Below are positions 1-64,000 of a DNA stretch of 64,000 nt, piece by piece. Position 1 is the first letter of the stretch; each line of letters starts with the position of its first letter. Source of the stretch: Thermophilibacter provencensis (GTDB taxonomy: Bacteria > Actinomycetota > Coriobacteriia > Coriobacteriales > Atopobiaceae); contig NZ_JAUDEA010000011.1 in assembly GCF_030372065.1 (NCBI RefSeq), positions 1 to 64,000 on the forward strand, in the 5' to 3' direction. The translations under genes and the position numbers were made by a program. Under the pieces are notes generated by a model. It was not told the DNA's origin. It made no database searches and was given only the letters and a program-made list of their open reading frames with translations.

Positions 1-647
1 TTGCCGCCGAGCACGGGGTCCTTCTCGAGCACACGGACTACGTGCAGGTTCATCCCACCTCGCTCTGGAGCGAGAAGCCCGGGCGGGCCTTTCTCATCTC
101 CGAGTCCTCGCGCGGGGAGGGCGCGATTCTGCTGAACGATGCCGGCGAGCGCTTCACCGACGAGCTGCAGCCGCGCGACGTGGTCTCCGCAGCCATCTTT
201 GCGGAGATGCGGCGGACGGGCGCGCGACACGTCTGGCTCTCCTTTGAGCGCGTCCCACGCGAGGTCATCGAGGGGCACTTCTCGCACATCCTGGAACGCT
301 GCCTCGAGGAGGGCTACGACATTCGCGAGCGGCCGATCCCCGTGGTGCCCGCCCAGCACTACTTCATGGGCGGGATCCACGTGGACTCCGATTCCCAGAC
401 CACGCTGCCGCATCTCTTTGCCTGCGGCGAGACCTGCTGCAACGGCGTGCACGGCAAGAACCGGCTTGCCTCGAACAGCCTTCTTGAGTCGCTCGTCTTT
501 GCCCAGCGCGCGGCCGACAAGATCATGCGCGACCGCTTTGCCGAGGACACCGCGGCACACCTTGCGACCGCTGCCAGGGCGCGCTCCCGCTTTGTTGCGG
601 GCTCGCGCGACGTGACCGACGTGGCGCTGCTCACCGGCGCCGTGTAA
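1..647 (+). CDS. nadB: L-aspartate oxidase, C-terminal part (gene runs off the left edge)
   Basis: This is the C-terminal part of a flavoenzyme that oxidises L-aspartate to iminoaspartate, the first step of de novo NAD synthesis, in the cytoplasm. The frame is open from base 3, so the gene starts before the window. Family motifs are visible: YVQVHPTSLW near the start of the visible part, then FMGGIHVD and HGKNRLASNSLLE, the FAD/substrate-loop signature of NadB and related succinate dehydrogenase flavoproteins. The last residues form the helical C-terminal domain. nadC follows 50 bases after the stop and niaR overlaps nadC, so this is a nadB-nadC-niaR operon; nadA probably lies upstream, outside the window. 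A 30-nt repeat begins at the base after the stop codon. Confidence 0.93.
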   Translation, partial: AAEHGVLLEHTDYVQVHPTSLWSEKPGRAFLISESSRGEGAILLNDAGERFTDELQPRDVVSAAIFAEMRRTGARHVWLSFERVPREVIEGHFSHILERCLEEGYDIRERPIPVVPAQHYFMGGIHVDSDSQTTLPHLFACGETCCNGVHGKNRLASNSLLESLVFAQRAADKIMRDRFAEDTAAHLATAARARSRFVAGSRDVTDVALLTGAV

Positions 648-677
648 TGATGACAAGTTACCCTGTCACCTTTGTCA
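648..677 (+). repeat. 30-nt dispersed repeat, copy 1 of 4 (TGATGACAA family)
   Basis: The 30-base element starts TGATGACAAGTTACCC and ends CACCTTTGTCA. Three further copies cluster at 56487-56593, differing from this one at a single base (AAC instead of AAG). Here it fills most of the nadB-nadC spacer, directly after the nadB stop, and is probably transcribed. Its ends TGATGACAA and TTGTCATCA are inverted repeats, so it can fold. Confidence 0.85.
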
Positions 678-697
678 TCATTCCGAGAGGAGAGAGC

Positions 698-1552
698 ATG
701 ACCGACCCGATGATCAAGATGCAGATGGACGAGCACATCCGCGCCGCCCTGCGCGAGGACATGCCCTTTGGCGACGTCTCCACCGCGGCGGTGATGCCCG
801 AGGCGCGGCCCGGGCGCGTGCGGCTCATCGCCAAGGCCGAGGGCGTCATCGCGGGCCTCTCGGTCTTCTCGCGCGTCTTTGAGCTTCTCGATTCCGCCAC
901 GCGCGTGGTGGCCGAGGTGGCGGATGGCGCGCGGGTGAGCGTCGGGCAGCTCGTGGCCACCGTTGAGGGAGACGTGCGCGTCCTGCTGGAGGGCGAGCGC
1001 ACCGCCCTCAACTACCTGCAGCGCATGAGCGGGATTGCCACATACACCGCCGGCATTGCCGCCGCGCTCGAGGGCACGTCCACCACGCTCGTCTGTACGC
1101 GCAAGACCACGCCCGGCATGCGCCTCTTTGAGCGCGAGGCCGTGCGCCTGGGCGGGGGCAGCCTGCACCGCTACGGCCTCTCCGACGGCGTGCTGCTCAA
1201 GGACAACCACATCGACGCTGCGGGCGGGGTGGCTCAGGCCGTGGCCATGGCGCGAGCGACGGCTCCCTTTGTGGACAAGGTTGAGGTGGAGTGCGAGAGC
1301 CTGGAGATGGTCCGCGAGGCCGTGGAGGCGGGCGCGGACATCATCATGCTCGACAACATGACCCATGACGACATGGCCGCCGCCATCGCGCTTATCGACG
1401 GGCGCGCGCAGACCGAGGCCTCCGGCAACGTGGACGCCGCCAACGTGGGTCGCTACGTGGACCTGGGCGTGGACTTCGTCTCCTGCGGCGCGCTCACGCA
1501 CTCCGCCCCGATCCTGGATCTCTCGCTCAAGCACCTGGAGGTTCTGGGTTGA
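698..1552 (+). CDS. nadC: nicotinate-nucleotide diphosphorylase (quinolinate phosphoribosyltransferase)
   Basis: NadC converts quinolinate and PRPP to nicotinate mononucleotide, CO2 and diphosphate, completing the de novo branch of NAD synthesis. The start at 698 is chosen because GAGAGGAGAGAG lies just upstream; an earlier in-frame ATG at 647 would run through the repeat and lacks such a site. The 284-residue length is normal. Motifs seen are EDMPFGDVST near the N terminus, ERTALNYLQRMSGIAT, TRKTTPGMR, KDNHI and the phosphate-binding barrel end VDFVSCGALTHS. The stop overlaps the TTG start of niaR, which indicates translational coupling. Confidence 0.96.
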   Translation: MTDPMIKMQMDEHIRAALREDMPFGDVSTAAVMPEARPGRVRLIAKAEGVIAGLSVFSRVFELLDSATRVVAEVADGARVSVGQLVATVEGDVRVLLEGERTALNYLQRMSGIATYTAGIAAALEGTSTTLVCTRKTTPGMRLFEREAVRLGGGSLHRYGLSDGVLLKDNHIDAAGGVAQAVAMARATAPFVDKVEVECESLEMVREAVEAGADIIMLDNMTHDDMAAAIALIDGRAQTEASGNVDAANVGRYVDLGVDFVSCGALTHSAPILDLSLKHLEVLG

Positions 1553-2103
1553 GCGCCGGGGCGGGGGAGGACCGTCGCGAGAAGATCCTCGAGGCGCTTC
1601 GCGGGGCCGCGTCACCGCTTTCCGGGGGCGCCCTTGCCAAGAGGTGCGGCGTGAGCCGCCAGGTGGTGGTGACCGACATCGCCCTCCTGCGGACGCGCGG
1701 CGAGAAGATCGTCTCCACCAACCGCGGCTACGTCCTTTTCGCCGGCGATGCGCCCTCGCGCCCCACGCGCCTCTTCAAGTGCCGGCACACCGCGGAGCAG
1801 ACCGCCGACGAGCTCACCTGCGTCGTGGATCTGGGCGGGCGCGTGGAGGACGTCTTTGTGAACCACCGGGTCTACGGCAAGGTGTCCTCCGACCTGGGCA
1901 TCTCCAGTCGTCGCGACGTGGAGCGCTTCATGGCAGAGCTTGCCTCCGGCGTGTCCGCGCCGCTCTTGGAGGTCACGAGCGGCTACCACTTCCATCACGT
2001 GAGCGCGGAAAGCGAGGAGGTGCTCGACGAGGTGGGACGGGCGCTCGCTGATCGCGGCTACCTCGTTGAGCCCACCGACTACGAGGCCGTGACCTTCGCC
2101 TGA
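1549..2103 (+). CDS. niaR: NiaR-type niacin-responsive repressor (HTH plus 3H domain)
   Basis: A 184-residue regulator with an N-terminal winged helix (about residues 8-60, including SGGALAKRCGVSRQVVVTDI) and a C-terminal 3H domain, named for three conserved histidines. Visible candidates are H in FVNHRVYG and the pair in YHFHHV. NiaR (YrxA) proteins bind nicotinic acid and repress NAD-synthesis and niacin-uptake genes. Placement as the last gene of nadB-nadC fits feedback control of its own operon; the operator is presumably upstream of the operon and outside the window. Translation starts at TTG (1549), overlapping the nadC stop by four bases with GGAGG eight bases upstream. Confidence 0.9.
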   Translation: MSAGAGEDRREKILEALRGAASPLSGGALAKRCGVSRQVVVTDIALLRTRGEKIVSTNRGYVLFAGDAPSRPTRLFKCRHTAEQTADELTCVVDLGGRVEDVFVNHRVYGKVSSDLGISSRRDVERFMAELASGVSAPLLEVTSGYHFHHVSAESEEVLDEVGRALADRGYLVEPTDYEAVTFA

Positions 2104-2482
2104 CGCACGCCCGGGGTTTCCGGGCTCGTTCTCCGGCTCCGCCTGCCGCCCTTCTCCCTGTCCGTAAAAGCGGGGTTTTGGGTTTTCGTATGCCGCTGCG
2201 TTGCGGCGACGTCCCGTCCTGCGCGTTTCTCGAGGTTTTGGGGCACATTTTATATATGGACGCCCTGCTTGGTGATATGTCGTCAGCGTTTTCCCAGTTG
2301 GCGTTTGCGAGAAGGGCGCGCGGCAGTCGGTTTTGGCTCCATTTCATCAAAAGTTTTGCCCAAAACCCGTCTCCCGAGCGGTCCCGCGCTGCCGCCCCTG
2401 CGCAGCGATTGCGGCACATGCCCTACCGGGCTGTCCCGCCCCCGCGGCGGCGTGGTATGGTAGCTCAAGGAAGGGGGCGGCC
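2104..2482. other. 379-bp non-coding spacer with an inverted repeat
   Basis: No convincing gene is present. Just after niaR the sequence GCCCGGGGTTTCCGGGC could form a short hairpin, but no T-run follows. At 2329-2336 and 2360-2367 GGTTTTGG and CCAAAACC form an inverted repeat with a 23-base loop that itself contains AAAAGTTTT. Upstream of it is a T/A-rich patch (2248-2258, TTTTATATATG), and a possible -10 (TATGGT, 2453-2458) precedes the next gene. Function is unknown; it could be a 5' leader of the downstream gene. Confidence 0.5.
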
Positions 2483-2899
2483 ATGACGCCAGACGAGAGA
2501 AGAGAGGTGCGCGAGGCCATTCTCGCGGGCCGGCGCGCGCTCGAGAGCCTCGAGGTTGCTGCCGACGCGCTCGACAGCGCCGACAACTGGGGCATCTTCG
2601 ACATCTTCATGGGCGCGGGGATCACGAGCCTCATGAAGCACACGCGCCTCAACAAGGCCCAGGCGGCCCTTGGCGAGGCCCGCGCCTACCTGCGCGCCTT
2701 CACGCGCGAGCTCTCGGACGTGAGCGTCATCGATAACCTGCGCGTTGACGTTGGGCGCGTGCTCACCGCCGTGGACATCTTCGTCGACAACCCCCTCGTG
2801 GACATCTTCGTCCAGAAGCAGATCGATGACGCCCGGGACAACGTCGACGCGGCGATACGGGCCACCCGCACCGTGCTCGCTCGTCTCGAGGCGCTGTGA
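2483..2899 (+). CDS. conserved helical protein of unknown function
   Basis: A 138-residue soluble, charged and mainly helical protein with no signal peptide or membrane segment. The start is the ATG at 2483 behind AAGGAAGGGGG; upstream in-frame codons are compositionally non-coding. The centre reads NWGIFDIFMGAGI followed by SLMKHTRLNKAQ, resembling small hypothetical proteins of anaerobic Firmicutes and Actinobacteria that I recognise only as conserved. The rest is amphipathic helix (VIDNLRVDVG, VDIFVQKQIDDARDNVD). A membrane protein gene follows 64 bases later on the same strand, so the two are probably co-transcribed. No function is proposed. Confidence 0.75.
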   Translation: MTPDERREVREAILAGRRALESLEVAADALDSADNWGIFDIFMGAGITSLMKHTRLNKAQAALGEARAYLRAFTRELSDVSVIDNLRVDVGRVLTAVDIFVDNPLVDIFVQKQIDDARDNVDAAIRATRTVLARLEAL

Positions 2900-2963
2900 C
2901 ATACGCTGATGACTGTCGCCCGGCGGCCCATCAGTGCCCCGGCGCGACGGAAGGGAACTTCGC

Positions 2964-3893
2964 ATGAGGGACCTCGAGCTCTCGACCCCGCGCACGCCCG
3001 CCCAGGCGGTGCTGCGCATCGTCTCGATTCTCATGGGCGGCATGGGCGCGCTCGTTCTTGTCGGCGGCCTGATCGTGCTCATCCCCAGCGTGATCGGCGG
3101 CTCGGACTTCTGGGCGGCCGTCACCTTTGGCGTGATGATTCTCGTGGTGGCGGGCCTGCTCATCCTCACGGCGGCACTTGGCATCGCCGCCTCAAACAAC
3201 TCCGCGCGCGTGGGGCCCTATCGCTTCCTCTGCTACCTCGTGGGGCTGGGCGTGCTCGTTGCCATCGCCTGGGGCTGGGGCGTGGGGACCTTCATCCTCT
3301 TCGACCCGGTGGTCCTCACCACGACGATCGTCTACGTGCTCATCTGCTCCCGGCTTGCGGACAAGGTCAAGGAGGAGCATGACAACGGCGTGCGCGGCGA
3401 GACGTTCCTGCGCTCGCGCCACCAGCGCGCGCTGCACCTGCTCTCCGAGGTCATCATCTTGAAGGGCGTGCTCACCATCGTTGTGGTGGGCGTGCTCGGC
3501 GCGGCGCTCGTCGTCTACGGGGAGGGGGAGCGCGCGCTCATCTCGGGCATTCCCGTTACGGTGAGCGGGACGCTCTATGCCCTGCTCGTCGTGGGCGGCC
3601 TTTCCGCGGGGCTTGCCGTGCTCGTGGGCTGCCTGGGCATTCGCGGCTCAAACCGACCCGAAAAGATCGTGCCGTTCCTCGTGCTTGCGAGCATTGCGCT
3701 TGCCTTTGACGTGGTGCAGGTGGCGGGCATGTTCGTTGAGCGCGGCATCCAGGGGGTGACCTTTGACCTCATGCTCGACCTGCTCTTCATGGGGTCGTGC
3801 GTCTACCTCGCCGTCCGCGTCCTGCGGCAGCCCTCGCCGGAGGAGCTCATGGCCGAGGCGGTTGGCGCGGCGATGGTCTCCGCCGAGGAGTAG
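2964..3893 (+). CDS. multi-pass membrane protein made of two similar halves
   Basis: A 309-residue integral membrane protein with about eight hydrophobic segments in two groups of four, separated by a charged linker near residues 130-160 (ADKVKEEHDNG). The halves look like an internal duplication. The second-to-third segment joint reads LGIAASNNSARVGPYRFL in the first half and LGIRGSNRPEKIVPFLVL in the second, at the same place in each four-helix unit. The start at 2964 is preceded by GGAAGGGA; an earlier in-frame codon at 2934 is less well placed. I do not recognise a named family. It follows the small helical protein gene and may act with it. Confidence 0.75.
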   Translation: MRDLELSTPRTPAQAVLRIVSILMGGMGALVLVGGLIVLIPSVIGGSDFWAAVTFGVMILVVAGLLILTAALGIAASNNSARVGPYRFLCYLVGLGVLVAIAWGWGVGTFILFDPVVLTTTIVYVLICSRLADKVKEEHDNGVRGETFLRSRHQRALHLLSEVIILKGVLTIVVVGVLGAALVVYGEGERALISGIPVTVSGTLYALLVVGGLSAGLAVLVGCLGIRGSNRPEKIVPFLVLASIALAFDVVQVAGMFVERGIQGVTFDLMLDLLFMGSCVYLAVRVLRQPSPEELMAEAVGAAMVSAEE

Positions 3894-3931
3894 GGGCGCC
3901 GGGTCCTTCTCGCCGCCCCTCTGGCCGTGCC

Positions 3932-4047
3932 GCGGGGACCCTTGCCGACACTTTGAGGCGGAATTCTGTCGGCGGGCGTCCCCGGGGTAGAATGTGTGGA
4001 CCGCGGCCGACAGATTCTCCCGACAAAGTGTCGGCGCGCGTCCCCGC
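3932..4047. repeat. pair of inverted 42-nt palindromic elements upstream of the amylase gene
   Basis: Copy one (3932-3973) begins GCGGGGACCCTTGCCGACAC and ends TCTGTCGGC. Copy two (4006-4047) is the same element on the other strand, beginning GCGGGGACGCGCGCCGACAC and ending ATCTGTCGGC. The outer 8 bases and the central CCGACACTTTG are identical, the middle differs. Each copy is itself partly palindromic (GCCGACA...TGTCGGC). The arrangement is like a REP/BIME pair and would form a large hairpin in RNA. The region also separates the membrane-protein gene from the amylase gene. Confidence 0.75.
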
Positions 4048-4096
4048 ATGAGTCGCACCCGCCGGAGCGCGGGCGCGTGTCACGAGAAAGGACCAC

Positions 4097-5617
4097 ATGA
4101 ACGGAACCATGCTCCAGGGCTTCTCCTGGTACCTTCCCGCCGACGGATCTCACTGGCGGCGCATTGCCGAGCAGGCCCCGACCTTTGCCTACGAGGGCAT
4201 CACCGCCGTGTGGCTGCCGCCCGCCTATAAGGCCGAGAAGGGCGCCGAGGACGTGGGCTACGGCGTTTATGACACCTATGACCTGGGCGAGTTTGACCAG
4301 AAGGGCTCCGTGCGCACCAAGTACGGCACGCGCGCGGAATACGAGGCCGCCGTGCGCGCCCTGCAGGCAAACGGCATCCAGGCCCTGGCGGACATCGTGC
4401 TCAACCAGCGCCTCGGCGCGGACGGCTGCGAGGACGTGCTCGCACAGGAGGTCTCGAGCGCCAATCGCGGCGAGAAGATCGGTGCGCCCCAGACCATCTC
4501 CGCGTGGACGCGCTTCACCTTCCCCGGACGCGCGGGCGCGCACTCGGACTTCACCTGGGACTGGACGTGCTTCCACGGCGTGGACTGGGACGACCGCGCC
4601 AAGCGCAAGGCCATCTTCCTCTTTGACGGCAAGCACTGGGACAACGCCGTCGGCCGCAGCGAGAACGCCAACTACGACTACCTCATGGGCGCCGACGTTG
4701 ACGTCAACGACCCGCGTGTCTTTGACGAGCTCGTGCGCTGGGGCTGCTGGTACGTGGACTCCTGCGGGCTGGACGGATTTCGCTTGGACGCGCTCAAGCA
4801 CATTGACCGCGGCTTCTACCTGCGCTGGCTTGACGCCATTCGCAAGCACGCGGGGCGCGAGCTCTTCACCGTGGGCGAGTACTGGGGTCGCACGGCTGAC
4901 GAGCTCACGTCGTATCTGGGCACCGAGAAGTGCATGTCGCTCTTTGACGTGCCGCTTCACTACAACCTCTACCGCGCGAGCTGTTCCAACGGCGACGTGG
5001 ACCTCTCCAAGATCTTCTCGGGCACGCTCGTTGAGCGCGACCCCGTGCACGCCGTGACCTTTGCGGAGAACCACGACACGCAGCCCGGCCAGGCGCTGCA
5101 GTCCTTTGTCCAGACCTGGTTCAAGCCCGCCGCCTATGCGCTGATCCTGCTGCGCGAGGCGGGCTACCCCTGCGTCTTCTACGGCGACCTTTACGGCATG
5201 CCCAACGACGGCAACATTCCCGCGGTGCGCGAGCTGCCGCTCCTGATGGAGATCCGCCGCCGCTTTGCCTACGGCGCGCAGCACGACTTCCTCGACGCGC
5301 CGGACGTGATCGGCTGGACGCGCGAGGGCGACGCCGAGCACGAGGGGAGCGGCGTGGCCGTGGTCCTCACCGACCGCGACGGCGGCGAGAAGCGCATGTT
5401 CGTGGGCGAGAGGCACGCCGGCGAGACCTGGGCGTGCGTGGTGGGCGAGCAGGACGACGTGGTCGTGGACGCCGAGGGCTGGGCCACCTTCCGCACGCTC
5501 GGCGGGCGCCTCTCGGTCTACCTGCCGGAGAGGACGGCCGACGCGCTGGAGAACGACCGCCAGCTCCACCGCATCGCCCGCGAGATCGCTGTCGACACCG
5601 AGGAGATGCGCGCGTAA
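4097..5617 (+). CDS. amyA: cytoplasmic alpha-amylase, GH13 subfamily 5 type
   Basis: Hydrolyses internal alpha-1,4 bonds of starch, glycogen or maltodextrin. At 506 residues it matches cytoplasmic amylases of the E. coli AmyA/Bacillus liquefying type and has no signal peptide. It starts directly with MLQGFSWYLPADGSHW, the start of the barrel. Catalytic residues are in place: nucleophile Asp in GLDGFRLDALKHI, acid/base Glu in FTVGEYWG and the transition-state Asp in FAENHDTQ. Other GH13 landmarks are WLPPAYK and ALADIVLNQR. A C-terminal beta domain follows. The start has AGAAAGGA just upstream. It stands alone, convergent with pepV, separated from it by a strong inverted repeat. It probably works with the glgP/malQ enzymes at 58-62 kb. 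Confidence 0.93.
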   Translation: MNGTMLQGFSWYLPADGSHWRRIAEQAPTFAYEGITAVWLPPAYKAEKGAEDVGYGVYDTYDLGEFDQKGSVRTKYGTRAEYEAAVRALQANGIQALADIVLNQRLGADGCEDVLAQEVSSANRGEKIGAPQTISAWTRFTFPGRAGAHSDFTWDWTCFHGVDWDDRAKRKAIFLFDGKHWDNAVGRSENANYDYLMGADVDVNDPRVFDELVRWGCWYVDSCGLDGFRLDALKHIDRGFYLRWLDAIRKHAGRELFTVGEYWGRTADELTSYLGTEKCMSLFDVPLHYNLYRASCSNGDVDLSKIFSGTLVERDPVHAVTFAENHDTQPGQALQSFVQTWFKPAAYALILLREAGYPCVFYGDLYGMPNDGNIPAVRELPLLMEIRRRFAYGAQHDFLDAPDVIGWTREGDAEHEGSGVAVVLTDRDGGEKRMFVGERHAGETWACVVGEQDDVVVDAEGWATFRTLGGRLSVYLPERTADALENDRQLHRIAREIAVDTEEMRA

Positions 5618-5714
5618 ACGGTCTGTGCAGACAAACCGTCCACAACTTGCCCGCATCAGAAGGGCGGGCGGCTCTCGGACGGTTTTTCTCGCTAAACCGT
5701 CCGAGAGCCGCCCG
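5617..5714. terminator. composite hairpin element between convergent genes (likely bidirectional terminator)
   Basis: The last part is a perfect 21-bp inverted repeat: arms 5665-5685 and 5694-5714 around an 8-base loop. The inner end of the stem is GGACGGTTT / AAACCGTCC, and T residues follow the left arm. Upstream lies a smaller hairpin (GTCTGTGCAGAC, 5621-5632) and AACTTGCCC. A second element with the same order of parts is at 56611-56709, also after a glycosidase gene and also between convergent genes. It probably ends both amyA and pepV transcripts. Confidence 0.75.
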
Positions 5715-5743
5715 TTATGAATGAGAGATGCCGGCGCGGGCCG

Positions 5744-7162
5744 CTACAGCTCGAGCTCCATCAGGCGGGCGATCGAGACGATGTAGATCTTGAGCGCGCG
5801 GCGCAGGCTCTCCTCGGAGACTCCCTCGTCGGGGCCGTGCTCGCCGCCGACCCACTCGGGCAGCTTGTCGGCGGGGTCCTGCGGGCCAAAGGCGCAGGCG
5901 CGGGCAAAGTGGCGCGCGTAGGTGCCGCCGCCGATGGTGAACGCCTTGCCCTCGCGGCCCGTGTACTCGGCATACGTATCGAGAAGCGCGTGGATCTCCG
6001 GGCTCTCGGGGCTCACGTAGAAGGGCTTCTCGCCGCGTCCGGCCTCGTAGGTGCAGCCGTGGGCGGAGGCGAGCTCGGTGAGCTGTGCGGTGATCTTCTC
6101 GGCCGTTGTGGTGGTGGGGAAGCGCGAGTCCACGGTCTGCGTGAAGCGGCCGTCAACGGTGCGCACGACGCCGGCAACGAGCGTGAGGTCGCCGAACTTG
6201 TCGTCGGTAGCGGCGACGCCGGCGGCGCACCCGTACGCGTCCTCGGTGAGCGTGACGAGAAGATCGAGGAAGTCGCGCTCGCCCTCGCCTGCGAGGTCGT
6301 TGGCGAGCAGGTAGCGCGCGAGCACGCCGATGGCGTTAACGGTGCCGGCGGGCATCGACGCGTGCCCGCCAATGCCGGCGGCCGTCACGCGGGCGAGGCC
6401 GTCGCCGGCGCCCTCGACCGTGATGCGCTCCGCTGCGGGCAGCGACGCGGCGTCGGCGCGCACGAGCGCCACGGCCTTGCCGGGGATGGCGTTGGAGACC
6501 GTGCCGCCGGAAAGCTCCACGATCTTCTCGCCCGCCACGGCGCCGGACGTGAACTCTCCGCCGTAGAGGCCCTTCTCGCCGCAGATGAGCGGGAACTCGG
6601 CGTCGGGGGAGAAGCAGAAGAGGGGCTCGGGGTAGCGCTCGAGGTAGTACGGCACGTCGCCCATGCCCGTCTCCTCGTTGTTGCCGATGATGCAGCGCAG
6701 CGTGTAGGGGAGCTCGTGGCCAGCCGCGGCGAGGCGCGCGAAGAAGGCGGCAGCGTAGAGCGAGAGCACGAAGGGGCCCTTGTCGTCGGCCACGCCGCGA
6801 CCTATGAGCATGCCGTCCCTGCGCGTGACGGCGAGCGCCGGGAAGCTCCAGCCCTCGCCGGTGGGAACGATGTCGGTGTGGGCGATCGTGGCAACGTAGC
6901 GCTCGGGGCCGGAGGCGCCGGGAACGTCGGCAAAGCCCAGGTAGCCGTCGAGGTCCATGACCTCGAGGCCCAGGCGCTCGGCCATGCGCTCGGCCTCGAC
7001 GAGGGCGCCCCAGGCCGCAGCGCCCCAGGGCTTGCCGGGCTCGGCGGTCGCGAGGTCCTCAACGGAGTCGTGGCGCACCAGGCGGTCGATGTCGGCCACC
7101 ACGTCCTCCCAGACCTCGTCCACGTATGCGTCAACGTTGCGCTTGAACTGCTCGTCTACCAT
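5744..7162 (-). CDS. pepV: Xaa-His dipeptidase family metallopeptidase (M20, PepV/Sapep type)
   Basis: A 472-residue cytoplasmic dipeptidase of the M20 family that trims small peptides to amino acids. The di-metal site is visible in order: H and D in AHTDIVP, D in GRGVADDKGP, the EE pair in GNNEETGMGD, D in CFSPDAEFP and the late histidine in GGTYARHF. The long lid insertion between the catalytic halves (residues about 190-330) is typical of PepV and Sapep. The start has GAGGAGG-type sequence upstream (read on the minus strand near 7170). Convergent with amyA and followed by the composite hairpin. The next gene upstream on the same strand (trhA) is 75 bases away, so they may share a transcript. 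Confidence 0.92.
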   Translation of the reverse strand: MVDEQFKRNVDAYVDEVWEDVVADIDRLVRHDSVEDLATAEPGKPWGAAAWGALVEAERMAERLGLEVMDLDGYLGFADVPGASGPERYVATIAHTDIVPTGEGWSFPALAVTRRDGMLIGRGVADDKGPFVLSLYAAAFFARLAAAGHELPYTLRCIIGNNEETGMGDVPYYLERYPEPLFCFSPDAEFPLICGEKGLYGGEFTSGAVAGEKIVELSGGTVSNAIPGKAVALVRADAASLPAAERITVEGAGDGLARVTAAGIGGHASMPAGTVNAIGVLARYLLANDLAGEGERDFLDLLVTLTEDAYGCAAGVAATDDKFGDLTLVAGVVRTVDGRFTQTVDSRFPTTTTAEKITAQLTELASAHGCTYEAGRGEKPFYVSPESPEIHALLDTYAEYTGREGKAFTIGGGTYARHFARACAFGPQDPADKLPEWVGGEHGPDEGVSEESLRRALKIYIVSIARLMELEL

Positions 7163-7237
7163 GTGCCCTCCTCGGGGTCGCGGTTCTTCTCGCCGACCAT
7201 CTTAGCGCCAACTGCCGCCGAGAAGGACGTGCCGCCG

Positions 7238-7915
7238 CTACACCACAAAGAGGAGCGCCGAGAGCGTGATGCAGACGCTGCCGGCCAGCACGAACAGGTG
7301 AAAGACAAAGTGCAGGTAGGGGACCTTCTTGATGGCGTAGAAGACGGCGCCCACGGTGTAGCTGAGGCCACCGGCCAGAAGCAGCCAAAACGCCGGTGGC
7401 GCCAGCAGCTCCCAGAGGTCGCCGATGTGAAAGACCACGAGCCAGCCCATGAGGACGTAGATGAGAGCGGTGAGCCAGGCGGGCTGGCGCTCGCGCAGCA
7501 GGCACTCGGCAACGATGCCCACCACGGCGACCGCCCAGACGGCCACGCACAGCGCGAGGCCGCCGCGCTCCGCCAGCGTCACCAGCGAGAAGGGCGCGTA
7601 GCTGCCGGCAATGAGCAGGTAGATGCCGCAGTGGTCGAGCACGCGGAAGACGGCCTTGGCCTTCTCGGGCGCGAGCGCGTGGTAGAGCGTGGAGAAGAGG
7701 TACTCGATGATGAGCGAGATGCCCATGATGAGGGCCGCGGCGAGCCTCACGCCGCCGCCGTGCGAGACCGCCATCACGATGAGCAGGACGAGCGCCGCAA
7801 TGGCAAGAAGGACGCCCACCCCGTGGCTGACCGAGTTGGCGATCTCCTCCCCGAGCGAGTAGAGCCGCTTGCGCACGGTCTTGGTGGAAGTCGTGCTGAG
7901 CTTTGCCTTCGCCAT
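7238..7915 (-). CDS. trhA: hemolysin III / TrhA family membrane protein
   Basis: A 225-residue protein with seven predicted membrane segments, of the PAQR/hemolysin III family (YqfA, TrhA). Conserved metal-site residues are present: EEIANSVSHGVG at the first helix, STLYHAL, LDHCGIYLLIAGSYAPF and the final FHLFVLAGS. Bacterial members are linked to membrane-lipid homeostasis; the old name hemolysin is historical, and no toxin activity should be assumed. The N terminus has a basic cytoplasmic tail (KTVRKRLYSLGEE). The next gene to the right starts divergently, so 7916-8018 holds two promoters. Confidence 0.9.
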   Translation of the reverse strand: MAKAKLSTTSTKTVRKRLYSLGEEIANSVSHGVGVLLAIAALVLLIVMAVSHGGGVRLAAALIMGISLIIEYLFSTLYHALAPEKAKAVFRVLDHCGIYLLIAGSYAPFSLVTLAERGGLALCVAVWAVAVVGIVAECLLRERQPAWLTALIYVLMGWLVVFHIGDLWELLAPPAFWLLLAGGLSYTVGAVFYAIKKVPYLHFVFHLFVLAGSVCITLSALLFVV

Positions 7916-7956
7916 GCCTGCCCCCCCAACGACCGAGTGCTTTTGCGCACGGTGGG

Positions 7957-7962
7957 TATAAT
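7957..7962 (+). promoter_or_regulatory. candidate -10 box for the gene at 8019
   Basis: A perfect TATAAT lies 56 bases before the start codon in the divergent spacer. TTGCGC is upstream but too close for a normal spacer, so the -35 is unassigned. Confidence 0.5.
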
Positions 7963-8018
7963 CTCAAACGTTGCCCGTCGGGGACAGCATACCCTTCCCC
8001 GAACCAAGAGAGGACCCC

Positions 8019-8504
8019 ATGAAGAAATCTATGTTCATCGGTAACCTAGTTGCCGCCATTGTGCTCGCTGTCATCACGACGGCGTTTCTCGCCTGGTACC
8101 ACCAGTCCGACGCGGGCGCGGTGCTCGACGCCATCACCACGGTTCCCGCCGCGCAGATCGGCGTGGTCCTCGCCGCGCCGGTGCTGCTCTACGCCATCGG
8201 TATCATTCTCGGGCTCATGGTGGCCTGGTTCAAGAACATCTCTCTGGGTCGCGGCACCCGGCTCGTCTTTCGCATTGTGAGCGCGCTGGTCATCGCGCTC
8301 TTCCTCACGGCCATCATCCCCGTCTTTGCCCCCGACGCCGGAAGCGCGCTCATGGGCCCCGTCGTGGTGGTGTTCTACGTCTCGCGCCTTGCTCCGGTCT
8401 TCATCGTGCTTCTCGGCTTCCTCTATGCGATGGGATGCGTTCCCGTGAACAAGGAGAAGCGGGGCCCGTTTGCAAAGTACCTGCCGGACGACCACTTCGA
8501 GTAG
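8019..8504 (+). CDS. small integral membrane protein of unknown function
   Basis: 161 residues with about four hydrophobic segments: IGNLVAAIVLAVITTAFLAW, a second pair around residues 45-100, and a last one near FIVLLGFLYAMGC. The short basic tail ends NKEKRGPFAKYLPDDHFE. The start at 8019 follows CCAAGAGAGG. A short N-terminal basic stretch (MKKS) directs the first helix. I do not recognise the family. Another membrane-protein gene follows 105 bases downstream on the same strand, so the two may be one transcript. Confidence 0.7.
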   Translation: MKKSMFIGNLVAAIVLAVITTAFLAWYHQSDAGAVLDAITTVPAAQIGVVLAAPVLLYAIGIILGLMVAWFKNISLGRGTRLVFRIVSALVIALFLTAIIPVFAPDAGSALMGPVVVVFYVSRLAPVFIVLLGFLYAMGCVPVNKEKRGPFAKYLPDDHFE

Positions 8505-8609
8505 CGCCGCAATGGCGGCTCGCGGGGCTGCCCTCAAGAATGCGTTGAGGAGCGCGCCCGCGTCGACGGCTATCATGAACAGGTTCTTTTCCCTGTTGAA
8601 AGGTTGCTC

Positions 8610-9221
8610 ATGGAGCTTGTGGTCATCTATCTTCTCGTCAACGTGCTCATCGGCGCTGCGGCGTGCTTCTTTGGCAAGAAGCTCTTCTACGTCATGCTCG
8701 GCCTGCTCGTGTTTCTCGGCGTGTTTAACATCGCCCTCTCCTCGACGGACGGCTCGGCGCTCTCCTTTGTGATCGCCGCCGTGCTCGGCGTGGCCGCGGC
8801 GCTGCTCTCCAAGTATGTCTACAAGGCGGGCGTCTTCCTGGTGGGCTTTCTCGCCGGAGCGGCGCTCGGCTTTGTGGTGACGATGCTGCTCCCGCAGGAG
8901 GCCGCGGACTTCCTCGGCGTGATCATGGTTGTGGCCGGCCTGCTCCTCGGCCTTGCCGCCGCCCACTGGACCGACCTCGCCGTGCGCCTGGGCACCGCCT
9001 GGAGCGGCGCCTCCTTCCTCGTGCCCAACGTGCTTGCTGCCGTGCTCGCCTTTGGCACGCTGACCTCGATTGCCGTTGCCGGCGACGCCATGGGGAGCTT
9101 TGACGCGCTCACCTCCTACATCGGCGGCGAGTTCTCCGCGCTCCACAGCACGTCGATTCTCATCGGCACCGTGGTGTTCACCATTGTCGGCGCCGTCGTT
9201 CAGTCCCGCCTGGAGGACTAG
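8610..9221 (+). CDS. membrane protein resembling the DUF4203/TMEM198 type
   Basis: 203 residues, seven or so hydrophobic segments and little else. The repeated pattern of short helices with FFGKKLFYVMLGLL and YKAGVFLVGFLAGAALG resembles the DUF4203 (TM7S3/TMEM198-like) family, where each unit has an aromatic-glycine turn; this is from memory of the family pattern and is not certain. The start is ATG 8610 with GAAAGG seven bases before it, preferred to a TTG two codons earlier. A strong terminator follows at 9253-9287. Confidence 0.68.
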   Translation: MELVVIYLLVNVLIGAAACFFGKKLFYVMLGLLVFLGVFNIALSSTDGSALSFVIAAVLGVAAALLSKYVYKAGVFLVGFLAGAALGFVVTMLLPQEAADFLGVIMVVAGLLLGLAAAHWTDLAVRLGTAWSGASFLVPNVLAAVLAFGTLTSIAVAGDAMGSFDALTSYIGGEFSALHSTSILIGTVVFTIVGAVVQSRLED

Positions 9222-9252
9222 CGAGAAGCGCGGCGCTCATTTGCTTGCGTGC

Positions 9253-9287
9253 GGGGTGCGCCCGGGGGCATCCGGGCGCGCCCCTTT
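9253..9287 (+). terminator. intrinsic terminator after the 8610-9221 gene
   Basis: A 13-bp stem (9253-9265 pairing with 9272-9284, one G-U pair) with a 6-base loop GGGCAT is followed by TTT. It separates the membrane-protein genes from the methionine transport locus, so the latter must have its own promoter. Confidence 0.85.
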
Positions 9288-9347
9288 GTGACTTTTCGAG
9301 AATGTAACGCCATTCGCGGCGTGACGCCCCTCCCGCGCGGACTCTGC

Positions 9348-9360
9348 TACCGTAGTCGGC
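9348..9360 (+). promoter_or_regulatory. candidate -10 box placing the transcript start at the leader ATG
   Basis: TACCGT (9348-9353) matches the actinobacterial TANNNT -10 pattern. The 7-base gap to the A of ATG 9361 would put transcription start exactly on the start codon, giving a leaderless message, which is common in Actinobacteria. A clear -35 is not seen (GTGACG lies at 9321-9326, 21 bases away). No Shine-Dalgarno sequence precedes 9361, which agrees with leaderless translation. Confidence 0.5.
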
Positions 9361-9462
9361 ATGGATTATGCTGCCGCACAGATCGCGATGATGGCCATGA
9401 TGGTCATGGAGATGCCCAAGCCCGGGCACTCTGATGCGCTGTGCCTCGAGGCCGTGCGCTAG
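9361..9462 (+). CDS. methionine-rich leader peptide (33 aa), candidate attenuator of metNIQ
   Basis: A short reading frame, MDYAAAQIAMM then AMMVMEMPKPG, ending CLEAVR and a TAG stop, 79 bases before metN. Seven of 33 residues are Met, and six of nine (positions 10-18, MMAMMVMEM) are consecutive or nearly so. Met is normally about 2-3 percent of residues and has one codon, so ribosome speed here would depend on charged Met-tRNA. The position just before a methionine importer operon is that of amino-acid leader peptides such as trpL or the Cys-rich leaders of mycobacteria. The stop is followed by GC-rich sequence that can pair in more than one way (for example GGGT 9481 region with CACCC 9506 region), but I see no classic T-run terminator. 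Mechanism is inferred. Confidence 0.6.
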   Translation: MDYAAAQIAMMAMMVMEMPKPGHSDALCLEAVR

Positions 9463-9541
9463 GAGACCGGGCGCCTTCACGGGTCACCTCCGGCGGGAGA
9501 GGGCCCACCCTCATCCCCACTCATCGAGCGGAGCCTTTCGC

Positions 9542-10291
9542 ATGATTCAGATCAAGAACCTCTGCAAGTCCTACGGCGCGCAGCCGGATGCGCCGCACGC
9601 CCTTGACGACGTCTCCATCGACATCGCCGACGGAGACGTCATGGGCATCATCGGCATGAGCGGCGCCGGCAAGTCCACGCTCGTGCGCTGCATCAACCTG
9701 CTCGAGCGGCCCACCTCCGGCCAGATTCTCGTGGACGGCCAGGACGTCACCGGGCTCACGGGCGCCGCGCTGCGCGCGTATCGTCGCCGCGTGGCCATGA
9801 TCTTCCAGAACTTTGGCCTTCTCGCCCAGAAGACGGTGCTCGCCAACGTGTGCTTCCCGTACCTGGCCGCCACGGGCCGCGTCACCGCGCAGAACCGCGA
9901 GCGCGCCCTCCAGCTGCTCGACCTCGTGGGCATGGCGGACCGGGCGGACTCCTACCCGAGCCAGCTCTCCGGCGGGCAGCAGCAGCGCGTCGCCATTGCC
10001 CGCGCCCTCGCGTGCGAGCCGGAGTACATCCTCTGCGACGAGGCGACGAGCGCCCTCGATCCGGCGAGCACCAACACCGTGCTCAAGCTCCTGCGCCAGA
10101 TCAACCGCGAGACCGGCGTCACGGTCATCGTGATTACCCACTCGATGGGCGTGGTCGAGAAGATCTGCAAGAACGTCGTCGTGCTCGAGCACGGTCGCGT
10201 GGTGGAGCGGGGCAGCGTTGCCGACGTCTTTGCCGCGCCGCAGTCGCAGGCCGCCAAGGTCCTGCTTGAGAGGGTTGATTGGGATGCCTAG
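9542..10291 (+). CDS. metN: methionine ABC importer, ATP-binding subunit, without the C-terminal regulatory domain
   Basis: ATPase of the D/L-methionine importer. Walker A GMSGAGKST, Q-loop MIFQNFGLL, signature LSGGQQQR, Walker B ILCDEATSALD and the H-loop VITHS are all seen. The stretch NFGLLAQKTVLANVCFP is characteristic of MetN. The protein is 249 residues, whereas E. coli MetN is about 343; the missing part is the C-terminal NIL/C2 domain that binds methionine and shuts the transporter down. Feedback at protein level is therefore probably absent, which fits control at the RNA level by the upstream leader. Start ATG 9542 follows GCGGAG. The stop overlaps metI by eight bases. Confidence 0.93.
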   Translation: MIQIKNLCKSYGAQPDAPHALDDVSIDIADGDVMGIIGMSGAGKSTLVRCINLLERPTSGQILVDGQDVTGLTGAALRAYRRRVAMIFQNFGLLAQKTVLANVCFPYLAATGRVTAQNRERALQLLDLVGMADRADSYPSQLSGGQQQRVAIARALACEPEYILCDEATSALDPASTNTVLKLLRQINRETGVTVIVITHSMGVVEKICKNVVVLEHGRVVERGSVADVFAAPQSQAAKVLLERVDWDA

Positions 10292-10964
10292 CCTTTCCGA
10301 GTTCTTTGCCGAGTACGGCGAGCTGCTGCTCCAGGGCACCGGGGAGACGCTCGTGATGCTCTTTGTGCCCACGCTCATCTCGTATGTGCTGGGCATCGCC
10401 CTGGGTGTGGTGCTCTACCTCACGGCTCCGGGCTCGCTTCGCCCCGTGCCGGCGCTCAACGCCGTGCTGGGCTGGGCGGTTAACATCTGCCGCTCGTTCC
10501 CGTTCATCGTGCTCATGGTGTCCATCATCCCGCTCACGCGCCTCATCATGGGCACGGGCTCGGGCATCCTGGGCACCATTCCGCCGCTCGTGCTCTCCGC
10601 CACGCCCTTCATCGCGCGCATGGTGGAGCAGTCCCTCGCCGAGGTCCCGCACGAGAGCGTGGAGGCCGTCGAGGCCTGCGGCGCCTCGGTGCCCCGCGTG
10701 GTCTTCTCGGCCCTTCTGCCCGAGGCCCTGCCGTCTTTGGTGCGCGGCGTTGCCGTGGTGCTCATCGCGGTTCTTGGCTACACCGCCATTGCGGGCGCCG
10801 TGGGCGCGGGCGGCCTGGGTGACATTGCCGTCCGCTACGGCTACTACCGCTACCAGTCCGACGTCATGATCGCCGCGGTGGTCATCCTCGTGGTCATCGT
10901 GCAGCTGATCCAGAGTGCGTGCGACCTCTTGGCCCGCCGCGTCGACCATCGCTCCAACAGCTAA
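10284..10964 (+). CDS. metI: methionine ABC importer, permease subunit
   Basis: A 226-residue permease with five or six membrane helices that forms the MetI dimer pore. The EAA loop contacting MetN is visible as HESVEAVEACGASVPRVVF. Other family landmarks are GETLVMLFVPTLISY near the N terminus, INICRSFPFIVLM-like NICRSFPFIVLM, and YTAIAGAVGAGGLGDIAVRYGY near the end. The start at 10284 lies within the metN end, showing translational coupling. metQ follows after 57 bases containing a hairpin. Confidence 0.94.
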   Translation: MPSLSEFFAEYGELLLQGTGETLVMLFVPTLISYVLGIALGVVLYLTAPGSLRPVPALNAVLGWAVNICRSFPFIVLMVSIIPLTRLIMGTGSGILGTIPPLVLSATPFIARMVEQSLAEVPHESVEAVEACGASVPRVVFSALLPEALPSLVRGVAVVLIAVLGYTAIAGAVGAGGLGDIAVRYGYYRYQSDVMIAAVVILVVIVQLIQSACDLLARRVDHRSNS

Positions 10965-10978
10965 TACATCACGTCTTT

Positions 10979-11005
10979 CTGCAGGTCGGAGGCACCCTCC
11001 TGCAG
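10979..11005 (+). promoter_or_regulatory. intercistronic hairpin before metQ
   Basis: CTGCAGG (10979-10985) pairs with CCTGCAG (10999-11005). It sits between metI and metQ, just before the metQ ribosome site (GGTAAGGAGAAG). With no T-run it is not a terminator; it could protect the metQ part of the message, since binding proteins are needed in excess of the permease. That role is inferred. Confidence 0.45.
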
Positions 11006-11021
11006 GGTAAGGAGAAGAACC

Positions 11022-11864
11022 ATGAAGCTCGCAGATGCCAGCGTCTCCCGTCGTGCCCTTCTTGCCAGCCTTGCCGTCGCTGCCGTCGGCTCGCTTGCTG
11101 CCTGTGGTGGCGAGGAGAAGCCCGCGCACGAGCACGGCACGCTGAGGATTGGCGCCTCACCGAGCCCACACGCGGAGATCCTGAACGACTTTGCCGCCCC
11201 GCGCCTCGAGGAGAGGGGCATCGCTCTCGACGTGGTCGAGTACACCGACTACCTCAAGCCCAACGAGGACGTGATCTCCGGCGAGCTTGACGCCAACTAC
11301 TTCCAGCACATCAACTACCTCAACAACTACAACGAGGAGAACGGCTCTGACCTCGTGAACGCCGGAGCCATCCACTACGAGCCCTTTGGCATGTTCCCCG
11401 GCCGCTCTGACAGCCTCGACCCCATCGCCGACGGCGCCACGATCTCCGTGCCCAACGACCCCACCAACGAGGGTCGCGCACTGCTTTTGCTGCAAGACCT
11501 TGGCCTCATCGCGCTCGACGAGGCGGCCGGCGTCACCGCAACGGTGAACGACATCACCGACAACCCCCATAACCTGCAGTTCCTCGAGCAGGAGGCAGCG
11601 GTTTTGCCCTCGACGCTCGCAGACGTGGACTTTGCCATCATCAACGGCAACTACGCCATCGACGCCGGCCTCTCGCTCGCCGATGCCGTGGCGACCGAGA
11701 ACGCCGACTCCACGGCCGTTCGCGAGCAGTACGTCAACATCATCGCCACGCGCCCCGAGCTCGAGGACGACGAGTGCGTCGTCGCTCTCGTGGAGGTCCT
11801 CAAGGGTGACGACTTTGCGGCGTACCTCCAGCAGACCTTTGGTGAGTCCGTCCAGGCGTTCTAA
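11022..11864 (+). CDS. metQ: methionine-binding lipoprotein (NlpA/MetQ family)
   Basis: A 280-residue extracytoplasmic binding protein that delivers methionine to MetN-MetI. An N-terminal signal with twin arginine-like SRRALLAS leads to lipobox LAAC (Cys near residue 28), so it is lipid-anchored. Mature-domain motifs of the NlpA family are seen: LRIGASPSPHAEIL, YTDYLKPNEDV, LDANYFQHINYL, the signature YEPFGMFPG, VPNDPTNEGRALLLLQ and FAIINGNYA. The gene is the third of the metNIQ operon. Its stop overlaps the stop of the convergent gene on the other strand by four bases. Confidence 0.94.
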   Translation: MKLADASVSRRALLASLAVAAVGSLAACGGEEKPAHEHGTLRIGASPSPHAEILNDFAAPRLEERGIALDVVEYTDYLKPNEDVISGELDANYFQHINYLNNYNEENGSDLVNAGAIHYEPFGMFPGRSDSLDPIADGATISVPNDPTNEGRALLLLQDLGLIALDEAAGVTATVNDITDNPHNLQFLEQEAAVLPSTLADVDFAIINGNYAIDAGLSLADAVATENADSTAVREQYVNIIATRPELEDDECVVALVEVLKGDDFAAYLQQTFGESVQAF

Positions 11865-12142
11865 CGCGCGACGAAGGCGTTGGCGGGCAGGAGCGTGACG
11901 CCCAGATAGATGAGCATGGGCACGCTGAGCGCGAAGAGGAGCACCGGTATGATGACGAGCTTCCCGAGCGTCCTTCCCTCTGCCCGCCGGCGCTCCGCCG
12001 TGGCGGCAAAGTAGATGCTCACGACCACGCCCGCCACGAAGAGCGTGATGGCGATACCCACCACGAGGTAGAGAATCATGCCGATCATCCCTATGCCAGC
12101 AAGGAGCAGCATGAAGGTATAGCAGCCGCTTTTGCCCGTCAT
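11861..12142 (-). CDS. small two-helix membrane protein, hypothetical
   Basis: 93 residues, start at 12142 behind GAGAGGGC on the minus strand. It has a first hydrophobic span MLLLAGIGMIGMILYLVVGI running into ITLFVAGVVVSIYF, a basic cytoplasmic loop (ATAERRRAEGRTLGK) and a final span VIIPVLLFALSVPMLIYLGV. Lies downstream of the C69 dipeptidase gene on the same strand (29 bases apart), so it is probably the second gene of that operon. No family recognised. Confidence 0.65.
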   Translation of the reverse strand: MTGKSGCYTFMLLLAGIGMIGMILYLVVGIAITLFVAGVVVSIYFAATAERRRAEGRTLGKLVIIPVLLFALSVPMLIYLGVTLLPANAFVAR

Positions 12143-12171
12143 GGTTGCCCTCTCGGGGAATCCCTGGCCCG

Positions 12172-13620
12172 TCAGTTGTCGCTGCGGGAGAAGCCGTTTC
12201 TCATGCGCATGCTCGTCTCGTAGAGGACCTTGTCGAGAAGGTCCTCGGTCTGACGGCGGCACTCGTCGGCGATTGCCTGGTTGCAGGCGACGAGGTCGCC
12301 GTCCTCGGCGTCGCAGGCGCGCACGAGCGCGGCGCAGCGGGAGGTGAGCGCCTCCTGGTAGCGCTCCACGTGCGGAAGACAGGCGCCGTAGGCGGCGTCG
12401 GCGAGTGCCCCCACGAGACGATTGGCCCAGTAGAAGTTCTCGCTCGTCACGCGCGTGGTGGTGTCCTCAAGGTACGCCGGCGTCTCGCAGACGTTGGCGT
12501 AGAGGGGGACGAGGGCGTTAAAGGCGTTGCTGCCGTAGGCGATCCACTGCAGCGCGGCGCGCTCGGGCGCGACGTGCGGGCGCAGCTGCAGCACCGCGAG
12601 CTGGCTGTTGCGGTTGATGCCAATGGGGCGGTAGCGACCGGCCTTCTCGCCGCCGGCATAGGGATCGTAGGGCGTGCCCTGGTAGTGGAGGGAGAGAACG
12701 TACTTCACGTCCTCGATGGTGAGCTTGCGCTCCGGCTCGCGGCACCAGGGGATGGTGTCGCTCTCGGGGCCAAAGTCCGCCGCAGGCGCGGCGGTGTCCC
12801 AGGGGCCGGCATGCGGGTTGAGCACGCGCTGCATGGCCCAGGCACGGGGCGTGTTGTAGACGTGGTCGGAATCCGAGTGGCTGCCAAAGGCGTCGCGCGG
12901 GTTGAAGTGCGTGCCGCGCAGCCCGATCGTGAGGTCGAGGTGATTCTCGGCCATCCACTCGCGAAGATCGGCCGAGCACATGCTCTCCACCTGCTCGCCA
13001 AAGGCATCGTCGAGGTCAAAGTCATCGATACCGAGCTGGTTGGGCATGGTGACGTAGCAGTCGTCGGGAACGCGCCTCGCAATCCAGTGGTGGCCGCCCA
13101 CGGTCTCCATCCACCAGATCTCGTTGGCGTCGGAGAAGGCGATGCCGTTCATCTCGTAGGTTCCGTAGCGTTCGAGCAGCGCGCCCAGGCGCTCCACGCC
13201 GTCACGGGCGCTCGTCATATAGGGGAGGACGAGCGTGACCATGTCCTCCTCGCCGATGCCGCCGGGTGCGCCGGTCTCCTTGTCGTAGCGCACGAGCGGG
13301 TCCGCGGCGAGGACGCGCTCGTTTGAGGTGAGCGTCTCCGTGGCGCTCATGCCGACGTTGCGGGCGCTGAAGCCCGCCTCCTCCCAGAGGCCCTCCTTGA
13401 GGTCGGCGTTGGGAAGGGCGGTGTAGCGGACGCCGCCCTCGGGAAGCTCGATCCTGAGGTGGGAAATAACGCTTTCATAGACGTCCCCCGCCTTGGGCGC
13501 CTCGCGCGCGACAAAGCGCTTGGGACAGAACTCGCCGTTTGCGGAGTCCTCGTTGCGGGCCACGATGGTCGATCCGTCGTAGCTGGCCCTCTTGCCAATG
13601 AGGATGGTGGTGCAGGGCAT
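12172..13620 (-). CDS. pepD: C69-family dipeptidase (PepD type)
   Basis: A 482-residue N-terminal-nucleophile peptidase. The chain opens MPCTTILIGKRASYDGSTIV; the Cys at position 3 is the nucleophile after removal of the first residues, as in Lactobacillus PepDA. ARNED and the segment GIAFSDANEIWWMETVGGHHW fit family C69. No signal peptide, so it is cytoplasmic and recycles dipeptides taken up or made inside. The start at 13620 is chosen because the mature nucleophile is at the N terminus and GAGGAGGCACC lies upstream; codons further upstream are not needed. Confidence 0.9.
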   Translation of the reverse strand: MPCTTILIGKRASYDGSTIVARNEDSANGEFCPKRFVAREAPKAGDVYESVISHLRIELPEGGVRYTALPNADLKEGLWEEAGFSARNVGMSATETLTSNERVLAADPLVRYDKETGAPGGIGEEDMVTLVLPYMTSARDGVERLGALLERYGTYEMNGIAFSDANEIWWMETVGGHHWIARRVPDDCYVTMPNQLGIDDFDLDDAFGEQVESMCSADLREWMAENHLDLTIGLRGTHFNPRDAFGSHSDSDHVYNTPRAWAMQRVLNPHAGPWDTAAPAADFGPESDTIPWCREPERKLTIEDVKYVLSLHYQGTPYDPYAGGEKAGRYRPIGINRNSQLAVLQLRPHVAPERAALQWIAYGSNAFNALVPLYANVCETPAYLEDTTTRVTSENFYWANRLVGALADAAYGACLPHVERYQEALTSRCAALVRACDAEDGDLVACNQAIADECRRQTEDLLDKVLYETSMRMRNGFSRSDN

Positions 13621-13771
13621 GGTGCCTCCTCGTCTCCGTCTCGTTTTGTGGGCTAAGGTACCACAGCGGCATCCTCCACGCATGAGTCCCGCGTGCGGGA
13701 GGTCTCTTGTGGGGATTCCGCTGCGCAAAATGTGGCACGAGCGATCTTTTTTCACATCGCGTTACGGGTCG

Positions 13772-13800
13772 TTGTGCGCGAGGGGGCCAGGCGCGATAAT
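13772..13800 (+). promoter_or_regulatory. sigma-A-type promoter for the DAHP synthase gene
   Basis: TTGTGC (13772-13777) and GATAAT (13795-13800) are 17 bases apart, 38 bases before the start codon. Both boxes fit the vegetative consensus. Confidence 0.75.
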
Positions 13801-13838
13801 GCGATGGCACGCAAGCGAGTTACACGGAGGAACGTCGC

Positions 13839-14867
13839 ATGTCGATGAAGTTCAAGCGCCTTCTGCCCATTCCCAAGGACATTCGAGCCGAGATGCCGCT
13901 CTCGCCCGAGACGGCCGAGCGCAAGGCGAGCTTTGACGCCGCGGTCTCTGCGGTGCTTCGCGGCGAGGACGACCGCCTGCTCCTTATCATTGGTCCCTGC
14001 TCGGCGGACCGTGAGGACTCCGTGCTCGATTACGTCACGCGTCTTGCCAAGCTTGCTGAGACGGTGAGCGAGCGCCTTGTCGTCATCCCGCGCGTCTACA
14101 CCAACAAGCCGCGCACCAAGGGCACTGGCTACAAGGGCCTGCTCCACAACCCCGATCCCGAGGCCGCCGACGACATGCTCGGGGGCGTCAAGGCCATTCG
14201 TCGCATGCACCTGCGCGTTGTGGAGGAGACCGGTCTCTTCACCGCCGACGAGATGCTCTATCCCACCAACTATCAGTATCTCATCGACCTCCTGGCCTAC
14301 ATTGCGGTGGGCGCGCGCTCCGTCGAGAACCAGGAGCATCGTCTCGTGGCCTCCGGAGTTCCCATGCCCGTGGGCATGAAGAACCCCACCGGCGGGTCCA
14401 CCGACGTCATGCTGAACTCCATCTACGCGGCCCAGCAGCCCCAGACCTTCATCTTCCGAAATTGGGAGGTCCAGACCACGGGCAACCCGCTCGCGCACTC
14501 CGTCCTTCGCGGCTACGTTGGCCTCGACGGAATCAACTACCCCAACTACCACTACGAGTACCTCGAACGTCTTGCCGAGAAGTACACCGAGGACAAGTTC
14601 CGCAACCCCGCCGTGGTCATTGACTGCAACCACGACAACTCGGGTAAGCGCCCTCTTGAGCAGATTCGCATCTGCCACGAGGTGCTCGACTCCGCGCATC
14701 GTTCGACGGAGATCAAGCGCCTGGTGCGCGGCTTCATGGTGGAGAGCTATCTCGAGGACGGCAACCAGCCCGTAAACGGTGGCGTGTATGGCAAGTCCAT
14801 CACGGACGCCTGCCTTGGCTGGGAGAAGACCGAGCGCCTCGTGAAGGAGATCGCAGAGCGCTCGTAG
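13839..14867 (+). CDS. aroF: 3-deoxy-7-phosphoheptulonate synthase (DAHP synthase, class I alpha)
   Basis: Condenses phosphoenolpyruvate and erythrose 4-phosphate to DAHP, the entry step of the shikimate pathway. The 342-residue length equals that of the AroF/AroG/AroH type. Motifs: LLIIGPCSAD, VVIPRVYTNKPRTKGTGYKG, GARSVENQEHR, VGMKNPTGGS, VIDCNHDNSGK and GFMVESYLEDGNQ with metal and PEP ligands (Cys in GPCS, His and Glu in the later motifs, Asp near the end in SITDACLGW). Which amino acid inhibits it cannot be told by eye. Start behind ACGGAGGAACG. Single-gene unit with its own promoter. Confidence 0.94.
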   Translation: MSMKFKRLLPIPKDIRAEMPLSPETAERKASFDAAVSAVLRGEDDRLLLIIGPCSADREDSVLDYVTRLAKLAETVSERLVVIPRVYTNKPRTKGTGYKGLLHNPDPEAADDMLGGVKAIRRMHLRVVEETGLFTADEMLYPTNYQYLIDLLAYIAVGARSVENQEHRLVASGVPMPVGMKNPTGGSTDVMLNSIYAAQQPQTFIFRNWEVQTTGNPLAHSVLRGYVGLDGINYPNYHYEYLERLAEKYTEDKFRNPAVVIDCNHDNSGKRPLEQIRICHEVLDSAHRSTEIKRLVRGFMVESYLEDGNQPVNGGVYGKSITDACLGWEKTERLVKEIAERS

Positions 14868-14902
14868 CGGATGCCGTCCGTCGGCAATGACGACGCATCC
14901 CC

Positions 14903-14932
14903 TCGACAACGCCCCCCGGGTACGGGGATAAT
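14903..14932 (+). promoter_or_regulatory. sigma-A-type promoter for the lipoprotein gene
   Basis: TCGACA (14903-14908, five of six TTGACA bases) and GATAAT (14927-14932) are 18 bases apart, 39 bases before the start codon. Confidence 0.7.
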
Positions 14933-14970
14933 CGGACGGAGAGACAGACAGGCCGTCGGAAAGGGGCTTG

Positions 14971-15882
14971 ATGATGACTTCCGCTGTTCGCTCGCTTTGT
15001 CTGAGCGCCTGCGCCCTTGTTGCCGCCTCCTCCATGACCGTTGCCCTTGCGGGTTGCGGTCCCACGCAGTCCTCGCCCCAGGGTGAGGAGGGCTCCCAGG
15101 TTGTCGAGCCGAGCGGTCAGGGCGAGGCCGACGACGCCCCCGCAATCGCCTCATCCTTCATCGCGGAGGGCAACGGCTTTACGATCGAGGTGTTTGACCT
15201 CGCGGTCGACGAGAATGGCTGCGGCGTGGCGTCCTTCTCGCTCACCAATCCCGACGGGCTCCTTGGCACGCTGGGAGCCTCCGGCGAGTTTGTCCCGGAG
15301 GATGGCACCGCGTCCGGTCTGGATGCGGTCCAGCTCCGCGTGGGGGCGGAGGGTGCGGCAAACGCCCGCTATGCGATTGACGAGACCGCCACGACGGGCA
15401 CCGCGCTGGGCGGGACGGTGTACTTTGACGCGCGCGGCCCGGAGGCTCTCTCAGACGGGTTGGCTTGGGTTCTGACCTGGCACGAGGGCGAGGGCGATGA
15501 CTACGCGGGCTTTGAGGGCACCGCCGACGCCTTTGTCCCCGAGAGCGTGACGAGCTCAACAGCCCTTTCGGACGAGACGGGTGCCACGGGCTCCCTCAGC
15601 GCCCTCGGCGTTGTGATCAATGCCGGCGTGAATCCCGAGGAAGGTCAGTTTGTCGACGGGCGGGTGTCGCTTCAGCTGACGGACGGCTCAGAGGTCGTTG
15701 TCTACGGCGACGAGGGAGCCATGTCGGCCACGCAGTCAGCCCGCGCGGACGGCTCCTCGTCCTACGCGTTTGCCGAGAAGGTCGACCCCGCCTCGGTGGC
15801 GAGCGTCACCCTCGAGGGGACCCGCCTCGGGGCGAACGGCGCCGAGCAGGCGGAGACGCACGTGCTCAGGCCGAGTGCCTAG
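14971..15882 (+). CDS. secreted lipoprotein of unknown function
   Basis: About 303 residues. The N terminus is a lipoprotein signal (SLCLSACALVAASSMTVALA) with lipobox ALAGC, followed by a Ser/Gly/Glu-rich linker, so the protein is anchored outside the membrane. The rest is acidic and beta-rich, with FTIEVFDLAVDENGCGVASF and VSLQLTDGSEVVVYGDEG typical of immunoglobulin-like extracellular folds; no named domain recognised. Two adjacent ATG codons (14971, 14974) follow GGAAAGGGG and either could start. It has its own promoter and ends seven bases before the convergent pflA stop. Confidence 0.75.
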   Translation: MMTSAVRSLCLSACALVAASSMTVALAGCGPTQSSPQGEEGSQVVEPSGQGEADDAPAIASSFIAEGNGFTIEVFDLAVDENGCGVASFSLTNPDGLLGTLGASGEFVPEDGTASGLDAVQLRVGAEGAANARYAIDETATTGTALGGTVYFDARGPEALSDGLAWVLTWHEGEGDDYAGFEGTADAFVPESVTSSTALSDETGATGSLSALGVVINAGVNPEEGQFVDGRVSLQLTDGSEVVVYGDEGAMSATQSARADGSSSYAFAEKVDPASVASVTLEGTRLGANGAEQAETHVLRPSA

Positions 15883-15888
15883 CCGCTC

Positions 15889-16701
15889 CTACCTCCCGCG
15901 CTCTGCGCGACGCTGGGCGCGGGCTCGCAGGGCTATCGTGCGGAGCTCCTTGGCGCGCGCGGCGTCCATGGCCTTGACGCCCTTGAGCGGATACTTGATG
16001 TCGAGCTTGTCGTATTTGACCTTGCCCATGGTGTGGTAGGGGAGAAAGTCGAGCCCTACGACGTTGTCCCAGTTTCCGATGATGCGGCCCACTGCGGCGC
16101 ACTCCTCTTCCGAGTCCGTGAGGCCGGGGACGACGACATGACGGATGAGGGTGGGGATGCCCCTTCGCGCAAGCTCGTCGCCGAGCTCGAGGGCGTGGCT
16201 CGCCGGCATGCCGCAGAGCGTCTCATGCAGGGCGGGGTCAGACGTCTTGATGTCGAGAAGAACCATGTCCGTGGCATCGAGAAGGGCCGAGAACCGCTCG
16301 GCGTGCTCGGCGGAGAACATGGCCGCGGAGGTGTCCAGGCAGGTGTGAATGCGTCCGGCGGGCGCCTCGTGGGCGGCGCGGAAGAGCGCGGCAACAAAGT
16401 CGGGCTGTGCCATGGGCTCGCCGCCTGTGACGGTGATGCCGCCGCTCTTGTAGAAGGGGCGGTTGCGCTCGTAGCGCTCGAGCACCTCGCCCACGGTCAT
16501 GCTGGTGCCGGGACCGGTCCCGTCGGCGCGCGCGAACTCCCAGGTGTCGGGGTTGTGGCAGTACTGGCAGCGCATCGGGCACCCCTGGCAGAACACCACG
16601 AGCCTCGTGCCGGGGCCATCCACGGTCCCAAAGCTCTCGATGGAGTGCAGTCGCCCAACTACGTCAACGTCACGAGTTCGACTCTTTATATCGACAGTCA
16701 C
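15889..16701 (-). CDS. pflA: pyruvate formate-lyase activating enzyme (radical SAM)
   Basis: A 270-residue radical-SAM activase that abstracts hydrogen from the glycyl-radical glycine using a 4Fe-4S cluster and S-adenosylmethionine. The cluster cysteines are in CQGCPMRCQYCHNPDTW (CX3CX2C). SAM-binding motif ITVTGGEPMAQPDF and DTSAA-type segments follow, then DMVLLDIKTSD and the conserved FLPYHTMGKVKYDKL. A GTG start at 16701 is chosen for the GGAAGG seven bases upstream and because homologues begin near this point; a longer frame upstream crosses the inverted repeat. Third gene of pflB-grcA-pflA. Confidence 0.93.
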   Translation of the reverse strand: MTVDIKSRTRDVDVVGRLHSIESFGTVDGPGTRLVVFCQGCPMRCQYCHNPDTWEFARADGTGPGTSMTVGEVLERYERNRPFYKSGGITVTGGEPMAQPDFVAALFRAAHEAPAGRIHTCLDTSAAMFSAEHAERFSALLDATDMVLLDIKTSDPALHETLCGMPASHALELGDELARRGIPTLIRHVVVPGLTDSEEECAAVGRIIGNWDNVVGLDFLPYHTMGKVKYDKLDIKYPLKGVKAMDAARAKELRTIALRARAQRRAERGR

Positions 16702-16746
16702 TTTCGCACCTTCCACCCGAACCTGTATGCAACCATGATAGACAGA

Positions 16747-16824
16747 GCGGGCGGGGAGGTTGCTGAGCAAAGTTTCTGAGCGCCAAAGACGCGAAGCACT
16801 TTGCGAAGCAACCTCCCCGCCCGC
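16747..16824 (-). promoter_or_regulatory. long inverted repeat between the glycyl-radical gene and pflA
   Basis: Arms 16747-16773 and 16798-16824 pair over 25 of 27 positions (18-bp outer GC-rich stem GCGGGCGGGGAGGTTGCT, a 2-base mismatch, then GCAAAGT), with a 24-base loop. No T-run follows on the minus strand. It probably acts as an RNA stability or partial-termination element that lowers activase expression relative to the upstream enzyme genes. Confidence 0.7.
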
Positions 16825-16847
16825 CTTACAGACAGGTCAGGTTGACC

Positions 16848-17096
16848 TTACATCGCCTCGTGGAAGGTACGGGAGATGACGTCGTCCTGCTGCTTCTTGG
16901 TGAGGGAGTTGAACTTCACCGCATAGCCGGAGACACGGATGGTAAGCTGGGGGTACTTCTCGGGGTGGGCCTGGGCGTCAAGCAGGGTCTCCTTGGTGAA
17001 GACGTTGACGTTGAGGTGGTGGCCACCCTCCTCGACATAGCCGTCAATCATGCCGACGAGGTTGTCAACCTGCTCGGGAGCAACAGTGGCGCTCAT
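16848..17096 (-). CDS. grcA: stand-alone glycyl-radical domain of pyruvate formate-lyase (GrcA/YfiD-like)
   Basis: 82 residues that equal the last 65 or so residues of full-length pyruvate formate-lyase plus a short lead. Visible parts are [28 protein letters not shown] and the radical loop RVSGYAVKF with Gly57 as the radical site, then [16 protein letters not shown]. In E. coli YfiD (GrcA) is a repair part for a PflB that has its own glycine. Here the neighbouring PflB lacks this domain, so this protein must supply the radical in every catalytic cycle if the system works. It is encoded between pflB and pflA. The start follows AGAAAGGA. Confidence 0.92.
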
Positions 17097-17115
17097 GTGA
17101 GTTCCTTTCTCGTAT

Positions 17116-17194
17116 GGGTCGCCCCGAATGGGGCGACCCTCTCTGTCTCACACAGTGTAGCCGATAATTGGCACTAATCCAGTGACAATTATCG
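17116..17194 (-). promoter_or_regulatory. two hairpins between pflB and the glycyl-radical gene
   Basis: Hairpin one: GGGTCGCCCC (17116-17125) and GGGGCGACCC (17130-17139), loop GAAT. Hairpin two: CGATAATTG (17162-17170) and CAATTATCG (17186-17194) extended by CACT/AGTG across one mismatch. Neither has a T-run on the minus strand. They may process the message so that the small radical subunit is made in a different amount from the large one. The A/T-rich second palindrome could also bind a regulator; nothing identifies which. Confidence 0.6.
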
Positions 17195-17207
17195 AATTCC
17201 CCGAATG

Positions 17208-19295
17208 TTAGCAGCAGCCGCAGTCCGGGGCGGGGTTCTCGATCTGGATGTCCACGCCAAGGGCGTCGAGGTCAAGCTCGTCAAACATGACGGCATCGCT
17301 CTTGCCGAGGGCGTTGGGCACGATGGAGAACGTGTTGGAGATGCCGTCCTGGGCGTCCTTGAACGGAAGCTTGGCGACGGAGGCGAGCGACGCCACGGCG
17401 CCGTGGGTGTCGCGACGGTGCATCGGGTTGGCGCCCGGGGCGAAGGGCTCGCCGGCGCGACGGCCGTCGGGCGTGTTGCCGGTGGCGTTGCCGTAGACCA
17501 CGTTCGAGGTGATCGTGAGGATCGAGGTCGTGGGCACGGAGTTGCGGTAGGTGTCGGTCTCGCGGACGTACTTCATGAAGACCTCGACCACGTCGTGGGC
17601 GATCTGGTCCACGCGGTCGTCGTCGTTGCCGTACTTGGGGAACTCGCCCTCGACCTCGTAGTCGGTGACCAGGCCGGTCTCGTCACGGATGACCTTGACC
17701 TTGGCATACTTGATCGCGGAGAGGGAGTCGGCCACGACGGAGAGGCCGGCGATGCCCGTGGCAAACCAGCGGTGGACGTGCTCGTCGTGCAGGGCCATCT
17801 GCAGGCGCTCGTAGCAGTACTTGTCGTGCATGTAGTGGATGATGTTGAGGGAGTTGACGTACACCTCGGCCAGCCACTGCATCATGTCGCGGTACTTGGT
17901 GATGACGTCGTCGTAGTCGAGGTAGTCGCCCTCAACCGGACGGAACCTCGGGCCGACCTGCTCGCCGGTCTTCTCGTCGCGGCCGCCGTTGATGGCGTAG
18001 AGGAGGCACTTGGCGAGGTTGGCGCGGGCGCCGAAGAACTGCATCTCCTTGCCGATGCGCATGGAGGACACGCAGCAGGCGATGGCGTAGTCGTCACCGT
18101 GGTAGACGCGCATGAGGTCGTCGTTCTCGTACTGGATGGAGCTCGTGGTGATGGAGATCTTGGCGCAGTAGCGCTTGAAGGCCTCGGGGAGACGCGTGGA
18201 CCACAGCACCGTGAGGTTGGGCTCGGGGCTGGTGCCCATGTTCTCGAGGGTGTGGAGGTAGCGGAAGGCGGTCTTGGTGACCATGGAGCGACCGTCGACG
18301 CCCATGCCGCCGAGGGACTCGGTGACCCACTGCGGGTCGCCGGAGAAGAGCTCGTTGTACTCGGGGGTGCGGGCAAACTTGACCATGCGGAGCTTCATGA
18401 CGAGGTGGTCGATGATCTCCTGTGCCTCGTCCTCGGTGATGACGCCGTTCTTGAGGTCACGCTCGGCGTAGATGTCGAGGAACGTGGAGTTGCGGCCAAT
18501 GGACATGGCGGCGCCGTTCTGCTCCTTGACCGCGGCGAGGTAGCCGAAGTAGAGCCACTGGACGGCCTCCTGGAAGTTCTTGGCCGGCTTGGAGATGTCA
18601 AAGCCGTAGATCTTGCCGAGCTGGTTGAGCTCCTGGAGGGCGCGAATCTGCTCCGCGAGCTCCTCGCGGTGACGGATCGTGGCCTCGTTCATGGTCTTCT
18701 GCGTGCCGGCGTGCTCGGCCTTCTTCTCCTCGATGAGGCGGTCGACGCCGTAGAGGGCAACGCGGCGGTAGTCGCCGATGATGCGGCCGCGGCCGTAGGC
18801 ATCGGGCAGGCCGGTGATGATGTGGCTGTGACGGCACGCACGCATCTCGGGCGTGTAGCAGTCAAAGACGCCGGCGTTGTGGGTCTTGCGGTAGTTCGTG
18901 TAGATGTTCACGATCTCGGGGTCGACCTCGTAGCCGTTCTGCTTGCACGCGGCCACGGCCATGCGGATGCCGCCGTTGACCATGAGGGCGCGCTTGAGGG
19001 GCTTCTCGGTCTGAAGGCCAACGATCTTCTCGAGGGGCTGATCGATGTAGCCCGCGGGGTGGGAGATGATCGTGGAGACGAGGTCGGTGTCCATGTCGAG
19101 GACGCCGCCCGCCTCGCGCTCCTGGGCAAAGAGGCCCATGACCTCGTCCCAAAGCTTAACGGTGTTCTCCGTGGGGCCGGCGAGGAAGGACTCGTCGCCA
19201 TCATAGGGGGTGTAGTTCTTCTGGATGAAGTCACGAACGTCGATCTCGTGCTCCCAGTTGCCACCCACAAAGCCCTGCCATGCTTCCTGACTCAC
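17208..19295 (-). CDS. pflB: pyruvate formate-lyase core, lacking the C-terminal glycyl-radical domain
   Basis: Converts pyruvate and CoA to acetyl-CoA and formate anaerobically. The 695-residue chain carries the active-site cysteine pair (Cys407-Cys408 in [12 protein letters not shown]) and the usual barrel segments ([49 protein letters not shown]). Full-length enzymes are about 750-770 residues and end in a glycine-radical domain with RVSGY. This chain stops after [13 protein letters not shown] and a new tail ending PAPDCGCC, and the radical domain is the next gene. The GTG start at 19295 follows TAAGGAGCG. The Cys-rich tail is unusual; its role is unknown. Confidence 0.94.
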
Positions 19296-19455
19296 TGCTC
19301 ACGCTCCTTAGACGTGGTCGTTGCGTAGCCGTTGGCGTAACGGCGCCCTTAAAATTACCAGACTTGTGGAGCGTTGATGGTGAGAATGAGTTAGACAGGG
19401 TTTACACCGCGCAATTTTCACAGCTCAATGTATGTGGCGAGAAGCGCATTGCGCC

Positions 19456-19492
19456 AAAAAAGAGAGGGCGTCACCGTACGGGTGACGCCCTC
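19456..19492 (-). terminator. intrinsic terminator of the GH3-gtrA transcript
   Basis: A 12-bp perfect stem (19464-19475 with 19481-19492, loop GTACG) is followed on the minus strand by TCTTTTTT. It lies just downstream of the GtrA-like gene and upstream of the pflB promoter region. Confidence 0.88.
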
Positions 19493-19529
19493 GTTGGGGG
19501 AGGCGCTAGGCGGGGAGAAGTGGGAGCGC

Positions 19530-20090
19530 CTACGCCTCCTTGGGCTTGGCCTCGCCCTCGGGGAAGATCTTTTTGTTGACGAAGAAGAAGACCACCATCG
19601 AGATGCCGCCGTTGAGCACCGTGGTGCCGATGTTGTAGATCCAGTCGGGCACAAACATGCCGGCCACGGCGACCCAGACGCAGTTGATGGAGTTCACGAT
19701 GCAGGTGATGATGATGAACGCCACCAGGTACCAGGCGATCTGCGGGCCGATTTTGCCCTTGGAGCGGAAGACGAGGCTGCGCTGAATGGGGAAGTTGATG
19801 CACTCGCCTATCACCATGGCGACCATGTAGGCGCAGAAGTAGGCAAGACCGCCGTGCGCCTGGTCATAGCCCAGGATATTCCACTGGAAGGTCTCGCCGA
19901 ACAGCGTCACCGGGATGCCGGGCCAGCCGAAGGACGCGTCGCCGAGAAAGGCAAAGGCGGAGGGCAGGAACGTGAGCATGAGGTACTTGAAGACCGTGAT
20001 CACGTTGGAGACGATGACGAAGAGGCCTCCCTCGCGGATCCAGGTGGCGGCGGACGGGTGCTTCTCGGCGAAGCTGCTCCAGAAGTTCAT
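19530..20090 (-). CDS. GtrA-like membrane protein
   Basis: 186 residues with four membrane segments in the GtrA pattern: FVIVSNVITVFKYLML, YFCAYMVAMVIGE, QIAWYLVAFIIITCIVN and NGGISMVVFFFVNKKIF. The motif ECINFPIQRSLVFRSKGK between helices two and three (N-F...W/L-V-F) is typical of the family. Members help move polyprenyl-linked sugars across the membrane for cell-surface glycosylation. The gene lies 27 bases after the GH3 gene on the same strand, so they form an operon closed by the terminator at 19456-19492. Confidence 0.82.
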   Translation of the reverse strand: MNFWSSFAEKHPSAATWIREGGLFVIVSNVITVFKYLMLTFLPSAFAFLGDASFGWPGIPVTLFGETFQWNILGYDQAHGGLAYFCAYMVAMVIGECINFPIQRSLVFRSKGKIGPQIAWYLVAFIIITCIVNSINCVWVAVAGMFVPDWIYNIGTTVLNGGISMVVFFFVNKKIFPEGEAKPKEA

Positions 20091-20117
20091 GGGCGTACTC
20101 CTTACGTGAGGGTCTGA

Positions 20118-22628
20118 CTAGCGCCTGCGCGAGGCGGCATCGATCTTCTTGGCGAGGCTGGCGTTCTGAATGAGGTTCATGACGAGGGCAAAGAGGATGG
20201 GCACGGCGATCCACAGCACCCAGAGCAGGATGCCGATGCCCACGCCCCAGCCCAGAGCGAGGGAGAGGGCAAGAAGGACGACGCCGCCCCAGCCAAAGCC
20301 CTTGACCTCGCGAACGAGGGCGTCAACCACCGCCATGTCCACCATGCCCCCGGTCATCTTGGCAATGGCCCTGAGCGGCATGTTCCAAATGAAGAGCACG
20401 TTGAGGTTGGGGTGGCCGGAGCGGTCGGCCACGCTCTTCATGGCGCGCAGCACCGCCCACACGAGCAAGAAGATGAGGGAGCGCCCGCGATTGAGGTCGC
20501 GGAAGCAGATGTTGCGGTCAACCTGGGTCTGGCCGTCGGGGATGGCGTGGCCGAGAAGGGCGGCGAAGTGGGCGTCGTCAACGGAGAGGACGTCAGCCTT
20601 CTCGTAGGGGGTCACGTCGACGCCCTCGTAGGGGTTCGGCGCCCCCGTGCCCGCAACCGTGACGGTGCCAACGAGGCGGATGTCGCTCGCGGACGCGCCG
20701 ACGCGCAGCTCGTAGGTGCCGCCCTCGACCTCCCAGCGGTTGGTCTTGACGTTGAAGTAGCGGAAGGCCTTGTCGTCGAGCTCGATGCTGACGGTCTTGG
20801 ACTCGCCGGGCTCAAGCTGGACCTTGGCAAAGCCCTTGAGCTCCTCCTCGGGGCGGAAGACCTTTGCGCCGGGCAGCGCCACGTAGAGCTGCGCGACCTC
20901 CGCGCCGGCGACCGTGCCGGTGTTGGTGATCGTGAAGCTCACGCCCTTCTCGGTGGACTTGATGCCCGAGTAGGAGAAGGTGGTGTAGGAGAGGCCGTAG
21001 CCAAACGGGAAGGCAACGTCCACGCCCGCCGTCTGGAAGTAGCGATAGCCGACGTAGAGGCCCTCGCGGTACTCCGCGCTGTGCTCGTCGGAGGGGAAGC
21101 TGGCGGAGGAGGGGACGTCCGCGAGGCGCTTGGGCCAGGTCTCGGTGAGCTTGCCCGAGGGGCACGTGCGCCCGGTCACCACGTCGAGCGCGGCGCCGGC
21201 GCCGGCCTGGCCGCCGAGGGCGCAGTAGAGCACCGAGCGCGCGTCTGCCATCCAGTCGCTCTCCACGCAGGAGCCCGCGCTGAGGAGCACCACCACGTTG
21301 GGGTTGACCTCGGCGACGGCGTGCGCGAGCTCAAGCTGGTTCTCGTTCATGCGCATGCTGAGGCGCTCGGCGCCCTCGGACTCCGCGATCTCGTCGAGGC
21401 CGAGGCAGAGCAGGATAACGTCCGCGCTCTTTGCAAGGTCGAGCGCCGCGCTGCGCTTGGAGGGGTTCTCGCCGCCGTGGCGCTCGAAGCCGGGCTCGTA
21501 GCCTACGAGGTCGAGGTCGGTCTCGCCGATGAGGTCGAGCAGGCTGTCCACGCGGGTGCAGTTGACGGCGGAGGAGCCGGCGCCCTGGTAGCGCGGAGTC
21601 TTGGCAAAGTCGCCTATGAGGGCGACCTTGGTGCGGGCGGGCAGGGGGAGGAGGTCCTGCTCGTTCTTGAGCAGGACGCAGCCGGCGGCGGCCGCCTCGC
21701 GCGCAAGCGCGTGATGGGCGTCGACGTCAAAGGTCTTGGGTGCGCCCTCCACGGCCTCACGCGTGGAGAGGGCGAGCTCGATCGCCTCGTCGACGCGCTC
21801 GTCGATGTCGCGCTCGGAGAGATCGCCCCGCTCGACGGCGGCCATGAGCTCGCGCACCGAGCCCAGGCCGGGCGCGGGCATCTCGTAGGTGGAGCCCGCC
21901 GCCACGCCGGCCGCGTGGTCGTTGGAGCCGCCCCAGTCGGTGACGACGGCGCCGTCAAAGCCCCACTCGTCGCGCAGGATCTCCTTGAGCAGATGCTCGT
22001 TCTCGTTGGCGTACGTGCCGTTGACGAGGTTGTAGGAGCTCATGATGGTCTTGGGGTCGGACTCGCGCGTGACGATCTCAAAGCCCGTGAGGTAGATCTC
22101 GCGCAGCGTGCGCTCGTCAAGGACGGAGTCGGACGCCTGACGTCTCGCCTCCTGGCTGTTGACGGCGTAGTGCTTGGGGCAGGCGCCGATGCCGTTGGAC
22201 TGGACGCCGCGCACAAAGGCGGCGGCCATCTTGCCGGAGAGGTACGGATCCTCCGAGAAGTACTCAAAGTTGCGGCCGCAGAGGGGGTTGCGCTTGATGC
22301 AGAGGCCGGGCGCCAGGAGCGTGGCCACGCCCTGCGCTGTTGCCTCCTGGCCCATGGCGGCGCCCACGCGCTCCTCGAGCTCCTCGTCCCAGGTGTTTGC
22401 CATGGTAACGGCGGTGGGGAAGCACGTTGCGGGGTCGGAGCCGTTGAGGCCGAGGTGGTCGGCCGCGCCCGCCTGGTGACGAACGCCCGAGGGGCCGTCG
22501 GAGAACTCGACGACGGGGATGTCCAGGCGCTCGTTGGGCCAGGATCCAAACGTGGTGGCGCCCTGGAGCAGCGCGCACTTCTCGGCGAGCGACATCCGGG
22601 CGATCAGCTTCTCGTGTTTCATCTTCAC
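20118..22628 (-). CDS. GH3 beta-glucosidase-like enzyme with C-terminal membrane hairpin
   Basis: 836 residues. The first 620 or so form a GH3 enzyme: barrel start EKCALLQGATTFGSW, substrate loop CPKHYAVNSQEARR, nucleophile Asp in AVVTDWGGSNDH, the alpha/beta sandwich (KVALIGDFAKTPRYQGAGSS) and a fibronectin III-like domain (SFTITNTGTVAGAEVAQLYV). Such enzymes release beta-linked glucose or xylose from oligosaccharides. The last 200 residues are unusual for GH3: an acidic-basic linker, then two long hydrophobic spans (GVVLLALSLALGWGVGIGIL and VLWIAVPILFALVMNLI) and a basic tail ending SRRR. There is no N-terminal signal peptide, so the catalytic part should face the cytoplasm, tethered to the membrane. 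In operon with the GtrA-like gene. Confidence 0.9.
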   Translation of the reverse strand: MKMKHEKLIARMSLAEKCALLQGATTFGSWPNERLDIPVVEFSDGPSGVRHQAGAADHLGLNGSDPATCFPTAVTMANTWDEELEERVGAAMGQEATAQGVATLLAPGLCIKRNPLCGRNFEYFSEDPYLSGKMAAAFVRGVQSNGIGACPKHYAVNSQEARRQASDSVLDERTLREIYLTGFEIVTRESDPKTIMSSYNLVNGTYANENEHLLKEILRDEWGFDGAVVTDWGGSNDHAAGVAAGSTYEMPAPGLGSVRELMAAVERGDLSERDIDERVDEAIELALSTREAVEGAPKTFDVDAHHALAREAAAAGCVLLKNEQDLLPLPARTKVALIGDFAKTPRYQGAGSSAVNCTRVDSLLDLIGETDLDLVGYEPGFERHGGENPSKRSAALDLAKSADVILLCLGLDEIAESEGAERLSMRMNENQLELAHAVAEVNPNVVVLLSAGSCVESDWMADARSVLYCALGGQAGAGAALDVVTGRTCPSGKLTETWPKRLADVPSSASFPSDEHSAEYREGLYVGYRYFQTAGVDVAFPFGYGLSYTTFSYSGIKSTEKGVSFTITNTGTVAGAEVAQLYVALPGAKVFRPEEELKGFAKVQLEPGESKTVSIELDDKAFRYFNVKTNRWEVEGGTYELRVGASASDIRLVGTVTVAGTGAPNPYEGVDVTPYEKADVLSVDDAHFAALLGHAIPDGQTQVDRNICFRDLNRGRSLIFLLVWAVLRAMKSVADRSGHPNLNVLFIWNMPLRAIAKMTGGMVDMAVVDALVREVKGFGWGGVVLLALSLALGWGVGIGILLWVLWIAVPILFALVMNLIQNASLAKKIDAASRRR

Positions 22629-22695
22629 ACTCCTCTGGCCGAGTCTGTTGCGTCAGATGATACGAGGGGGCGCGATGCGCCCTGCCTGGCTGTCA

Positions 22696-22723
22696 CAATC
22701 GGCTTCAAATGAGACACGATTGG
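22696..22723 (-). promoter_or_regulatory. inverted repeat upstream of the GH3 gene (possible operator)
   Basis: CAATCG (22696-22701) and CGATTG (22718-22723) are inverted with 16 bases between, 68 bases upstream of the GH3 start. The spacing would suit a dimeric regulator, but no regulator gene is adjacent and the arms are short. Confidence 0.3.
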
Positions 22724-22821
22724 CACTCGCCGCTACCCGGCGGTCTGTCAAATGGGGACGTGTTTTTTCTCTCAGAGATTCTGGGACAGGTCTGGGGCGC
22801 GCCGGGAGGCGTGCGCACAAA

Positions 22822-22874
22822 AGCCCCTCCCAAACCTTCATTTTGGCGAGAAGAACGTTGGTTTGGAAGGGGCT
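22822..22874. repeat. 53-nt hairpin repeat, copy 1 (AGCCCCTCCCAAACC family)
   Basis: Arms AGCCCCTCCCAAACC (22822-22836) and GGTTTGGAAGGGGCT (22860-22874) pair with one mismatch around a loop with TTTTGGCGAGAAGAACG. The copy at 26421-26473 is identical but for one base and has the same orientation; a diverged copy is at 26359-26409. It lies 27 bases downstream of the 22901-23671 gene stop and could end that operon's transcript on the minus strand. Confidence 0.85.
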
Positions 22875-22900
22875 AACTAACGGGGGACGAGCCCGGTCGT

Positions 22901-23671
22901 CTACCAGACGAACGGGATGATGAGCTTGGTGCGATCGGCGTACTCGCGGTACCTGAGGTCCTTGCCGTAGCGCGCCTCGTGACCCTTGGCCATGCGCCGG
23001 GCGCCGTCGAGCATGATGAAGACGATGCAGACAAAGCCGACGAGCGCCATGGCCCACTGGCCCACACCGGTAAGGCTCGTCACTCCAGCAAGAAGAACGC
23101 CCATCCAGAAGAGCATCTCGCCCAGGTAGTTGGGGCAGCGCACGAGCCTGAAGAGCCCCTCGGTGGCGACCATGTCCGGGTGCGCGGCCTTCTGGGCACT
23201 CTTCTGCTGGTCGGCCACGGCCTCGATCACGGCACCAACGGCCATGACCACGACGCCCACCCAGAGCACCGCGTCATCGGGCGTGCCGTTTGCCAGGCGC
23301 AGGTGCAGCCCCGCGGTCTCGCAGACGTAGAGCGCGCCCATGAAGAGCCACGCGAGCGCCTTCACAAAGACGGGTGGCTCCTTGCCCACCTTGGTGGCGA
23401 GCACCTTGCGGTAGGCGGCGTTGCCCATCTCGCGCCGCCACAAAAAGACACCCAGGCGCAGCCCATAGGCAAGGCAGACGAGAAGCCCGGCGACGAGTCC
23501 CGGCGTGAGCGCGTTGCCGGCGATGCCCGCCCCGGCAACCAGGCAGGCAAGCGCGATCGCTGCCACCGCAAGACCGTAGCCGATCGACATGAACCACACG
23601 AAGCGCTTGAACCCCATGCAGCAGGCCACGAGGGCAACGCAGAAGAGCGTGCCGATAAGAACCCAGTTCAT
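22901..23671 (-). CDS. DUF1295 / isoprenylcysteine-methyltransferase-like membrane protein
   Basis: 256 residues with about seven hydrophobic segments. The C-terminal part carries the family signature GLFRLVRCPNYLGEMLFWMG and the end EARYGKDLRYREYADRTK, as in DUF1295 proteins of the steroid 5-alpha-reductase/ICMT superfamily, which use NADPH or SAM to modify hydrophobic substrates. The substrate here is unknown. It is the last gene of the TetR-controlled operon; its start overlaps the end of the NAD(P)-binding gene by one base. Confidence 0.83.
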   Translation of the reverse strand: MNWVLIGTLFCVALVACCMGFKRFVWFMSIGYGLAVAAIALACLVAGAGIAGNALTPGLVAGLLVCLAYGLRLGVFLWRREMGNAAYRKVLATKVGKEPPVFVKALAWLFMGALYVCETAGLHLRLANGTPDDAVLWVGVVVMAVGAVIEAVADQQKSAQKAAHPDMVATEGLFRLVRCPNYLGEMLFWMGVLLAGVTSLTGVGQWAMALVGFVCIVFIMLDGARRMAKGHEARYGKDLRYREYADRTKLIIPFVW

Positions 23672-24589
23672 CAGCGCTCACCGCCCTTCTCGGCTGCTGC
23701 CTTGGCGGCGAGCTCGGCCTCGATCACGGGCGCGTAGCTCTTCTCGGCGATGTACTCCTTGAAGCTGCGGCCGGGAACCTCGGTGTTGCCCACACAGTCA
23801 TTGAGCAGCGTGAACTTGGAGAACTTGAGCACGTCGGACTTGCCCTGCGCCTTGATCTTGGGGAGCATCCCCAGCACGTCCATCATGAATGCCGGCACGG
23901 TCTTGACCGGGCCGTTCGTGACGCCGTCGGCGTTGTAGAACATCTCGGCGATCTGGCGGTAGGTGTAGGTCTCGGTGCCGCCCACGAAGTAGGTCTTGTT
24001 CTCGTCGCGCATGGTCTTAAGGATGAAGCCCGCAAAGTCGCGCGTGTCGATGACGTTGGCGCGCGGCTCAAAGCCACCCTTGGTCTTGAGGAGCTGCACG
24101 CTCTTTGACTTGATCATGGGCCAGAAGACGTGCGCGATGTCGTAGAAGTAGCCGGTAGGACGCCAGATCACGTAGGTGAGGCCGGATGCCTTGAGCGCCT
24201 CCTCCAGCATGAACTTGCTGTGGACCATCGGGATGCCCTCGCCCTTGTTGGCGTTGATGACGGAGACGTAGCCAAAGTGCTTGACGCCCGCCGCCCGCGC
24301 CGCCTCAATGAGGTTGAGGTTTCCCTGGTAGTCGATGTCGTAGTTGGTGAAGCGCGTGGAAGCGCCGGTGAGGCCGACGGTCGTGATGACCACGTCCGCC
24401 CCGTCGCAGAGGCCCTCCAGGGTCTCCGGGCGCGTGACGTCGATCTGACGCGTCTCAAAGCGCGAGGCGTCCACGTCTGCGGGCACGCGCGTGACGGCGT
24501 CTGCGGCCGCGATCTGGTGGTCGGTCGCGCAGAGCGCGCAGGATGTCGGAGCCCAGCTTGCCAAAGGCTCCCGCGAGAACGATCCTCAT
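23671..24589 (-). pseudogene. NAD(P)-binding atypical short-chain dehydrogenase, frameshifted near the N terminus
   Basis: The main frame gives an NmrA/atypical-SDR protein: DGADVVITTVGLTGASTRFTN, NLIEAARAAGVKHFGYVSV, the active-site region KFMLEEALKASGLTYVIWRPTGYFYD and YTYRQIAEMFYNADG. The expected Rossmann start, MRIVLAGAFGKLGSDILRAL with the glycine-rich loop, is encoded from ATG 24589 in another frame, right after GGAGG and the stop of the previous gene. The two frames meet near 24524-24545. The length from that start, 919 bases, is one over a multiple of three, so a one-base insertion in a CGCGC-rich run explains it. Either the gene is broken, or it is a base-calling error, or frameshifting occurs. 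Repaired length would be 305 residues. Confidence 0.8.
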
Positions 24590-24757
24590 CTACTTGACCT
24601 CCTTCGGGCTCGCTGCGTGGAGCATGAGGGTGCCCCAGAGGAAGCAGGCCATCGACAGTGTGTTGGTGAGCTGGGCCACCCGGTGCATGGAGCTCGAGTC
24701 GTCAAACTTCGCCCCGAGGTAGCCCATGCCGAGTATGAACACGAAGGCGAGCGACAT
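24590..24757 (-). CDS. 55-aa small membrane protein
   Basis: A tiny gene filling the gap between the flavin-reductase stop and the NAD(P)-binding gene. The sequence has two hydrophobic spans, MSLAFVFILGMGYLG and LTNTLSMACFLWGTLMLHAA, joined by KFDDSSSMHRVAQ. Start ATG 24757 is preceded by GGGCGGGGG at a rather long distance. The stop TAG is immediately followed by the ATG of the next gene, which supports it being translated in the operon. No family recognised; a subunit of a membrane-bound redox complex is possible. Confidence 0.6.
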   Translation of the reverse strand: MSLAFVFILGMGYLGAKFDDSSSMHRVAQLTNTLSMACFLWGTLMLHAASPKEVK

Positions 24758-24780
24758 CGCGACGGTGATGCCCCCGCCCG

Positions 24781-25716
24781 TTAGCGTTTGTCCTTCTCGG
24801 CGCGGCGCTTGTCGTTGATGATCTTGACGTGCTCGTCGGTGATGAGCGTGACGTCGTTCTCCTTGGCCCAGGCCACGCAGCCGTTGAGAACGGTCTTGAG
24901 GAACGGGCGCGGTACCTTGACGAAGTTCTTGAGCGCCTCGTCGGTGAACTTGACCGTATCGTCCGCGCGGTTGGCGGCGTAGCGGATGGACTCGATGTCC
25001 ACCTCCTTGGGGGCGGGGATGGGCTCGGCGATGGGCTTGGCGAGCTTGGGGAAGCGCGTGTACCAGAAGTTGGTGGAGTCGCGGTAGCCGTAGTCCACGG
25101 GCACGGGCGGGAAGCTGTTCTTGGTGACGCCGTTCACGATGGCGTCGTAGTAGCGCTCCTTCATGAGAATCTTGTCGATGTGCAGGATGAAGTGGGCGCC
25201 GTACTTGGACGTGATGCCGTTGAAGTCGTTGTAGGGGCCGGGGTGGCCGTCGTCGATGTCCTCCACGCGGAACTTGTCGGCGCCCTCGAGCTCTGCCGCC
25301 CAGGTGCACTCAAAGACCTGGAACGCGGTCTTGATCACGGGCGGGCGGTTGGGGTCGTTGGGGTCCGCCTGGCCGGGCTCCATCTCAAACTTGAGGTCGC
25401 CCATCTTCTCTGACGAGGGCCCGGGGAAGCCCAGGCGCACGGCCTCCTTGAAGCTCTCGCGGTCGTCGGGGATGAAGTTGAGGGCACACTTGTGCGTGCG
25501 GAGCAGGTTTGCGCAGGTGTTTGAGGTGTTGCGGCATTCCAGCAGCATCGCGTAGCGGTCCTTGCCGGCAATGTAGTACGGGAAGCACAGCGAGTACGAG
25601 CCAATGTTGAGGCTGCCGTCCGGGTTCATGGTGGAGATGCACACGGTGGGCATGGGGAAGAAGGCGGACGTCTGGTAGAAGTTGTCCACGATCCTCAGGT
25701 CCTTGAAGCTGCTCAT
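24781..25716 (-). CDS. flavin reductase-like FMN protein with a C-terminal PCP_red-like domain
   Basis: 311 residues. The N-terminal 200 form a flavin-reductase-like split barrel (TVCISTMNPDGSLNIGSYS, LLECRNTSNTCANLLRT, NFIPDDRESFKEA), which binds FMN. The last 50 residues, FTDEALKNFVKVPRPFLKTV followed by CVAWAKENDVTLITDEHV, resemble the short domain at the end of light-independent protochlorophyllide reductase subunit B (PCP_red, PF08369), also found in some non-photosynthetic reductases; this is a pattern match by eye. Second gene of the TetR operon; its ATG overlaps the tetR stop by four bases. A role in reducing a small aromatic or quinone-like compound with the NAD(P)-binding partner is inferred. 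Confidence 0.82.
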   Translation of the reverse strand: MSSFKDLRIVDNFYQTSAFFPMPTVCISTMNPDGSLNIGSYSLCFPYYIAGKDRYAMLLECRNTSNTCANLLRTHKCALNFIPDDRESFKEAVRLGFPGPSSEKMGDLKFEMEPGQADPNDPNRPPVIKTAFQVFECTWAAELEGADKFRVEDIDDGHPGPYNDFNGITSKYGAHFILHIDKILMKERYYDAIVNGVTKNSFPPVPVDYGYRDSTNFWYTRFPKLAKPIAEPIPAPKEVDIESIRYAANRADDTVKFTDEALKNFVKVPRPFLKTVLNGCVAWAKENDVTLITDEHVKIINDKRRAEKDKR

Positions 25717-26264
25717 GAGTTCCTCCTTGTGGGGTTGGAGGCGTCCAGGGCGGACGCCAGCTTGCCAAACTGTTGCGCGCCGAGCTCGGGGTCCACCGAG
25801 CAGGCGAGAAGTGCCTCGGCAATGACGCCTGCGGCCTCAGCGAGGTCTTCGCGACCGCAGCTGGAGACGACCGTCCCTATGGGTGCCGCGATCTGGGAGC
25901 GCAGCTCGCGGTGGAAGCGGGCGACGTAGCCCGTGACGGGCACGCCGTCGTACTGCTCCCAGACGTGGCGGTAGCGTGCCGTGAAGCCATCGAGGACGCA
26001 GCAGAGCTCGGTGAGGCCGGGCGCGAGCGAGGTGGCCTCCTGGGCGGCGCGCTCCATGTCCTCGATGACGTGCCTCCAGTCGGCGAGCGTGATGGTGGCG
26101 ATGATCTCGTCCTTGTCGGCAAAGTGGTTGTAGATCGTGCCGGGGGAGACGTTGCAGCGCCGCGCGAGCTCGCGCATGGAGAGGGCGCGGTAGCCCTCGG
26201 TGCGCAGCAGCAGATCGGCCTGCTCGAGGATGCGCTTCCTGAGGTTGGGGATGAGCTTGGGCAT
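25713..26264 (-). CDS. TetR-family repressor
   Basis: 183 residues. N-terminal helix-turn-helix LSMRELARRCNVSPGTIYNHFADKDE is the clear TetR signature; the C-terminal half is a ligand-binding helical domain with no recognisable ligand clue. It is the first gene of a five-gene operon and is preceded by a promoter whose start region holds a perfect palindrome, TGAACGCGTTCA, so it very likely represses its own operon. The start follows GGGAGGGCGCC. Confidence 0.92.
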   Translation of the reverse strand: MPKLIPNLRKRILEQADLLLRTEGYRALSMRELARRCNVSPGTIYNHFADKDEIIATITLADWRHVIEDMERAAQEATSLAPGLTELCCVLDGFTARYRHVWEQYDGVPVTGYVARFHRELRSQIAAPIGTVVSSCGREDLAEAAGVIAEALLACSVDPELGAQQFGKLASALDASNPTRRNS

Positions 26265-26292
26265 GGCGCCCTCCCGCGTCGCAGAATTTATC

Positions 26293-26331
26293 TGAACGCG
26301 TTCATTTTAGGGATATGACGAAATTGTGCAA
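26293..26331 (-). promoter_or_regulatory. promoter and TetR operator of the flavin-reductase operon
   Basis: On the minus strand TTGCAC (26331-26326) and TAAAAT (26309-26304) are separated by 16 bases. The 12-bp perfect palindrome TGAACGCGTTCA (26293-26304) starts at the last base of the -10 box and covers the expected transcription start. It is 29 bases upstream of tetR. This is the usual position for an autorepressor site. Confidence 0.8.
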
Positions 26332-26358
26332 GGAAAGCATGGGGATGCCGGTGTAGAA

Positions 26359-26473
26359 AGCCCCTCCCAAACCAACGTTTCAGCAGGTGGAATGTAGGTT
26401 TGGGAGGGGAGAAGCGCAAAAGCCCCTCCCAAACCTTCGTTTTGGCGAGAAGAACGTTGGTTTGGAAGGGGCT
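26359..26473. repeat. two more copies of the AGCCCCTCCCAAACC hairpin repeat
   Basis: 26421-26473 is a near-perfect copy of 22822-22874 (one base differs in 53). 26359-26409 is a diverged relative with the same outer arms (AGCCCCTCCCAAACC / GGTTTGGGAGGGG) but a different loop. The pair lies between the tetR promoter and the DedA gene end, and probably serves as terminator for the DedA transcript on the minus strand. Confidence 0.85.
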
Positions 26474-26499
26474 ACTGATGACGCGGGCGGTGCGGCTCG

Positions 26500-27138
26500 C
26501 TACTTCCGGGCGCGCTGCTCTCGGATGGCGGGCAGGACGCGCTTGACCACCCAGACGGCGGCGATGACCACAACGAGCGCGATGATGACGTACTTGACGA
26601 TATCGGACACCCACTCCGCCCGCTCCGTGACGGTCTCCCAGGCGCTGCCTGCCGCGGCGCCGAGCGAGCAGAGCACGGTGTTCCAGACCGCGGAGCCCAC
26701 GAGCGTATAAAGCGAGAAGCGCACGACGTTCATCTTGGCCGTGCCGGCGGGGATGGAGATGAGGCTGCGCACGACGGGAATGCAGCGGCAGATGAGGACC
26801 GTCACCTGGCCCTTGCGGTCAAACCAGTCCACGGCGCTGGAGATATCCTCCGGCTTGAAGCCAAGCAGGCGCATGGGCTTGGTGCCAAAGAAGGCCATGA
26901 GGCGCTCGCGCGAGAGGATGCGGCCCACGCCGTAGAGGATGTAGGCGCCCGTGATGGAGCCAATCGTGGCCGCGATGATCACGCCCGGGAGCGTGAGGTC
27001 GGTCGTGGTGGTGAAGAAGCCGGAGAGGGGGAGGATGAGCTCCGAGGGAATGGGTGGGAAGACGTTCTCAAAGAAGATGAGAAACCAGACGCCAATGTAG
27101 CCAAACTGGCTGATGAGGTTGGTGAACGTAGCCTCCAT
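26500..27138 (-). CDS. DedA-family membrane protein
   Basis: 212 residues with the DedA/SNARE-associated fold: FFENVFPPIPSELILPLSGF, the loop GAYILYGVGRILSRERL, and the arginine-proline motif CRCIPVVRSLISIPAGTAKM, followed by a final helix and basic tail. DedA proteins act as lipid flippases for undecaprenyl phosphate or phosphatidylethanolamine and affect envelope stress resistance. It is transcribed alone from the promoter at 27172-27199 and is followed by the hairpin repeats. Confidence 0.92.
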   Translation of the reverse strand: MEATFTNLISQFGYIGVWFLIFFENVFPPIPSELILPLSGFFTTTTDLTLPGVIIAATIGSITGAYILYGVGRILSRERLMAFFGTKPMRLLGFKPEDISSAVDWFDRKGQVTVLICRCIPVVRSLISIPAGTAKMNVVRFSLYTLVGSAVWNTVLCSLGAAAGSAWETVTERAEWVSDIVKYVIIALVVVIAAVWVVKRVLPAIREQRARK

Positions 27139-27171
27139 GGGGCTCCTTTGTCCCGACGACGGTGCGCGTCA

Positions 27172-27199
27172 ATTATCCCCATCTTTTTGTGTCTGCCAA
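27172..27199 (-). promoter_or_regulatory. sigma-A-type promoter for the dedA gene
   Basis: Minus-strand TTGGCA (27199-27194) and GATAAT (27177-27172) with a 16-base spacer, 33 bases upstream of the start codon. Confidence 0.7.
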
Positions 27200-27263
27200 G
27201 AAATCCAACTATTGCACAAAAGTTGGGGAGGGAGGGCACGTCCGGCGCCGAGTGAGGTGCTCG

Positions 27264-27539
27264 CTACGCCGTCACGCCCCTGCGCCTGGCAGCGCGGTCG
27301 TCCTCCTCGTCCATGCGCTCGACGAGCCACACCTTGATGAGCGACTGCCTCGTGACGCCATAGCGCGCGGCAAACGCGTCGAGACGCGCGATGGTCCCGT
27401 CGCCCATGTCAAGCGCGACGCGCCTGCACTGTTGCTTTCCAGGCTGCTCAATGGTTGTTACGTCAATGTATCTGGTGATGTCTTCGCCGGAATCGACCAA
27501 GGCATCGATATCTTCAGCGCTGGGCGTTGATTCTGTCAT
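27264..27539 (-). CDS. brnA: BrnA-type antitoxin (ribbon-helix-helix)
   Basis: A 91-residue protein encoded directly behind the toxin gene and overlapping its end. The C-terminal part has a ribbon-helix-helix look: RRVALDMGDGTIARLDAFAA, then RYGVTRQSLIKVWLVERM. In BrnTA systems the antitoxin binds the toxin and represses the operon. The N terminus is acidic. Start ATG 27539 has AAGGAGG upstream. Because the toxin is frameshifted, the antitoxin may be an orphan here, though it is itself intact. Confidence 0.82.
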   Translation of the reverse strand: MTESTPSAEDIDALVDSGEDITRYIDVTTIEQPGKQQCRRVALDMGDGTIARLDAFAARYGVTRQSLIKVWLVERMDEEDDRAARRRGVTA

Positions 27540-27788
27540 AGATGCCGGCCTCCTTTATGGTTGCTCGTCTCACTGAGATGATACGCGTCGCGGCGCCGCG
27601 CGGCGTCGTAGCAGCAAGCCAAATCGCGCCAGCATATCTTGCCAGGATGCCAAAACGACGCTCCCCGGAGTTGGAGAGACGAAACTCAACTCGGTCGCCG
27701 TCTCTCCAGAGCTCTCTGGCTTCGCGAAGCTAATACCGTGTTTCCTGGCGTTTGACGCGCTCTTTCTCGGGTCCCGCTCAAACTCCAC
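27514..27788 (-). pseudogene. brnT: BrnT-type ribonuclease toxin gene with a one-base deletion
   Basis: From a GTG at 27788 (GGGAGG seven bases upstream, possible -10 TATACT at 27806-27801) the frame reads EFERDPRKSASNARKHGISF, the BrnT N terminus. After FAK it leaves the family pattern. The shifted frame then reads ARELWRDGDRVEF, GERRFGILARYAG and the C-terminal family motif RIISVRRATIKEAG, ending at 27514 inside brnA. The 275-base length is one short of a multiple of three. Restoring one G in the TTCGCGAAGCC stretch (27720-27730) gives a full 91-residue BrnT with ISFAEARELW. So the toxin is either inactivated or affected by a sequencing error. Confidence 0.82.
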
Positions 27789-27862
27789 TCGCGCCCTCCC
27801 AGTATATCGGATTTGATAATAATTCCGTACTGATAACGTCATTAAAAAGTGCTGAATCTATT

Positions 27863-27898
27863 GGCGTGCCCGGACAGAGGAGTCTGTCCGGGCACGCC
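27863..27898 (-). terminator. hairpin terminator of the giant adhesin gene
   Basis: A perfect 15-bp stem (27863-27877 with 27884-27898, 6-base loop) lies six bases after the adhesin stop on the minus strand. The nearest T-run (TTTTT) is about 15 bases further, so it is a strong hairpin with an imperfect tail. Confidence 0.7.
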
Positions 27899-27904
27899 GG
27901 GGGG

Positions 27905-30900
27905 CTACCTTCTTCTGAGGCGAGTGGAGAGAATCGCGGCAACGGAGACGAGCAGTGCCCCTCCCGCGCTCAGCGCCGGTATTGGACTTGTCGCCTGGCC
28001 AGTGTTGGGTACGCCCTCGTCTGGCTCATCAGGCTCCGGCGGCTCGTTGGGCTCTGGGGGCTCTTCGGGTGCCGGCGGCTCGTCGGGCGGAGTGTCAACG
28101 GTGATCGTTTGCCCCTCATCGGCGATGTCCGCGTGTCGCGCAATGAGTGTCCCGTCACGGCTGAGCTCCTCAAAGACGACAACGTTTCTTCCCTCGAGCC
28201 CGTGGGTGTCAAATGAGAGGCCCACGGAAACGGTACCCTCGGGGCTCTCGGGCACGAAGGTCGTGATTGCGCTCGGCGCGTTTTCGCCGTCATCCAAGAG
28301 CGCCCCCTCGTCCGCGCCGTTCTCGCCCATGAGGTGAAGCGTGCTGGAGAGCGTGTACTCGAAACCCGGCGTAAGCCCCCGATAGGACACGGCGTCCACG
28401 ACCGATGCCGTTGTTGCCGCGGGGACGAGGTGGTCCCCGTCAAAGGCGTCCGTTGCCGTTGTCTCGAGGCTCACGAGCCTTACGGTCTGGCCTTCGTCGG
28501 CGATGTCCGCGTGGGCTGCGAGCGTCACGCCGTCACGGGAGAGCGTCTCAAAGGCCACCAGACCGTCATGCCCCGCGAGCGCGGCGTCAATCTCAAAGGT
28601 GACCTCAACCGAGCCGTTGGGCTCCTCGGGCACAAAGGCTGCGCTCACGGTCACGGGCTTGCCCTCGGCATCCTCGAGCATGCCCTCGTCGGTTGCGGAG
28701 CCCTCGGCGTCTTGGCTCATCTGGTGGAGCTCACCGGTGAGGACGTACTTCTCGCCGGTGCGCAGGTTTGCGTACGCGACGGTGTCCACGAGCGTGACGG
28801 GGGCGGTTCCGTCCTCGCCAAGGAGCGTCTGGAACTCGCGGAGCCCCGTTGCGGCGTTCGTGAGGGCGGTTGCGATGCCGGGCACATGAACGGTCTGATT
28901 CTCGTCCTCGATGTCCGCATGTGCGACGAGCGTGATACCTCCCGAGGAGAGCTCCTCGAAGGCTACGACGTCCGCGCCCTTAAGCTGGCTGGCGTCGAGG
29001 ATGAAGGTGAGCTCCACGGTCTGAGCCTCGCCTTCGGCAACAAACGATGTGGTTGCCGTCACGACCTTTCCGTCGGCGTCCGTCAGCTCGCCCTCGTCCA
29101 CGGCAACCCCATGCTCGTCCCAGCGCTTGACATGCAGCGTTCCGCTGACCACGTACGCCTTGCCCGGCAGGAGCCCGCTGAGGTCAACCGTGTCAGTGAT
29201 CGTTTGCTCGGGCGCTGCCGCAATCTCGTCGTTGCCATCTGCGGCATCGAGTGCGGTCGTCTTGATGCCCGGGACAACAACGGTCTGGCGCTCGTCGTTC
29301 AGGTCCGCGTGCGAGGCGAGAAGGACCCCGTTTCGCCACAGCTCCTCAAAGACCACGAGCCTTCTGCCGCCAAGCCCTGCGGCGTCAACTTCAAGCTCGA
29401 GGGATGCGGTGCCCTGCGTCGAGGATGCCTCGTAGGTTGCGCTCGCCTTGGAGACGATGCCCTCGTACACAAGGGCACCCTCGTCGTTGGTTCCGATCAG
29501 GTGGACCGATCCCTTGATCTCGTATTGTGCCCCTGGGGCGAGATTCTCGAGCGTCACCGTGTCCACGATGAGCTGGTCGCTGAGGTTGGGAAGATTGCCG
29601 TCGCCCGTTGCGAGGGACCGTGCCGCAGTGCTCACCTTGGGAAGACGAACGGTCTGCTCCTCGTCGTTGATGTCGGCATGGACGACGAGCGTCACGTCAT
29701 CTGAGGAGAGCTCCTCAAAGGCCACGAGCGTCGTGCCGGCGAGCTTGGAGGCGTCTATCACAAAGGTGAGCGCGATGTCCATCGTCTTGTCGGTTGCCGT
29801 GAAGGTGCTGGTGGCAGAGACGGGCTCGTCCTTCTCGTTAAGAAGCGGGCCGTCATCGACGCCGGTTCCGTCCTCGGTGAGCACCCTTACGTGGAGCTCA
29901 CCGGATATCGTGTACTCCTTTCCCGGGACGAGATTGGTGGCATGAACAAGGTCAACGATCTCCTGGGTGCCCTGGGCGGGGACGTCATGCCCGCCCGTTG
30001 CGGTTGATGCCGCGGTGGTTGCAAGCTCGGGAACGTGAACGCTCTGCTTCTCGTCGGATACGTCCGCATGCTGAGCGAGCAGGATGCCCTCTCGTGAGAG
30101 TTCCTCAAAGACCACGATGTCGCGCTCAGCGAGAAGGGATGCATCAACCCCCTCAAACTCCATCGTTGCCGTCATGCTCGCCTCCGTTGCCTCGAGCGTG
30201 GCGTGGGCCTCAATCGGCTTGCCATCCTTGTCCTTGAGGGCACCCGCATCCGTTCCGTCCGCCCTCCTCTCATGAAGGGTGCCCGCAATCTCGTACGTCT
30301 CTCCAACGGTGAGGTTGGTGAGCAGGACCGTGTCGGCGATGGCCTGTTCCTCGCCCTGGGGGAGCTGGTGGTCTCCGGTTGTGACGGAGAGGGCTTCCGT
30401 TGAGATGCCGGGAAGGCGAACCGTCTGGCACTCGTCCGAGATGTCGGCATGTGCTGCGAGTGGGCCCTCCTCGTTTGAGAGCTCCGTCATGGCAACGACG
30501 GTCTTCCCCGCGAGCTCTGCCGTGGGCACGTCAAACTCGAGCCGGACCGTCATCTCGGGGTCCGTTGCCTCAAAGGAGCTGCTGGCAGTGAGTGCCTTGT
30601 CATCATCGTTTGTGAGGTGGCCATCGTCAGAGCCGTCTTCCGCACGCAGGTGCAGGGTGTCGGTAACCGTGTACGTCTCCCCGACGACGAGGCCCCGGAG
30701 GTGCACGGTGTCGGTCATCGCAGAGTCCGCCCAGCTGGGCGCCTCGTGGTTCGAGGTGACGTTGGAGATGAGGGTGGTGGAGATGGCGGGCACGCTGACG
30801 CTCTGGTCCTCGTCCGAGAGGTCCCTGTGGGAGGCGACCTCGCCATTCTCGTCGTGGAGCGTCTCAAAGGCGACAAGCCGCTTTCCCGCGAGCTTGCTTG

Positions 30901-33900
30901 TGTCAACGGTGAAGGTGACGCGCGTCTCGCCCGAGGAGACGCCCTCCCTCACCTCCGCTCGAGAGACTGCCACAACGCCCTCGTCGGCCCCATCGGAAGA
31001 GACTGCGTGGAGCTCGCCGAGAAGCACATAGTCCTTGTCAGGCTGGATGCCCTCGTAGCGAACCACATCCGTAAGGCGCACCTCCTCCCGGGCGGGGACG
31101 CTCTTTGACGAGCCGTCCCCAGAGAGGAGCTCGGTGTCCATATGCACCGTATCTCCGGTGTCGTCAAAGGTCCCCAGCTCGAGGTTCACCCCGTCACGGG
31201 TCACGTGGACGCGCGTGGAGACGAGGGACATCCCCTCGTTGGCATCGCAGCGCAGCTCCTCCACGAGGTACCAGTCGTAGGGGAGGGCGCCGAGCGAGTC
31301 GTCAACCTCGACCCCCTCGTCTGAGCGGCCGTGGAACCACGTGCCGGCGTAGGGGTCCAGCCTGGAGTCGTCCACGGTGCCGTCCGCGAGCAGCGCCGCG
31401 TCGTTGGCGTTGGTGGAGGTGGTGTGCGCGTTCCAGTCCGCGGCGGTGTTGACCATGCCGTTGTCGTCGGTCACGATGACGTGCCACTCGCCGGTGGTCT
31501 CGGAGGTCACCCTGAAGGGGATTCCCGCGAGGCGCTTACCGCCCTCGACGGACTTCTCAAGCGAGAAGTCTCCTCTCTTGACCTGCTCGGGGGTCCTGTC
31601 CGCGGGCGGGGTCAGGCTGGCCACGTCGCCCTCGCCGCGGACCTCAACGGTCTTGGACCAGCCGTCGTTGACCAGGTAGCCGGGGCTGGGGCTGGCCTCG
31701 CGCACGGAGTAGGTGCCGTAGGGCAGGAGGTGCTCGCCCGTGGCCGCGGAGCCGTCCTCGCCCGTGACCATGGTGGCGGGGGTCACGACCTCGCCGGGCT
31801 GGTACGTGACGCCGTCCACGACGACCGCGCGCTCGGACTCGTTGGTGACCTCGAAGACCGCGCCGGCGAGGCTCGCCCCGCCGAGCGGGCGCGCCGGGTC
31901 CTCGGAGCCGGCCTCGGCGAGCTCGCGGTCGACCTTCTGGACCTCGACGCCGCCGCGCTCCACGGGCTCGGGGGCGGCCTTGTCCGCGTCAAGCGGGTAG
32001 GTGGTGCCGTCGGAGCGCACCTGGACGGTCTGGGACCAGCCGTCCGGCAGGCTGTAGCCCTCTGAGGGGGTCGTCTCGGTGACCTCGTAGGTGCCGTAGG
32101 GCAGGTCGCGCGCGCCCGTGGCGGCGAGGCCGGACTCGTCGGTGGTGATCTGCTTCACGACCTCGCCGGGCTCGTGCCACGAGCCATCGACCATGACGCC
32201 GTGCCTGGAGCGGTTGGTGATGGAGAAGACGGCGCCCGCCAGCGTGGCGTCGCCCTGGGGCTCGGCCCCGGAGGTGTCGGCGTCCACCTTCTGCACGGAG
32301 ATGCCCCCTCGGATGGGAAGGTCCGCAACGGAGAGCTCGACCACCTGGCCGTCCTCGCGGATCTGGAACTCCTGGGACCACCCCTCGTTGGGGAGGTAGC
32401 CCTCGGGCGAGGCGGCCTCGGTGGCGCGGTAGGTGCCGTAGGGGAGCGCGCGGGCCGCGGTCGCCGCCCAGCCGTCCTCGGTCGTCTCGATGCTCAGGCA
32501 GACCTGATTCGGCTGGTAGGTCACGCCGCCCACCACGACGGAGCCGGCGGAGAGGTTCTCGATCTCTATCACGGCGCCCGCCAGTGTGGCGTCGCCCTGC
32601 GGGCGGGCGTCCGCGAGCTCGGCGTCCTTCTTCAACACCGCGCCCTGCCCGCGCTCGGGCTCGTCCGCGAGCGGCTGGTCGTCGAGGCTCACCACCTGGC
32701 CGTCCTCGTTGACGTCAACGGTTGTGCGCCACTCCTCGTTGGGGAGATAGCCCTCGGGAGGGGTCTTCTCGAAGAGCTCGTATGATCCGTAGGGAAGCGA
32801 GCCCGCCTCGCCGCGGGCGAGTCCGTCGGCGCCGACTACTGCCTCTGCGGTGGTTACCTCCTCGCCTGGTGCGAACTTCTCGTCATCCACCACGACCGGG
32901 CCCTCGGAGCGGTTGATGACGCCGATCACGGCGCCCTCGAGCGTGGCGTCGCCCTGGGCGGCGGAGACCATGAGGTTGCCGTCGACCTTTCTGGCCGCGT
33001 AGGTTCCGCGCTCCACCTCCTCGTCGAGTGCCTCGTCCTCGGGGACGGGCACGATGACGCCGTCCTCCTGCACGGAGACCGTTGAGGTCCATTCCTCGTT
33101 GAGACGATATCCCCTGGGCGGCTCGAGCTCGCGGAGCGTGTAGGTGCCACGGGGCAGGTCGCGCTCGCCGGTGGACCCGGTGCCGTTCTCGCCCGTGACG
33201 ATCTTGGTGTTCTCGATGAGCTCCCCGTCCGCGTACTCGACGCCCTTGACCACCACGCGCGCGCCCGATGCGTTGTACACGCCGATCACGGCGCCGGCAA
33301 GCGTGGCATTGCCCTGGGACACGCCTTCCTCGAGGTCGTGGTCGACCTTTGGGACGGAGATGCCGCCGCGCACGACCCTGTCCTCAACGGCCATCCCCAC
33401 CTCGTCGACCTGGCCGAAGCGGTCTGACCAGCCGCCCACCTTGACAACCTTCGCACCCGATGGCGCAGAATCATCCGCAACCACCTGGGCAATGTGGACC
33501 GAGCTGTCCGAGAGCGCATAGCCCTCAGGGGGCTTGGTCTCCTGGACCGTGAGGGTTCCAAGCGGGAGTATCGCGGCGCCGCCTCCCTCGTCGATTCCGT
33601 ACCAGGGGTCGCCGCCCACCTTGAACCGGTCGGCAAGCTGCGCCACGCCGTACCCCTCAAGCTCGACCGTCTCGATGATCCAGGTGCGACTGGGCATGTC
33701 GGGAAGATCGTCCTCGGACTCAGCGCTCACGCCTTCGTAGAAGCGGACGGCAAACTGCGCCCCATCGAGATGCGCGGTGCCCTGCGAGACGATCTGCTTG
33801 CCCTCTGCGTCGACCTTTTGGACGTAGAACCACGCGGGGCAGGATAGCGGCTGGTCGGTAACGCCCACCCGGGTGTTTGCTCCGGCACCGTTGACCTCAA

Positions 33901-34738
33901 CGCGATAGGTGCCCCCGTCTCGGGCAAAGCCCCGGGGCGGATCGGTTTCCTTGAGCCAATAGGTCCCCAGCTCAAGAGGCGCGTAGGTGGCGTGGCCGGA
34001 AGCATCTGTGGTCATGGTGTCCACGAGCTGCTCGCACGCCTCGTCGCGGTAGATTCCATACACGGCACCCTCCAGGCTATATGAGGCGTTTCCGTCCGTG
34101 AGGGCGGGGTTGGCGCTTGTCTTCTGGAGCTCGATGCCGCCGTTCTTCACGGTTTGGGCTATGATGCGCTGGCGAGCGACGGTTGCCTCGCCGTAGATCC
34201 AGGAGGTTCCCGCGTAGGGGCCCTCCGCGCTCGCGTTTGCCACGGCGGCGTCGTAGAGGCGCTTGCCCTCGGGCCACGCCTGCTTGTATCGGTGGTAGCC
34301 GCTGTAGTTGAGCCCATCCTTGATCTGATACATGTGCTCCCAGATGGCGATCTGGGTCGCAGCCTGCGACCAGGCGCCCGTGCTGCCCGAGCCGCCGTAG
34401 CCGTACCAGAGGATGTAGTCGAGCACGATTCCGCCAGGCGCCGCCCCGTAGAAGGTCTCACCGGCGTGTGGGGTGCCGGCCATGCCGTCGGCGCAGTAGA
34501 TGACCGTGCCGTCGGGCGCCGTCATCATGTGGGCGGTTCCGCCGTCACCGTCCATGATACCGGGCGGGTATGCCGTCACGGAGCCAACCGTGAGCGAGTC
34601 GGGCGTGTCGGCAAGCGCGGGTGACGGAAGACATGCCGTGATCTGCGTGATAAGAAGGACGCTTGCGAGCAGAAGCGCCAGGGCCCTTCTCGCCGCTCCT
34701 CTTTGTGCCTTATGCGATGACGATACTCTGTGCCGCAT
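27905..34738 (-). CDS. giant cell-wall adhesin: thioester domain, SpaA-like repeats, eight VaFE repeats, sortase signal
   Basis: 2277 residues. Start ATG 34738 follows AAGGAGGGG. A signal peptide (ALALLLASVLLITQITA) is followed by a thioester-type head: Cys in VIYCADG (about residue 82) and TQIAIWEHM (about 128), the Cys-Gln pair that forms a covalent bond to host amines in TQXA/TED adhesins. About residues 200-1080 hold seven SpaA-like beta modules plus a divergent one, with LPYGTYEVTE-type loops and GATLAGAV-type starts. About 1200-2216 hold eight VaFE repeats (LVAFETL, VVFEELS, VAFEELS, each followed by HADI-DE-QTV). Then a Pro/Glu-rich wall spacer, the sorting motif VPNTG, a hydrophobic span and RLRRR. 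Isopeptide bonds likely stabilise the repeats. No sortase gene is in the window. Confidence 0.93.
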   Translation of the reverse strand: MRHRVSSSHKAQRGAARRALALLLASVLLITQITACLPSPALADTPDSLTVGSVTAYPPGIMDGDGGTAHMMTAPDGTVIYCADGMAGTPHAGETFYGAAPGGIVLDYILWYGYGGSGSTGAWSQAATQIAIWEHMYQIKDGLNYSGYHRYKQAWPEGKRLYDAAVANASAEGPYAGTSWIYGEATVARQRIIAQTVKNGGIELQKTSANPALTDGNASYSLEGAVYGIYRDEACEQLVDTMTTDASGHATYAPLELGTYWLKETDPPRGFARDGGTYRVEVNGAGANTRVGVTDQPLSCPAWFYVQKVDAEGKQIVSQGTAHLDGAQFAVRFYEGVSAESEDDLPDMPSRTWIIETVELEGYGVAQLADRFKVGGDPWYGIDEGGGAAILPLGTLTVQETKPPEGYALSDSSVHIAQVVADDSAPSGAKVVKVGGWSDRFGQVDEVGMAVEDRVVRGGISVPKVDHDLEEGVSQGNATLAGAVIGVYNASGARVVVKGVEYADGELIENTKIVTGENGTGSTGERDLPRGTYTLRELEPPRGYRLNEEWTSTVSVQEDGVIVPVPEDEALDEEVERGTYAARKVDGNLMVSAAQGDATLEGAVIGVINRSEGPVVVDDEKFAPGEEVTTAEAVVGADGLARGEAGSLPYGSYELFEKTPPEGYLPNEEWRTTVDVNEDGQVVSLDDQPLADEPERGQGAVLKKDAELADARPQGDATLAGAVIEIENLSAGSVVVGGVTYQPNQVCLSIETTEDGWAATAARALPYGTYRATEAASPEGYLPNEGWSQEFQIREDGQVVELSVADLPIRGGISVQKVDADTSGAEPQGDATLAGAVFSITNRSRHGVMVDGSWHEPGEVVKQITTDESGLAATGARDLPYGTYEVTETTPSEGYSLPDGWSQTVQVRSDGTTYPLDADKAAPEPVERGGVEVQKVDRELAEAGSEDPARPLGGASLAGAVFEVTNESERAVVVDGVTYQPGEVVTPATMVTGEDGSAATGEHLLPYGTYSVREASPSPGYLVNDGWSKTVEVRGEGDVASLTPPADRTPEQVKRGDFSLEKSVEGGKRLAGIPFRVTSETTGEWHVIVTDDNGMVNTAADWNAHTTSTNANDAALLADGTVDDSRLDPYAGTWFHGRSDEGVEVDDSLGALPYDWYLVEELRCDANEGMSLVSTRVHVTRDGVNLELGTFDDTGDTVHMDTELLSGDGSSKSVPAREEVRLTDVVRYEGIQPDKDYVLLGELHAVSSDGADEGVVAVSRAEVREGVSSGETRVTFTVDTSKLAGKRLVAFETLHDENGEVASHRDLSDEDQSVSVPAISTTLISNVTSNHEAPSWADSAMTDTVHLRGLVVGETYTVTDTLHLRAEDGSDDGHLTNDDDKALTASSSFEATDPEMTVRLEFDVPTAELAGKTVVAMTELSNEEGPLAAHADISDECQTVRLPGISTEALSVTTGDHQLPQGEEQAIADTVLLTNLTVGETYEIAGTLHERRADGTDAGALKDKDGKPIEAHATLEATEASMTATMEFEGVDASLLAERDIVVFEELSREGILLAQHADVSDEKQSVHVPELATTAASTATGGHDVPAQGTQEIVDLVHATNLVPGKEYTISGELHVRVLTEDGTGVDDGPLLNEKDEPVSATSTFTATDKTMDIALTFVIDASKLAGTTLVAFEELSSDDVTLVVHADINDEEQTVRLPKVSTAARSLATGDGNLPNLSDQLIVDTVTLENLAPGAQYEIKGSVHLIGTNDEGALVYEGIVSKASATYEASSTQGTASLELEVDAAGLGGRRLVVFEELWRNGVLLASHADLNDERQTVVVPGIKTTALDAADGNDEIAAAPEQTITDTVDLSGLLPGKAYVVSGTLHVKRWDEHGVAVDEGELTDADGKVVTATTSFVAEGEAQTVELTFILDASQLKGADVVAFEELSSGGITLVAHADIEDENQTVHVPGIATALTNAATGLREFQTLLGEDGTAPVTLVDTVAYANLRTGEKYVLTGELHQMSQDAEGSATDEGMLEDAEGKPVTVSAAFVPEEPNGSVEVTFEIDAALAGHDGLVAFETLSRDGVTLAAHADIADEGQTVRLVSLETTATDAFDGDHLVPAATTASVVDAVSYRGLTPGFEYTLSSTLHLMGENGADEGALLDDGENAPSAITTFVPESPEGTVSVGLSFDTHGLEGRNVVVFEELSRDGTLIARHADIADEGQTITVDTPPDEPPAPEEPPEPNEPPEPDEPDEGVPNTGQATSPIPALSAGGALLVSVAAILSTRLRRR

Positions 34739-34772
34739 CTGTGCCCCTCCTTGGTCGACATGGTGGGAGGGG

Positions 34773-34802
34773 AGCGTAGCAGGGAGTCGCTTTCCGTTGT
34801 CT
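34773..34802 (-). promoter_or_regulatory. promoter-like element shared with the 38147-39262 gene
   Basis: On the minus strand AGACAA, then 10 bases, then CTCCCTGCTACGCT. The same words with the same spacing occur at 39336-39307 upstream of the gene at 38147-39262 (AGACAAGGGA, 6 bases, CTCCCTGCTAGGCT). Both are 33-48 bases from their start codons. It looks like a shared promoter with an extended -10 (TGCTANGCT); the matching sigma factor is not known. Confidence 0.55.
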
Positions 34803-34856
34803 TTCCTGTGGCTGCCAGCTGTCTGCACATGCTGGTATAGGGCCCAAAGGATTGAA

Positions 34857-34870
34857 AAATAGGCCTATTT
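34857..34870. promoter_or_regulatory. 14-bp perfect palindrome in the divergent spacer
   Basis: AAATAGGCCTATTT is a perfect palindrome in the 418-bp spacer between the adhesin gene and the RCC1-repeat gene. On the minus strand a -10-like TATACC lies 21 bases further on (toward the adhesin). It could be an operator for the adhesin gene. The remainder of the spacer (34871-35083) is of lower GC and shows no gene. Confidence 0.4.
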
Positions 34871-35083
34871 ACTCGGTGAGCGGTTGCGTTTCGCAATTTG
34901 AGCGGATCTTGCTCATATGATTTTAAAACTGATGATAACTGCGACGTTCCGAGGGACGCTTTTCCAACATGAAATTGAGTCGGATAGACCCAGCGAGTCG
35001 AGGCTGTGTACGCAGCTTTACATCACGTGTTAGCTCTGACGGAGCCAGTCGTCGAAGCTCGCGTGCGTCCGTCGTGTCCCACC

Positions 35084-35112
35084 TTGCCGACCTGGCGTCA
35101 GGGGCTGATAAT
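35084..35112 (+). promoter_or_regulatory. sigma-A-type promoter for the RCC1-repeat gene
   Basis: TTGCCG (35084-35089) and GATAAT (35107-35112) with a 17-base spacer, 45 bases before the start codon. Confidence 0.75.
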
Positions 35113-35156
35113 ATACAGAGCGACCCAGGGGAAGACGGACACATTAGGGAGGCAAT

Positions 35157-36698
35157 ATGCGTGAGAAAAATGTGCCACAAAAGGGCATTGGGGCGATGGT
35201 GCTCGTCATACTCATCGTGTTTGTCGCTTGTTTGGGGAATGTGCCTTTTTCTCGTGCGACAGAGCTTGATGAAGGAGCCGGCAAGGTCGAGGGGCTCCGA
35301 GTGGTTCAGGTCGAGCTGGGTGACAATCATTCGGCTGCCATTGCTGAAGATGGTTCTCTCTGGACTTGGGGTTCTAACGATAGCGGCCAGCTGGGGGATG
35401 GTAGTTGGAAGAGCCGTACCGAGCCCGTTAAGGTCATGGAGGGTGTGGCATCGATTTCCCTCGGTGGCTATCACACTGCCGCCATCAAAACCGACGGCTC
35501 CCTCTGGATGTGGGGAAGCAACGCCTTTGGCCAGATTGGAAATGGTGGAACGGAAACCGCTCTAAAGCCCGTTAAGGTCATGGAGGGTGTGGCATCGGTC
35601 TCACTCGGCACCTACAGCACGGCTGTAATCAAGACCGACGGCTCCCTCTGGATGTGGGGAAACAACGGGACGGGGGAGCTCGGAGATGGTACCCTGATCG
35701 ACCGTCACACTCCCGTGAAGATAATGGACGGAGTCGCGTCTGTTTCCTGTGGAGCGGGCAACACGGCTGCGATTAAAGCCGACGGCTCCCTCTGGCTCTG
35801 GGGCCAAACGATGACCATTATGCTTGCCGACGAATCCTGTGTTACGACGGGGCGTAATCCGACAAGGATTGTTGATGACGTTGCCGTGGCAGCCGTCGAT
35901 TGGGGTCAGTTGGTAACGGTCGGGCTTGATGGGTCGGCGATGGCCTACGAGTCATACGATGAGCCCAAGAGTCTCATGGATGGCGTCAAATCAGTCTATG
36001 CATTCAACCTTACTTTTGCGATTCTCAAAAACGATGGCACTCTTTGGACGTGGGGCGGCAACGGCGCTGGTCAGCTTGGCGACGGAACGACTGTTGACAG
36101 GGACGTTTCAGCTAAGGTGATGGACAACGTTGCGTCATTCTCACTGGGTGGTGCGCATGCCGCTGCCGTTGCGACCGACGGCAGTCTCTGGCTCTGGGGA
36201 AGCAACAGTGACGGCCAGCTCGGTAACGGGACAACAGCCGAAAGCACCGTTCCAATCCGAGTTATCATCCCCGGTGACCCAGAGACCGAGACGATGTATC
36301 GCCTCTACAACCCGTACACGGGTGAGCACCTCTATACGGCAGACGGCTTGGAGCGTGACGGCCTTGTTTCCGTTGGTTGGAGCTATGAGGGCGAAGCGTG
36401 GGAGGCGCCCATCACGGGCGCGCCCGTCTACCGTCTCTTCAACCCATACTCTGACGACCATCACTACACCATGAGCGAGGAGGAATGCGACTATCTAGCC
36501 TCACTCGGATGGGATGCGGAGGGAGTCTCCTGGCATTCTGCAGGCGAGTTCGACTGGTCAGCGCAGCCTCTCTACCGTCTTTACAACCCTTACGCCATCA
36601 CTGCCACTCATCACTACACGACGAGTGTTGAAGAGTGCGACAAGCTCGAGGAGCTTGGCTGGTGGAAGGAGGGCGTTGCCTGGTATGGCATAAGCTAA
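35157..36698 (+). CDS. secreted RCC1 beta-propeller protein with three C-terminal DUF5648-type repeats
   Basis: 513 residues. An N-terminal signal (AMVLVILIVFVACLGNVPFS) sends it out of the cell; no lipobox or wall anchor is present. Seven RCC1-like blades follow, each with a DGSLWTWG-SN-GQLGDG core: WTWGSNDSGQLGDG, WMWGSNAFGQIGNG, WMWGNNGTGELGDG, two degenerate blades, WTWGGNGAGQLGDG and WLWGSNSDGQLGNG. Seven is a complete propeller. The last 130 residues hold three repeats of the form YRLYNPYTGEHLYT, YRLFNPYSDDHHYT and YRLYNPYAITATHHYT, matching the DUF5648 pattern seen in secreted proteins of gut anaerobes. GC is visibly lower than in the neighbours, suggesting transfer. Adjacent blades are near-identical at DNA level (GTTAAGGTCATGGAGGGTGT twice). 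Role probably binding, unknown target. Confidence 0.87.
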   Translation: MREKNVPQKGIGAMVLVILIVFVACLGNVPFSRATELDEGAGKVEGLRVVQVELGDNHSAAIAEDGSLWTWGSNDSGQLGDGSWKSRTEPVKVMEGVASISLGGYHTAAIKTDGSLWMWGSNAFGQIGNGGTETALKPVKVMEGVASVSLGTYSTAVIKTDGSLWMWGNNGTGELGDGTLIDRHTPVKIMDGVASVSCGAGNTAAIKADGSLWLWGQTMTIMLADESCVTTGRNPTRIVDDVAVAAVDWGQLVTVGLDGSAMAYESYDEPKSLMDGVKSVYAFNLTFAILKNDGTLWTWGGNGAGQLGDGTTVDRDVSAKVMDNVASFSLGGAHAAAVATDGSLWLWGSNSDGQLGNGTTAESTVPIRVIIPGDPETETMYRLYNPYTGEHLYTADGLERDGLVSVGWSYEGEAWEAPITGAPVYRLFNPYSDDHHYTMSEEECDYLASLGWDAEGVSWHSAGEFDWSAQPLYRLYNPYAITATHHYTTSVEECDKLEELGWWKEGVAWYGIS

Positions 36699-36757
36699 GA
36701 GGCCTGTGTGCCCCCCATGCTTGCAAGCCCTTTGCATTCCTCGCACCTTCAGCGCGT

Positions 36758-36780
36758 GCCCCCCTCGTGACGAGGGGGGC
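36758..36780. terminator. hairpin between convergent genes
   Basis: A 10-bp stem, GCCCCCCTCG pairing with CGAGGGGGGC around TGA, stands between the RCC1-repeat gene and the convergent alcohol dehydrogenase gene. No T-run on either side, so termination is likely but not certain. Confidence 0.6.
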
Positions 36781-36820
36781 ATGGCGGAAAGGAAGTCAGT
36801 TCGAGTGGCTGGGACTAGGT

Positions 36821-38056
36821 CTACAGCGCGGACTCGTAGATGGCGCGCGCGTCCTCCATGGTGAGGCGGCGGAACTCGCCGAACACGGGGCCCTTGTTCT
36901 TCTCGAGGGTCTCAAGGAGCGCGGGGATCTGCTCGGAGCTCACGCCAAGCTCACCGAGGGTGCGCGGCATCCCCAGGGAGACGAAGAAGCCCTGCAGCTC
37001 GTCAACGGTGGCAAGCACTGCGTCGCGCACGGCCTCCTCGGGGCTCACGTCAACGCCGTCGGCCTCTGCGTCCACGGGCTCGATGCCAAAGACGTCACGC
37101 CCGAAGGAGAGGAAGCGCTCGGGGTGCTCCTGCCACACGTAGCGCATCCAAGCGGGGAAGATGACAGCAAGGCCAGCGCCATGCGTGATGCGCGCGTCGT
37201 GCGCGGAGAGCTCATGCTCGAGGGCGTGGCTCTCCCAGCCGCCCGCACGCCCGCCCGGCGTGGCGCTGCGCCCGAGCCCCGCGAGGTCGTTGTGGGCAAG
37301 GGTTCCAGCCCACATGATGTTGGCTCGGGCGTCGTAGTCCGTGGGGTTTGCCAGCGCGCGAGGCGCCTCCTTGATGAGGGAGCGGATGAGCCCGCAGGCG
37401 ATGCCGTCGGTGACGCTCACTGGTCCCACGCTCGAGAAGTAGCGCTCCATGATGTGGGCGATCATGTCCGTGACGCCCGCGGCGGTCTGGTAGGCGGGGA
37501 GGGTGAAGGTGAGCTTGGGGTCCATGATCGCCACGACCGGTCGGTGCAGCTCGCTCGAGAGCCCGCGCTTGAGCTCGAGCTCGTCGTTGCTGAGGACGCA
37601 CGAGGCGCTCGCCTCGGAGCCCGCGGCGGGGATGGTGAGGACGCATGCGATGGGCGGCTTGCCCTCTGCGGTGGGGGTGGCAAGGCCGGAGAAGAGGTCC
37701 CAGACGTCCCCGTCGTAGGGCACGCCAACCGAGATTGCCTTGGCGGTGTCAATGACCGAGCCGCCGCCTACGCCCAAAATGACGTCCGCCCCGCAGCCCC
37801 GCGCCTGCTCGATTCCCGTGCGCACAAGGCCGACCTCGGGGTTGGGGCGCACGCCGGAGAGCTCGGTGTGGGCAACGCCAGCGGCGTCAAGCGACGCGAG
37901 GACGCGACCAAGCGTGCCCGTGCGCACCACGGAGCCCTCTCCGTAAACAACGAGCGCGTGCGAGAACCCAAGTGCCGCGAGCTCAGTGCCCGTGGAGTCG
38001 CAGACGCCGCGGCCAAAGACAAACTTGGTGGGGGAGAAGAACGTGAAGTCGTTCAT
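36821..38056 (-). CDS. iron-containing (group III) alcohol dehydrogenase, butanol dehydrogenase-like
   Basis: 411 residues. Reduces aldehydes to alcohols (or the reverse) with NAD(P)H. The nucleotide loop GVGGGSVIDTAKAIS and the segment IPAAGSEAS are typical. Metal ligands are in AAGVTDMIAHIMERYF (Asp and His) and in ESHALEHELSAHDARITHGAG (His residues). It aligns best by eye with YqhD/BdhA-type enzymes, which act on short aldehydes. The start at 38056 is behind GGAAAGGA. It stands alone; in a fermenting cell it would serve as an electron sink. Confidence 0.92.
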   Translation of the reverse strand: MNDFTFFSPTKFVFGRGVCDSTGTELAALGFSHALVVYGEGSVVRTGTLGRVLASLDAAGVAHTELSGVRPNPEVGLVRTGIEQARGCGADVILGVGGGSVIDTAKAISVGVPYDGDVWDLFSGLATPTAEGKPPIACVLTIPAAGSEASASCVLSNDELELKRGLSSELHRPVVAIMDPKLTFTLPAYQTAAGVTDMIAHIMERYFSSVGPVSVTDGIACGLIRSLIKEAPRALANPTDYDARANIMWAGTLAHNDLAGLGRSATPGGRAGGWESHALEHELSAHDARITHGAGLAVIFPAWMRYVWQEHPERFLSFGRDVFGIEPVDAEADGVDVSPEEAVRDAVLATVDELQGFFVSLGMPRTLGELGVSSEQIPALLETLEKNKGPVFGEFRRLTMEDARAIYESAL

Positions 38057-38146
38057 GGGGGTCCTTTCCTCGGGGTGACGAGAAGAGCTTAGCGCACTCG
38101 TCGCCCCAAGGAGGGCCGCCGCTGGTGAAAGGGGGCGCCCCCGCCG

Positions 38147-39262
38147 TCAGTTGCCCTCGGATGCGCGCGAGGTCTCGATGAGTCGCTGCTCCCATCTCGC
38201 GCGCTCGTCCTCAAAGCCTGCCAGCCGCGCCCGCGTGGTCGCGTACTCAAACGGTTGGTAGCCCTTCTCGCCAGAGTCCGAGAGGGCCTTTATGAGCGTG
38301 CGCCCGTTCTCGTAGAGGCTGTTGCGAAAGTCTATGAACTCGCTTGCGGTTCTCGCCCACTCGGGAGGGGCATCCCCGGCTCCGTCCAGCAGCTGCGGAC
38401 CCAGCTCGGCCATGCCTCGCTCTGTCGACTCGAGGGAGATGAGGTGAGTCCAGTCGCCCTCAACGCCGTAGCGGTAGGTGGCCGCGCGCGTGCGCGGAAA
38501 GACCTCGGCAAGCGTCAGCTTGGAGGCCCGCTCCTCCACGAGGCTCCGTTTCCCTGTCTTTGGCTGGGCAATCTCGCCGCACACCTCTTTCTCGCCGATG
38601 AGGAAGTTCTTCTTCCGGCTGTTGAGGAGAAACCCGAACGGCTGGAGATCCTTCCAGCAGAAGACAAGCTGAATCACGAGGTGCAGGTCGAGAAAGGTGA
38701 GGCCTGCGGGCACGAGGACCCTGCGCCAGCACTCGTGCCGGGGGTAGTAGTAGCTCCGGCCCTCCGAGATGGCGAGCGAGACCTTGAGGGCAAAGGAGCG
38801 GTCGTCCCCCCTGTCTCTGCCGTAGCTTGCGGGCGGATTTGCCAGCGCTGTTGGCGTGAGGGTGGGGGTGCGCGTTGCCTTGGTCTTGATGCCCGCAAGC
38901 GAGTAGACGAGCTCCGTCGTGGTGAGGGGGCCGGCGCCAAAGGCGGCCTCCTCGGCGTAGAGCGAGGGGTACGCCCGCTGGATCTCCTGCAGGCTCGCGC
39001 CCACCTGGGGGCCAAGCTGGAGCTGGAGGTACTTGATGACGCCCCGGGCCTCGCGTGCCCCCTCGTCGGTGAGCTGGATGATCTCTCCCTGCGGCGCGAA
39101 TCGTACGAGCCCGTAGCTCTGAAGCCTCTCCAGGAGGTTGGGGTCGTACGTCTGGGGGCTCAGATGCGTGCCAAAGTGCCCCTCCACGGGTCTCATGTTG
39201 AGGTAGGCGAGGGCGAGGACGAACAGGCATCCGAGCTTGTCGTTGAGGTTGTTGCAGAGCAT
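38147..39262 (-). CDS. winged-helix protein fused to a plasmid pRiA4b ORF-3-like domain
   Basis: 371 residues. The N-terminal 90 look like a winged helix (LGCLFVLALAYLNM, VRFAPQGEIIQLTDEGAREA, GVIKYLQLQL). The C-terminal half has the pRiA4b ORF-3 pattern: ECWRRVLVPAGLTFLDLHLV, IQLVFCWKDLQPFGFLL, then YRYGVEGDWTHLISLE and GAGDAPPEW. That domain occurs on plasmids and near mobile elements and has no settled function. Shares a promoter-like element with the adhesin gene. No transposase or integrase is near, so transfer is only suspected. Confidence 0.8.
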   Translation of the reverse strand: MLCNNLNDKLGCLFVLALAYLNMRPVEGHFGTHLSPQTYDPNLLERLQSYGLVRFAPQGEIIQLTDEGAREARGVIKYLQLQLGPQVGASLQEIQRAYPSLYAEEAAFGAGPLTTTELVYSLAGIKTKATRTPTLTPTALANPPASYGRDRGDDRSFALKVSLAISEGRSYYYPRHECWRRVLVPAGLTFLDLHLVIQLVFCWKDLQPFGFLLNSRKKNFLIGEKEVCGEIAQPKTGKRSLVEERASKLTLAEVFPRTRAATYRYGVEGDWTHLISLESTERGMAELGPQLLDGAGDAPPEWARTASEFIDFRNSLYENGRTLIKALSDSGEKGYQPFEYATTRARLAGFEDERARWEQRLIETSRASEGN

Positions 39263-39306
39263 GACGCGCTCCCTTCTGCGGGGCCGTGGGCCTGTGGGGA
39301 GCGCAA

Positions 39307-39336
39307 GCCTAGCAGGGAGGGGACCTCCCTTGTCTG
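39307..39336 (-). promoter_or_regulatory. promoter-like element shared with the giant adhesin gene
   Basis: Minus-strand AGACAAGGGA, six bases, CTCCCTGCTAGGCT, matching 34802-34773 at 22 of 26 compared positions with equal spacing, 48 bases before the start at 39262. The remaining spacer (39337-39598) shows no gene. Confidence 0.55.
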
Positions 39337-39598
39337 TCCGTTAGGTTTCCGGTAACTGACGGCGCAGCTCATGGGCGCGCGGGGTCTGCGACGCCGCTGA
39401 GTTGCTCGGCGGACGGCCTCGTGGGCCCGGCGAGCGCGCGCTTTTGAGGGGTCTCCGGTCGGGAGGGAGAAGCGGCGGGTGACCGCCCTGCACTAAGGCG
39501 TCCTCGAGGGGGTGTGGACAATCCTGTCAGAGCCCTTACCGCGCCTTAACCAAGCGGCCATAACCTTGACTAAAGGCGATGCGTGAGGGAGGGGTGCC

Positions 39599-39793
39599 AT
39601 GTCTGACGAGCTGATACTTATGGGCGAGCCATCGTATCTCAGGCGTCTGGGCACGCTCTGCTCCGTGCTGTGCGGCGTTAGCGTTCTTCTCGGTGTTGTG
39701 CTCATCATGCTTGATCCGGGGGTGGAAAGCCTCGTTGCCACGCTCGTCGCGCTTGTGATGACCGTTCTTGGCCTGGCGCTCTCTCGCCGCTGA
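39599..39793 (+). CDS. 64-aa membrane protein, hypothetical
   Basis: Short protein with a soluble head (MSDELILMGEPSYLRRLG) and two hydrophobic spans, TLCSVLCGVSVLLGVVLIML and ATLVALVMTVLGLALS, ending in basic residues. GAGGGAGGGG precedes the start, which supports translation. Lies alone between the 38147-39262 gene, which is divergent to it, and the bile salt hydrolase. No family recognised. Confidence 0.6.
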   Translation: MSDELILMGEPSYLRRLGTLCSVLCGVSVLLGVVLIMLDPGVESLVATLVALVMTVLGLALSRR

Positions 39794-39956
39794 CGCGTGC
39801 GACCTCAGTCAGGGGCATCGTTGCAGCTTGCGGCAAGCTATGGGTCAAAATGATGATGCTCGGTCGCGGTTTGGTGTTTCTCGCGTGACTGGGATTGCCT
39901 GTCTCTTCTCGTGGGTAGCATGACTCCAACCCAATCTACGAGGAAAGGACGTCCCC

Positions 39957-40922
39957 ATGTGCACGGCGGTCCGCTTTACCGATTCCGAGGGAAACCTCTT
40001 CTTTGGCCGCAACCTCGACTGGACGGTCGGCTATGGCGAGCGCGTGGTGGTGACCCCGCCTGCGGCGAAGGTCCCCGCAGCGTTTGAGCGCCCGGATGAC
40101 CCCGAGCGTGGCCATACCGTCATGGGCATGGGCATCGTCGTAGGCGACCTGCCGCTCTACTTTGACTGCGCCAACGACGCCGGACTCGCCGTGGCGGGCC
40201 TCAACTTCCCCCAGAGCGCGCGCTATGCCGCGGAGCCCGTCGAAGACACGGTCAACGTTGCCGCCTACGAGTTCCCCTATTGGGTGGCGAGGAACTTCTC
40301 GACCGTCGAGGAGGTGCGCGCCGCCCTCGAGCGCGTGACGGTTGTGGCGCGGCCCGTGAACGAGCAGCTTCCCGTGGCAAACCTGCACTGGATCATCTCC
40401 GACGCCACGGGCGCCATTGTGGTCGAGTGCCTCGAGCGCGGTCTCGTGGTCTGGGATGACGACGTCAACGTCCTTACCAATGAGCCGGACTTTGGCTGGC
40501 ACCGCCAGAACCTGCGCAACTACCTCATGCTCACGGGCGGGGAGCCCGCTGCCGCCACGTGGGGCTCCGCGCGTCTGGCGCCCTTTGGCTCGGGCGTGGG
40601 GATGCAGGGGCTTCCCGGCGATTACGGCGGACCCGCGCGCTTTGTGCGCGCCGCGTTTGTGAACGCCCACTACCCGACCAAGTCCGGCGAGAAGGACAAC
40701 GTCACGCGTCTCTTCCGCACGCTCGGCGCGGCTGCCGTGCCCGAGGGCTGCGCGGAGATGGCGGACGGGTCCGAGGAGCGCACCCTCTACACCTCCGGTT
40801 ACTCGGTCGCCACGCGCACGTACTATCACGCCGCGTACGATGCTCCCGCGATTTGCGCCTACCCGCTTGACGCGTGCGATCTGACGGGCGACAAGCCGTT
40901 CTTTGCCGAGGCTGCCGCGTAG
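39957..40922 (+). CDS. bsh: choloylglycine hydrolase / bile salt hydrolase
   Basis: 321 residues of the Ntn-hydrolase family C59. Cys2, exposed after Met removal, is the nucleophile (MCTAVRF). Other active-site residues are seen: Arg18 and Asp21 in FGRNLDW, Asn in VLTNEPDFGWH, and the late Arg in ARFVRAAF. Family members cleave glycine or taurine from bile salts, or are penicillin V acylases; the LPLYFDCANDAGLAVAGLNF stretch and overall length fit bile salt hydrolase better. No signal peptide, as usual. Starts behind GAAAGGACG. Its presence supports a gut habitat. Confidence 0.88.
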   Translation: MCTAVRFTDSEGNLFFGRNLDWTVGYGERVVVTPPAAKVPAAFERPDDPERGHTVMGMGIVVGDLPLYFDCANDAGLAVAGLNFPQSARYAAEPVEDTVNVAAYEFPYWVARNFSTVEEVRAALERVTVVARPVNEQLPVANLHWIISDATGAIVVECLERGLVVWDDDVNVLTNEPDFGWHRQNLRNYLMLTGGEPAAATWGSARLAPFGSGVGMQGLPGDYGGPARFVRAAFVNAHYPTKSGEKDNVTRLFRTLGAAAVPEGCAEMADGSEERTLYTSGYSVATRTYYHAAYDAPAICAYPLDACDLTGDKPFFAEAAA

Positions 40923-40989
40923 CTCGCCCCAACTGCCCTCCCTCCCTTGCGACCCCGGCTCGCTTTCCGCGAGTCGGGGCCGCCCGCGT

Positions 40990-41018
40990 TTGACAGGTAC
41001 CCCCTTGGGGTATACAGT
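40990..41018 (+). promoter_or_regulatory. promoter with embedded CsoR operator
   Basis: TTGACA (40990-40995) and TACAGT (41013-41018), spacer 17. Inside the spacer is the pseudo-palindrome GGTACCCCCTTGGGGTATAC, the G/C-tract pattern bound by CsoR-type copper repressors. Binding there would block polymerase until Cu(I) releases the repressor. Confidence 0.8.
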
Positions 41019-41065
41019 CATCAGTATCAGAAACCCGTGAGGGGTATGCGCGCAGAGGAGGACGA

Positions 41066-41377
41066 ATGACCGAGAAGAACAGCTGCCCGCACTGTGGCGC
41101 GCTCAAGCACACGCCGCGCTCGCCGGAGCTCAAGGCCGACGTGACGCGGAGGATCAACCGCGCCGTTGGCCAGCTGAACGGCATTCGGGCGATGGTGGAG
41201 GAGGACCGCTACTGTGGCGACGTCCTCACGCAGCTCGCCGCCGTGGAGTCTGCGGTCAAGGCCATCTCGCGCGAGGTCATGCGCGACCACCTGGAGACCT
41301 GCGTCGTGGAGCGCATCCAAGCGGGAGACACCGAGGTGACCGACGAGGTCATGGAACTCTTCCGCAAGTTCATGTGA
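41066..41377 (+). CDS. csoR: copper-sensing repressor, CsoR/RcnR family
   Basis: 103 residues, four-helix all-alpha repressor. The Cu(I) ligands of CsoR are visible as Cys in DRYCGDVLTQ, His in VMRDHLETC and Cys in LETCVVER (C-H-C pattern). An extra CPHCG pair lies at the N terminus. Followed by the copper ATPase gene, so it controls its own operon. The stop codon TGA at 41375-41377 lies inside the palindromic repeat. Starts behind GAGGAGGACGA. Confidence 0.92.
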   Translation: MTEKNSCPHCGALKHTPRSPELKADVTRRINRAVGQLNGIRAMVEEDRYCGDVLTQLAAVESAVKAISREVMRDHLETCVVERIQAGDTEVTDEVMELFRKFM

Positions 41378-41407
41378 TTCAAAGGGGGACAGAGCCCTTT
41401 TGAATCA
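41375..41407. repeat. TGATTCAAAAGGGGAC palindromic repeat between csoR and copA
   Basis: TGATTCAAAGGGGGACAGAG paired with the right arm CCCTTTTGAATCA. The same palindrome occurs, perfect, at 58446-58478. It overlaps the end of csoR, and its first TGA is the csoR stop, so it was inserted at or evolved into the gene end. Confidence 0.8.
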
Positions 41408-41421
41408 CTCGGGAGGCAACA

Positions 41422-44022
41422 ATGAGAGAGACCTTTGACATAACGGGCATGACCTGCGCGGCGTGCTCGGCGCGCGTTCAGAAGGCAGCGGGTGAGGTGC
41501 CAGGCGTGACCTGTGCGAACGTGAACCTGCTCAAGAACTCGATGGAGCTTGACTACGACGGCTCGCCCGAGACGGCGGCGGCCGTGGTCGAGGCCATCGA
41601 GAAGTCCGGTTACGGCGCTGCGCGACGGGCGAAGGCGGGCGAGAAGGACGCGCACGCCGCGTCGGAGCGCCCCGGTGCCGCCGCCGAGCGCGCAGTCGCC
41701 GAGAAGCGTAACCAGCTCGTGATCTCCGCGATCTTCTCGGTGCCGCTCTTTTACGTGGCCATGGGACCGATGTTTGGCTGGCCGCAGCCGCCTGCGCTGG
41801 CGGGCGAGGCAAACCTCATGGCGCTCGGCCTCACGCAGTTCCTGCTCTGCGCGCCCATCCTCTTTGTTAACCGGCACTACTTCATCACCGGCTTCAAGAC
41901 GCTCTGGCACCGCGCGCCCAACATGGACTCGCTCATTGCCCTGGGCTCTGCCGCCTCCGCCGCATGGTCTGTGGCGCAGCTCTACCGCATGGCGTGGGCC
42001 GTTGGGGCTGGTGACGCGGCCACGCTTCACGCTGCCGCCCACAATCTCTACTTTGACTCGGCGGGCATGATTCTTACCCTCATCACGCTCGGCAAGTTCT
42101 TCGAGGCGCGCGCCAAGGGCCGCACGACCGACGCCATCTCCGCCCTCATGGACCTCGCGCCCAAGACGGCCACGGTCGTGCGTGACGGTGCGGAGGTTGG
42201 GGTTCCGGTCGAGGATGTTGCGGTGGGGGAGCGCGTGGTCGTGCGCGCGGGCGAGTCCGTGCCGGTTGACGGTGTGGTGCTGGAGGGCTCTGCGGCCGTG
42301 GACGAGTCCGCCATCACGGGCGAGCCCGTGCCTCGTGAGGTTGCCCCCGGTGACCGCGTAACAGGAGCGACGGTATCTACCAGCGGCTGGTTTGCCATGG
42401 AGGCGCGCGCCGTGGGCGATGACACCACCCTTGCCGGCATCATTCGCCTCGTGGATGAGGCCACGAGCTCAAAGGCCCCCATCGAGCGCATGGCCGACAA
42501 GATCGCGGGCGTCTTCGTCCCGGTGGTCATCGCCATCGCCGCGGTGACGTTTGTGGCGTGGCTCGCGCTTGCGGGCGACGTTGCCACCGCGCTCACGCAT
42601 GCCATCTCGATCCTGGTGATCTCCTGCCCGTGCGCGCTCGGCCTAGCCACGCCCACGGCGATCATGGTGGGTACCGGACGCGGCGCCGCCAACGGCATCC
42701 TCATCAAGTCTGCCGAGGCGCTTGAGACGGCCTGCAACGTGGACGTCGTTGTTCTCGACAAGACCGGCACCGTTACCGCGGGAGCGCCGCGCGTGACGGA
42801 CGTCCGCCTTGCCGCGGGCGTCTCCGAGGAAGAGCTGCTTCGTGTTGCCGACACCCTGGAGCGCAAGAGCGAGCACCCGCTCGCCTCCGCCATCTGCGCC
42901 TATGCGGACGAGAAGACCCAAAGTGTCCAGAATGTACCCGGTGCAAAGTGGACATGCGAGAAGTTCGAGCAGGTTGCCGGCGGCGGTCTTTCCGCCCTTG
43001 TGAACGGCGTGCCGGCGCTTGCGGGCAACGCGCGCCTGATGGCAGCACATGACGTGGAGCTCGGTGAGCTCGCGGACGCGGCCGTGACGCTCGCGGATGA
43101 CGGCAAGACCCCGCTGTTCTTCTCGTGGCGCGGCCGCGCGCTGGGCATGATTGCCGTGGCTGATCCCGTGAAGCCCACGAGCGCCTCTGCCATCGCGCGC
43201 CTGCGCGCGATGGGCGCCCGCACGGTCCTTCTCACGGGCGACCAGGAGCGCACCGCCGCCGCCGTGGCGCGCCGCGTTGGTGTTGACGAGGTCATCGCCG
43301 GCGTGCTCCCCGCGCAGAAGGAGGCTAAGGTCCGTGAGCTGCAGGAGGCGGGGCGCACCGTTGCCATGGTGGGGGACGGCATCAACGACGCGCCGGCTCT
43401 TGCCCGCGCCGACGTGGGCATCGCTATTGGGGCCGGAACCGACGTGGCCATTTCCTCCGCCGACGTTGTGCTCATGCATTCGGACCCGGCCGACGTTGCC
43501 ACCGCGATGGAGCTCTCGCGTGCCACGATGCGCAACATCAAGCAGAACCTCTTCTGGGCGCTCTTCTACAACGCCATCTGCATCCCCGTGGCGGCCGGCG
43601 TGCTGACGCCGTTTGGCGTGACGCTCAACCCGATGATCGGTGCGGCGGCCATGGGCTTCAGTTCCGTCTTTGTGGTGAGCAATGCCCTGCGCCTGCGTAC
43701 CTGGAGGCCAAGTGAGCGCTCGACATCCGAGGCAATCCCGGTCACCGAGGTGACCGTGACCGTTGAGAGCGTCGCCGGCGCGCCTGCGCCCGCGGTTAAG
43801 AGAAAGGACCAGACCATGACCAAGACTCTGAACGTGACCGGCATGATGTGCCAGCACTGCGTCGCTCACGTGAGGAAGGCGCTCGAGGGCGTTGAGGGCG
43901 TGAGCGCCGTCGACGTGAACCTCGAGGCAGGCACCGCGACCGTCGAGGCCGTCGACTCCGTGACCGACGATGCCCTTGTGGCTGCCGTCGTTGATGCCGG
44001 CTACGAGGCTGCTGTCGCGTAG
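41422..44022 (+). CDS. copA: copper-exporting P1B-type ATPase with N- and C-terminal metal-binding domains
   Basis: 866 residues. N-terminal HMA domain with GMTCAACSARV, then eight membrane helices, actuator TGEP (in SAITGEPVPRE), ion-binding CPC in ISCPCALGLATPT, phosphorylation motif DKTGTVTAG, and P-domain GDGINDAPALA. A linker of about 45 residues rich in Val/Thr/Ala leads to a C-terminal HMA domain (VTGMMCQHCVAHVRKALEG). That tail is 68 residues, like a free CopZ, and has an in-frame start with its own Shine-Dalgarno sequence at 43816. Exports Cu(I) from the cytoplasm. In operon after csoR. Confidence 0.95.
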   Translation: MRETFDITGMTCAACSARVQKAAGEVPGVTCANVNLLKNSMELDYDGSPETAAAVVEAIEKSGYGAARRAKAGEKDAHAASERPGAAAERAVAEKRNQLVISAIFSVPLFYVAMGPMFGWPQPPALAGEANLMALGLTQFLLCAPILFVNRHYFITGFKTLWHRAPNMDSLIALGSAASAAWSVAQLYRMAWAVGAGDAATLHAAAHNLYFDSAGMILTLITLGKFFEARAKGRTTDAISALMDLAPKTATVVRDGAEVGVPVEDVAVGERVVVRAGESVPVDGVVLEGSAAVDESAITGEPVPREVAPGDRVTGATVSTSGWFAMEARAVGDDTTLAGIIRLVDEATSSKAPIERMADKIAGVFVPVVIAIAAVTFVAWLALAGDVATALTHAISILVISCPCALGLATPTAIMVGTGRGAANGILIKSAEALETACNVDVVVLDKTGTVTAGAPRVTDVRLAAGVSEEELLRVADTLERKSEHPLASAICAYADEKTQSVQNVPGAKWTCEKFEQVAGGGLSALVNGVPALAGNARLMAAHDVELGELADAAVTLADDGKTPLFFSWRGRALGMIAVADPVKPTSASAIARLRAMGARTVLLTGDQERTAAAVARRVGVDEVIAGVLPAQKEAKVRELQEAGRTVAMVGDGINDAPALARADVGIAIGAGTDVAISSADVVLMHSDPADVATAMELSRATMRNIKQNLFWALFYNAICIPVAAGVLTPFGVTLNPMIGAAAMGFSSVFVVSNALRLRTWRPSERSTSEAIPVTEVTVTVESVAGAPAPAVKRKDQTMTKTLNVTGMMCQHCVAHVRKALEGVEGVSAVDVNLEAGTATVEAVDSVTDDALVAAVVDAGYEAAVA
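43816..44022 (+). CDS. copZ: possible independently translated CopZ-like copper chaperone (internal start in copA)
   Basis: ATG 43816, in frame with copA, is preceded by AGAAAGGACC at the right distance for a ribosome site. The product would be 68 residues (MTKTLNVTGMMCQHC...), the size of CopZ, with the copper-binding CXXC in MCQHC. The upstream copA linker has the composition of a joint region. So a copA-copZ fusion that keeps the old copZ start is likely; whether both forms are made needs testing. In E. coli a short CopA product acts as chaperone by a different mechanism. Confidence 0.55.
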   Translation: MTKTLNVTGMMCQHCVAHVRKALEGVEGVSAVDVNLEAGTATVEAVDSVTDDALVAAVVDAGYEAAVA

Positions 44023-44069
44023 GTCTACAATTGGTCGGTTTCCTAACGCACGTTGAGAAGGACCGACCC

Positions 44070-45287
44070 ATGGAACTCACCACCGAGCAGAAGCGCGTTG
44101 TCTACACGCTCGGCTTCTGCGGCCTTGTGTCTGCCGCCGACAACTGGTTTGTCTCGCCGGCGCTGCCTGCCATCGCCAACGGCCTGGGGGTGGCGGCTTC
44201 GGCGGCCGCCATCGTGCTTACCGCCTACATGCTCCCGTATGGCATGCTCCAGCCCGTCTGCGGTGCGCTCGGCGACCGCTTTGGCAGACTACGCGTGCTG
44301 CGCGTGATCGTTACCGGGCTCGTCGTGGGCACGTTCCTTTGCGCCGCTGCCCCCACGCTTCCCACGCTCGTTGCCGCGCGTGTGGTCACCGGCTGCTTTG
44401 CTGCCGGCATCATCGCCGTCTCCCAGGCATACGTTGGCGACGTCGTTGGCGCTGAGCGTCGCGGTGCCGCGGTGGGCGTCCTCATGGGCATCACGTTCAC
44501 CGGGCAGGGGCTCTCCTCCGGCCTTGGTGGCATCATCACTGACCTCATGAGCTGGCGCGCGGCCTTTGCGTGCTTTGGCGCGCTCGCGCTTCTCGCTCTC
44601 GCGCTGCTGTGGCGCCTTCCGGCGGTTGGCGCGCAGGGCGAGAAGAACCCCGAGCCCTCTGCCGTTTCCGCTGTGACCGGCTCGTTCTTCTCACGCGCGG
44701 CGCGCATCTTCTTTGGCAGCCACCGCGCAATCTTCTTTGTTGCCTGTACGACCGGCTTTGTTTTTCTTGGCGTGTATGGCTTTATGGGAACGTTTCTCTC
44801 TGAGCGCTGCGGTCTCGGCTCAACGCAGGCGGGTCTCATCATGATGCTCTACGGCATCATGTGTCTGGTTGGCGGGACCGTCTCCGGGCGCATAGGGACG
44901 CGCCACGGTGCGCTTGGCGTCATTCGAGTGGGCGAGACCTCGGGGCTCGTTGCCATCGCGGCGCTTCTTGTTGTTGCGTCGACGGGCGCGTGGCAGCCTG
45001 CGCTGCTCGGTGCCGGGGCGCTTGGGTTTGGCTACATCCTTACGCAGCCAACGCTTGTCTCGCTCTCCATGGGAGCTGATCCCACACAGACGGGTCTTTG
45101 CACGGGTCTCATTGGCCTGGGCGTCTTTGCGGGAGGTGGCGTGGGAAGCGCCGTTGGCGCTATGCTGATCTCGCTCGGCGGATATGCGCTGCTGTGGGTT
45201 GTTGCCGCCGTGCTTCTTGTGTGCCAGCTGGTGATTGGCGGCCGCGCGCTCGGCGTGTTGCTTGTGAGGCATACCGCCAGACGATAG
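44070..45287 (+). CDS. MFS transporter, drug/metabolite exporter type
   Basis: 405 residues and twelve hydrophobic segments. The loop 2-3 motif GALGDRFGRLRVLR marks the major facilitator superfamily. Helix 5 reads GITFTGQGLSSGLGGIITDLM, similar to the antiporter motif of the DHA1 group. The substrate is unknown. Located 48 bases after copA on the same strand and without an obvious promoter between, it may be in the copper operon, but a role in copper export is not implied. The start (44070) follows GAGAAGGACC. Confidence 0.85.
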   Translation: MELTTEQKRVVYTLGFCGLVSAADNWFVSPALPAIANGLGVAASAAAIVLTAYMLPYGMLQPVCGALGDRFGRLRVLRVIVTGLVVGTFLCAAAPTLPTLVAARVVTGCFAAGIIAVSQAYVGDVVGAERRGAAVGVLMGITFTGQGLSSGLGGIITDLMSWRAAFACFGALALLALALLWRLPAVGAQGEKNPEPSAVSAVTGSFFSRAARIFFGSHRAIFFVACTTGFVFLGVYGFMGTFLSERCGLGSTQAGLIMMLYGIMCLVGGTVSGRIGTRHGALGVIRVGETSGLVAIAALLVVASTGAWQPALLGAGALGFGYILTQPTLVSLSMGADPTQTGLCTGLIGLGVFAGGGVGSAVGAMLISLGGYALLWVVAAVLLVCQLVIGGRALGVLLVRHTARR

Positions 45288-45300
45288 CGGGGTCGTCGGT

Positions 45301-45530
45301 CGAAAAATGCTCTCTCGTGTAGCGCGGAGGGTTTCTGCTGGGAAAAATCGTCGCTCGTGTAGCGTGGCTAGCCCGCCAAAACGGTCCCTGCCGATTGACT
45401 ACTTCAAGAAAGCCCAGGTAACTAAATCAAGATTCAAACCTAATACTGCTGTGCGCCTAAAATGACGCTACACGAACGAGCTTTTTTCTTTTGACGCTGC
45501 GGTGGCGCTACACGAACGACCTTTTTTCGG
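45301..45530. repeat. four copies of a TCGTGTAGCG motif, two direct and two inverted
   Basis: Copies at 45301-45326 and 45341-45367 run on the plus strand (for example GAAAAATCGTCGCTCGTGTAGCG). Copies at 45463-45488 and 45505-45530 run on the minus strand (CGCTACACGAACGAGC...TTTTTTC). All share a G-AAAAA lead and TCGTGTAGCG core. The stretch between (45368-45462) has no gene. The whole 334-bp spacer between the MFS gene and ligA is otherwise empty, with a possible -10 TACCAT at 45576. Its right inverted arms with T-runs may terminate the upstream transcript. Confidence 0.8.
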
Positions 45531-45558
45531 ACTCATCCAAGCGCGTCACTCCGCGTGA

Positions 45559-47778
<2,220 letters not shown>

Positions 47779-47812
47779 TTGGGGACAGTCTACAATTTGC
47801 CGGAGCCGCACC

Positions 47813-47843
47813 TTACGCGCGCATGACGCCGACCGCGTATACT
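47813..47843 (+). promoter_or_regulatory. candidate promoter for the phosphatase gene
   Basis: TATACT (47838-47843) is a good -10 box; TTACGC (47813-47818) is a weak -35 at a long spacer of 19 bases. It lies 38 bases before the start. Nearby 47778-47794 contains AATTGGGGACAGTC, resembling half of the palindromic repeat family. Confidence 0.5.
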
Positions 47844-47880
47844 GGGGCGCCGGATTCAACGCCTGCAACGAAAGGCTCGC

Positions 47881-48651
47881 ATGCAGCTTACAGATGTTCG
47901 ACCCAACTACGGCCGTATTGACTTTGAGGGTCTGCCCAACACACGTGACCTCGGTGGGCTTCTCGGCGCCGAGGGCAGGTGCGTGCGCCGCGGCCTGCTC
48001 CTGCGCTCGGGGACGCTCTACTTTGCCACCTCTGCGGACTGCGAGCGGCTCCAGGAGGACTACCACCTCCAAGCCGTGGTTGACCTGCGCGGCGATGACG
48101 AGCTCGTGGAGTACCCCGACGGCATGGGGCGCCTTCCCGGCGTGCGCTACGTTCACGCCGACGCGCTCAAGGGCACCGTTGCGGGAATCTCCCAGAACGC
48201 GGAGGCGCGAGCCCAGCTCGAGGCGGCCCGCGCCAACAACGACGACCCCGCGAGCTTCATGGAGATGGTCTACCCGCACATCCTGCTGGGGGAGTCCGGC
48301 ATCGCGGCCTACCGCGCGCTCCTGCGTACCATCCTCGAGACCACCGACGGCGCCGTCCTCTGGCACTGCCATTTTGGACGCGACCGCTGCGGCATGGCGA
48401 GCATGCTTGTGGAGGCTGTTCTCGGCGTGCCCATGGCGGCGATGGAGGAGGACTACCTCGCCACCAACCGCTTCAACCCTGATCCGGCAGACGAGCGCAC
48501 GGACGCCAACCTGCGCTTCATTCGCGCTGCGGTGGCTGCCGTCACGCGCGAGTTCGGCGGCGTTGATGGCTACGTGCGCGACGCGCTGGGCATCACGGAC
48601 GCGGAGGTCGCCGAGCTGCGCAGCCGCTACCTCGAGCCGGCGGCGAGCTAG
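47881..48651 (+). CDS. tyrosine-protein phosphatase, YwqE/PF13350-like family
   Basis: 256 residues. The catalytic loop reads LWHCHFGRDRCGMAS, an HCX5R P-loop in which His-Phe replaces the usual Thr-Ala (HCTAGKDRTG) of family PF13350. N terminus GLPNTRDLGGLLGAEG with RSGTLYF is the family's substrate region. Members remove phosphate from Tyr, or inositol phosphates, in the cytoplasm. The start follows ACGAAAGG. No obvious partner kinase in the window. Confidence 0.85.
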   Translation: MQLTDVRPNYGRIDFEGLPNTRDLGGLLGAEGRCVRRGLLLRSGTLYFATSADCERLQEDYHLQAVVDLRGDDELVEYPDGMGRLPGVRYVHADALKGTVAGISQNAEARAQLEAARANNDDPASFMEMVYPHILLGESGIAAYRALLRTILETTDGAVLWHCHFGRDRCGMASMLVEAVLGVPMAAMEEDYLATNRFNPDPADERTDANLRFIRAAVAAVTREFGGVDGYVRDALGITDAEVAELRSRYLEPAAS

Positions 48652-48696
48652 TTACCTCGTCCCGCCGGGCGGGGACGGCCCCAGTTTGCGGATGGG

Positions 48697-49551
48697 CTAC
48701 GCCTGTGCGTTCTGCCGCCGCCAGTCGCGTGGCGAGATGCCAAACGCGTTCTTGAACGCACGCGAGAAGTGCAGCTGGTTGGGATAGCCCACGGCCCGTC
48801 CCACCTCGGCCACGGGTAGCGCGGTGAGCTTGAGCAGCTCGGACGCCTTGGACATGCGGTATCCGATGAGGTACTGCTGCGGAGACTTGCCCGTCGCCGC
48901 CTTGAAAACCTTGCCGAAGTAGCTCCGGTTGAGGCCGGTACGCTTGGCGATGTCCTCAACAGTGATGTCCGCCTGGTAGCTCTCCTTGATGAAGTCGATG
49001 GCCTCGCGGATGTAGAAGCCCTGAATCTTGCTCGTGGGCAGCTCGGAGGGTCGGTCAACGGAGCTGAGGAGATAGTCGAGGAAGAGGTAGGTGTGCCCGA
49101 TGAGGTGGAGCGCCGAGGCGTCGCTGTGCGCCACGAGGTAGCGCATCTCCTCGACCATGCGGGAACAGCGGTCGCTTGAGAGTGAGCGATAGATGGGCGA
49201 GGTGGGCGTCATGCCCACCTGCTCGAGCTCGTCGGCAACGTGGATGCCGTCAAACTCCACCCAGATGTACTCCCAGGGGTCGTCCAGATCGGCAACATAG
49301 GTGTTGACCTGGTTGGGGAAGATGAGAAATCCCTCGCCCTCCGAGAGGCGGTGGTCGCTCTTCACACCGTTCTCGTCAGTTGACATGAGCAGACCGCGCC
49401 CCGAGATGATGTAGTGAAAGAGGAAGTGACTGCGCCGCGCGGGGCCAAAGGCGTGGCCGGGCTCGCATGCCTCGCGGCCGTATTGGTAGGGCATCAGGTC
49501 GACGTAGTGGCCGTGGGGAAACGTTGAGAACTCGAGCTCGTGTGCCGGCAT
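48697..49551 (-). CDS. AraC-family regulator of the alpha-galactoside operon
   Basis: 284 residues. An N-terminal cupin-like sensing domain (HFLFHYIISGRGLL, EGFLIFPNQVNTYVAD, PWEYIWVEFDG) resembles MsmR/RafR-type sugar regulators. The C terminus has two helix-turn-helix motifs: ITVEDIAKRTGLNRSYFGKV and VGYPNQLHFSRAFKNAFGIS with PRDWR. Transcribed away from msmK across a 417-bp AT-rich spacer, so it probably activates the msm-aga operon with melibiose or raffinose. Its start has GGAGG just upstream. Confidence 0.9.
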   Translation of the reverse strand: MPAHELEFSTFPHGHYVDLMPYQYGREACEPGHAFGPARRSHFLFHYIISGRGLLMSTDENGVKSDHRLSEGEGFLIFPNQVNTYVADLDDPWEYIWVEFDGIHVADELEQVGMTPTSPIYRSLSSDRCSRMVEEMRYLVAHSDASALHLIGHTYLFLDYLLSSVDRPSELPTSKIQGFYIREAIDFIKESYQADITVEDIAKRTGLNRSYFGKVFKAATGKSPQQYLIGYRMSKASELLKLTALPVAEVGRAVGYPNQLHFSRAFKNAFGISPRDWRRQNAQA

Positions 49552-49968
49552 GGGGACCTCCTGGATCCTAACGCCTGATTCGCTCCTTACAAGGAATGAC
49601 GCATTTCGTATAGTTTAGCGCATTCCAGACATATCTAATTCGATAAAAGAACGCATAAAGCTAAATTAAAAATCCCAAAAATGGAATCGATTACACATCT
49701 GGGCAAATGACCAACAATCCAACTACCTGCGGAAATGAAAATCGATAAAACCGTTTGTCCGAGAAAAACAACCGTCCGGCGAAACAGCTTATCTTGGGCA
49801 AATAGATAGCACAAGCGTAATACCAGCAGAAACAAGAGAAAAGATATAGCGCATACCAAAGCAGGTATATTTTTGCGCAAATACGTCAACCTACAATTAA
49901 GCGCAACGTAAGGTGGGGCCCGAGCCGCCGTGTGCGCGCGGCGGCGGGGCAGGGAGAAAGGTTGCGCA
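49552..49968. promoter_or_regulatory. AT-rich divergent control region for araC and msmK
   Basis: About 300 bases (49590-49905) are clearly richer in A/T than anything around. Motif CGCATT recurs at 49600 and 49619, with CGCAT at 49652 and 49850 and similar GCGCAA further right, in direct-repeat fashion, as expected of AraC half-sites. TACAAT (49892-49897) is a likely -10 box for msmK with a poor -35 (TTGCGC at a short spacer), typical of activator-dependent promoters. A minus-strand open frame at 49635-49870 lacks a convincing start and is left out. Confidence 0.6.
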
Positions 49969-51084
<1,116 letters not shown>

Positions 51085-51102
51085 GGAAGGAGGGCCTCAC
51101 CA

Positions 51103-52392
51103 ATGCAGAAAAGAGCACTCACGCGTCGCTCGTTCCTTTCGCTCTCGGGCGCTATCGCCGCGGGCCTTGCGCTCACGGGATGCGAGGGGCAGCGCTCCGA
51201 CGGCAAGACCGAGATCGAGTTCGTCTCGTACAAGCGCGAGGCAGTGAGCATCTTCGAGGCGCTCATGGCCGAGTTCAACGAGTCCAACGACCACATCTAC
51301 CTCAACTTCACGAGCCCCAACGACGCCGTCACCATCATGAAGACGCGCTTCGTCCGCGAGGACTACCCCGACGTCGTGGCCATCGGCGGCGACGCCTCCT
51401 ATGCGGACTTCGTCGACTCTAACATCCTGGCTGACGTCTCTGGCTACCCCGGCATGGCCAAGGTCCAGCCGGCCTACCAGGAGATCATGAAGAGCGTCAC
51501 CTACGTCCCGATGGACGGCATCTATGGCGTTCCCTACATCGCCAACGCCGCGGGCATGCTCTACAACAAGGACATGTTCGCCGAGAAGGGCTGGGACCTC
51601 CCGGAGACCTGGGACGAGTTCATCGACCTCTGCGAGAAGATCAAGGCCGAGGGCGAGGTTCTGCCGCTCTACCTTGGCTTCCTTGACACCTGGACGATTC
51701 TCTCGCCGTGGAACTCCATGCTCGTGGAGCTTGTGCCGTCCGATCACATCCGCAAGGTCAACGCCGGCGAGGCAACGTTTGCCGACTACTACCGCGAGCC
51801 CGCCGAGAAGCTCCTCAAGCTCCTCGACTACGCCGAGGACGGCCCGATGGCCTACAGCTACGAGGACGCCTGCACCGCCTTTGCGCGCGGCCAGTCCGCG
51901 ATGTTCCCCTGCGGCTCGTTTGCCGTCCCGCAGATTCTCTCCGCCAACCCGGAGATGAACATCGGCCTCTTTGCCATGCCCGCCTGCGACGACCCCGACG
52001 ACCGCATCATCGTCTCCGGCGTGGACCTCTGCTGGAACATGCTGACGGCCAAGGAGGACCACCGCGAGCAGATCTATGAGGTCATCGACTTCCTCAACGA
52101 GCCCGAGAACCTCCAGACCTACTGCGACGACCAGAAGGCCATCCCCTGCATCGAGGGCGACTTCACGCTCGATCCGCTCTTCGACGACATCCAGAGCTTC
52201 CTGGACGAGGGCAAGGTCATCGACTACCCCGACCACTCCTACCCGTCGGGCATGGCCTGCGACGCCCAGCTCCAGGCGTTCCTTCTCGAGAAGGACGTCG
52301 ACGCGTTTCTCGCCAACTGGGACAACCTCTGGCAGCGTTACAACAAGACCGTCATCCGCAAGTACGCCGAGTACATGGCGAATCAGGGATAA
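51103..52392 (+). CDS. msmE: sugar-binding lipoprotein for alpha-galactosides
   Basis: 429 residues, family 1 extracellular solute-binding protein. Twin-arginine-like leader (TRRSFLSLSG) leads to lipobox ALTGC near residue 27, so it is lipid-anchored outside the membrane. SBP motifs: DYPDVVAIGGDASYADF, IYGVPYIANAAGMLYNKDMF and SAMFPCGSFAVPQ. Position in the operon with alpha-galactosidase suggests melibiose, raffinose or stachyose as ligands, like Streptococcus MsmE. Upstream Shine-Dalgarno GGGAAGGAGGG. Confidence 0.92.
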   Translation: MQKRALTRRSFLSLSGAIAAGLALTGCEGQRSDGKTEIEFVSYKREAVSIFEALMAEFNESNDHIYLNFTSPNDAVTIMKTRFVREDYPDVVAIGGDASYADFVDSNILADVSGYPGMAKVQPAYQEIMKSVTYVPMDGIYGVPYIANAAGMLYNKDMFAEKGWDLPETWDEFIDLCEKIKAEGEVLPLYLGFLDTWTILSPWNSMLVELVPSDHIRKVNAGEATFADYYREPAEKLLKLLDYAEDGPMAYSYEDACTAFARGQSAMFPCGSFAVPQILSANPEMNIGLFAMPACDDPDDRIIVSGVDLCWNMLTAKEDHREQIYEVIDFLNEPENLQTYCDDQKAIPCIEGDFTLDPLFDDIQSFLDEGKVIDYPDHSYPSGMACDAQLQAFLLEKDVDAFLANWDNLWQRYNKTVIRKYAEYMANQG

Positions 52393-52404
52393 GGAGGGAG
52401 ACAC

Positions 52405-53274
52405 ATGGCAAGCATCGCCGCTTCAAAGGCGGGATCTGACAGGAACCGCACCTTCCTCGCAATCCTGATTCCTGTCCTCATCCTGTTCATCGCATTCAAC
52501 ACGATTCCGCTGCTCACGGGCTTCTTCTACAGCTTCACGGACTCCAAGGGCTACGGCGCCTTCGAGATCGTGGGCCTGCAGAACTACATCGACCTGTTCC
52601 AGGACGCGCGCGTGGGCAACTCGTACCTGTTCACGTTCAAGATCTCCGTCGTCTCGACGATCCTCGTCAACGTGATTTCGCTCATGCTGGCTATCGGCCT
52701 CTCGAGCAAGATCAAGTTCAAGAGCGCCCTGCGCGGCATCTACTTTGTGCCCCGCATCCTCGGCGGTCTCGTCGTTGGCTACGTGTTCAGCTACTTCTTC
52801 ACCTACATCGTCCCGGCGCTCACCGGCACCACCTCGATGCTGGCGAGCAAGGAGTGGGCGTGGGTGGCCATCGTCGTGGTTCTCGTCTGGCAGGCGTGCG
52901 CCCAGACCACGATCATCTACATCACCGGCCTCTCGTCGGTGCCCGAGGATGTCTACGAGGCGGGCGCCCTTGACGGTGCCACGGGCTGGGACAAGTTCCG
53001 CTACCTCACGTTCCCGCTCATCATGCCCTCCATCACCACCAACATGGTCCTGGTCATGAAGGACATGCTCATGACGTTCGACCAGATCGTGGCCATGACC
53101 TCCGGAGGCCCGGCGCAGTCCACCGAGTCCATCTCGTACCTCATCTACCAGAACGGCCTCAACAACAGCCAGTTTGGCTTCCAGTGCGCCAACGCCGTCA
53201 TCTTCTTCATCGTCATCGCCGTGATCTCAATTGCCCAGACCAAGTTCCTGAACAGTAAGGAGGAGCAGCTCTAA
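52405..53274 (+). CDS. msmF: sugar ABC importer, inner permease subunit 1
   Basis: 289 residues with six membrane helices. The MalF-type EAA loop is PEDVYEAGALDGATGWDKFR, which docks to the ATPase. First helix LAILIPVLILFIAFNTIPLL follows a short N terminus. Twelve bases after msmE; stop overlaps the msmG start by one base. Works with MsmG as heterodimer. Confidence 0.94.
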   Translation: MASIAASKAGSDRNRTFLAILIPVLILFIAFNTIPLLTGFFYSFTDSKGYGAFEIVGLQNYIDLFQDARVGNSYLFTFKISVVSTILVNVISLMLAIGLSSKIKFKSALRGIYFVPRILGGLVVGYVFSYFFTYIVPALTGTTSMLASKEWAWVAIVVVLVWQACAQTTIIYITGLSSVPEDVYEAGALDGATGWDKFRYLTFPLIMPSITTNMVLVMKDMLMTFDQIVAMTSGGPAQSTESISYLIYQNGLNNSQFGFQCANAVIFFIVIAVISIAQTKFLNSKEEQL

Positions 53275-54131
53275 TGGCTAACAACACTGTTCCTGCCAAG
53301 GTCAAGGAGCGGGTCAACTGGCCCATCACCATCCTGCTCATCGTCGGCCTCATCACCATCATCTTCCCGCTCTACATGGCCGTGGTCATCGCCCTCAAGG
53401 ACCCCTCCGAGATGACCAACGACATAGCGGGCATCCTGTCGCTGCCGAGTACGTGGTCCCTCGACAACTTCATCGAGGCCATTCAGGTCACCGACTTCTT
53501 CAACTCGTTCATGAACTCGCTCATCATCACCGTGGCGGCCGTCGTGATCTCCGTCCTGGTGCACAGCCTCGCCGCCTACGCCATCGGGCGCAACATGGAC
53601 AAGAAGAAGCTCTTCAAGGCGTCCTACTACTTCATCGTGGCCGGCATGTATGTGCCCTTTGCCATCCTGATGATGCCGCTCGTCAAGCAGACCGCCGTCC
53701 TGCACCTGGACAACATGGTCGGCGTCATGATCCTCTACGTTGTGTTCTACATGCCCATGAACATGATGCTCTACACGGGTTACCTGAGGAACATCCCCAC
53801 CGCCCTCGAGGAGGCCGCCCGCGTTGACGGCGCGTCCACCTGGACCACCTACTGGAAGGTCATCTTCCCGCTCATGAAGCCCATGCACGCCACCGTCGCC
53901 GTCATCACCGGCCTGGCCGTGTGGAACGACGTCATGACCCCGCTCGTCATCATGGGCGGCTCGGGCGTGAACACCCTGCCGCTCGCGCAGATGAACTTCC
54001 AGACCGCCTTTGCCACGAACTACAACCTGGCCTTCGCCTCCTACCTGCTCGCCATGCTCCCGATGATCATCTTCTACATCGTGGCGCAGAAGCAGATCAT
54101 CGGCGGCGTCACCAACGGTGCCGTGAAGTAG
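53274..54131 (+). CDS. msmG: sugar ABC importer, inner permease subunit 2
   Basis: 285 residues with six membrane helices, MalG type. EAA loop: PTALEEAARVDGASTWTTYW. First helix WPITILLIVGLITIIFPLYM. ATG at 53274 shares its first base with the msmF stop, a sign of tight coupling. After the stop a 144-base spacer with a strong hairpin precedes aga. Confidence 0.94.
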   Translation: MANNTVPAKVKERVNWPITILLIVGLITIIFPLYMAVVIALKDPSEMTNDIAGILSLPSTWSLDNFIEAIQVTDFFNSFMNSLIITVAAVVISVLVHSLAAYAIGRNMDKKKLFKASYYFIVAGMYVPFAILMMPLVKQTAVLHLDNMVGVMILYVVFYMPMNMMLYTGYLRNIPTALEEAARVDGASTWTTYWKVIFPLMKPMHATVAVITGLAVWNDVMTPLVIMGGSGVNTLPLAQMNFQTAFATNYNLAFASYLLAMLPMIIFYIVAQKQIIGGVTNGAVK

Positions 54132-54167
54132 CCCGGGTTTCACAGGCACGCTTCGAGTTCCCCCTGG

Positions 54168-54205
54168 CGCCCGGAATCCATCTATTTTGTGATGGGTTCC
54201 GGGCG
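54168..54205 (+). promoter_or_regulatory. intercistronic hairpin between msmG and aga
   Basis: CGCCCGGAA (54168-54176) pairs with TTCCGGGCG (54197-54205); an inner CCATC/GATGG extends the stem. A C-rich run, not a T-run, follows. Likely an RNA processing or partial read-through element setting the level of the galactosidase against the transporter. Confidence 0.65.
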
Positions 54206-54275
54206 TCCCCCCGGACGGAGCGAATGCGCTACACTCTGCCCGGCCTTTTCAGCTGCGAGAGAAACTGAGGAGCAG

Positions 54276-56468
54276 ATGTCCCTTACGTACAACGCCTCCG
54301 CCTCTACCTTCACCCTCTCGACGGAGCGCTCCACCTACCAGATGAAGGTCGACCAGTACGGATACCTCCTTCACTTGTACTACGGCGCTCGCACGGAGGG
54401 GGATCTGTCCTACCTCATCACCTACGCCGACCGCAGCGGCATGTGCGGCTGCCCGCATGACGTGGCGGACCGCACCTACTCGCTCGACGTCCTCCCGCAG
54501 GAGTTTCCCTTCCAGGGCGAGGGCGACATGAGAAGCCCGCTGCTCATGGTGCGCGGCACGGACGGCACCTTCGGCTGCGACCTGCGCTACAAGTCCCACG
54601 AGATTCGCCCGGGCAAGTACGGCCTTCCCGGCCTGCCCGCCGTCTATGACGAGGGCGAGAAGGACGCCGCGCAGACCCTCTCGATCACCCTTGCCGACGA
54701 GCGGCTGGGTCTTGAGGTCGAGCTCCTCTATGGCGTCATGCCCGCCTACGACGTGATCACCCGCGCCGCGGTGGTCAGAAACGTCGGCAGCGGTCGCCTT
54801 ACCGTGGCGAAGCTCCAGTCCGCCTGCCTCGACCTCGTTGCCGGCGACTTTGACGTCATCACGTTTGACGGCCGCCACGCGATGGAGCGCCGTCCTTCTC
54901 GCCGTCCGGTCACGAACGGGTCCTTTAGCGTGGGCAGCCGCCGCGGCATGTCCTCCAACCAGTACAATCCCCTCATGATCCTCTGCGACCGCGACGCCAC
55001 GGAGACCGCCGGGCGCTGCTGGTCCATGAGCTTTGTCTACAGCGGCGGCTTTCTCGCCGAGGCCGAGCGCGACCAGTTTGAGCAGACGCGCATGCAGATG
55101 GGCCTGGCCTCCGACCTCTTCTCCTACCCGCTGGAGCCGGGCGAGAAGATCGTGGCACCGGAGGTCATCATGTCCTTCTCGGCCGCTGGCCTTGAGAAGA
55201 TCTCTCACAACCTGCACCGCTGCATCCGCGAGCGCGTGTGCCGCGGCCCCTGGCGCGACAGCCCGCGCCCCGTGCTCATCAACAGCTGGGAGGCGTGCTA
55301 CTTCGACTTCACGGGCGACAAGCTCGTGGAGCTGGCCAAGAAGGCCGCCGAGCTGGGGCTTGACATGCTCGTCATGGACGACGGCTGGTTTGGCGCGCGC
55401 AGCGACGACCACCGCGGCCTGGGCGACTGGAAGCCCAACATGGAGAAGCTCGGCGGCACCGTGGCCGACCTCGCACGCCGCGTGAACGAGGTGGGGCTTG
55501 GCTTTGGCATCTGGGTGGAGCCCGAGATGGTCAACGAGGACTCCGACCTCTTCCGCGCGCACCCGGACTGGGCGCTCACCGTCCCCGGCAAACCGCCGGT
55601 GCTCGGGCGCGACCAGCTGGTCCTGGACCTCTCCCGCGCCGACGTGCGCGACAACCTCTTCGAGCAGCTCTCCGCGGTGCTTGACCAGGGCGGCGTTGAC
55701 TACGTGAAATGGGACTACAACCGCTCGATCGTTGACGTGCACTCTCGTGCGGCGAGCGACCAGGGCAAGGTGCTCTACGACTACGTCCTTGGCCTCTATG
55801 ACCTGCTCGAGCGCGTGCGCACGCGCTACCCCGAGCTGCTCATCGAGGGCTGCTCGGCTGGTGGCGGCCGCTTTGACGCCGGCATGCTCTACTACACGCC
55901 GCAGATCTGGACCTCGGACAACACCGACGCCCGCAATCGCATGGAGATCCAGTACGGCACCTCCTTCGGCTACCCGTGCTCGGCGGTGGGCGCGCACGTC
56001 TCCGCCTGCCCCAACGAGATCACCGGCCGCACGATCCCCCTGGGGGCGCGCGGTACCGTTGCCATGGCGGGTGGCGCCTTTGGCTACGAGCTCGACCTCA
56101 TGGAGCTGAACGACCGCGCCTGCGAGATTATCAAGACGCAGGTCAAGACCTATCGCCAGATCGAGGGGCTTGTTCGCGAGGGGCTGCTCTACCGTCTCTC
56201 CGACCCCAAGGACGCCGACGTCTCTGCCTGGGAGTTCGTCTCCGAGGACGAGCGCGAGGCGCTCGTCTGCGCCGTGGTCACGCGCGTGGACGGCTACGGC
56301 AAGGCCAACTACGTCGTGCCGCGCGGCCTCACGCCGGGGGCAACGTATCGCATGGTGAGCAACGGGACGGAGTTCTCTGCCGATGCCCTCATGAGCATGG
56401 GTCTGCCGCTCACCGTGCCCGCAGGGCCGTACGAGAACTTCATGTACCGCTTCGAGCGGGTCGACTAA
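54276..56468 (+). CDS. aga: alpha-galactosidase, GH36
   Basis: 730 residues, cytoplasmic, splits terminal alpha-galactose from melibiose, raffinose and similar sugars. Nucleophile Asp is in VDYVKWDYNRSIV and the acid/base Asp in IWTSDNTDARNR. Other family points are LVMDDGWFGARSDDHRGLGD, GFGIWVEPEMVNEDSDL and the sugar-binding cluster EGCSAGGGRFD. A bulky N-terminal beta domain (residues 1-330) is normal for GH36. The start at 54276 is behind CTGAGGAG. Galactose made here would enter the Leloir pathway, whose galT gene lies at 63739. Confidence 0.95.
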   Translation: MSLTYNASASTFTLSTERSTYQMKVDQYGYLLHLYYGARTEGDLSYLITYADRSGMCGCPHDVADRTYSLDVLPQEFPFQGEGDMRSPLLMVRGTDGTFGCDLRYKSHEIRPGKYGLPGLPAVYDEGEKDAAQTLSITLADERLGLEVELLYGVMPAYDVITRAAVVRNVGSGRLTVAKLQSACLDLVAGDFDVITFDGRHAMERRPSRRPVTNGSFSVGSRRGMSSNQYNPLMILCDRDATETAGRCWSMSFVYSGGFLAEAERDQFEQTRMQMGLASDLFSYPLEPGEKIVAPEVIMSFSAAGLEKISHNLHRCIRERVCRGPWRDSPRPVLINSWEACYFDFTGDKLVELAKKAAELGLDMLVMDDGWFGARSDDHRGLGDWKPNMEKLGGTVADLARRVNEVGLGFGIWVEPEMVNEDSDLFRAHPDWALTVPGKPPVLGRDQLVLDLSRADVRDNLFEQLSAVLDQGGVDYVKWDYNRSIVDVHSRAASDQGKVLYDYVLGLYDLLERVRTRYPELLIEGCSAGGGRFDAGMLYYTPQIWTSDNTDARNRMEIQYGTSFGYPCSAVGAHVSACPNEITGRTIPLGARGTVAMAGGAFGYELDLMELNDRACEIIKTQVKTYRQIEGLVREGLLYRLSDPKDADVSAWEFVSEDEREALVCAVVTRVDGYGKANYVVPRGLTPGATYRMVSNGTEFSADALMSMGLPLTVPAGPYENFMYRFERVD

Positions 56469-56486
56469 CCGTTCATCTGCGGATCG

Positions 56487-56593
56487 TGACAAAGGTGACA
56501 GGGTAAGTTGTCATCATGGCGCTCCATGATGACAACTTACCCTGTCACCTTTGTCAACCCTGTTGATGACAACTTACCCTGTCACCTTTGTCA
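56487..56593. repeat. three copies of the 30-nt TGATGACAA repeat
   Basis: Copy at 56487-56516 is on the minus strand; copies at 56527-56556 and 56564-56593 are on the plus strand. All three agree over the 30 bases; the fourth, at 648-677, differs at one. The first two face each other with 10 bases between, so they can form a long perfect hairpin, which may help end the aga transcript. Confidence 0.88.
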
Positions 56594-56610
56594 GCAATAC
56601 GGGCAAGCTG

Positions 56611-56709
56611 CGGACGGTCTGGACGAGAAGAACGTCCGGAAGTTGCCCCTGCTTGCAAGAGGGGCGGGGTGTGGACGGTTTGGTCGTGAAAACCGTCCAC
56701 ACCCCGCCC
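56611..56709. terminator. composite hairpin element between convergent genes, second copy
   Basis: A 20-bp perfect stem (56662-56681 with 56690-56709, 8-base loop) has the same inner part (GGACGGTTT/AAACCGTCC) and loop length as 5665-5714, but a different outer stem. It is preceded by CGGACGGTCTGG with CGTCCGG and by AGTTGCCCC, in the same order as in the first element. It lies between the convergent aga and glucosidase genes, so it probably terminates both. Confidence 0.75.
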
Positions 56710-56728
56710 GTTCTTCTCGGTGCGTAGG

Positions 56729-58420
56729 CTAGGCAATCACCCAGGCGGTGGCGTCGGTGGGAAGCTTGCCGTCAACAAGCGCAGCGCTGGCGAGAAAGAC
56801 CTCACCGGCGGGCAGCTCCGCGGCGGCTGCGCCGAAGTTGGTTACGCTCGTGAGCGTGCGGCCGTCGGCGGTGGGACGGCGATAGGCGATGACCTGGTCG
56901 TCGTAGCCGTCCACCCACGTGAGCGACGTGTCGCCGGTGGCCGTGAGCAGCTCCGCGCGCGCGGCGAGCGCGCGGCGGTAGAACTTGAGCATGGAGTCCT
57001 TCTCGGTCTCCTCGATGTCAACGGCATGCTGGGCAAACCACTCGGGCTGGGGCAGGTGCGCGGGCTTGTGCTCGGCGGGTGCGGAGAAGCCAAAGTCGCC
57101 CGTCTCGTCGACGGCCTTCCAGGGGAGCGGCACGCGGCAGCCGTCACGGCCCTTGATGGCGTCGCCGTGGCTTGTCATGGACGCCTCGGGGTCCTCGAGC
57201 GCGCCCCAGGGGATGTCCGCAACCTCAAAGAGGCCCAGCTCCTCACCCTGATAGAGGTAGACCGAGCCGGGAAGGCCCAGCTCCATGAGAAGGGCGGCGC
57301 GGGCGCGGCGGGTGCCGAGGTCGCGGTCCTCGTAGTAGGTCGTGCCGTCGCGGAGCAGCCAGTCGTTCACGAGCTGGTGGTGCACCGCGGAGCGGACCTG
57401 CGGCAGGCCGTAGCGCGTGGGGTGACGGGGCATATCGTGGTTGGAGAGGACCCAGGTGGTGGTGGAGCCGGAGCGCTCGGCCGCGGCGAGGCCCTCCTCG
57501 ATGGCCAGGTGCAGTTCGTCGGCAAACCAGCCGGCCTTGGAGAGCTCGAAGTTGAAGACCTGGCCGAGCTCGTCGGTGGAGGCGTACATCCACTGGTGCT
57601 CGGGGATCACCCACGCCTCGGCCACGGCAAATCGCGCGGGCTCGTACTCGTTGAAGACCTGGCGCCACTCGCGATAGATCTCGTGGACCTCGGGGCGGTC
57701 CCACAGGGGGTTCTCGTCACCGGGCTCGCCCTCGTCGAGGTTGTCGGGCCACTCGTCGAGCGGGCGGCTGTCAAGGTCCTTGGCAAGCGCGTGCGCAACG
57801 TCGATGCGGAAGCCGTCCGCCCCGCGGTCGCTCCAGAAGCGCAGCGTCCTCTTGAAGTCCTCGCGCACCTCGGGGTTCTTCCAGTTGAGGTCGGCCTGCT
57901 CCACGGCAAAGAGGTGCAGGTACCACTCGCCGTCGCCCACCGGCTCCCAGCCGGGCCCGCCAAAGGTGGACTTCCAGCCGTTGGGGGGCAGCTCGCCGTT
58001 CTCTCCGCGGCCACGGCGGAAGATGTAGCGGTCGCGCTCCGGGGAGCCGGGGCCGGCGGCCAGCGCGGCCTTGAACCACTCGTGCTCGGTGGAGGTGTGG
58101 TTGGGAACGATGTCCACGATCACCTTGATGCCCGCGGCGTGCGCGGCTGCGGCCATCTCGTCAAAGTCCTCGAGCGTTCCCAGGCGCGGGTCCACGTTGC
58201 GGTAGTCCGCCACGTCGTAGCCGCCGTCGGCGAGCGGGGAGGGGTAGAACGGGGAGAGCCAGATTGCGTTGATACCCAGGGCGCGCAGGTAGTCCATGTG
58301 GGCGGTGATGCCCTTGATGTCGCCGAGGCCGTCACCGTTGGCGTCGTAGAAGCTGCGCGGGTACACCTGATACACCACCGCCTGCTTCCACCACTCCTCG
58401 TTCCCGTTGATGAGCGTCAT
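56729..58420 (-). CDS. alpha-glucosidase / oligo-1,6-glucosidase, GH13
   Basis: 563 residues, cytoplasmic. Removes glucose from the ends of maltose- or isomaltose-type oligosaccharides. GH13 motifs: VYQVYPRSFYDANGDGLGD, VDIVPNHTS, nucleophile Asp in GFRIDVAHALAK, acid/base Glu in AVAEAWVIPEH and VLSNHDMPRHPTRYG. Sequence style (VDGYDDQVIAYRR, EADLNW-like QADLNWKNPEVRE) is that of actinobacterial alpha-glucosidases. The start at 58420 follows GGAAAGGAG. It is the last gene of lacI-malQ-glgP-this. Confidence 0.93.
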   Translation of the reverse strand: MTLINGNEEWWKQAVVYQVYPRSFYDANGDGLGDIKGITAHMDYLRALGINAIWLSPFYPSPLADGGYDVADYRNVDPRLGTLEDFDEMAAAAHAAGIKVIVDIVPNHTSTEHEWFKAALAAGPGSPERDRYIFRRGRGENGELPPNGWKSTFGGPGWEPVGDGEWYLHLFAVEQADLNWKNPEVREDFKRTLRFWSDRGADGFRIDVAHALAKDLDSRPLDEWPDNLDEGEPGDENPLWDRPEVHEIYREWRQVFNEYEPARFAVAEAWVIPEHQWMYASTDELGQVFNFELSKAGWFADELHLAIEEGLAAAERSGSTTTWVLSNHDMPRHPTRYGLPQVRSAVHHQLVNDWLLRDGTTYYEDRDLGTRRARAALLMELGLPGSVYLYQGEELGLFEVADIPWGALEDPEASMTSHGDAIKGRDGCRVPLPWKAVDETGDFGFSAPAEHKPAHLPQPEWFAQHAVDIEETEKDSMLKFYRRALAARAELLTATGDTSLTWVDGYDDQVIAYRRPTADGRTLTSVTNFGAAAAELPAGEVFLASAALVDGKLPTDATAWVIA

Positions 58421-58445
58421 GCCATTCTCCTTTCCTAGTTCAAAG

Positions 58446-58478
58446 TGATTCAAAAGGGGACTGTCCCCTTTTGAATCA
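58446..58478. repeat. perfect 33-nt palindrome (TGATTCAAAAGGGGAC family)
   Basis: TGATTCAAAAGGGGAC, one T, then its exact complement GTCCCCTTTTGAATCA. The same element, imperfect, is at 41375-41407. It lies between glgP and the glucosidase gene in the same operon, starting 25 bases upstream of the glucosidase start and just after the glgP stop. Could act as REP-type stabiliser or terminator. Confidence 0.88.
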
Positions 58479-58481
58479 TGT

Positions 58482-60746
58482 TTACGAGAGGTGCCAGATG
58501 TCGCGGTTGTACTCGCGGATGGTGCGGTCGGACGAGAAGAACCCGGACTTCGCAATGTTCACGAGAGCCTTCTCGCCCCATGCGGCACGATCCTCGTAGT
58601 CTGCAAGGCAGCGCTCCTTCACGGCCACGTAGTCGCGCGCATCGAGCAGCGCCATGAAGTAGTCCTTGGCAATAAAGTCCCGATAGACGCGGGTGATGCA
58701 GCCAGCGTCACCGCGTGCGAGCAGCTCGGGCGAGCAGATGAAGTCAAGGATCTCGGCGAGCTCGCCGTCGGCCTGCCAGACGTCCCACGGTCGGTAGTCA
58801 CACCGGTCATAGAGACCGATGACATCCTCGGAGGAGCGACCGAAGAGGTAGATGTTCTCGCGCCCCACGAGCTCCGCGATCTCCACGTTGGCGCCGTCGA
58901 GCGTCCCCAGCGTGAGGGCGCCGTTTGCCATGAACTTCATGTTGGAGGTGCCGCTCGCCTCCTTGGAGGCAAGGGAGATCTGCTCGGAGACGTCCGCGGC
59001 GGGAATGAGGTGCTCGGCTGCGGTGACGTTGTAGTTCTCCACAAAGACGAGGCGCAGCCACGGCGCGACCTCCGGATCCTCTGCGATAAGGCGTCCGAGG
59101 GCTAGGAGCAGGGCAATCGTGTCCTTGGCCAGGGTGTAGGCTGGCGCCGCCTTGGCGCCGAGGACCATCGTCAGCGGCCTGTTGGGAACGTTTCCACGCT
59201 TGATCTGCAGATACTTCCAGATGGCGTAGAGGGCGTTCATCTGCTGGCGCTTGTACTGGTGCATGCGCTTGACCTGGATGTCAAATATAGAGTGCGGGTC
59301 AACCTCGACGTTCTTCTCGGCGCGCAGCCATGCGGCAAGGCGCTCCTTGTTGCCCTCCTTGACCCTCAGGAGCCGCTGGACAAAGCCGGCGTCCCCGCTT
59401 AGGGAAAGAAGGTCCTCCAGCCTGGAGGCGTCGCGCTTCCAGTCGTCGCCGATGGCGTCGGTCACCAGCGAGGCCAGCTCCGGGTTGCAGCCCATGAGCC
59501 AGCGGCGGAAGGTGATCCCGTTGGTCTTGTTGGAGAACTTCTCGGGGTAGAGCTCGGCAAAGGGACGCATCTCGGACTCCACGAGAATCTGGGCGTGGAG
59601 TGCGGCCACCCCGTTCACGGCATGGCTGAAGTGCACGTCCATGTTTGCCATGTGGACGACGTCGTTGCCGTCGATCACGGCCACGCGCTCGTCGTCCGTG
59701 CGCGCGCGGGCGAGGGCGTCGAGCTGGTAGATCACGGGCACGATGCCGGGCGCCACCTGCTCGATGTAGCCCATCGGCCAGGTCTCGAGTGCCTCGGCGA
59801 GGATGGTGTGGTTGGTATAGCCGCAGGTTCGCTCCACGATCTTGGCCGCGTCCTCGAACTCAATGCCACGCTCCATGAGCAGGCGTACCAGCTCGGGAAT
59901 CACCATCGAGGGGTGGGTGTCGTTGATGTGCACGGCCACGTGACGGTCGAGCTCCTTGGGCGCAAAGCCGCGCTCCTCGAGCTCAGCAAGGATGAGCTGC
60001 GCCCCTGCGGACACCATGAAGTACTGCTGGTAAACGCGCAAGAGGCGGCCGGCATCGTCGGAGTCGTCCGGGTAGAGGAAGCTCGTGAGACCGTGGCGGA
60101 CGTCGCCCTTGTCAAAGGCGATGCCGCGCGCGGGCGCCGGTGACGGCTCCTCCACGTCAAAGAGGTGCAGGCGGTTGACCACGCCGTTCTCGTAACCAGG
60201 GACCTCGATGTCATACATGTGCGCCGCGAGCGGGCCAAAGCCAAAGGGCACCGAGAAGGACGTGCCGGTGTCGATGAGCCAGGACTCGGGCGCGATCCAG
60301 GGGTTGGGCTCCTCGCGCTGAACGCCCTCGGAGAGGTCTTGCCGGAAAAGGCCGTAGTGGTAGTTCAGGCCCACGCCGTCGCCGGGAAGCCCCAACGAGG
60401 CAATGGAGTCGAGGAAGCACGCGGCGAGCCGCCCGAGGCCGCCGTTTCCGAGCGAGGGCTCGGGCTCGCAGTCCTCCACCGCGGCGAGCGTGGTGCCGTG
60501 GGCGGCGAGTACGCGCTCGACATCGTCTGCCAGGCCAAGGTTCACGAGGTTGGCGCGCAGTAGGCGCCCCACTAGAAACTCGGCGGAAAAGTAGTACAGC
60601 TTGCGATTTCCTTCCGCTGGCTTCATTTCCGTCTCGAGGTCGCGCACCATGCGCAGCAGAGCGCAGAAGATCTGTGCGTTCGTCGCCCCGTCGAGGGTCG
60701 TTCCCATCTCGGCGAGCGTCTGGCTCAGGTTCTTCTCGATGTCCAT
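58482..60746 (-). CDS. glgP: glycogen / maltodextrin phosphorylase
   Basis: 754 residues, shorter than animal enzymes but typical of bacterial ones. Splits alpha-1,4-glucan ends with phosphate to glucose 1-phosphate, using PLP. The PLP-lysine signature is EASGTSNMKFMANGALTLGT with the catalytic Lys. Other points: YYFSAEFLVGRLL, EPSLGNGGLGRLAACFLDS, HINDTHPSM and KRMHQYKRQ. Start behind AAGGAGAACC. 24 bases after malQ on the same strand, so co-transcribed. With amyA, malQ and the glucosidase it forms a complete route from glucan to glucose and glucose 1-phosphate. Confidence 0.95.
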   Translation of the reverse strand: MDIEKNLSQTLAEMGTTLDGATNAQIFCALLRMVRDLETEMKPAEGNRKLYYFSAEFLVGRLLRANLVNLGLADDVERVLAAHGTTLAAVEDCEPEPSLGNGGLGRLAACFLDSIASLGLPGDGVGLNYHYGLFRQDLSEGVQREEPNPWIAPESWLIDTGTSFSVPFGFGPLAAHMYDIEVPGYENGVVNRLHLFDVEEPSPAPARGIAFDKGDVRHGLTSFLYPDDSDDAGRLLRVYQQYFMVSAGAQLILAELEERGFAPKELDRHVAVHINDTHPSMVIPELVRLLMERGIEFEDAAKIVERTCGYTNHTILAEALETWPMGYIEQVAPGIVPVIYQLDALARARTDDERVAVIDGNDVVHMANMDVHFSHAVNGVAALHAQILVESEMRPFAELYPEKFSNKTNGITFRRWLMGCNPELASLVTDAIGDDWKRDASRLEDLLSLSGDAGFVQRLLRVKEGNKERLAAWLRAEKNVEVDPHSIFDIQVKRMHQYKRQQMNALYAIWKYLQIKRGNVPNRPLTMVLGAKAAPAYTLAKDTIALLLALGRLIAEDPEVAPWLRLVFVENYNVTAAEHLIPAADVSEQISLASKEASGTSNMKFMANGALTLGTLDGANVEIAELVGRENIYLFGRSSEDVIGLYDRCDYRPWDVWQADGELAEILDFICSPELLARGDAGCITRVYRDFIAKDYFMALLDARDYVAVKERCLADYEDRAAWGEKALVNIAKSGFFSSDRTIREYNRDIWHLS

Positions 60747-60770
60747 CGTGGTTCTCCTTGCCGCTCTTGA

Positions 60771-62351
60771 TCACAGGTAAAAACGTGACAGTCTCTTTTT
60801 CATGCCCCCGATTCCGCCGACGGGGGAGACGCCTCCGTTTGGGTACACGTCCGGGACGACCTTGATGGGTGGCAGGCGGCGGTAGAGCTCCATCTGCCGG
60901 TGCACGCGCTCGGCGAGCCTGCGGCTTGCAAAGCCCGGGCGCGCCCGCCAGACCCAGTTGCCGCCGAGCGTTGAGGGCGTGTTGATTCGTGCCTTGCTGC
61001 CAAGGCCGAGCAGGTCCTGCATCTGCACCACGGCGGTGTCCGCCGGGCTTGCCCAGATGGCGCGCATCATGCCCCAGCCCTCGCCCTCGGCCGAGTCGAG
61101 GTGCAGGTACTCCCGGGCGAGGGCAACGTCGCTTGCCGGCGCCGTCTCGAGCCAGCCGAGTGCGGTGTCGTTGTCATGCGTGCCAACGTATGCGATGCAG
61201 TTGGTGGGGTACGCGAAGGGCAGGTACGTTGCCCCCGAGCCATCGCGCGTGTCGAAGGCAAACTCGAGGACCCTCATTCCGGGGAAGCCCGAGTCCTCGA
61301 GCAGGCGGTGCACCGAGGGGGTGAGGTAGCCGAGGTCCTCGGCAACGATGTTGCAGTGACCCAGCCGCTGCTCCAGCACACGGAAGAGGTCGATCCCGGG
61401 GCCATTGCGCCACCTCCCGCCGGCTGCCGTCATGGCGCCCGCGGGGATGGCAAAGTAGGAGTCAAAGCCACGGAAGTGGTCGATGCGCAGGATGTCGTAA
61501 AGCCCAAGCTGGAACGCGATGCGCGCGATCCACCACTCGTAGCCGTCCGCCTTCATGCGGTCCCAGGCAAAGAGCGGGTTGCCCCAGAGCTGGCCGATGT
61601 CGGAGAAGCCGTCGGGCGGGACGCCCGCAATCTCGACGGGCCTGAGGTCATCGTTGAGCTGGAACTGCTCGGGGTGGCTCCAGACGTCCGCGCTGTCCAG
61701 CGCAACATAAAAGGGGAGGTCGCCCATGATGCGCACGCCCGCCGAGCTCGCGTAGTCGTGCAGGCGGCCCCACTGCGAGAAGAACAGGTACTGGACGCCC
61801 TGCCAGAAGGCAACTTCCTCGGCAAGCTCCTCGCGCGCCCGGTCGAGCGCGGCGGGTCGGCGAAGGCGCAGGCCGTCCGGCCAGGTGTGCCAGGGGGTGC
61901 CGTGGTAGCGGTCCTTGAGGGCCATGAAGAGGGCGTAGTCGTCGAGCCAGGCCGCCTCGTGCTCACAGAAGCGGGCGAGCTCCGTGCCTCTCGTCGCCCA
62001 CAGGCGTTCCACGGCACGTCTCAGCACGCCAAAGCGGTTCTGGTAGAGGGCGCCGTAGTCAACGCGCTCGGGGTCGTGGCCCCAGTCCACGTTAGCGAAC
62101 TCCTCGTGCTCGAGCAGCCCCTCCGCCTCGAGGTCGTCAAGGTCTATGAGGTAGGGATTCCCGGCGTAGGTGGAGAACGACTGGTAGGGCGAGTCCCCGT
62201 AGCTGGTGGGCACGATGGGGAGCACCTGCCAGATGGAGACCCCGGCGCGCGCCAGGAAGTCGACGAAACCGCGCGCCTCCCCGCCGATCGTCCCCACGCC
62301 CCAGGGGGAGGGGAGCGACGTGATGGGCATGAGGATGCCCGAGGTTCTCAT
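60771..62351 (-). CDS. malQ: 4-alpha-glucanotransferase (amylomaltase), GH77
   Basis: 526 residues. Disproportionates maltodextrins to longer chains that phosphorylase can use. Motifs: RTSGILMPITSLPSPWGVGT, GDSPYQSFSTYAGNPYLID, GDLPFYVALDSADVW, nucleophile Asp in LRIDHFRGF, acid/base Glu in NIVAEDLGYLT and the later YVGTHDNDTALGW. The start at 62351 follows GAAAGGAGG. 45 bases after lacI and 24 before glgP. Confidence 0.95.
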   Translation of the reverse strand: MRTSGILMPITSLPSPWGVGTIGGEARGFVDFLARAGVSIWQVLPIVPTSYGDSPYQSFSTYAGNPYLIDLDDLEAEGLLEHEEFANVDWGHDPERVDYGALYQNRFGVLRRAVERLWATRGTELARFCEHEAAWLDDYALFMALKDRYHGTPWHTWPDGLRLRRPAALDRAREELAEEVAFWQGVQYLFFSQWGRLHDYASSAGVRIMGDLPFYVALDSADVWSHPEQFQLNDDLRPVEIAGVPPDGFSDIGQLWGNPLFAWDRMKADGYEWWIARIAFQLGLYDILRIDHFRGFDSYFAIPAGAMTAAGGRWRNGPGIDLFRVLEQRLGHCNIVAEDLGYLTPSVHRLLEDSGFPGMRVLEFAFDTRDGSGATYLPFAYPTNCIAYVGTHDNDTALGWLETAPASDVALAREYLHLDSAEGEGWGMMRAIWASPADTAVVQMQDLLGLGSKARINTPSTLGGNWVWRARPGFASRRLAERVHRQMELYRRLPPIKVVPDVYPNGGVSPVGGIGGMKKRLSRFYL

Positions 62352-62396
62352 GCGTCCTCCTTTCTCGGCGGGGACGTCCCCCGTCACCGATGCGAA

Positions 62397-63401
62397 TCAG
62401 AGTGAGCGGACGCTCTCTCGTTCGACGAGCTCAAAGTCCACGAGCTCGTGAGTTGCCGGGGCGCCGTTGCGCATGGCGTCCAAGAGGAGTCGGGCGGCGC
62501 GCTCCGCGAGGCGCGTGGCGTCCTGGCGAATCGTCGTGATACGGGGAACGGCGTACTGGGAGAAGGCCGTGTCGTCAAAGCCCACGAGCGAGACGTCACC
62601 GGGTACGCTGAGCCCCTGGTCGACGATGGCGCGCAGCGCACCGAAGGCGACGACGTCTCCGAGCGCAAAGACGGCGGTGAGGTCGCCGGCGCGCTCGAGG
62701 AGGCGGCGTGTGGCCCCATAGCCCCGTGCCTCGAGGAAGTCACAGGGCTCATAGTCACGCTCGTAGTCAAGCCCGATGCCGTGCTCGCGGAGGGCCAGCT
62801 CGGCACCGCGCAGGCGCAGCTCGCCGATCTGCCCGCTCGTGCGGTTGCCGCCGACGATGCCGATGCGCCGGTGACCCCGCTCAAGCAGGTGTCCCACGGC
62901 GCTTCTCGCCGCAGCAACGTTGTCGATGGTGACGCTTGAGAGGTTGACAAACCCGAGTTCCTCGGCGCCCGCCGTCACCAGGACGCTCGGTGCCTCGATC
63001 TCGTGGAAGGACGCGCGGAAGCTCTCGAGCTCGCCGCCGAGAAAGACCATCCCCTTGGGATGGCGAGCCTGCTGGTAGTCAATGGCCGTACGCACCTCGT
63101 CGACGCCGCCGTTGAGGTAGGTGACGACGATCTCCTCGTCCTCGCGGGCAAGCGCCGCCTGCAGGGGGCCGAGGATGTCGTCAAACATGCGGTTGCCGAC
63201 GCCCATCACAAAGACGGCCACGGGCGTCTGGGAGCGCATCTTGAGGTAGCGCGCGTTGGAGTTGGGCTCGTAGCCGCACTCGGCCATCACGGCAAGGATG
63301 CGCTCACGCGCGCGGTCGCTCACGTTGGGCTGGCCGTTGATGACGCGGGAGACCGTACCCACGCCGTAGCCGGAGCGCTCCGCGATGTCTCTGATGTCCA
63401 T
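62397..63401 (-). CDS. LacI-family regulator of the maltodextrin operon
   Basis: 334 residues. N-terminal helix-turn-helix MDIRDIAERSGYGVGTVSRV followed by the hinge NGQPNVSDRARERI, and a periplasmic-binding-fold effector domain with IDNVAAARSAVGHLLERGHR and FALGDVVAFGALRAIVDQGL. First gene of its operon. Two perfect palindromes of CRE/LacI type (63438-63453 and 63494-63511) are just upstream, so it probably controls itself and, from the same spacer, the divergent galT. Which sugar it senses is not visible; maltose/maltodextrin is inferred from the operon. A longer upstream frame to 63527 is not used, because it would be read through the operators. Confidence 0.93.
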   Translation of the reverse strand: MDIRDIAERSGYGVGTVSRVINGQPNVSDRARERILAVMAECGYEPNSNARYLKMRSQTPVAVFVMGVGNRMFDDILGPLQAALAREDEEIVVTYLNGGVDEVRTAIDYQQARHPKGMVFLGGELESFRASFHEIEAPSVLVTAGAEELGFVNLSSVTIDNVAAARSAVGHLLERGHRRIGIVGGNRTSGQIGELRLRGAELALREHGIGLDYERDYEPCDFLEARGYGATRRLLERAGDLTAVFALGDVVAFGALRAIVDQGLSVPGDVSLVGFDDTAFSQYAVPRITTIRQDATRLAERAARLLLDAMRNGAPATHELVDFELVERESVRSL

Positions 63402-63437
63402 GTCTACCTCGTCTCTGCCCGGTGGGCGTAAGCTGCA

Positions 63438-63511
63438 TTGGAAACGTTTCCAACTCATTCTACCAAGAAGGGAAAAGGGGGAGATGAGGAAGAATTGGAA
63501 ACGTTTCCAAT
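63438..63511. promoter_or_regulatory. two LacI-family operators
   Basis: TTGGAAACGTTTCCAA (63438-63453) and ATTGGAAACGTTTCCAAT (63494-63511) are perfect palindromes with the central CG typical of LacI-family sites. The centres are 57 bp apart, suited to repressor looping. They lie 37 and 93 bases upstream of the regulator gene. The second is also 228 bases upstream of galT. Confidence 0.9.
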
Positions 63512-63738
63512 ACCGGCTTGAGCGCAACTATAGCGCACCTTGTCCCGCAGGGCGAGAAGAACCTGAGAATGCCGCTCGCGGGAGAAACGCCACCGCTTGC
63601 CGCCCTTCTCGCCCACGGTCCTTCTTGCCCCCGGATGTACCGCTCACGGAAGTGGGGCACGGTGGCCCTCAACTGCGATATCGTTTCCATAGCTGTGTTT
63701 GACAAGGGTTCGGGGGGAGCCCGCAGAGAAGGGAGCCC
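63512..63738. other. spacer between the lacI operon and galT
   Basis: No gene seen in 227 bases. TTGACA at 63699-63704 is a good -35 box for galT but no matching -10 is visible before the start codon at 63739. GGCGAGAAG occurs at 63550 and CTTCTCG at 63604. Near 63678 is CGATATCG. Confidence 0.4.
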
Positions 63739-64000
63739 ATGAATATGGATGGTCATCAGGTAAGCGTTACCGAGAGGGGCATCGCCGATCTTGTCGCCTA
63801 TGCGCTCGAGCGCGGCCTCATAGGGGAGGAGGACGTCACTTACGCCGCCAACCTCATGCTCGACGCGCTTTCCTACGAGCCGGACGGTTCCTTCGTTCCG
63901 CGTGAGGCCGTTGCCGCTGCGTGTGGCAACGAGAACCGCCCGAGCCTCGAGGAGATTCTCGCCAGCCTGCTCGCCGACGCCGTCGCGCGCGGGGTGTGCG
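63739..64000 (+). CDS. galT: UDP-glucose-hexose-1-phosphate uridylyltransferase, class II, N-terminal part (runs off the right edge)
   Basis: 87 residues are visible. The beginning, ERGIADLVAYALERGLIGEE followed by DVTYAANLMLDAL, and then LEEILASLLADAVARGV, match the helical N terminus of the class II GalT of Firmicutes and Actinobacteria, which swaps UMP between UDP-glucose and galactose 1-phosphate in the Leloir pathway. Start ATG 63739 follows AGAAGGGAG. Adjacent to the alpha-galactosidase and maltodextrin operons, it would process galactose from aga. The catalytic HPH motif lies beyond the window. Confidence 0.82.
   Translation, partial: MNMDGHQVSVTERGIADLVAYALERGLIGEEDVTYAANLMLDALSYEPDGSFVPREAVAAACGNENRPSLEEILASLLADAVARGVC

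Follow-up and report, generated by a model that had tools for sequence, protein, structure and literature searches.

Ahead of the methionine import operon metNIQ of Thermophilibacter provencensis lies a short reading frame rich in Met codons, and the question that it raises is whether it acts as a regulatory leader and, if so, what it senses and how. SAM riboswitches and T-boxes account for most of what is known of RNA-level control of methionine genes, and a leader peptide that reads methionine codons is a rarity, since the start codon is itself Met and sensing has to rest on the elongator Met-tRNA. Here, we analyzed the locus within a window of 64,000 nt (the whole stretch of DNA under study) and compared it with its relatives in the class Coriobacteriia. 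On comparative evidence, we put the probability at roughly 80% that the leader is a ribosome-mediated attenuator sensing methionine supply via Met-tRNA.

The Met-rich frame and its promoter

The leader frame encodes the peptide MDYAAAQIAMMAMMVMEMPKPGHSDALCLEAVR, which starts with MDYAAAQIAMMAMMVMEMPKPGH and has seven Met residues, including the start. The cluster MMAMMVMEM is the sole stretch with at least six Met in nine residues among the 125,396 residues of all six frames of the window, and, as such a Met density is unique there, the frame is not a product of chance. The preliminary description had given 33 codons, seven Met (six of them in MMAMMVMEM), and 79 bases between the frame and a methionine importer; our reading of the sequence agrees throughout, the leader TAG being followed after 79 nt by the metN ATG at 9542. 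The metN-metI-metQ genes themselves span positions 9542 to 11864. MetN had also been described as lacking its feedback domain, and this is confirmed for the 249-amino-acid protein: the C-terminal regulatory region is missing, since the match to the TIGR02314 model ends at position 240 of 343, and no C-terminal Pfam domain was found.

Table 1. Features of the metNIQ leader and operon, in positions of the window
Feature	Position	Strand	Basis or remark
Extended −10 element TGC-TACCGT (hexamer 9348-9353)	9345..9353	+	Sequence; element recurs in relatives
Leader peptide ORF of 33 codons and a TAG stop, probably leaderless	9361..9462	+	ATG 9361, TAG 9460-9462; homologous leaders in relatives
Met codon cluster MMAMMVMEM, six Met	9388..9414	+	Last regulatory Met codon at 9412-9414
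Helix P1, GCCCGG (9420-9425) with CCGGGC (9467-9472) around variable stem P1b; overlaps ORF end	9420..9472	+	
Hairpin P2, conserved apex CGGCGG (YGGCRG), variable stem	9481..9506	+	8 covarying pairs
Alternative hairpin P4, P2 3' arm plus downstream C-rich stretch (CCCUCaUCCC)	9495..9517	+	Predicted; tentative
Shine-Dalgarno of metN (GAGCGGAG)	9526..9533	+	Kept in nearly all metN-type loci
metN, 249 aa, without C-terminal regulatory domain	9542..10291	+	Pfam ABC_tran; TIGR02314 positions 1-240 of 343
metI, permease	10284..10964	+	PF00528; best NCBIfam model NF008049 MetI
metQ, substrate-binding lipoprotein	11022..11864	+	PF03180; MetQ/NlpA family

The frame had further been proposed to be leaderless, with a −10 box placed for initiation on its ATG, and the metN-type leaders of relatives lend support to this. 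In the window, the −10 hexamer ends 7 nt ahead of the leader ATG. A TAnnnT motif is present upstream of the ATG in 71 of 72 metN-type leaders, a count for which the start was picked among in-frame ATGs with the presence of TAnnnT in mind, and the gap between motif and ATG is 7 nt in 58 of those 71. The extended form TGnTAnnnT precedes the ATG in 45 of the 72 leaders versus 1 of 2,857 other ATGs at the same loci. Further, a Shine-Dalgarno-like tetramer is absent from 71 of the 72 leaders and present in one. Transcription starting on the leader ATG fits both the 7-nt spacing and the missing ribosome-binding site. A generic promoter scan, which needs a consensus-like −35, did not list the 9348-9353 site.

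The sequence TGTGAC-TTTTCGAGAA-TGTAACG (9287-9309), some 40 nt ahead of the −10, resembles, by eye, an imperfect dyad. Near the equivalent position, genus-mates carry what looks by eye like a better dyad (CGTAACACTTTTCTAGATTGTTACG in L002), and GATAACCAG/TATCGATA dyads were likewise seen by eye in a similar position in other genera. The 9287-9309 dyad is a possible transcription factor operator, additional to the leader. A GC-rich inverted repeat at 9256-9300 (GCGCCCGGGGGCATCCGGGCGCGC), followed by T-rich sequence, comes after the upstream membrane-protein gene and is likely a terminator parting that gene from the metN transcript.

Distribution of the leader in Coriobacteriia

The metI gene was located in 121 genomes of the window's family (its own genome counted), and the DNA upstream of metN was read; the class was then scanned first with an exact pattern and next with a covariance model trained on 22 leaders. 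In 25 of 298 genomes, ATGCCCNAGCCCGGGCA is present as an exact string in a single copy, and its reversed counterpart occurs once in total across the same 298. The covariance model matched in 97 of 398 genomes, in single copy except for one genome with two weak marginal matches. All of the strong matches inspected lie upstream of metN; they belong to two families of one order, that of the window and one that we take to be the Coriobacteriaceae with Collinsella.

Altogether, 85 distinct leaders were tabulated, and in every one the ATG runs stop-free and in frame to the final Met codon. The distance from the ATG to the last Met codon takes nine different lengths among them, each a multiple of three. 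Met makes up 28% of the leaders in 35 representatives (540 codons), where ATG is found 152 times in frame, against 4 times and once in the two remaining frames; therefore, selection acts on Met as a codon and not on a nucleotide motif. Met codons are few in some genera, such as g29, with two after the start. The preliminary description had let its reading hinge on conservation of the frame in relatives, and the frame is indeed kept before metN in two families, plus one case in a third; a Met-rich in-frame leader also stands before metY in several other families of the class. Comparison of genomes thus brings out the frame, its Met enrichment, and its promoter spacing as conserved features of these leaders, which span dozens of genera, together with the helices P1 and P2 and a fixed spacing, both described below.

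The metY form came from weak model matches in five other families of the class, which proved to be real leaders. In the 11 loci read, the gene that follows encodes a protein of 430 to 450 amino acids of the O-acetylhomoserine aminocarboxypropyltransferase family (metY). The upstream open reading frame (uORF) of this form, found in other orders of the class, has a GGAGG ribosome site (Shine-Dalgarno site MMMDMMMTQPGS) and encodes M...FVMMMDMMMTQPGS...GRL; the same P1 base comes next. In 257 Gb of bacterial and archaeal genomes, only 12 contigs matched the metY form, with Coriobacteriia, Anaerosomatales, Actinobacteria, Actinomycetota, or Actinomycetes in their titles. The leader lies upstream of both metN and metY and is thus common to two unrelated methionine genes, one for import and one for synthesis; by this comparison, it appears to be linked exclusively to methionine genes.

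Not every metN locus carries the leader. None was found directly before metN in L053, L044, and L049, and in the first two of these the DNA just upstream of metN resembles the end of metQ. In L025, L026, L028, and L030, metNIQ is present and the P1 core is not recognizable, with short promoter-plus-ATG remnants visible, which suggests that the leader was lost or diverged strongly. Weak model matches in other families (L140, L141, L144, L146, L150, and L151) and in another class (L172) were rejected as false, as they lacked the leader architecture or lay within protein-coding sequence. With the R1 model, no convincing match was obtained outside the class in a 296-genome sample of the phylum, the best outside match being protein coding.

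RNA structure and the proposed mechanism

The preliminary description overlooked that the leader also contains a conserved RNA structure, P1 and P2, that belongs to no Rfam family. A cmscan search against Rfam (E ≤ 1; leader region and six relatives) returned weak chance matches only, with no SAM riboswitch and no T-box. In an alignment of 84 sequences, which was fitted to the model, every cell of P1a is paired (100%), standard pairs fill 95.3% of pair cells, and changes on both sides occupy 144 cells versus 37 expected; all five covariation measures lie above every shuffle (0/500), and the pairing drops to about half when the partner is slid by one column. Because of that fitting, we added an alignment-free swap of halves between species, in which own halves gave −14.3 versus −9.4 kcal/mol for swapped halves in P1b and −15.8 versus −9.5 in P2, each with 0/2000 permutations.

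With its invariant base GCCCGG/CCGGGC and asymmetric internal loop in P1 and the conserved apex of P2, the structure could be taken for a methionine or SAM riboswitch in which the open frame is incidental. We consider this improbable, as a riboswitch would leave unexplained the 152:4:1 distribution of ATG among frames, the lengths that are all multiples of three, the promoter spacing tied to the ATG, and the separate Shine-Dalgarno site before the metY-form uORF, and as no Rfam family matches. The peptide end invites a different explanation, namely, that M-P-x-P-G stalls the ribosome on free methionine or SAM, comparable to TnaC with tryptophan, and M-P-K/S-P-G-H is indeed highly conserved in two families. 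However, those invariant residues sit on the P1 strand, and P1 pairing survives in relatives in which the peptide has MLKPEH, MLKPKH, a stop after ML, or TQPGS. Where the peptide differs, the pairs are compensatory (GCCCGA/UUGGGC, GCCCAA/UUGGGC, and GCCUGG/UCAGGC), and it is by such pairs that P1 is retained with the MLKPEH and MLKPKH peptides. In L052 (590-700), which has few Met codons, an in-frame TAG separates the last Met codon from P1, so that the peptide is MKNLPTYSSVIVQTQWML followed by a stop, and P1 is retained. As P1 is kept despite a changed or stop-ended peptide, it is the RNA, and not a PKPGH arrest peptide, that is selected there, and we rate an arrest peptide a shade less probable still than a riboswitch. 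Least credible by some distance is a small Met-rich protein with a function of its own apart from attenuation, such as metal binding: the Met- and His-rich composition and the conserved frame would suit it, but the place before metN or metY is fixed, the C-terminal part lies in RNA structure, and length and tail vary.

For the ribosome-mediated attenuator, the sensor half, consisting of the uORF and P1 at fixed spacing, is well supported by the comparison. In all tabulated leaders, the P1 base lies 8 nt from the A of the last Met codon, and for most of these leaders the motif search accepted only that distance. By ribosome geometry, the P1 base lies at the mRNA entrance when the last Met codon is in the A site. 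We infer a leaderless transcript, translation of the uORF, stalling, and a direction of response, as follows. Transcription would start at or beside the ATG at 9361, and a ribosome would load on the leaderless end and translate the Met run; the P1 base, 8 nt past the A of the last Met codon, would then be at about the leading edge of the ribosome while that codon is decoded. With charged Met-tRNA scarce, ribosomes would wait on the Met run, P1 would stay folded, and metNIQ would be expressed. With charged Met-tRNA plentiful, ribosomes would enter and melt P1, the freed CCGGGC(G) strand and P2 would refold, and expression would fall.

The proposal of Met-sensing attenuation by the peptide, made in the preliminary description, is supported for the sensor half; the output step may be a terminator, Rho, or translational control and seems to differ between families. 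The alternative helices are lineage specific, with P3 in one family and P4 in another. In 30 of 33 Collinsella-like leaders, GGGCG of P1 has a possible partner in CGCCU, a conserved sequence immediately downstream of P2 (helix P3), and the ten bases after this partner have a T fraction of 0.41 versus 0.22 in the region; P3 and its T-rich tail would be like a classical attenuator terminator. In leaders of the window's family, pairing would instead involve the C-rich stretch after P2, which has no U-run; the corresponding P4 gave 3/5000 permutations in the comparison of own with swapped halves in this family, and the Collinsella-like family showed no sign of it. Among downstream positions, the freed CCGGG strand finds its best partner in the P2 apex (median within the top 6% of positions; 85% in the top 15%). 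The window leader has no intrinsic terminator, and the C-rich stretch without a U-run makes Rho-dependent termination or translational control likelier in the window's family, with Rho-dependent control being plausible from that stretch. Sequestration of the metN Shine-Dalgarno is not claimed, given that five simulated ribosome positions produced no consistent change in its opening energy and that it showed no covariation with the P2 5' arm (swap test, 160/2000). A kissing interaction between the P2 apex and AUGCCC, noticed by eye, was dropped, since leaders with an altered AUGCCC show no matching change.

A broader and more tentative reading, to which we give slightly less than even odds, is that of a Coriobacteriia-wide family of Met-tRNA-sensing RNAs, in which a near-invariant core (Met run, 8-nt spacer, and P1) would have been combined with different genes, with initiation that is either leaderless or led by a Shine-Dalgarno site, and with outputs that vary by family, including one without an intrinsic terminator or simple ribosome-site sequestration. 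Across many gut genera of the Collinsella-like and Atopobium-like families and their environmental relatives, the comparison shows selection on the frame, on the Met run, and on an undescribed structured RNA. The conserved features yield precise, testable mutations, and L052 offers a natural variant for telling which part matters.

Comparison with known systems

Like the trp, his, and ilv attenuators, the leader combines a short frame and cognate codons with an overlap between the frame and the first of what would be several competing helices; unlike them, it would sense methionine, lacks a U-tract terminator in the window's genus, and probably initiates leaderlessly here. SAM riboswitches (RF00162 and others) control methionine genes in other bacteria, but they match the leader of the window in neither sequence nor structure. 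The SAM-I riboswitch occurs in other genera of the family (above the cut-off in 14 of 61 family genomes), and RF00162 was not found in the window's genome or in three sampled genus-mates. No RNA structures conserved ahead of methionine operons were reported in a 2005 survey of Actinobacteria (PMC1262725).

In design, the leaderless polycysteine uORF attenuators of mycobacteria (Canestrari et al. 2020, as cited in PMC13236596) would come closest among tested systems; they had been predicted earlier in PMC1262725. As far as the citing paper describes them, these share with the present leader a leaderless uORF, a run of cognate codons, a sulfur amino acid operon, and the absence of an obvious terminator, and they differ in reading cysteine instead of methionine.

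The preliminary description knew of no such case in Coriobacteriia. The precedent does lie outside that class, but a leaderless Met leader before metNIQ, named metL, had already been predicted from RNA-seq in Streptomyces lividans TK24 (PMC8079986); in the literature searched, this one unconfirmed Streptomyces annotation was the sole precedent. Like the leader described here, metL is a leaderless short frame with Met codons directly before metNIQ in an actinobacterium, with no clear terminator. Unlike it, metL has few Met codons after the start, and these alternate with Cys (CMCRMC). In the Streptomyces sequences that we compared (L173-L183), the frame is conserved in 11 genomes as MTTTSxRxxATEATMTPGARCMCRMCAF followed by a stop, with alternating Cys and Met codons, which suggests that it senses both sulfur amino acids jointly. 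A different hairpin contains the 5' half of this frame, P1 and P2 were not seen, and the downstream MetN-like frame has 352 amino acids versus 249 here. Because the peptide mixes Cys and Met and the fold differs, metL is an analogue at most. Judged from sequence, the leader would work like a leader-peptide attenuator.
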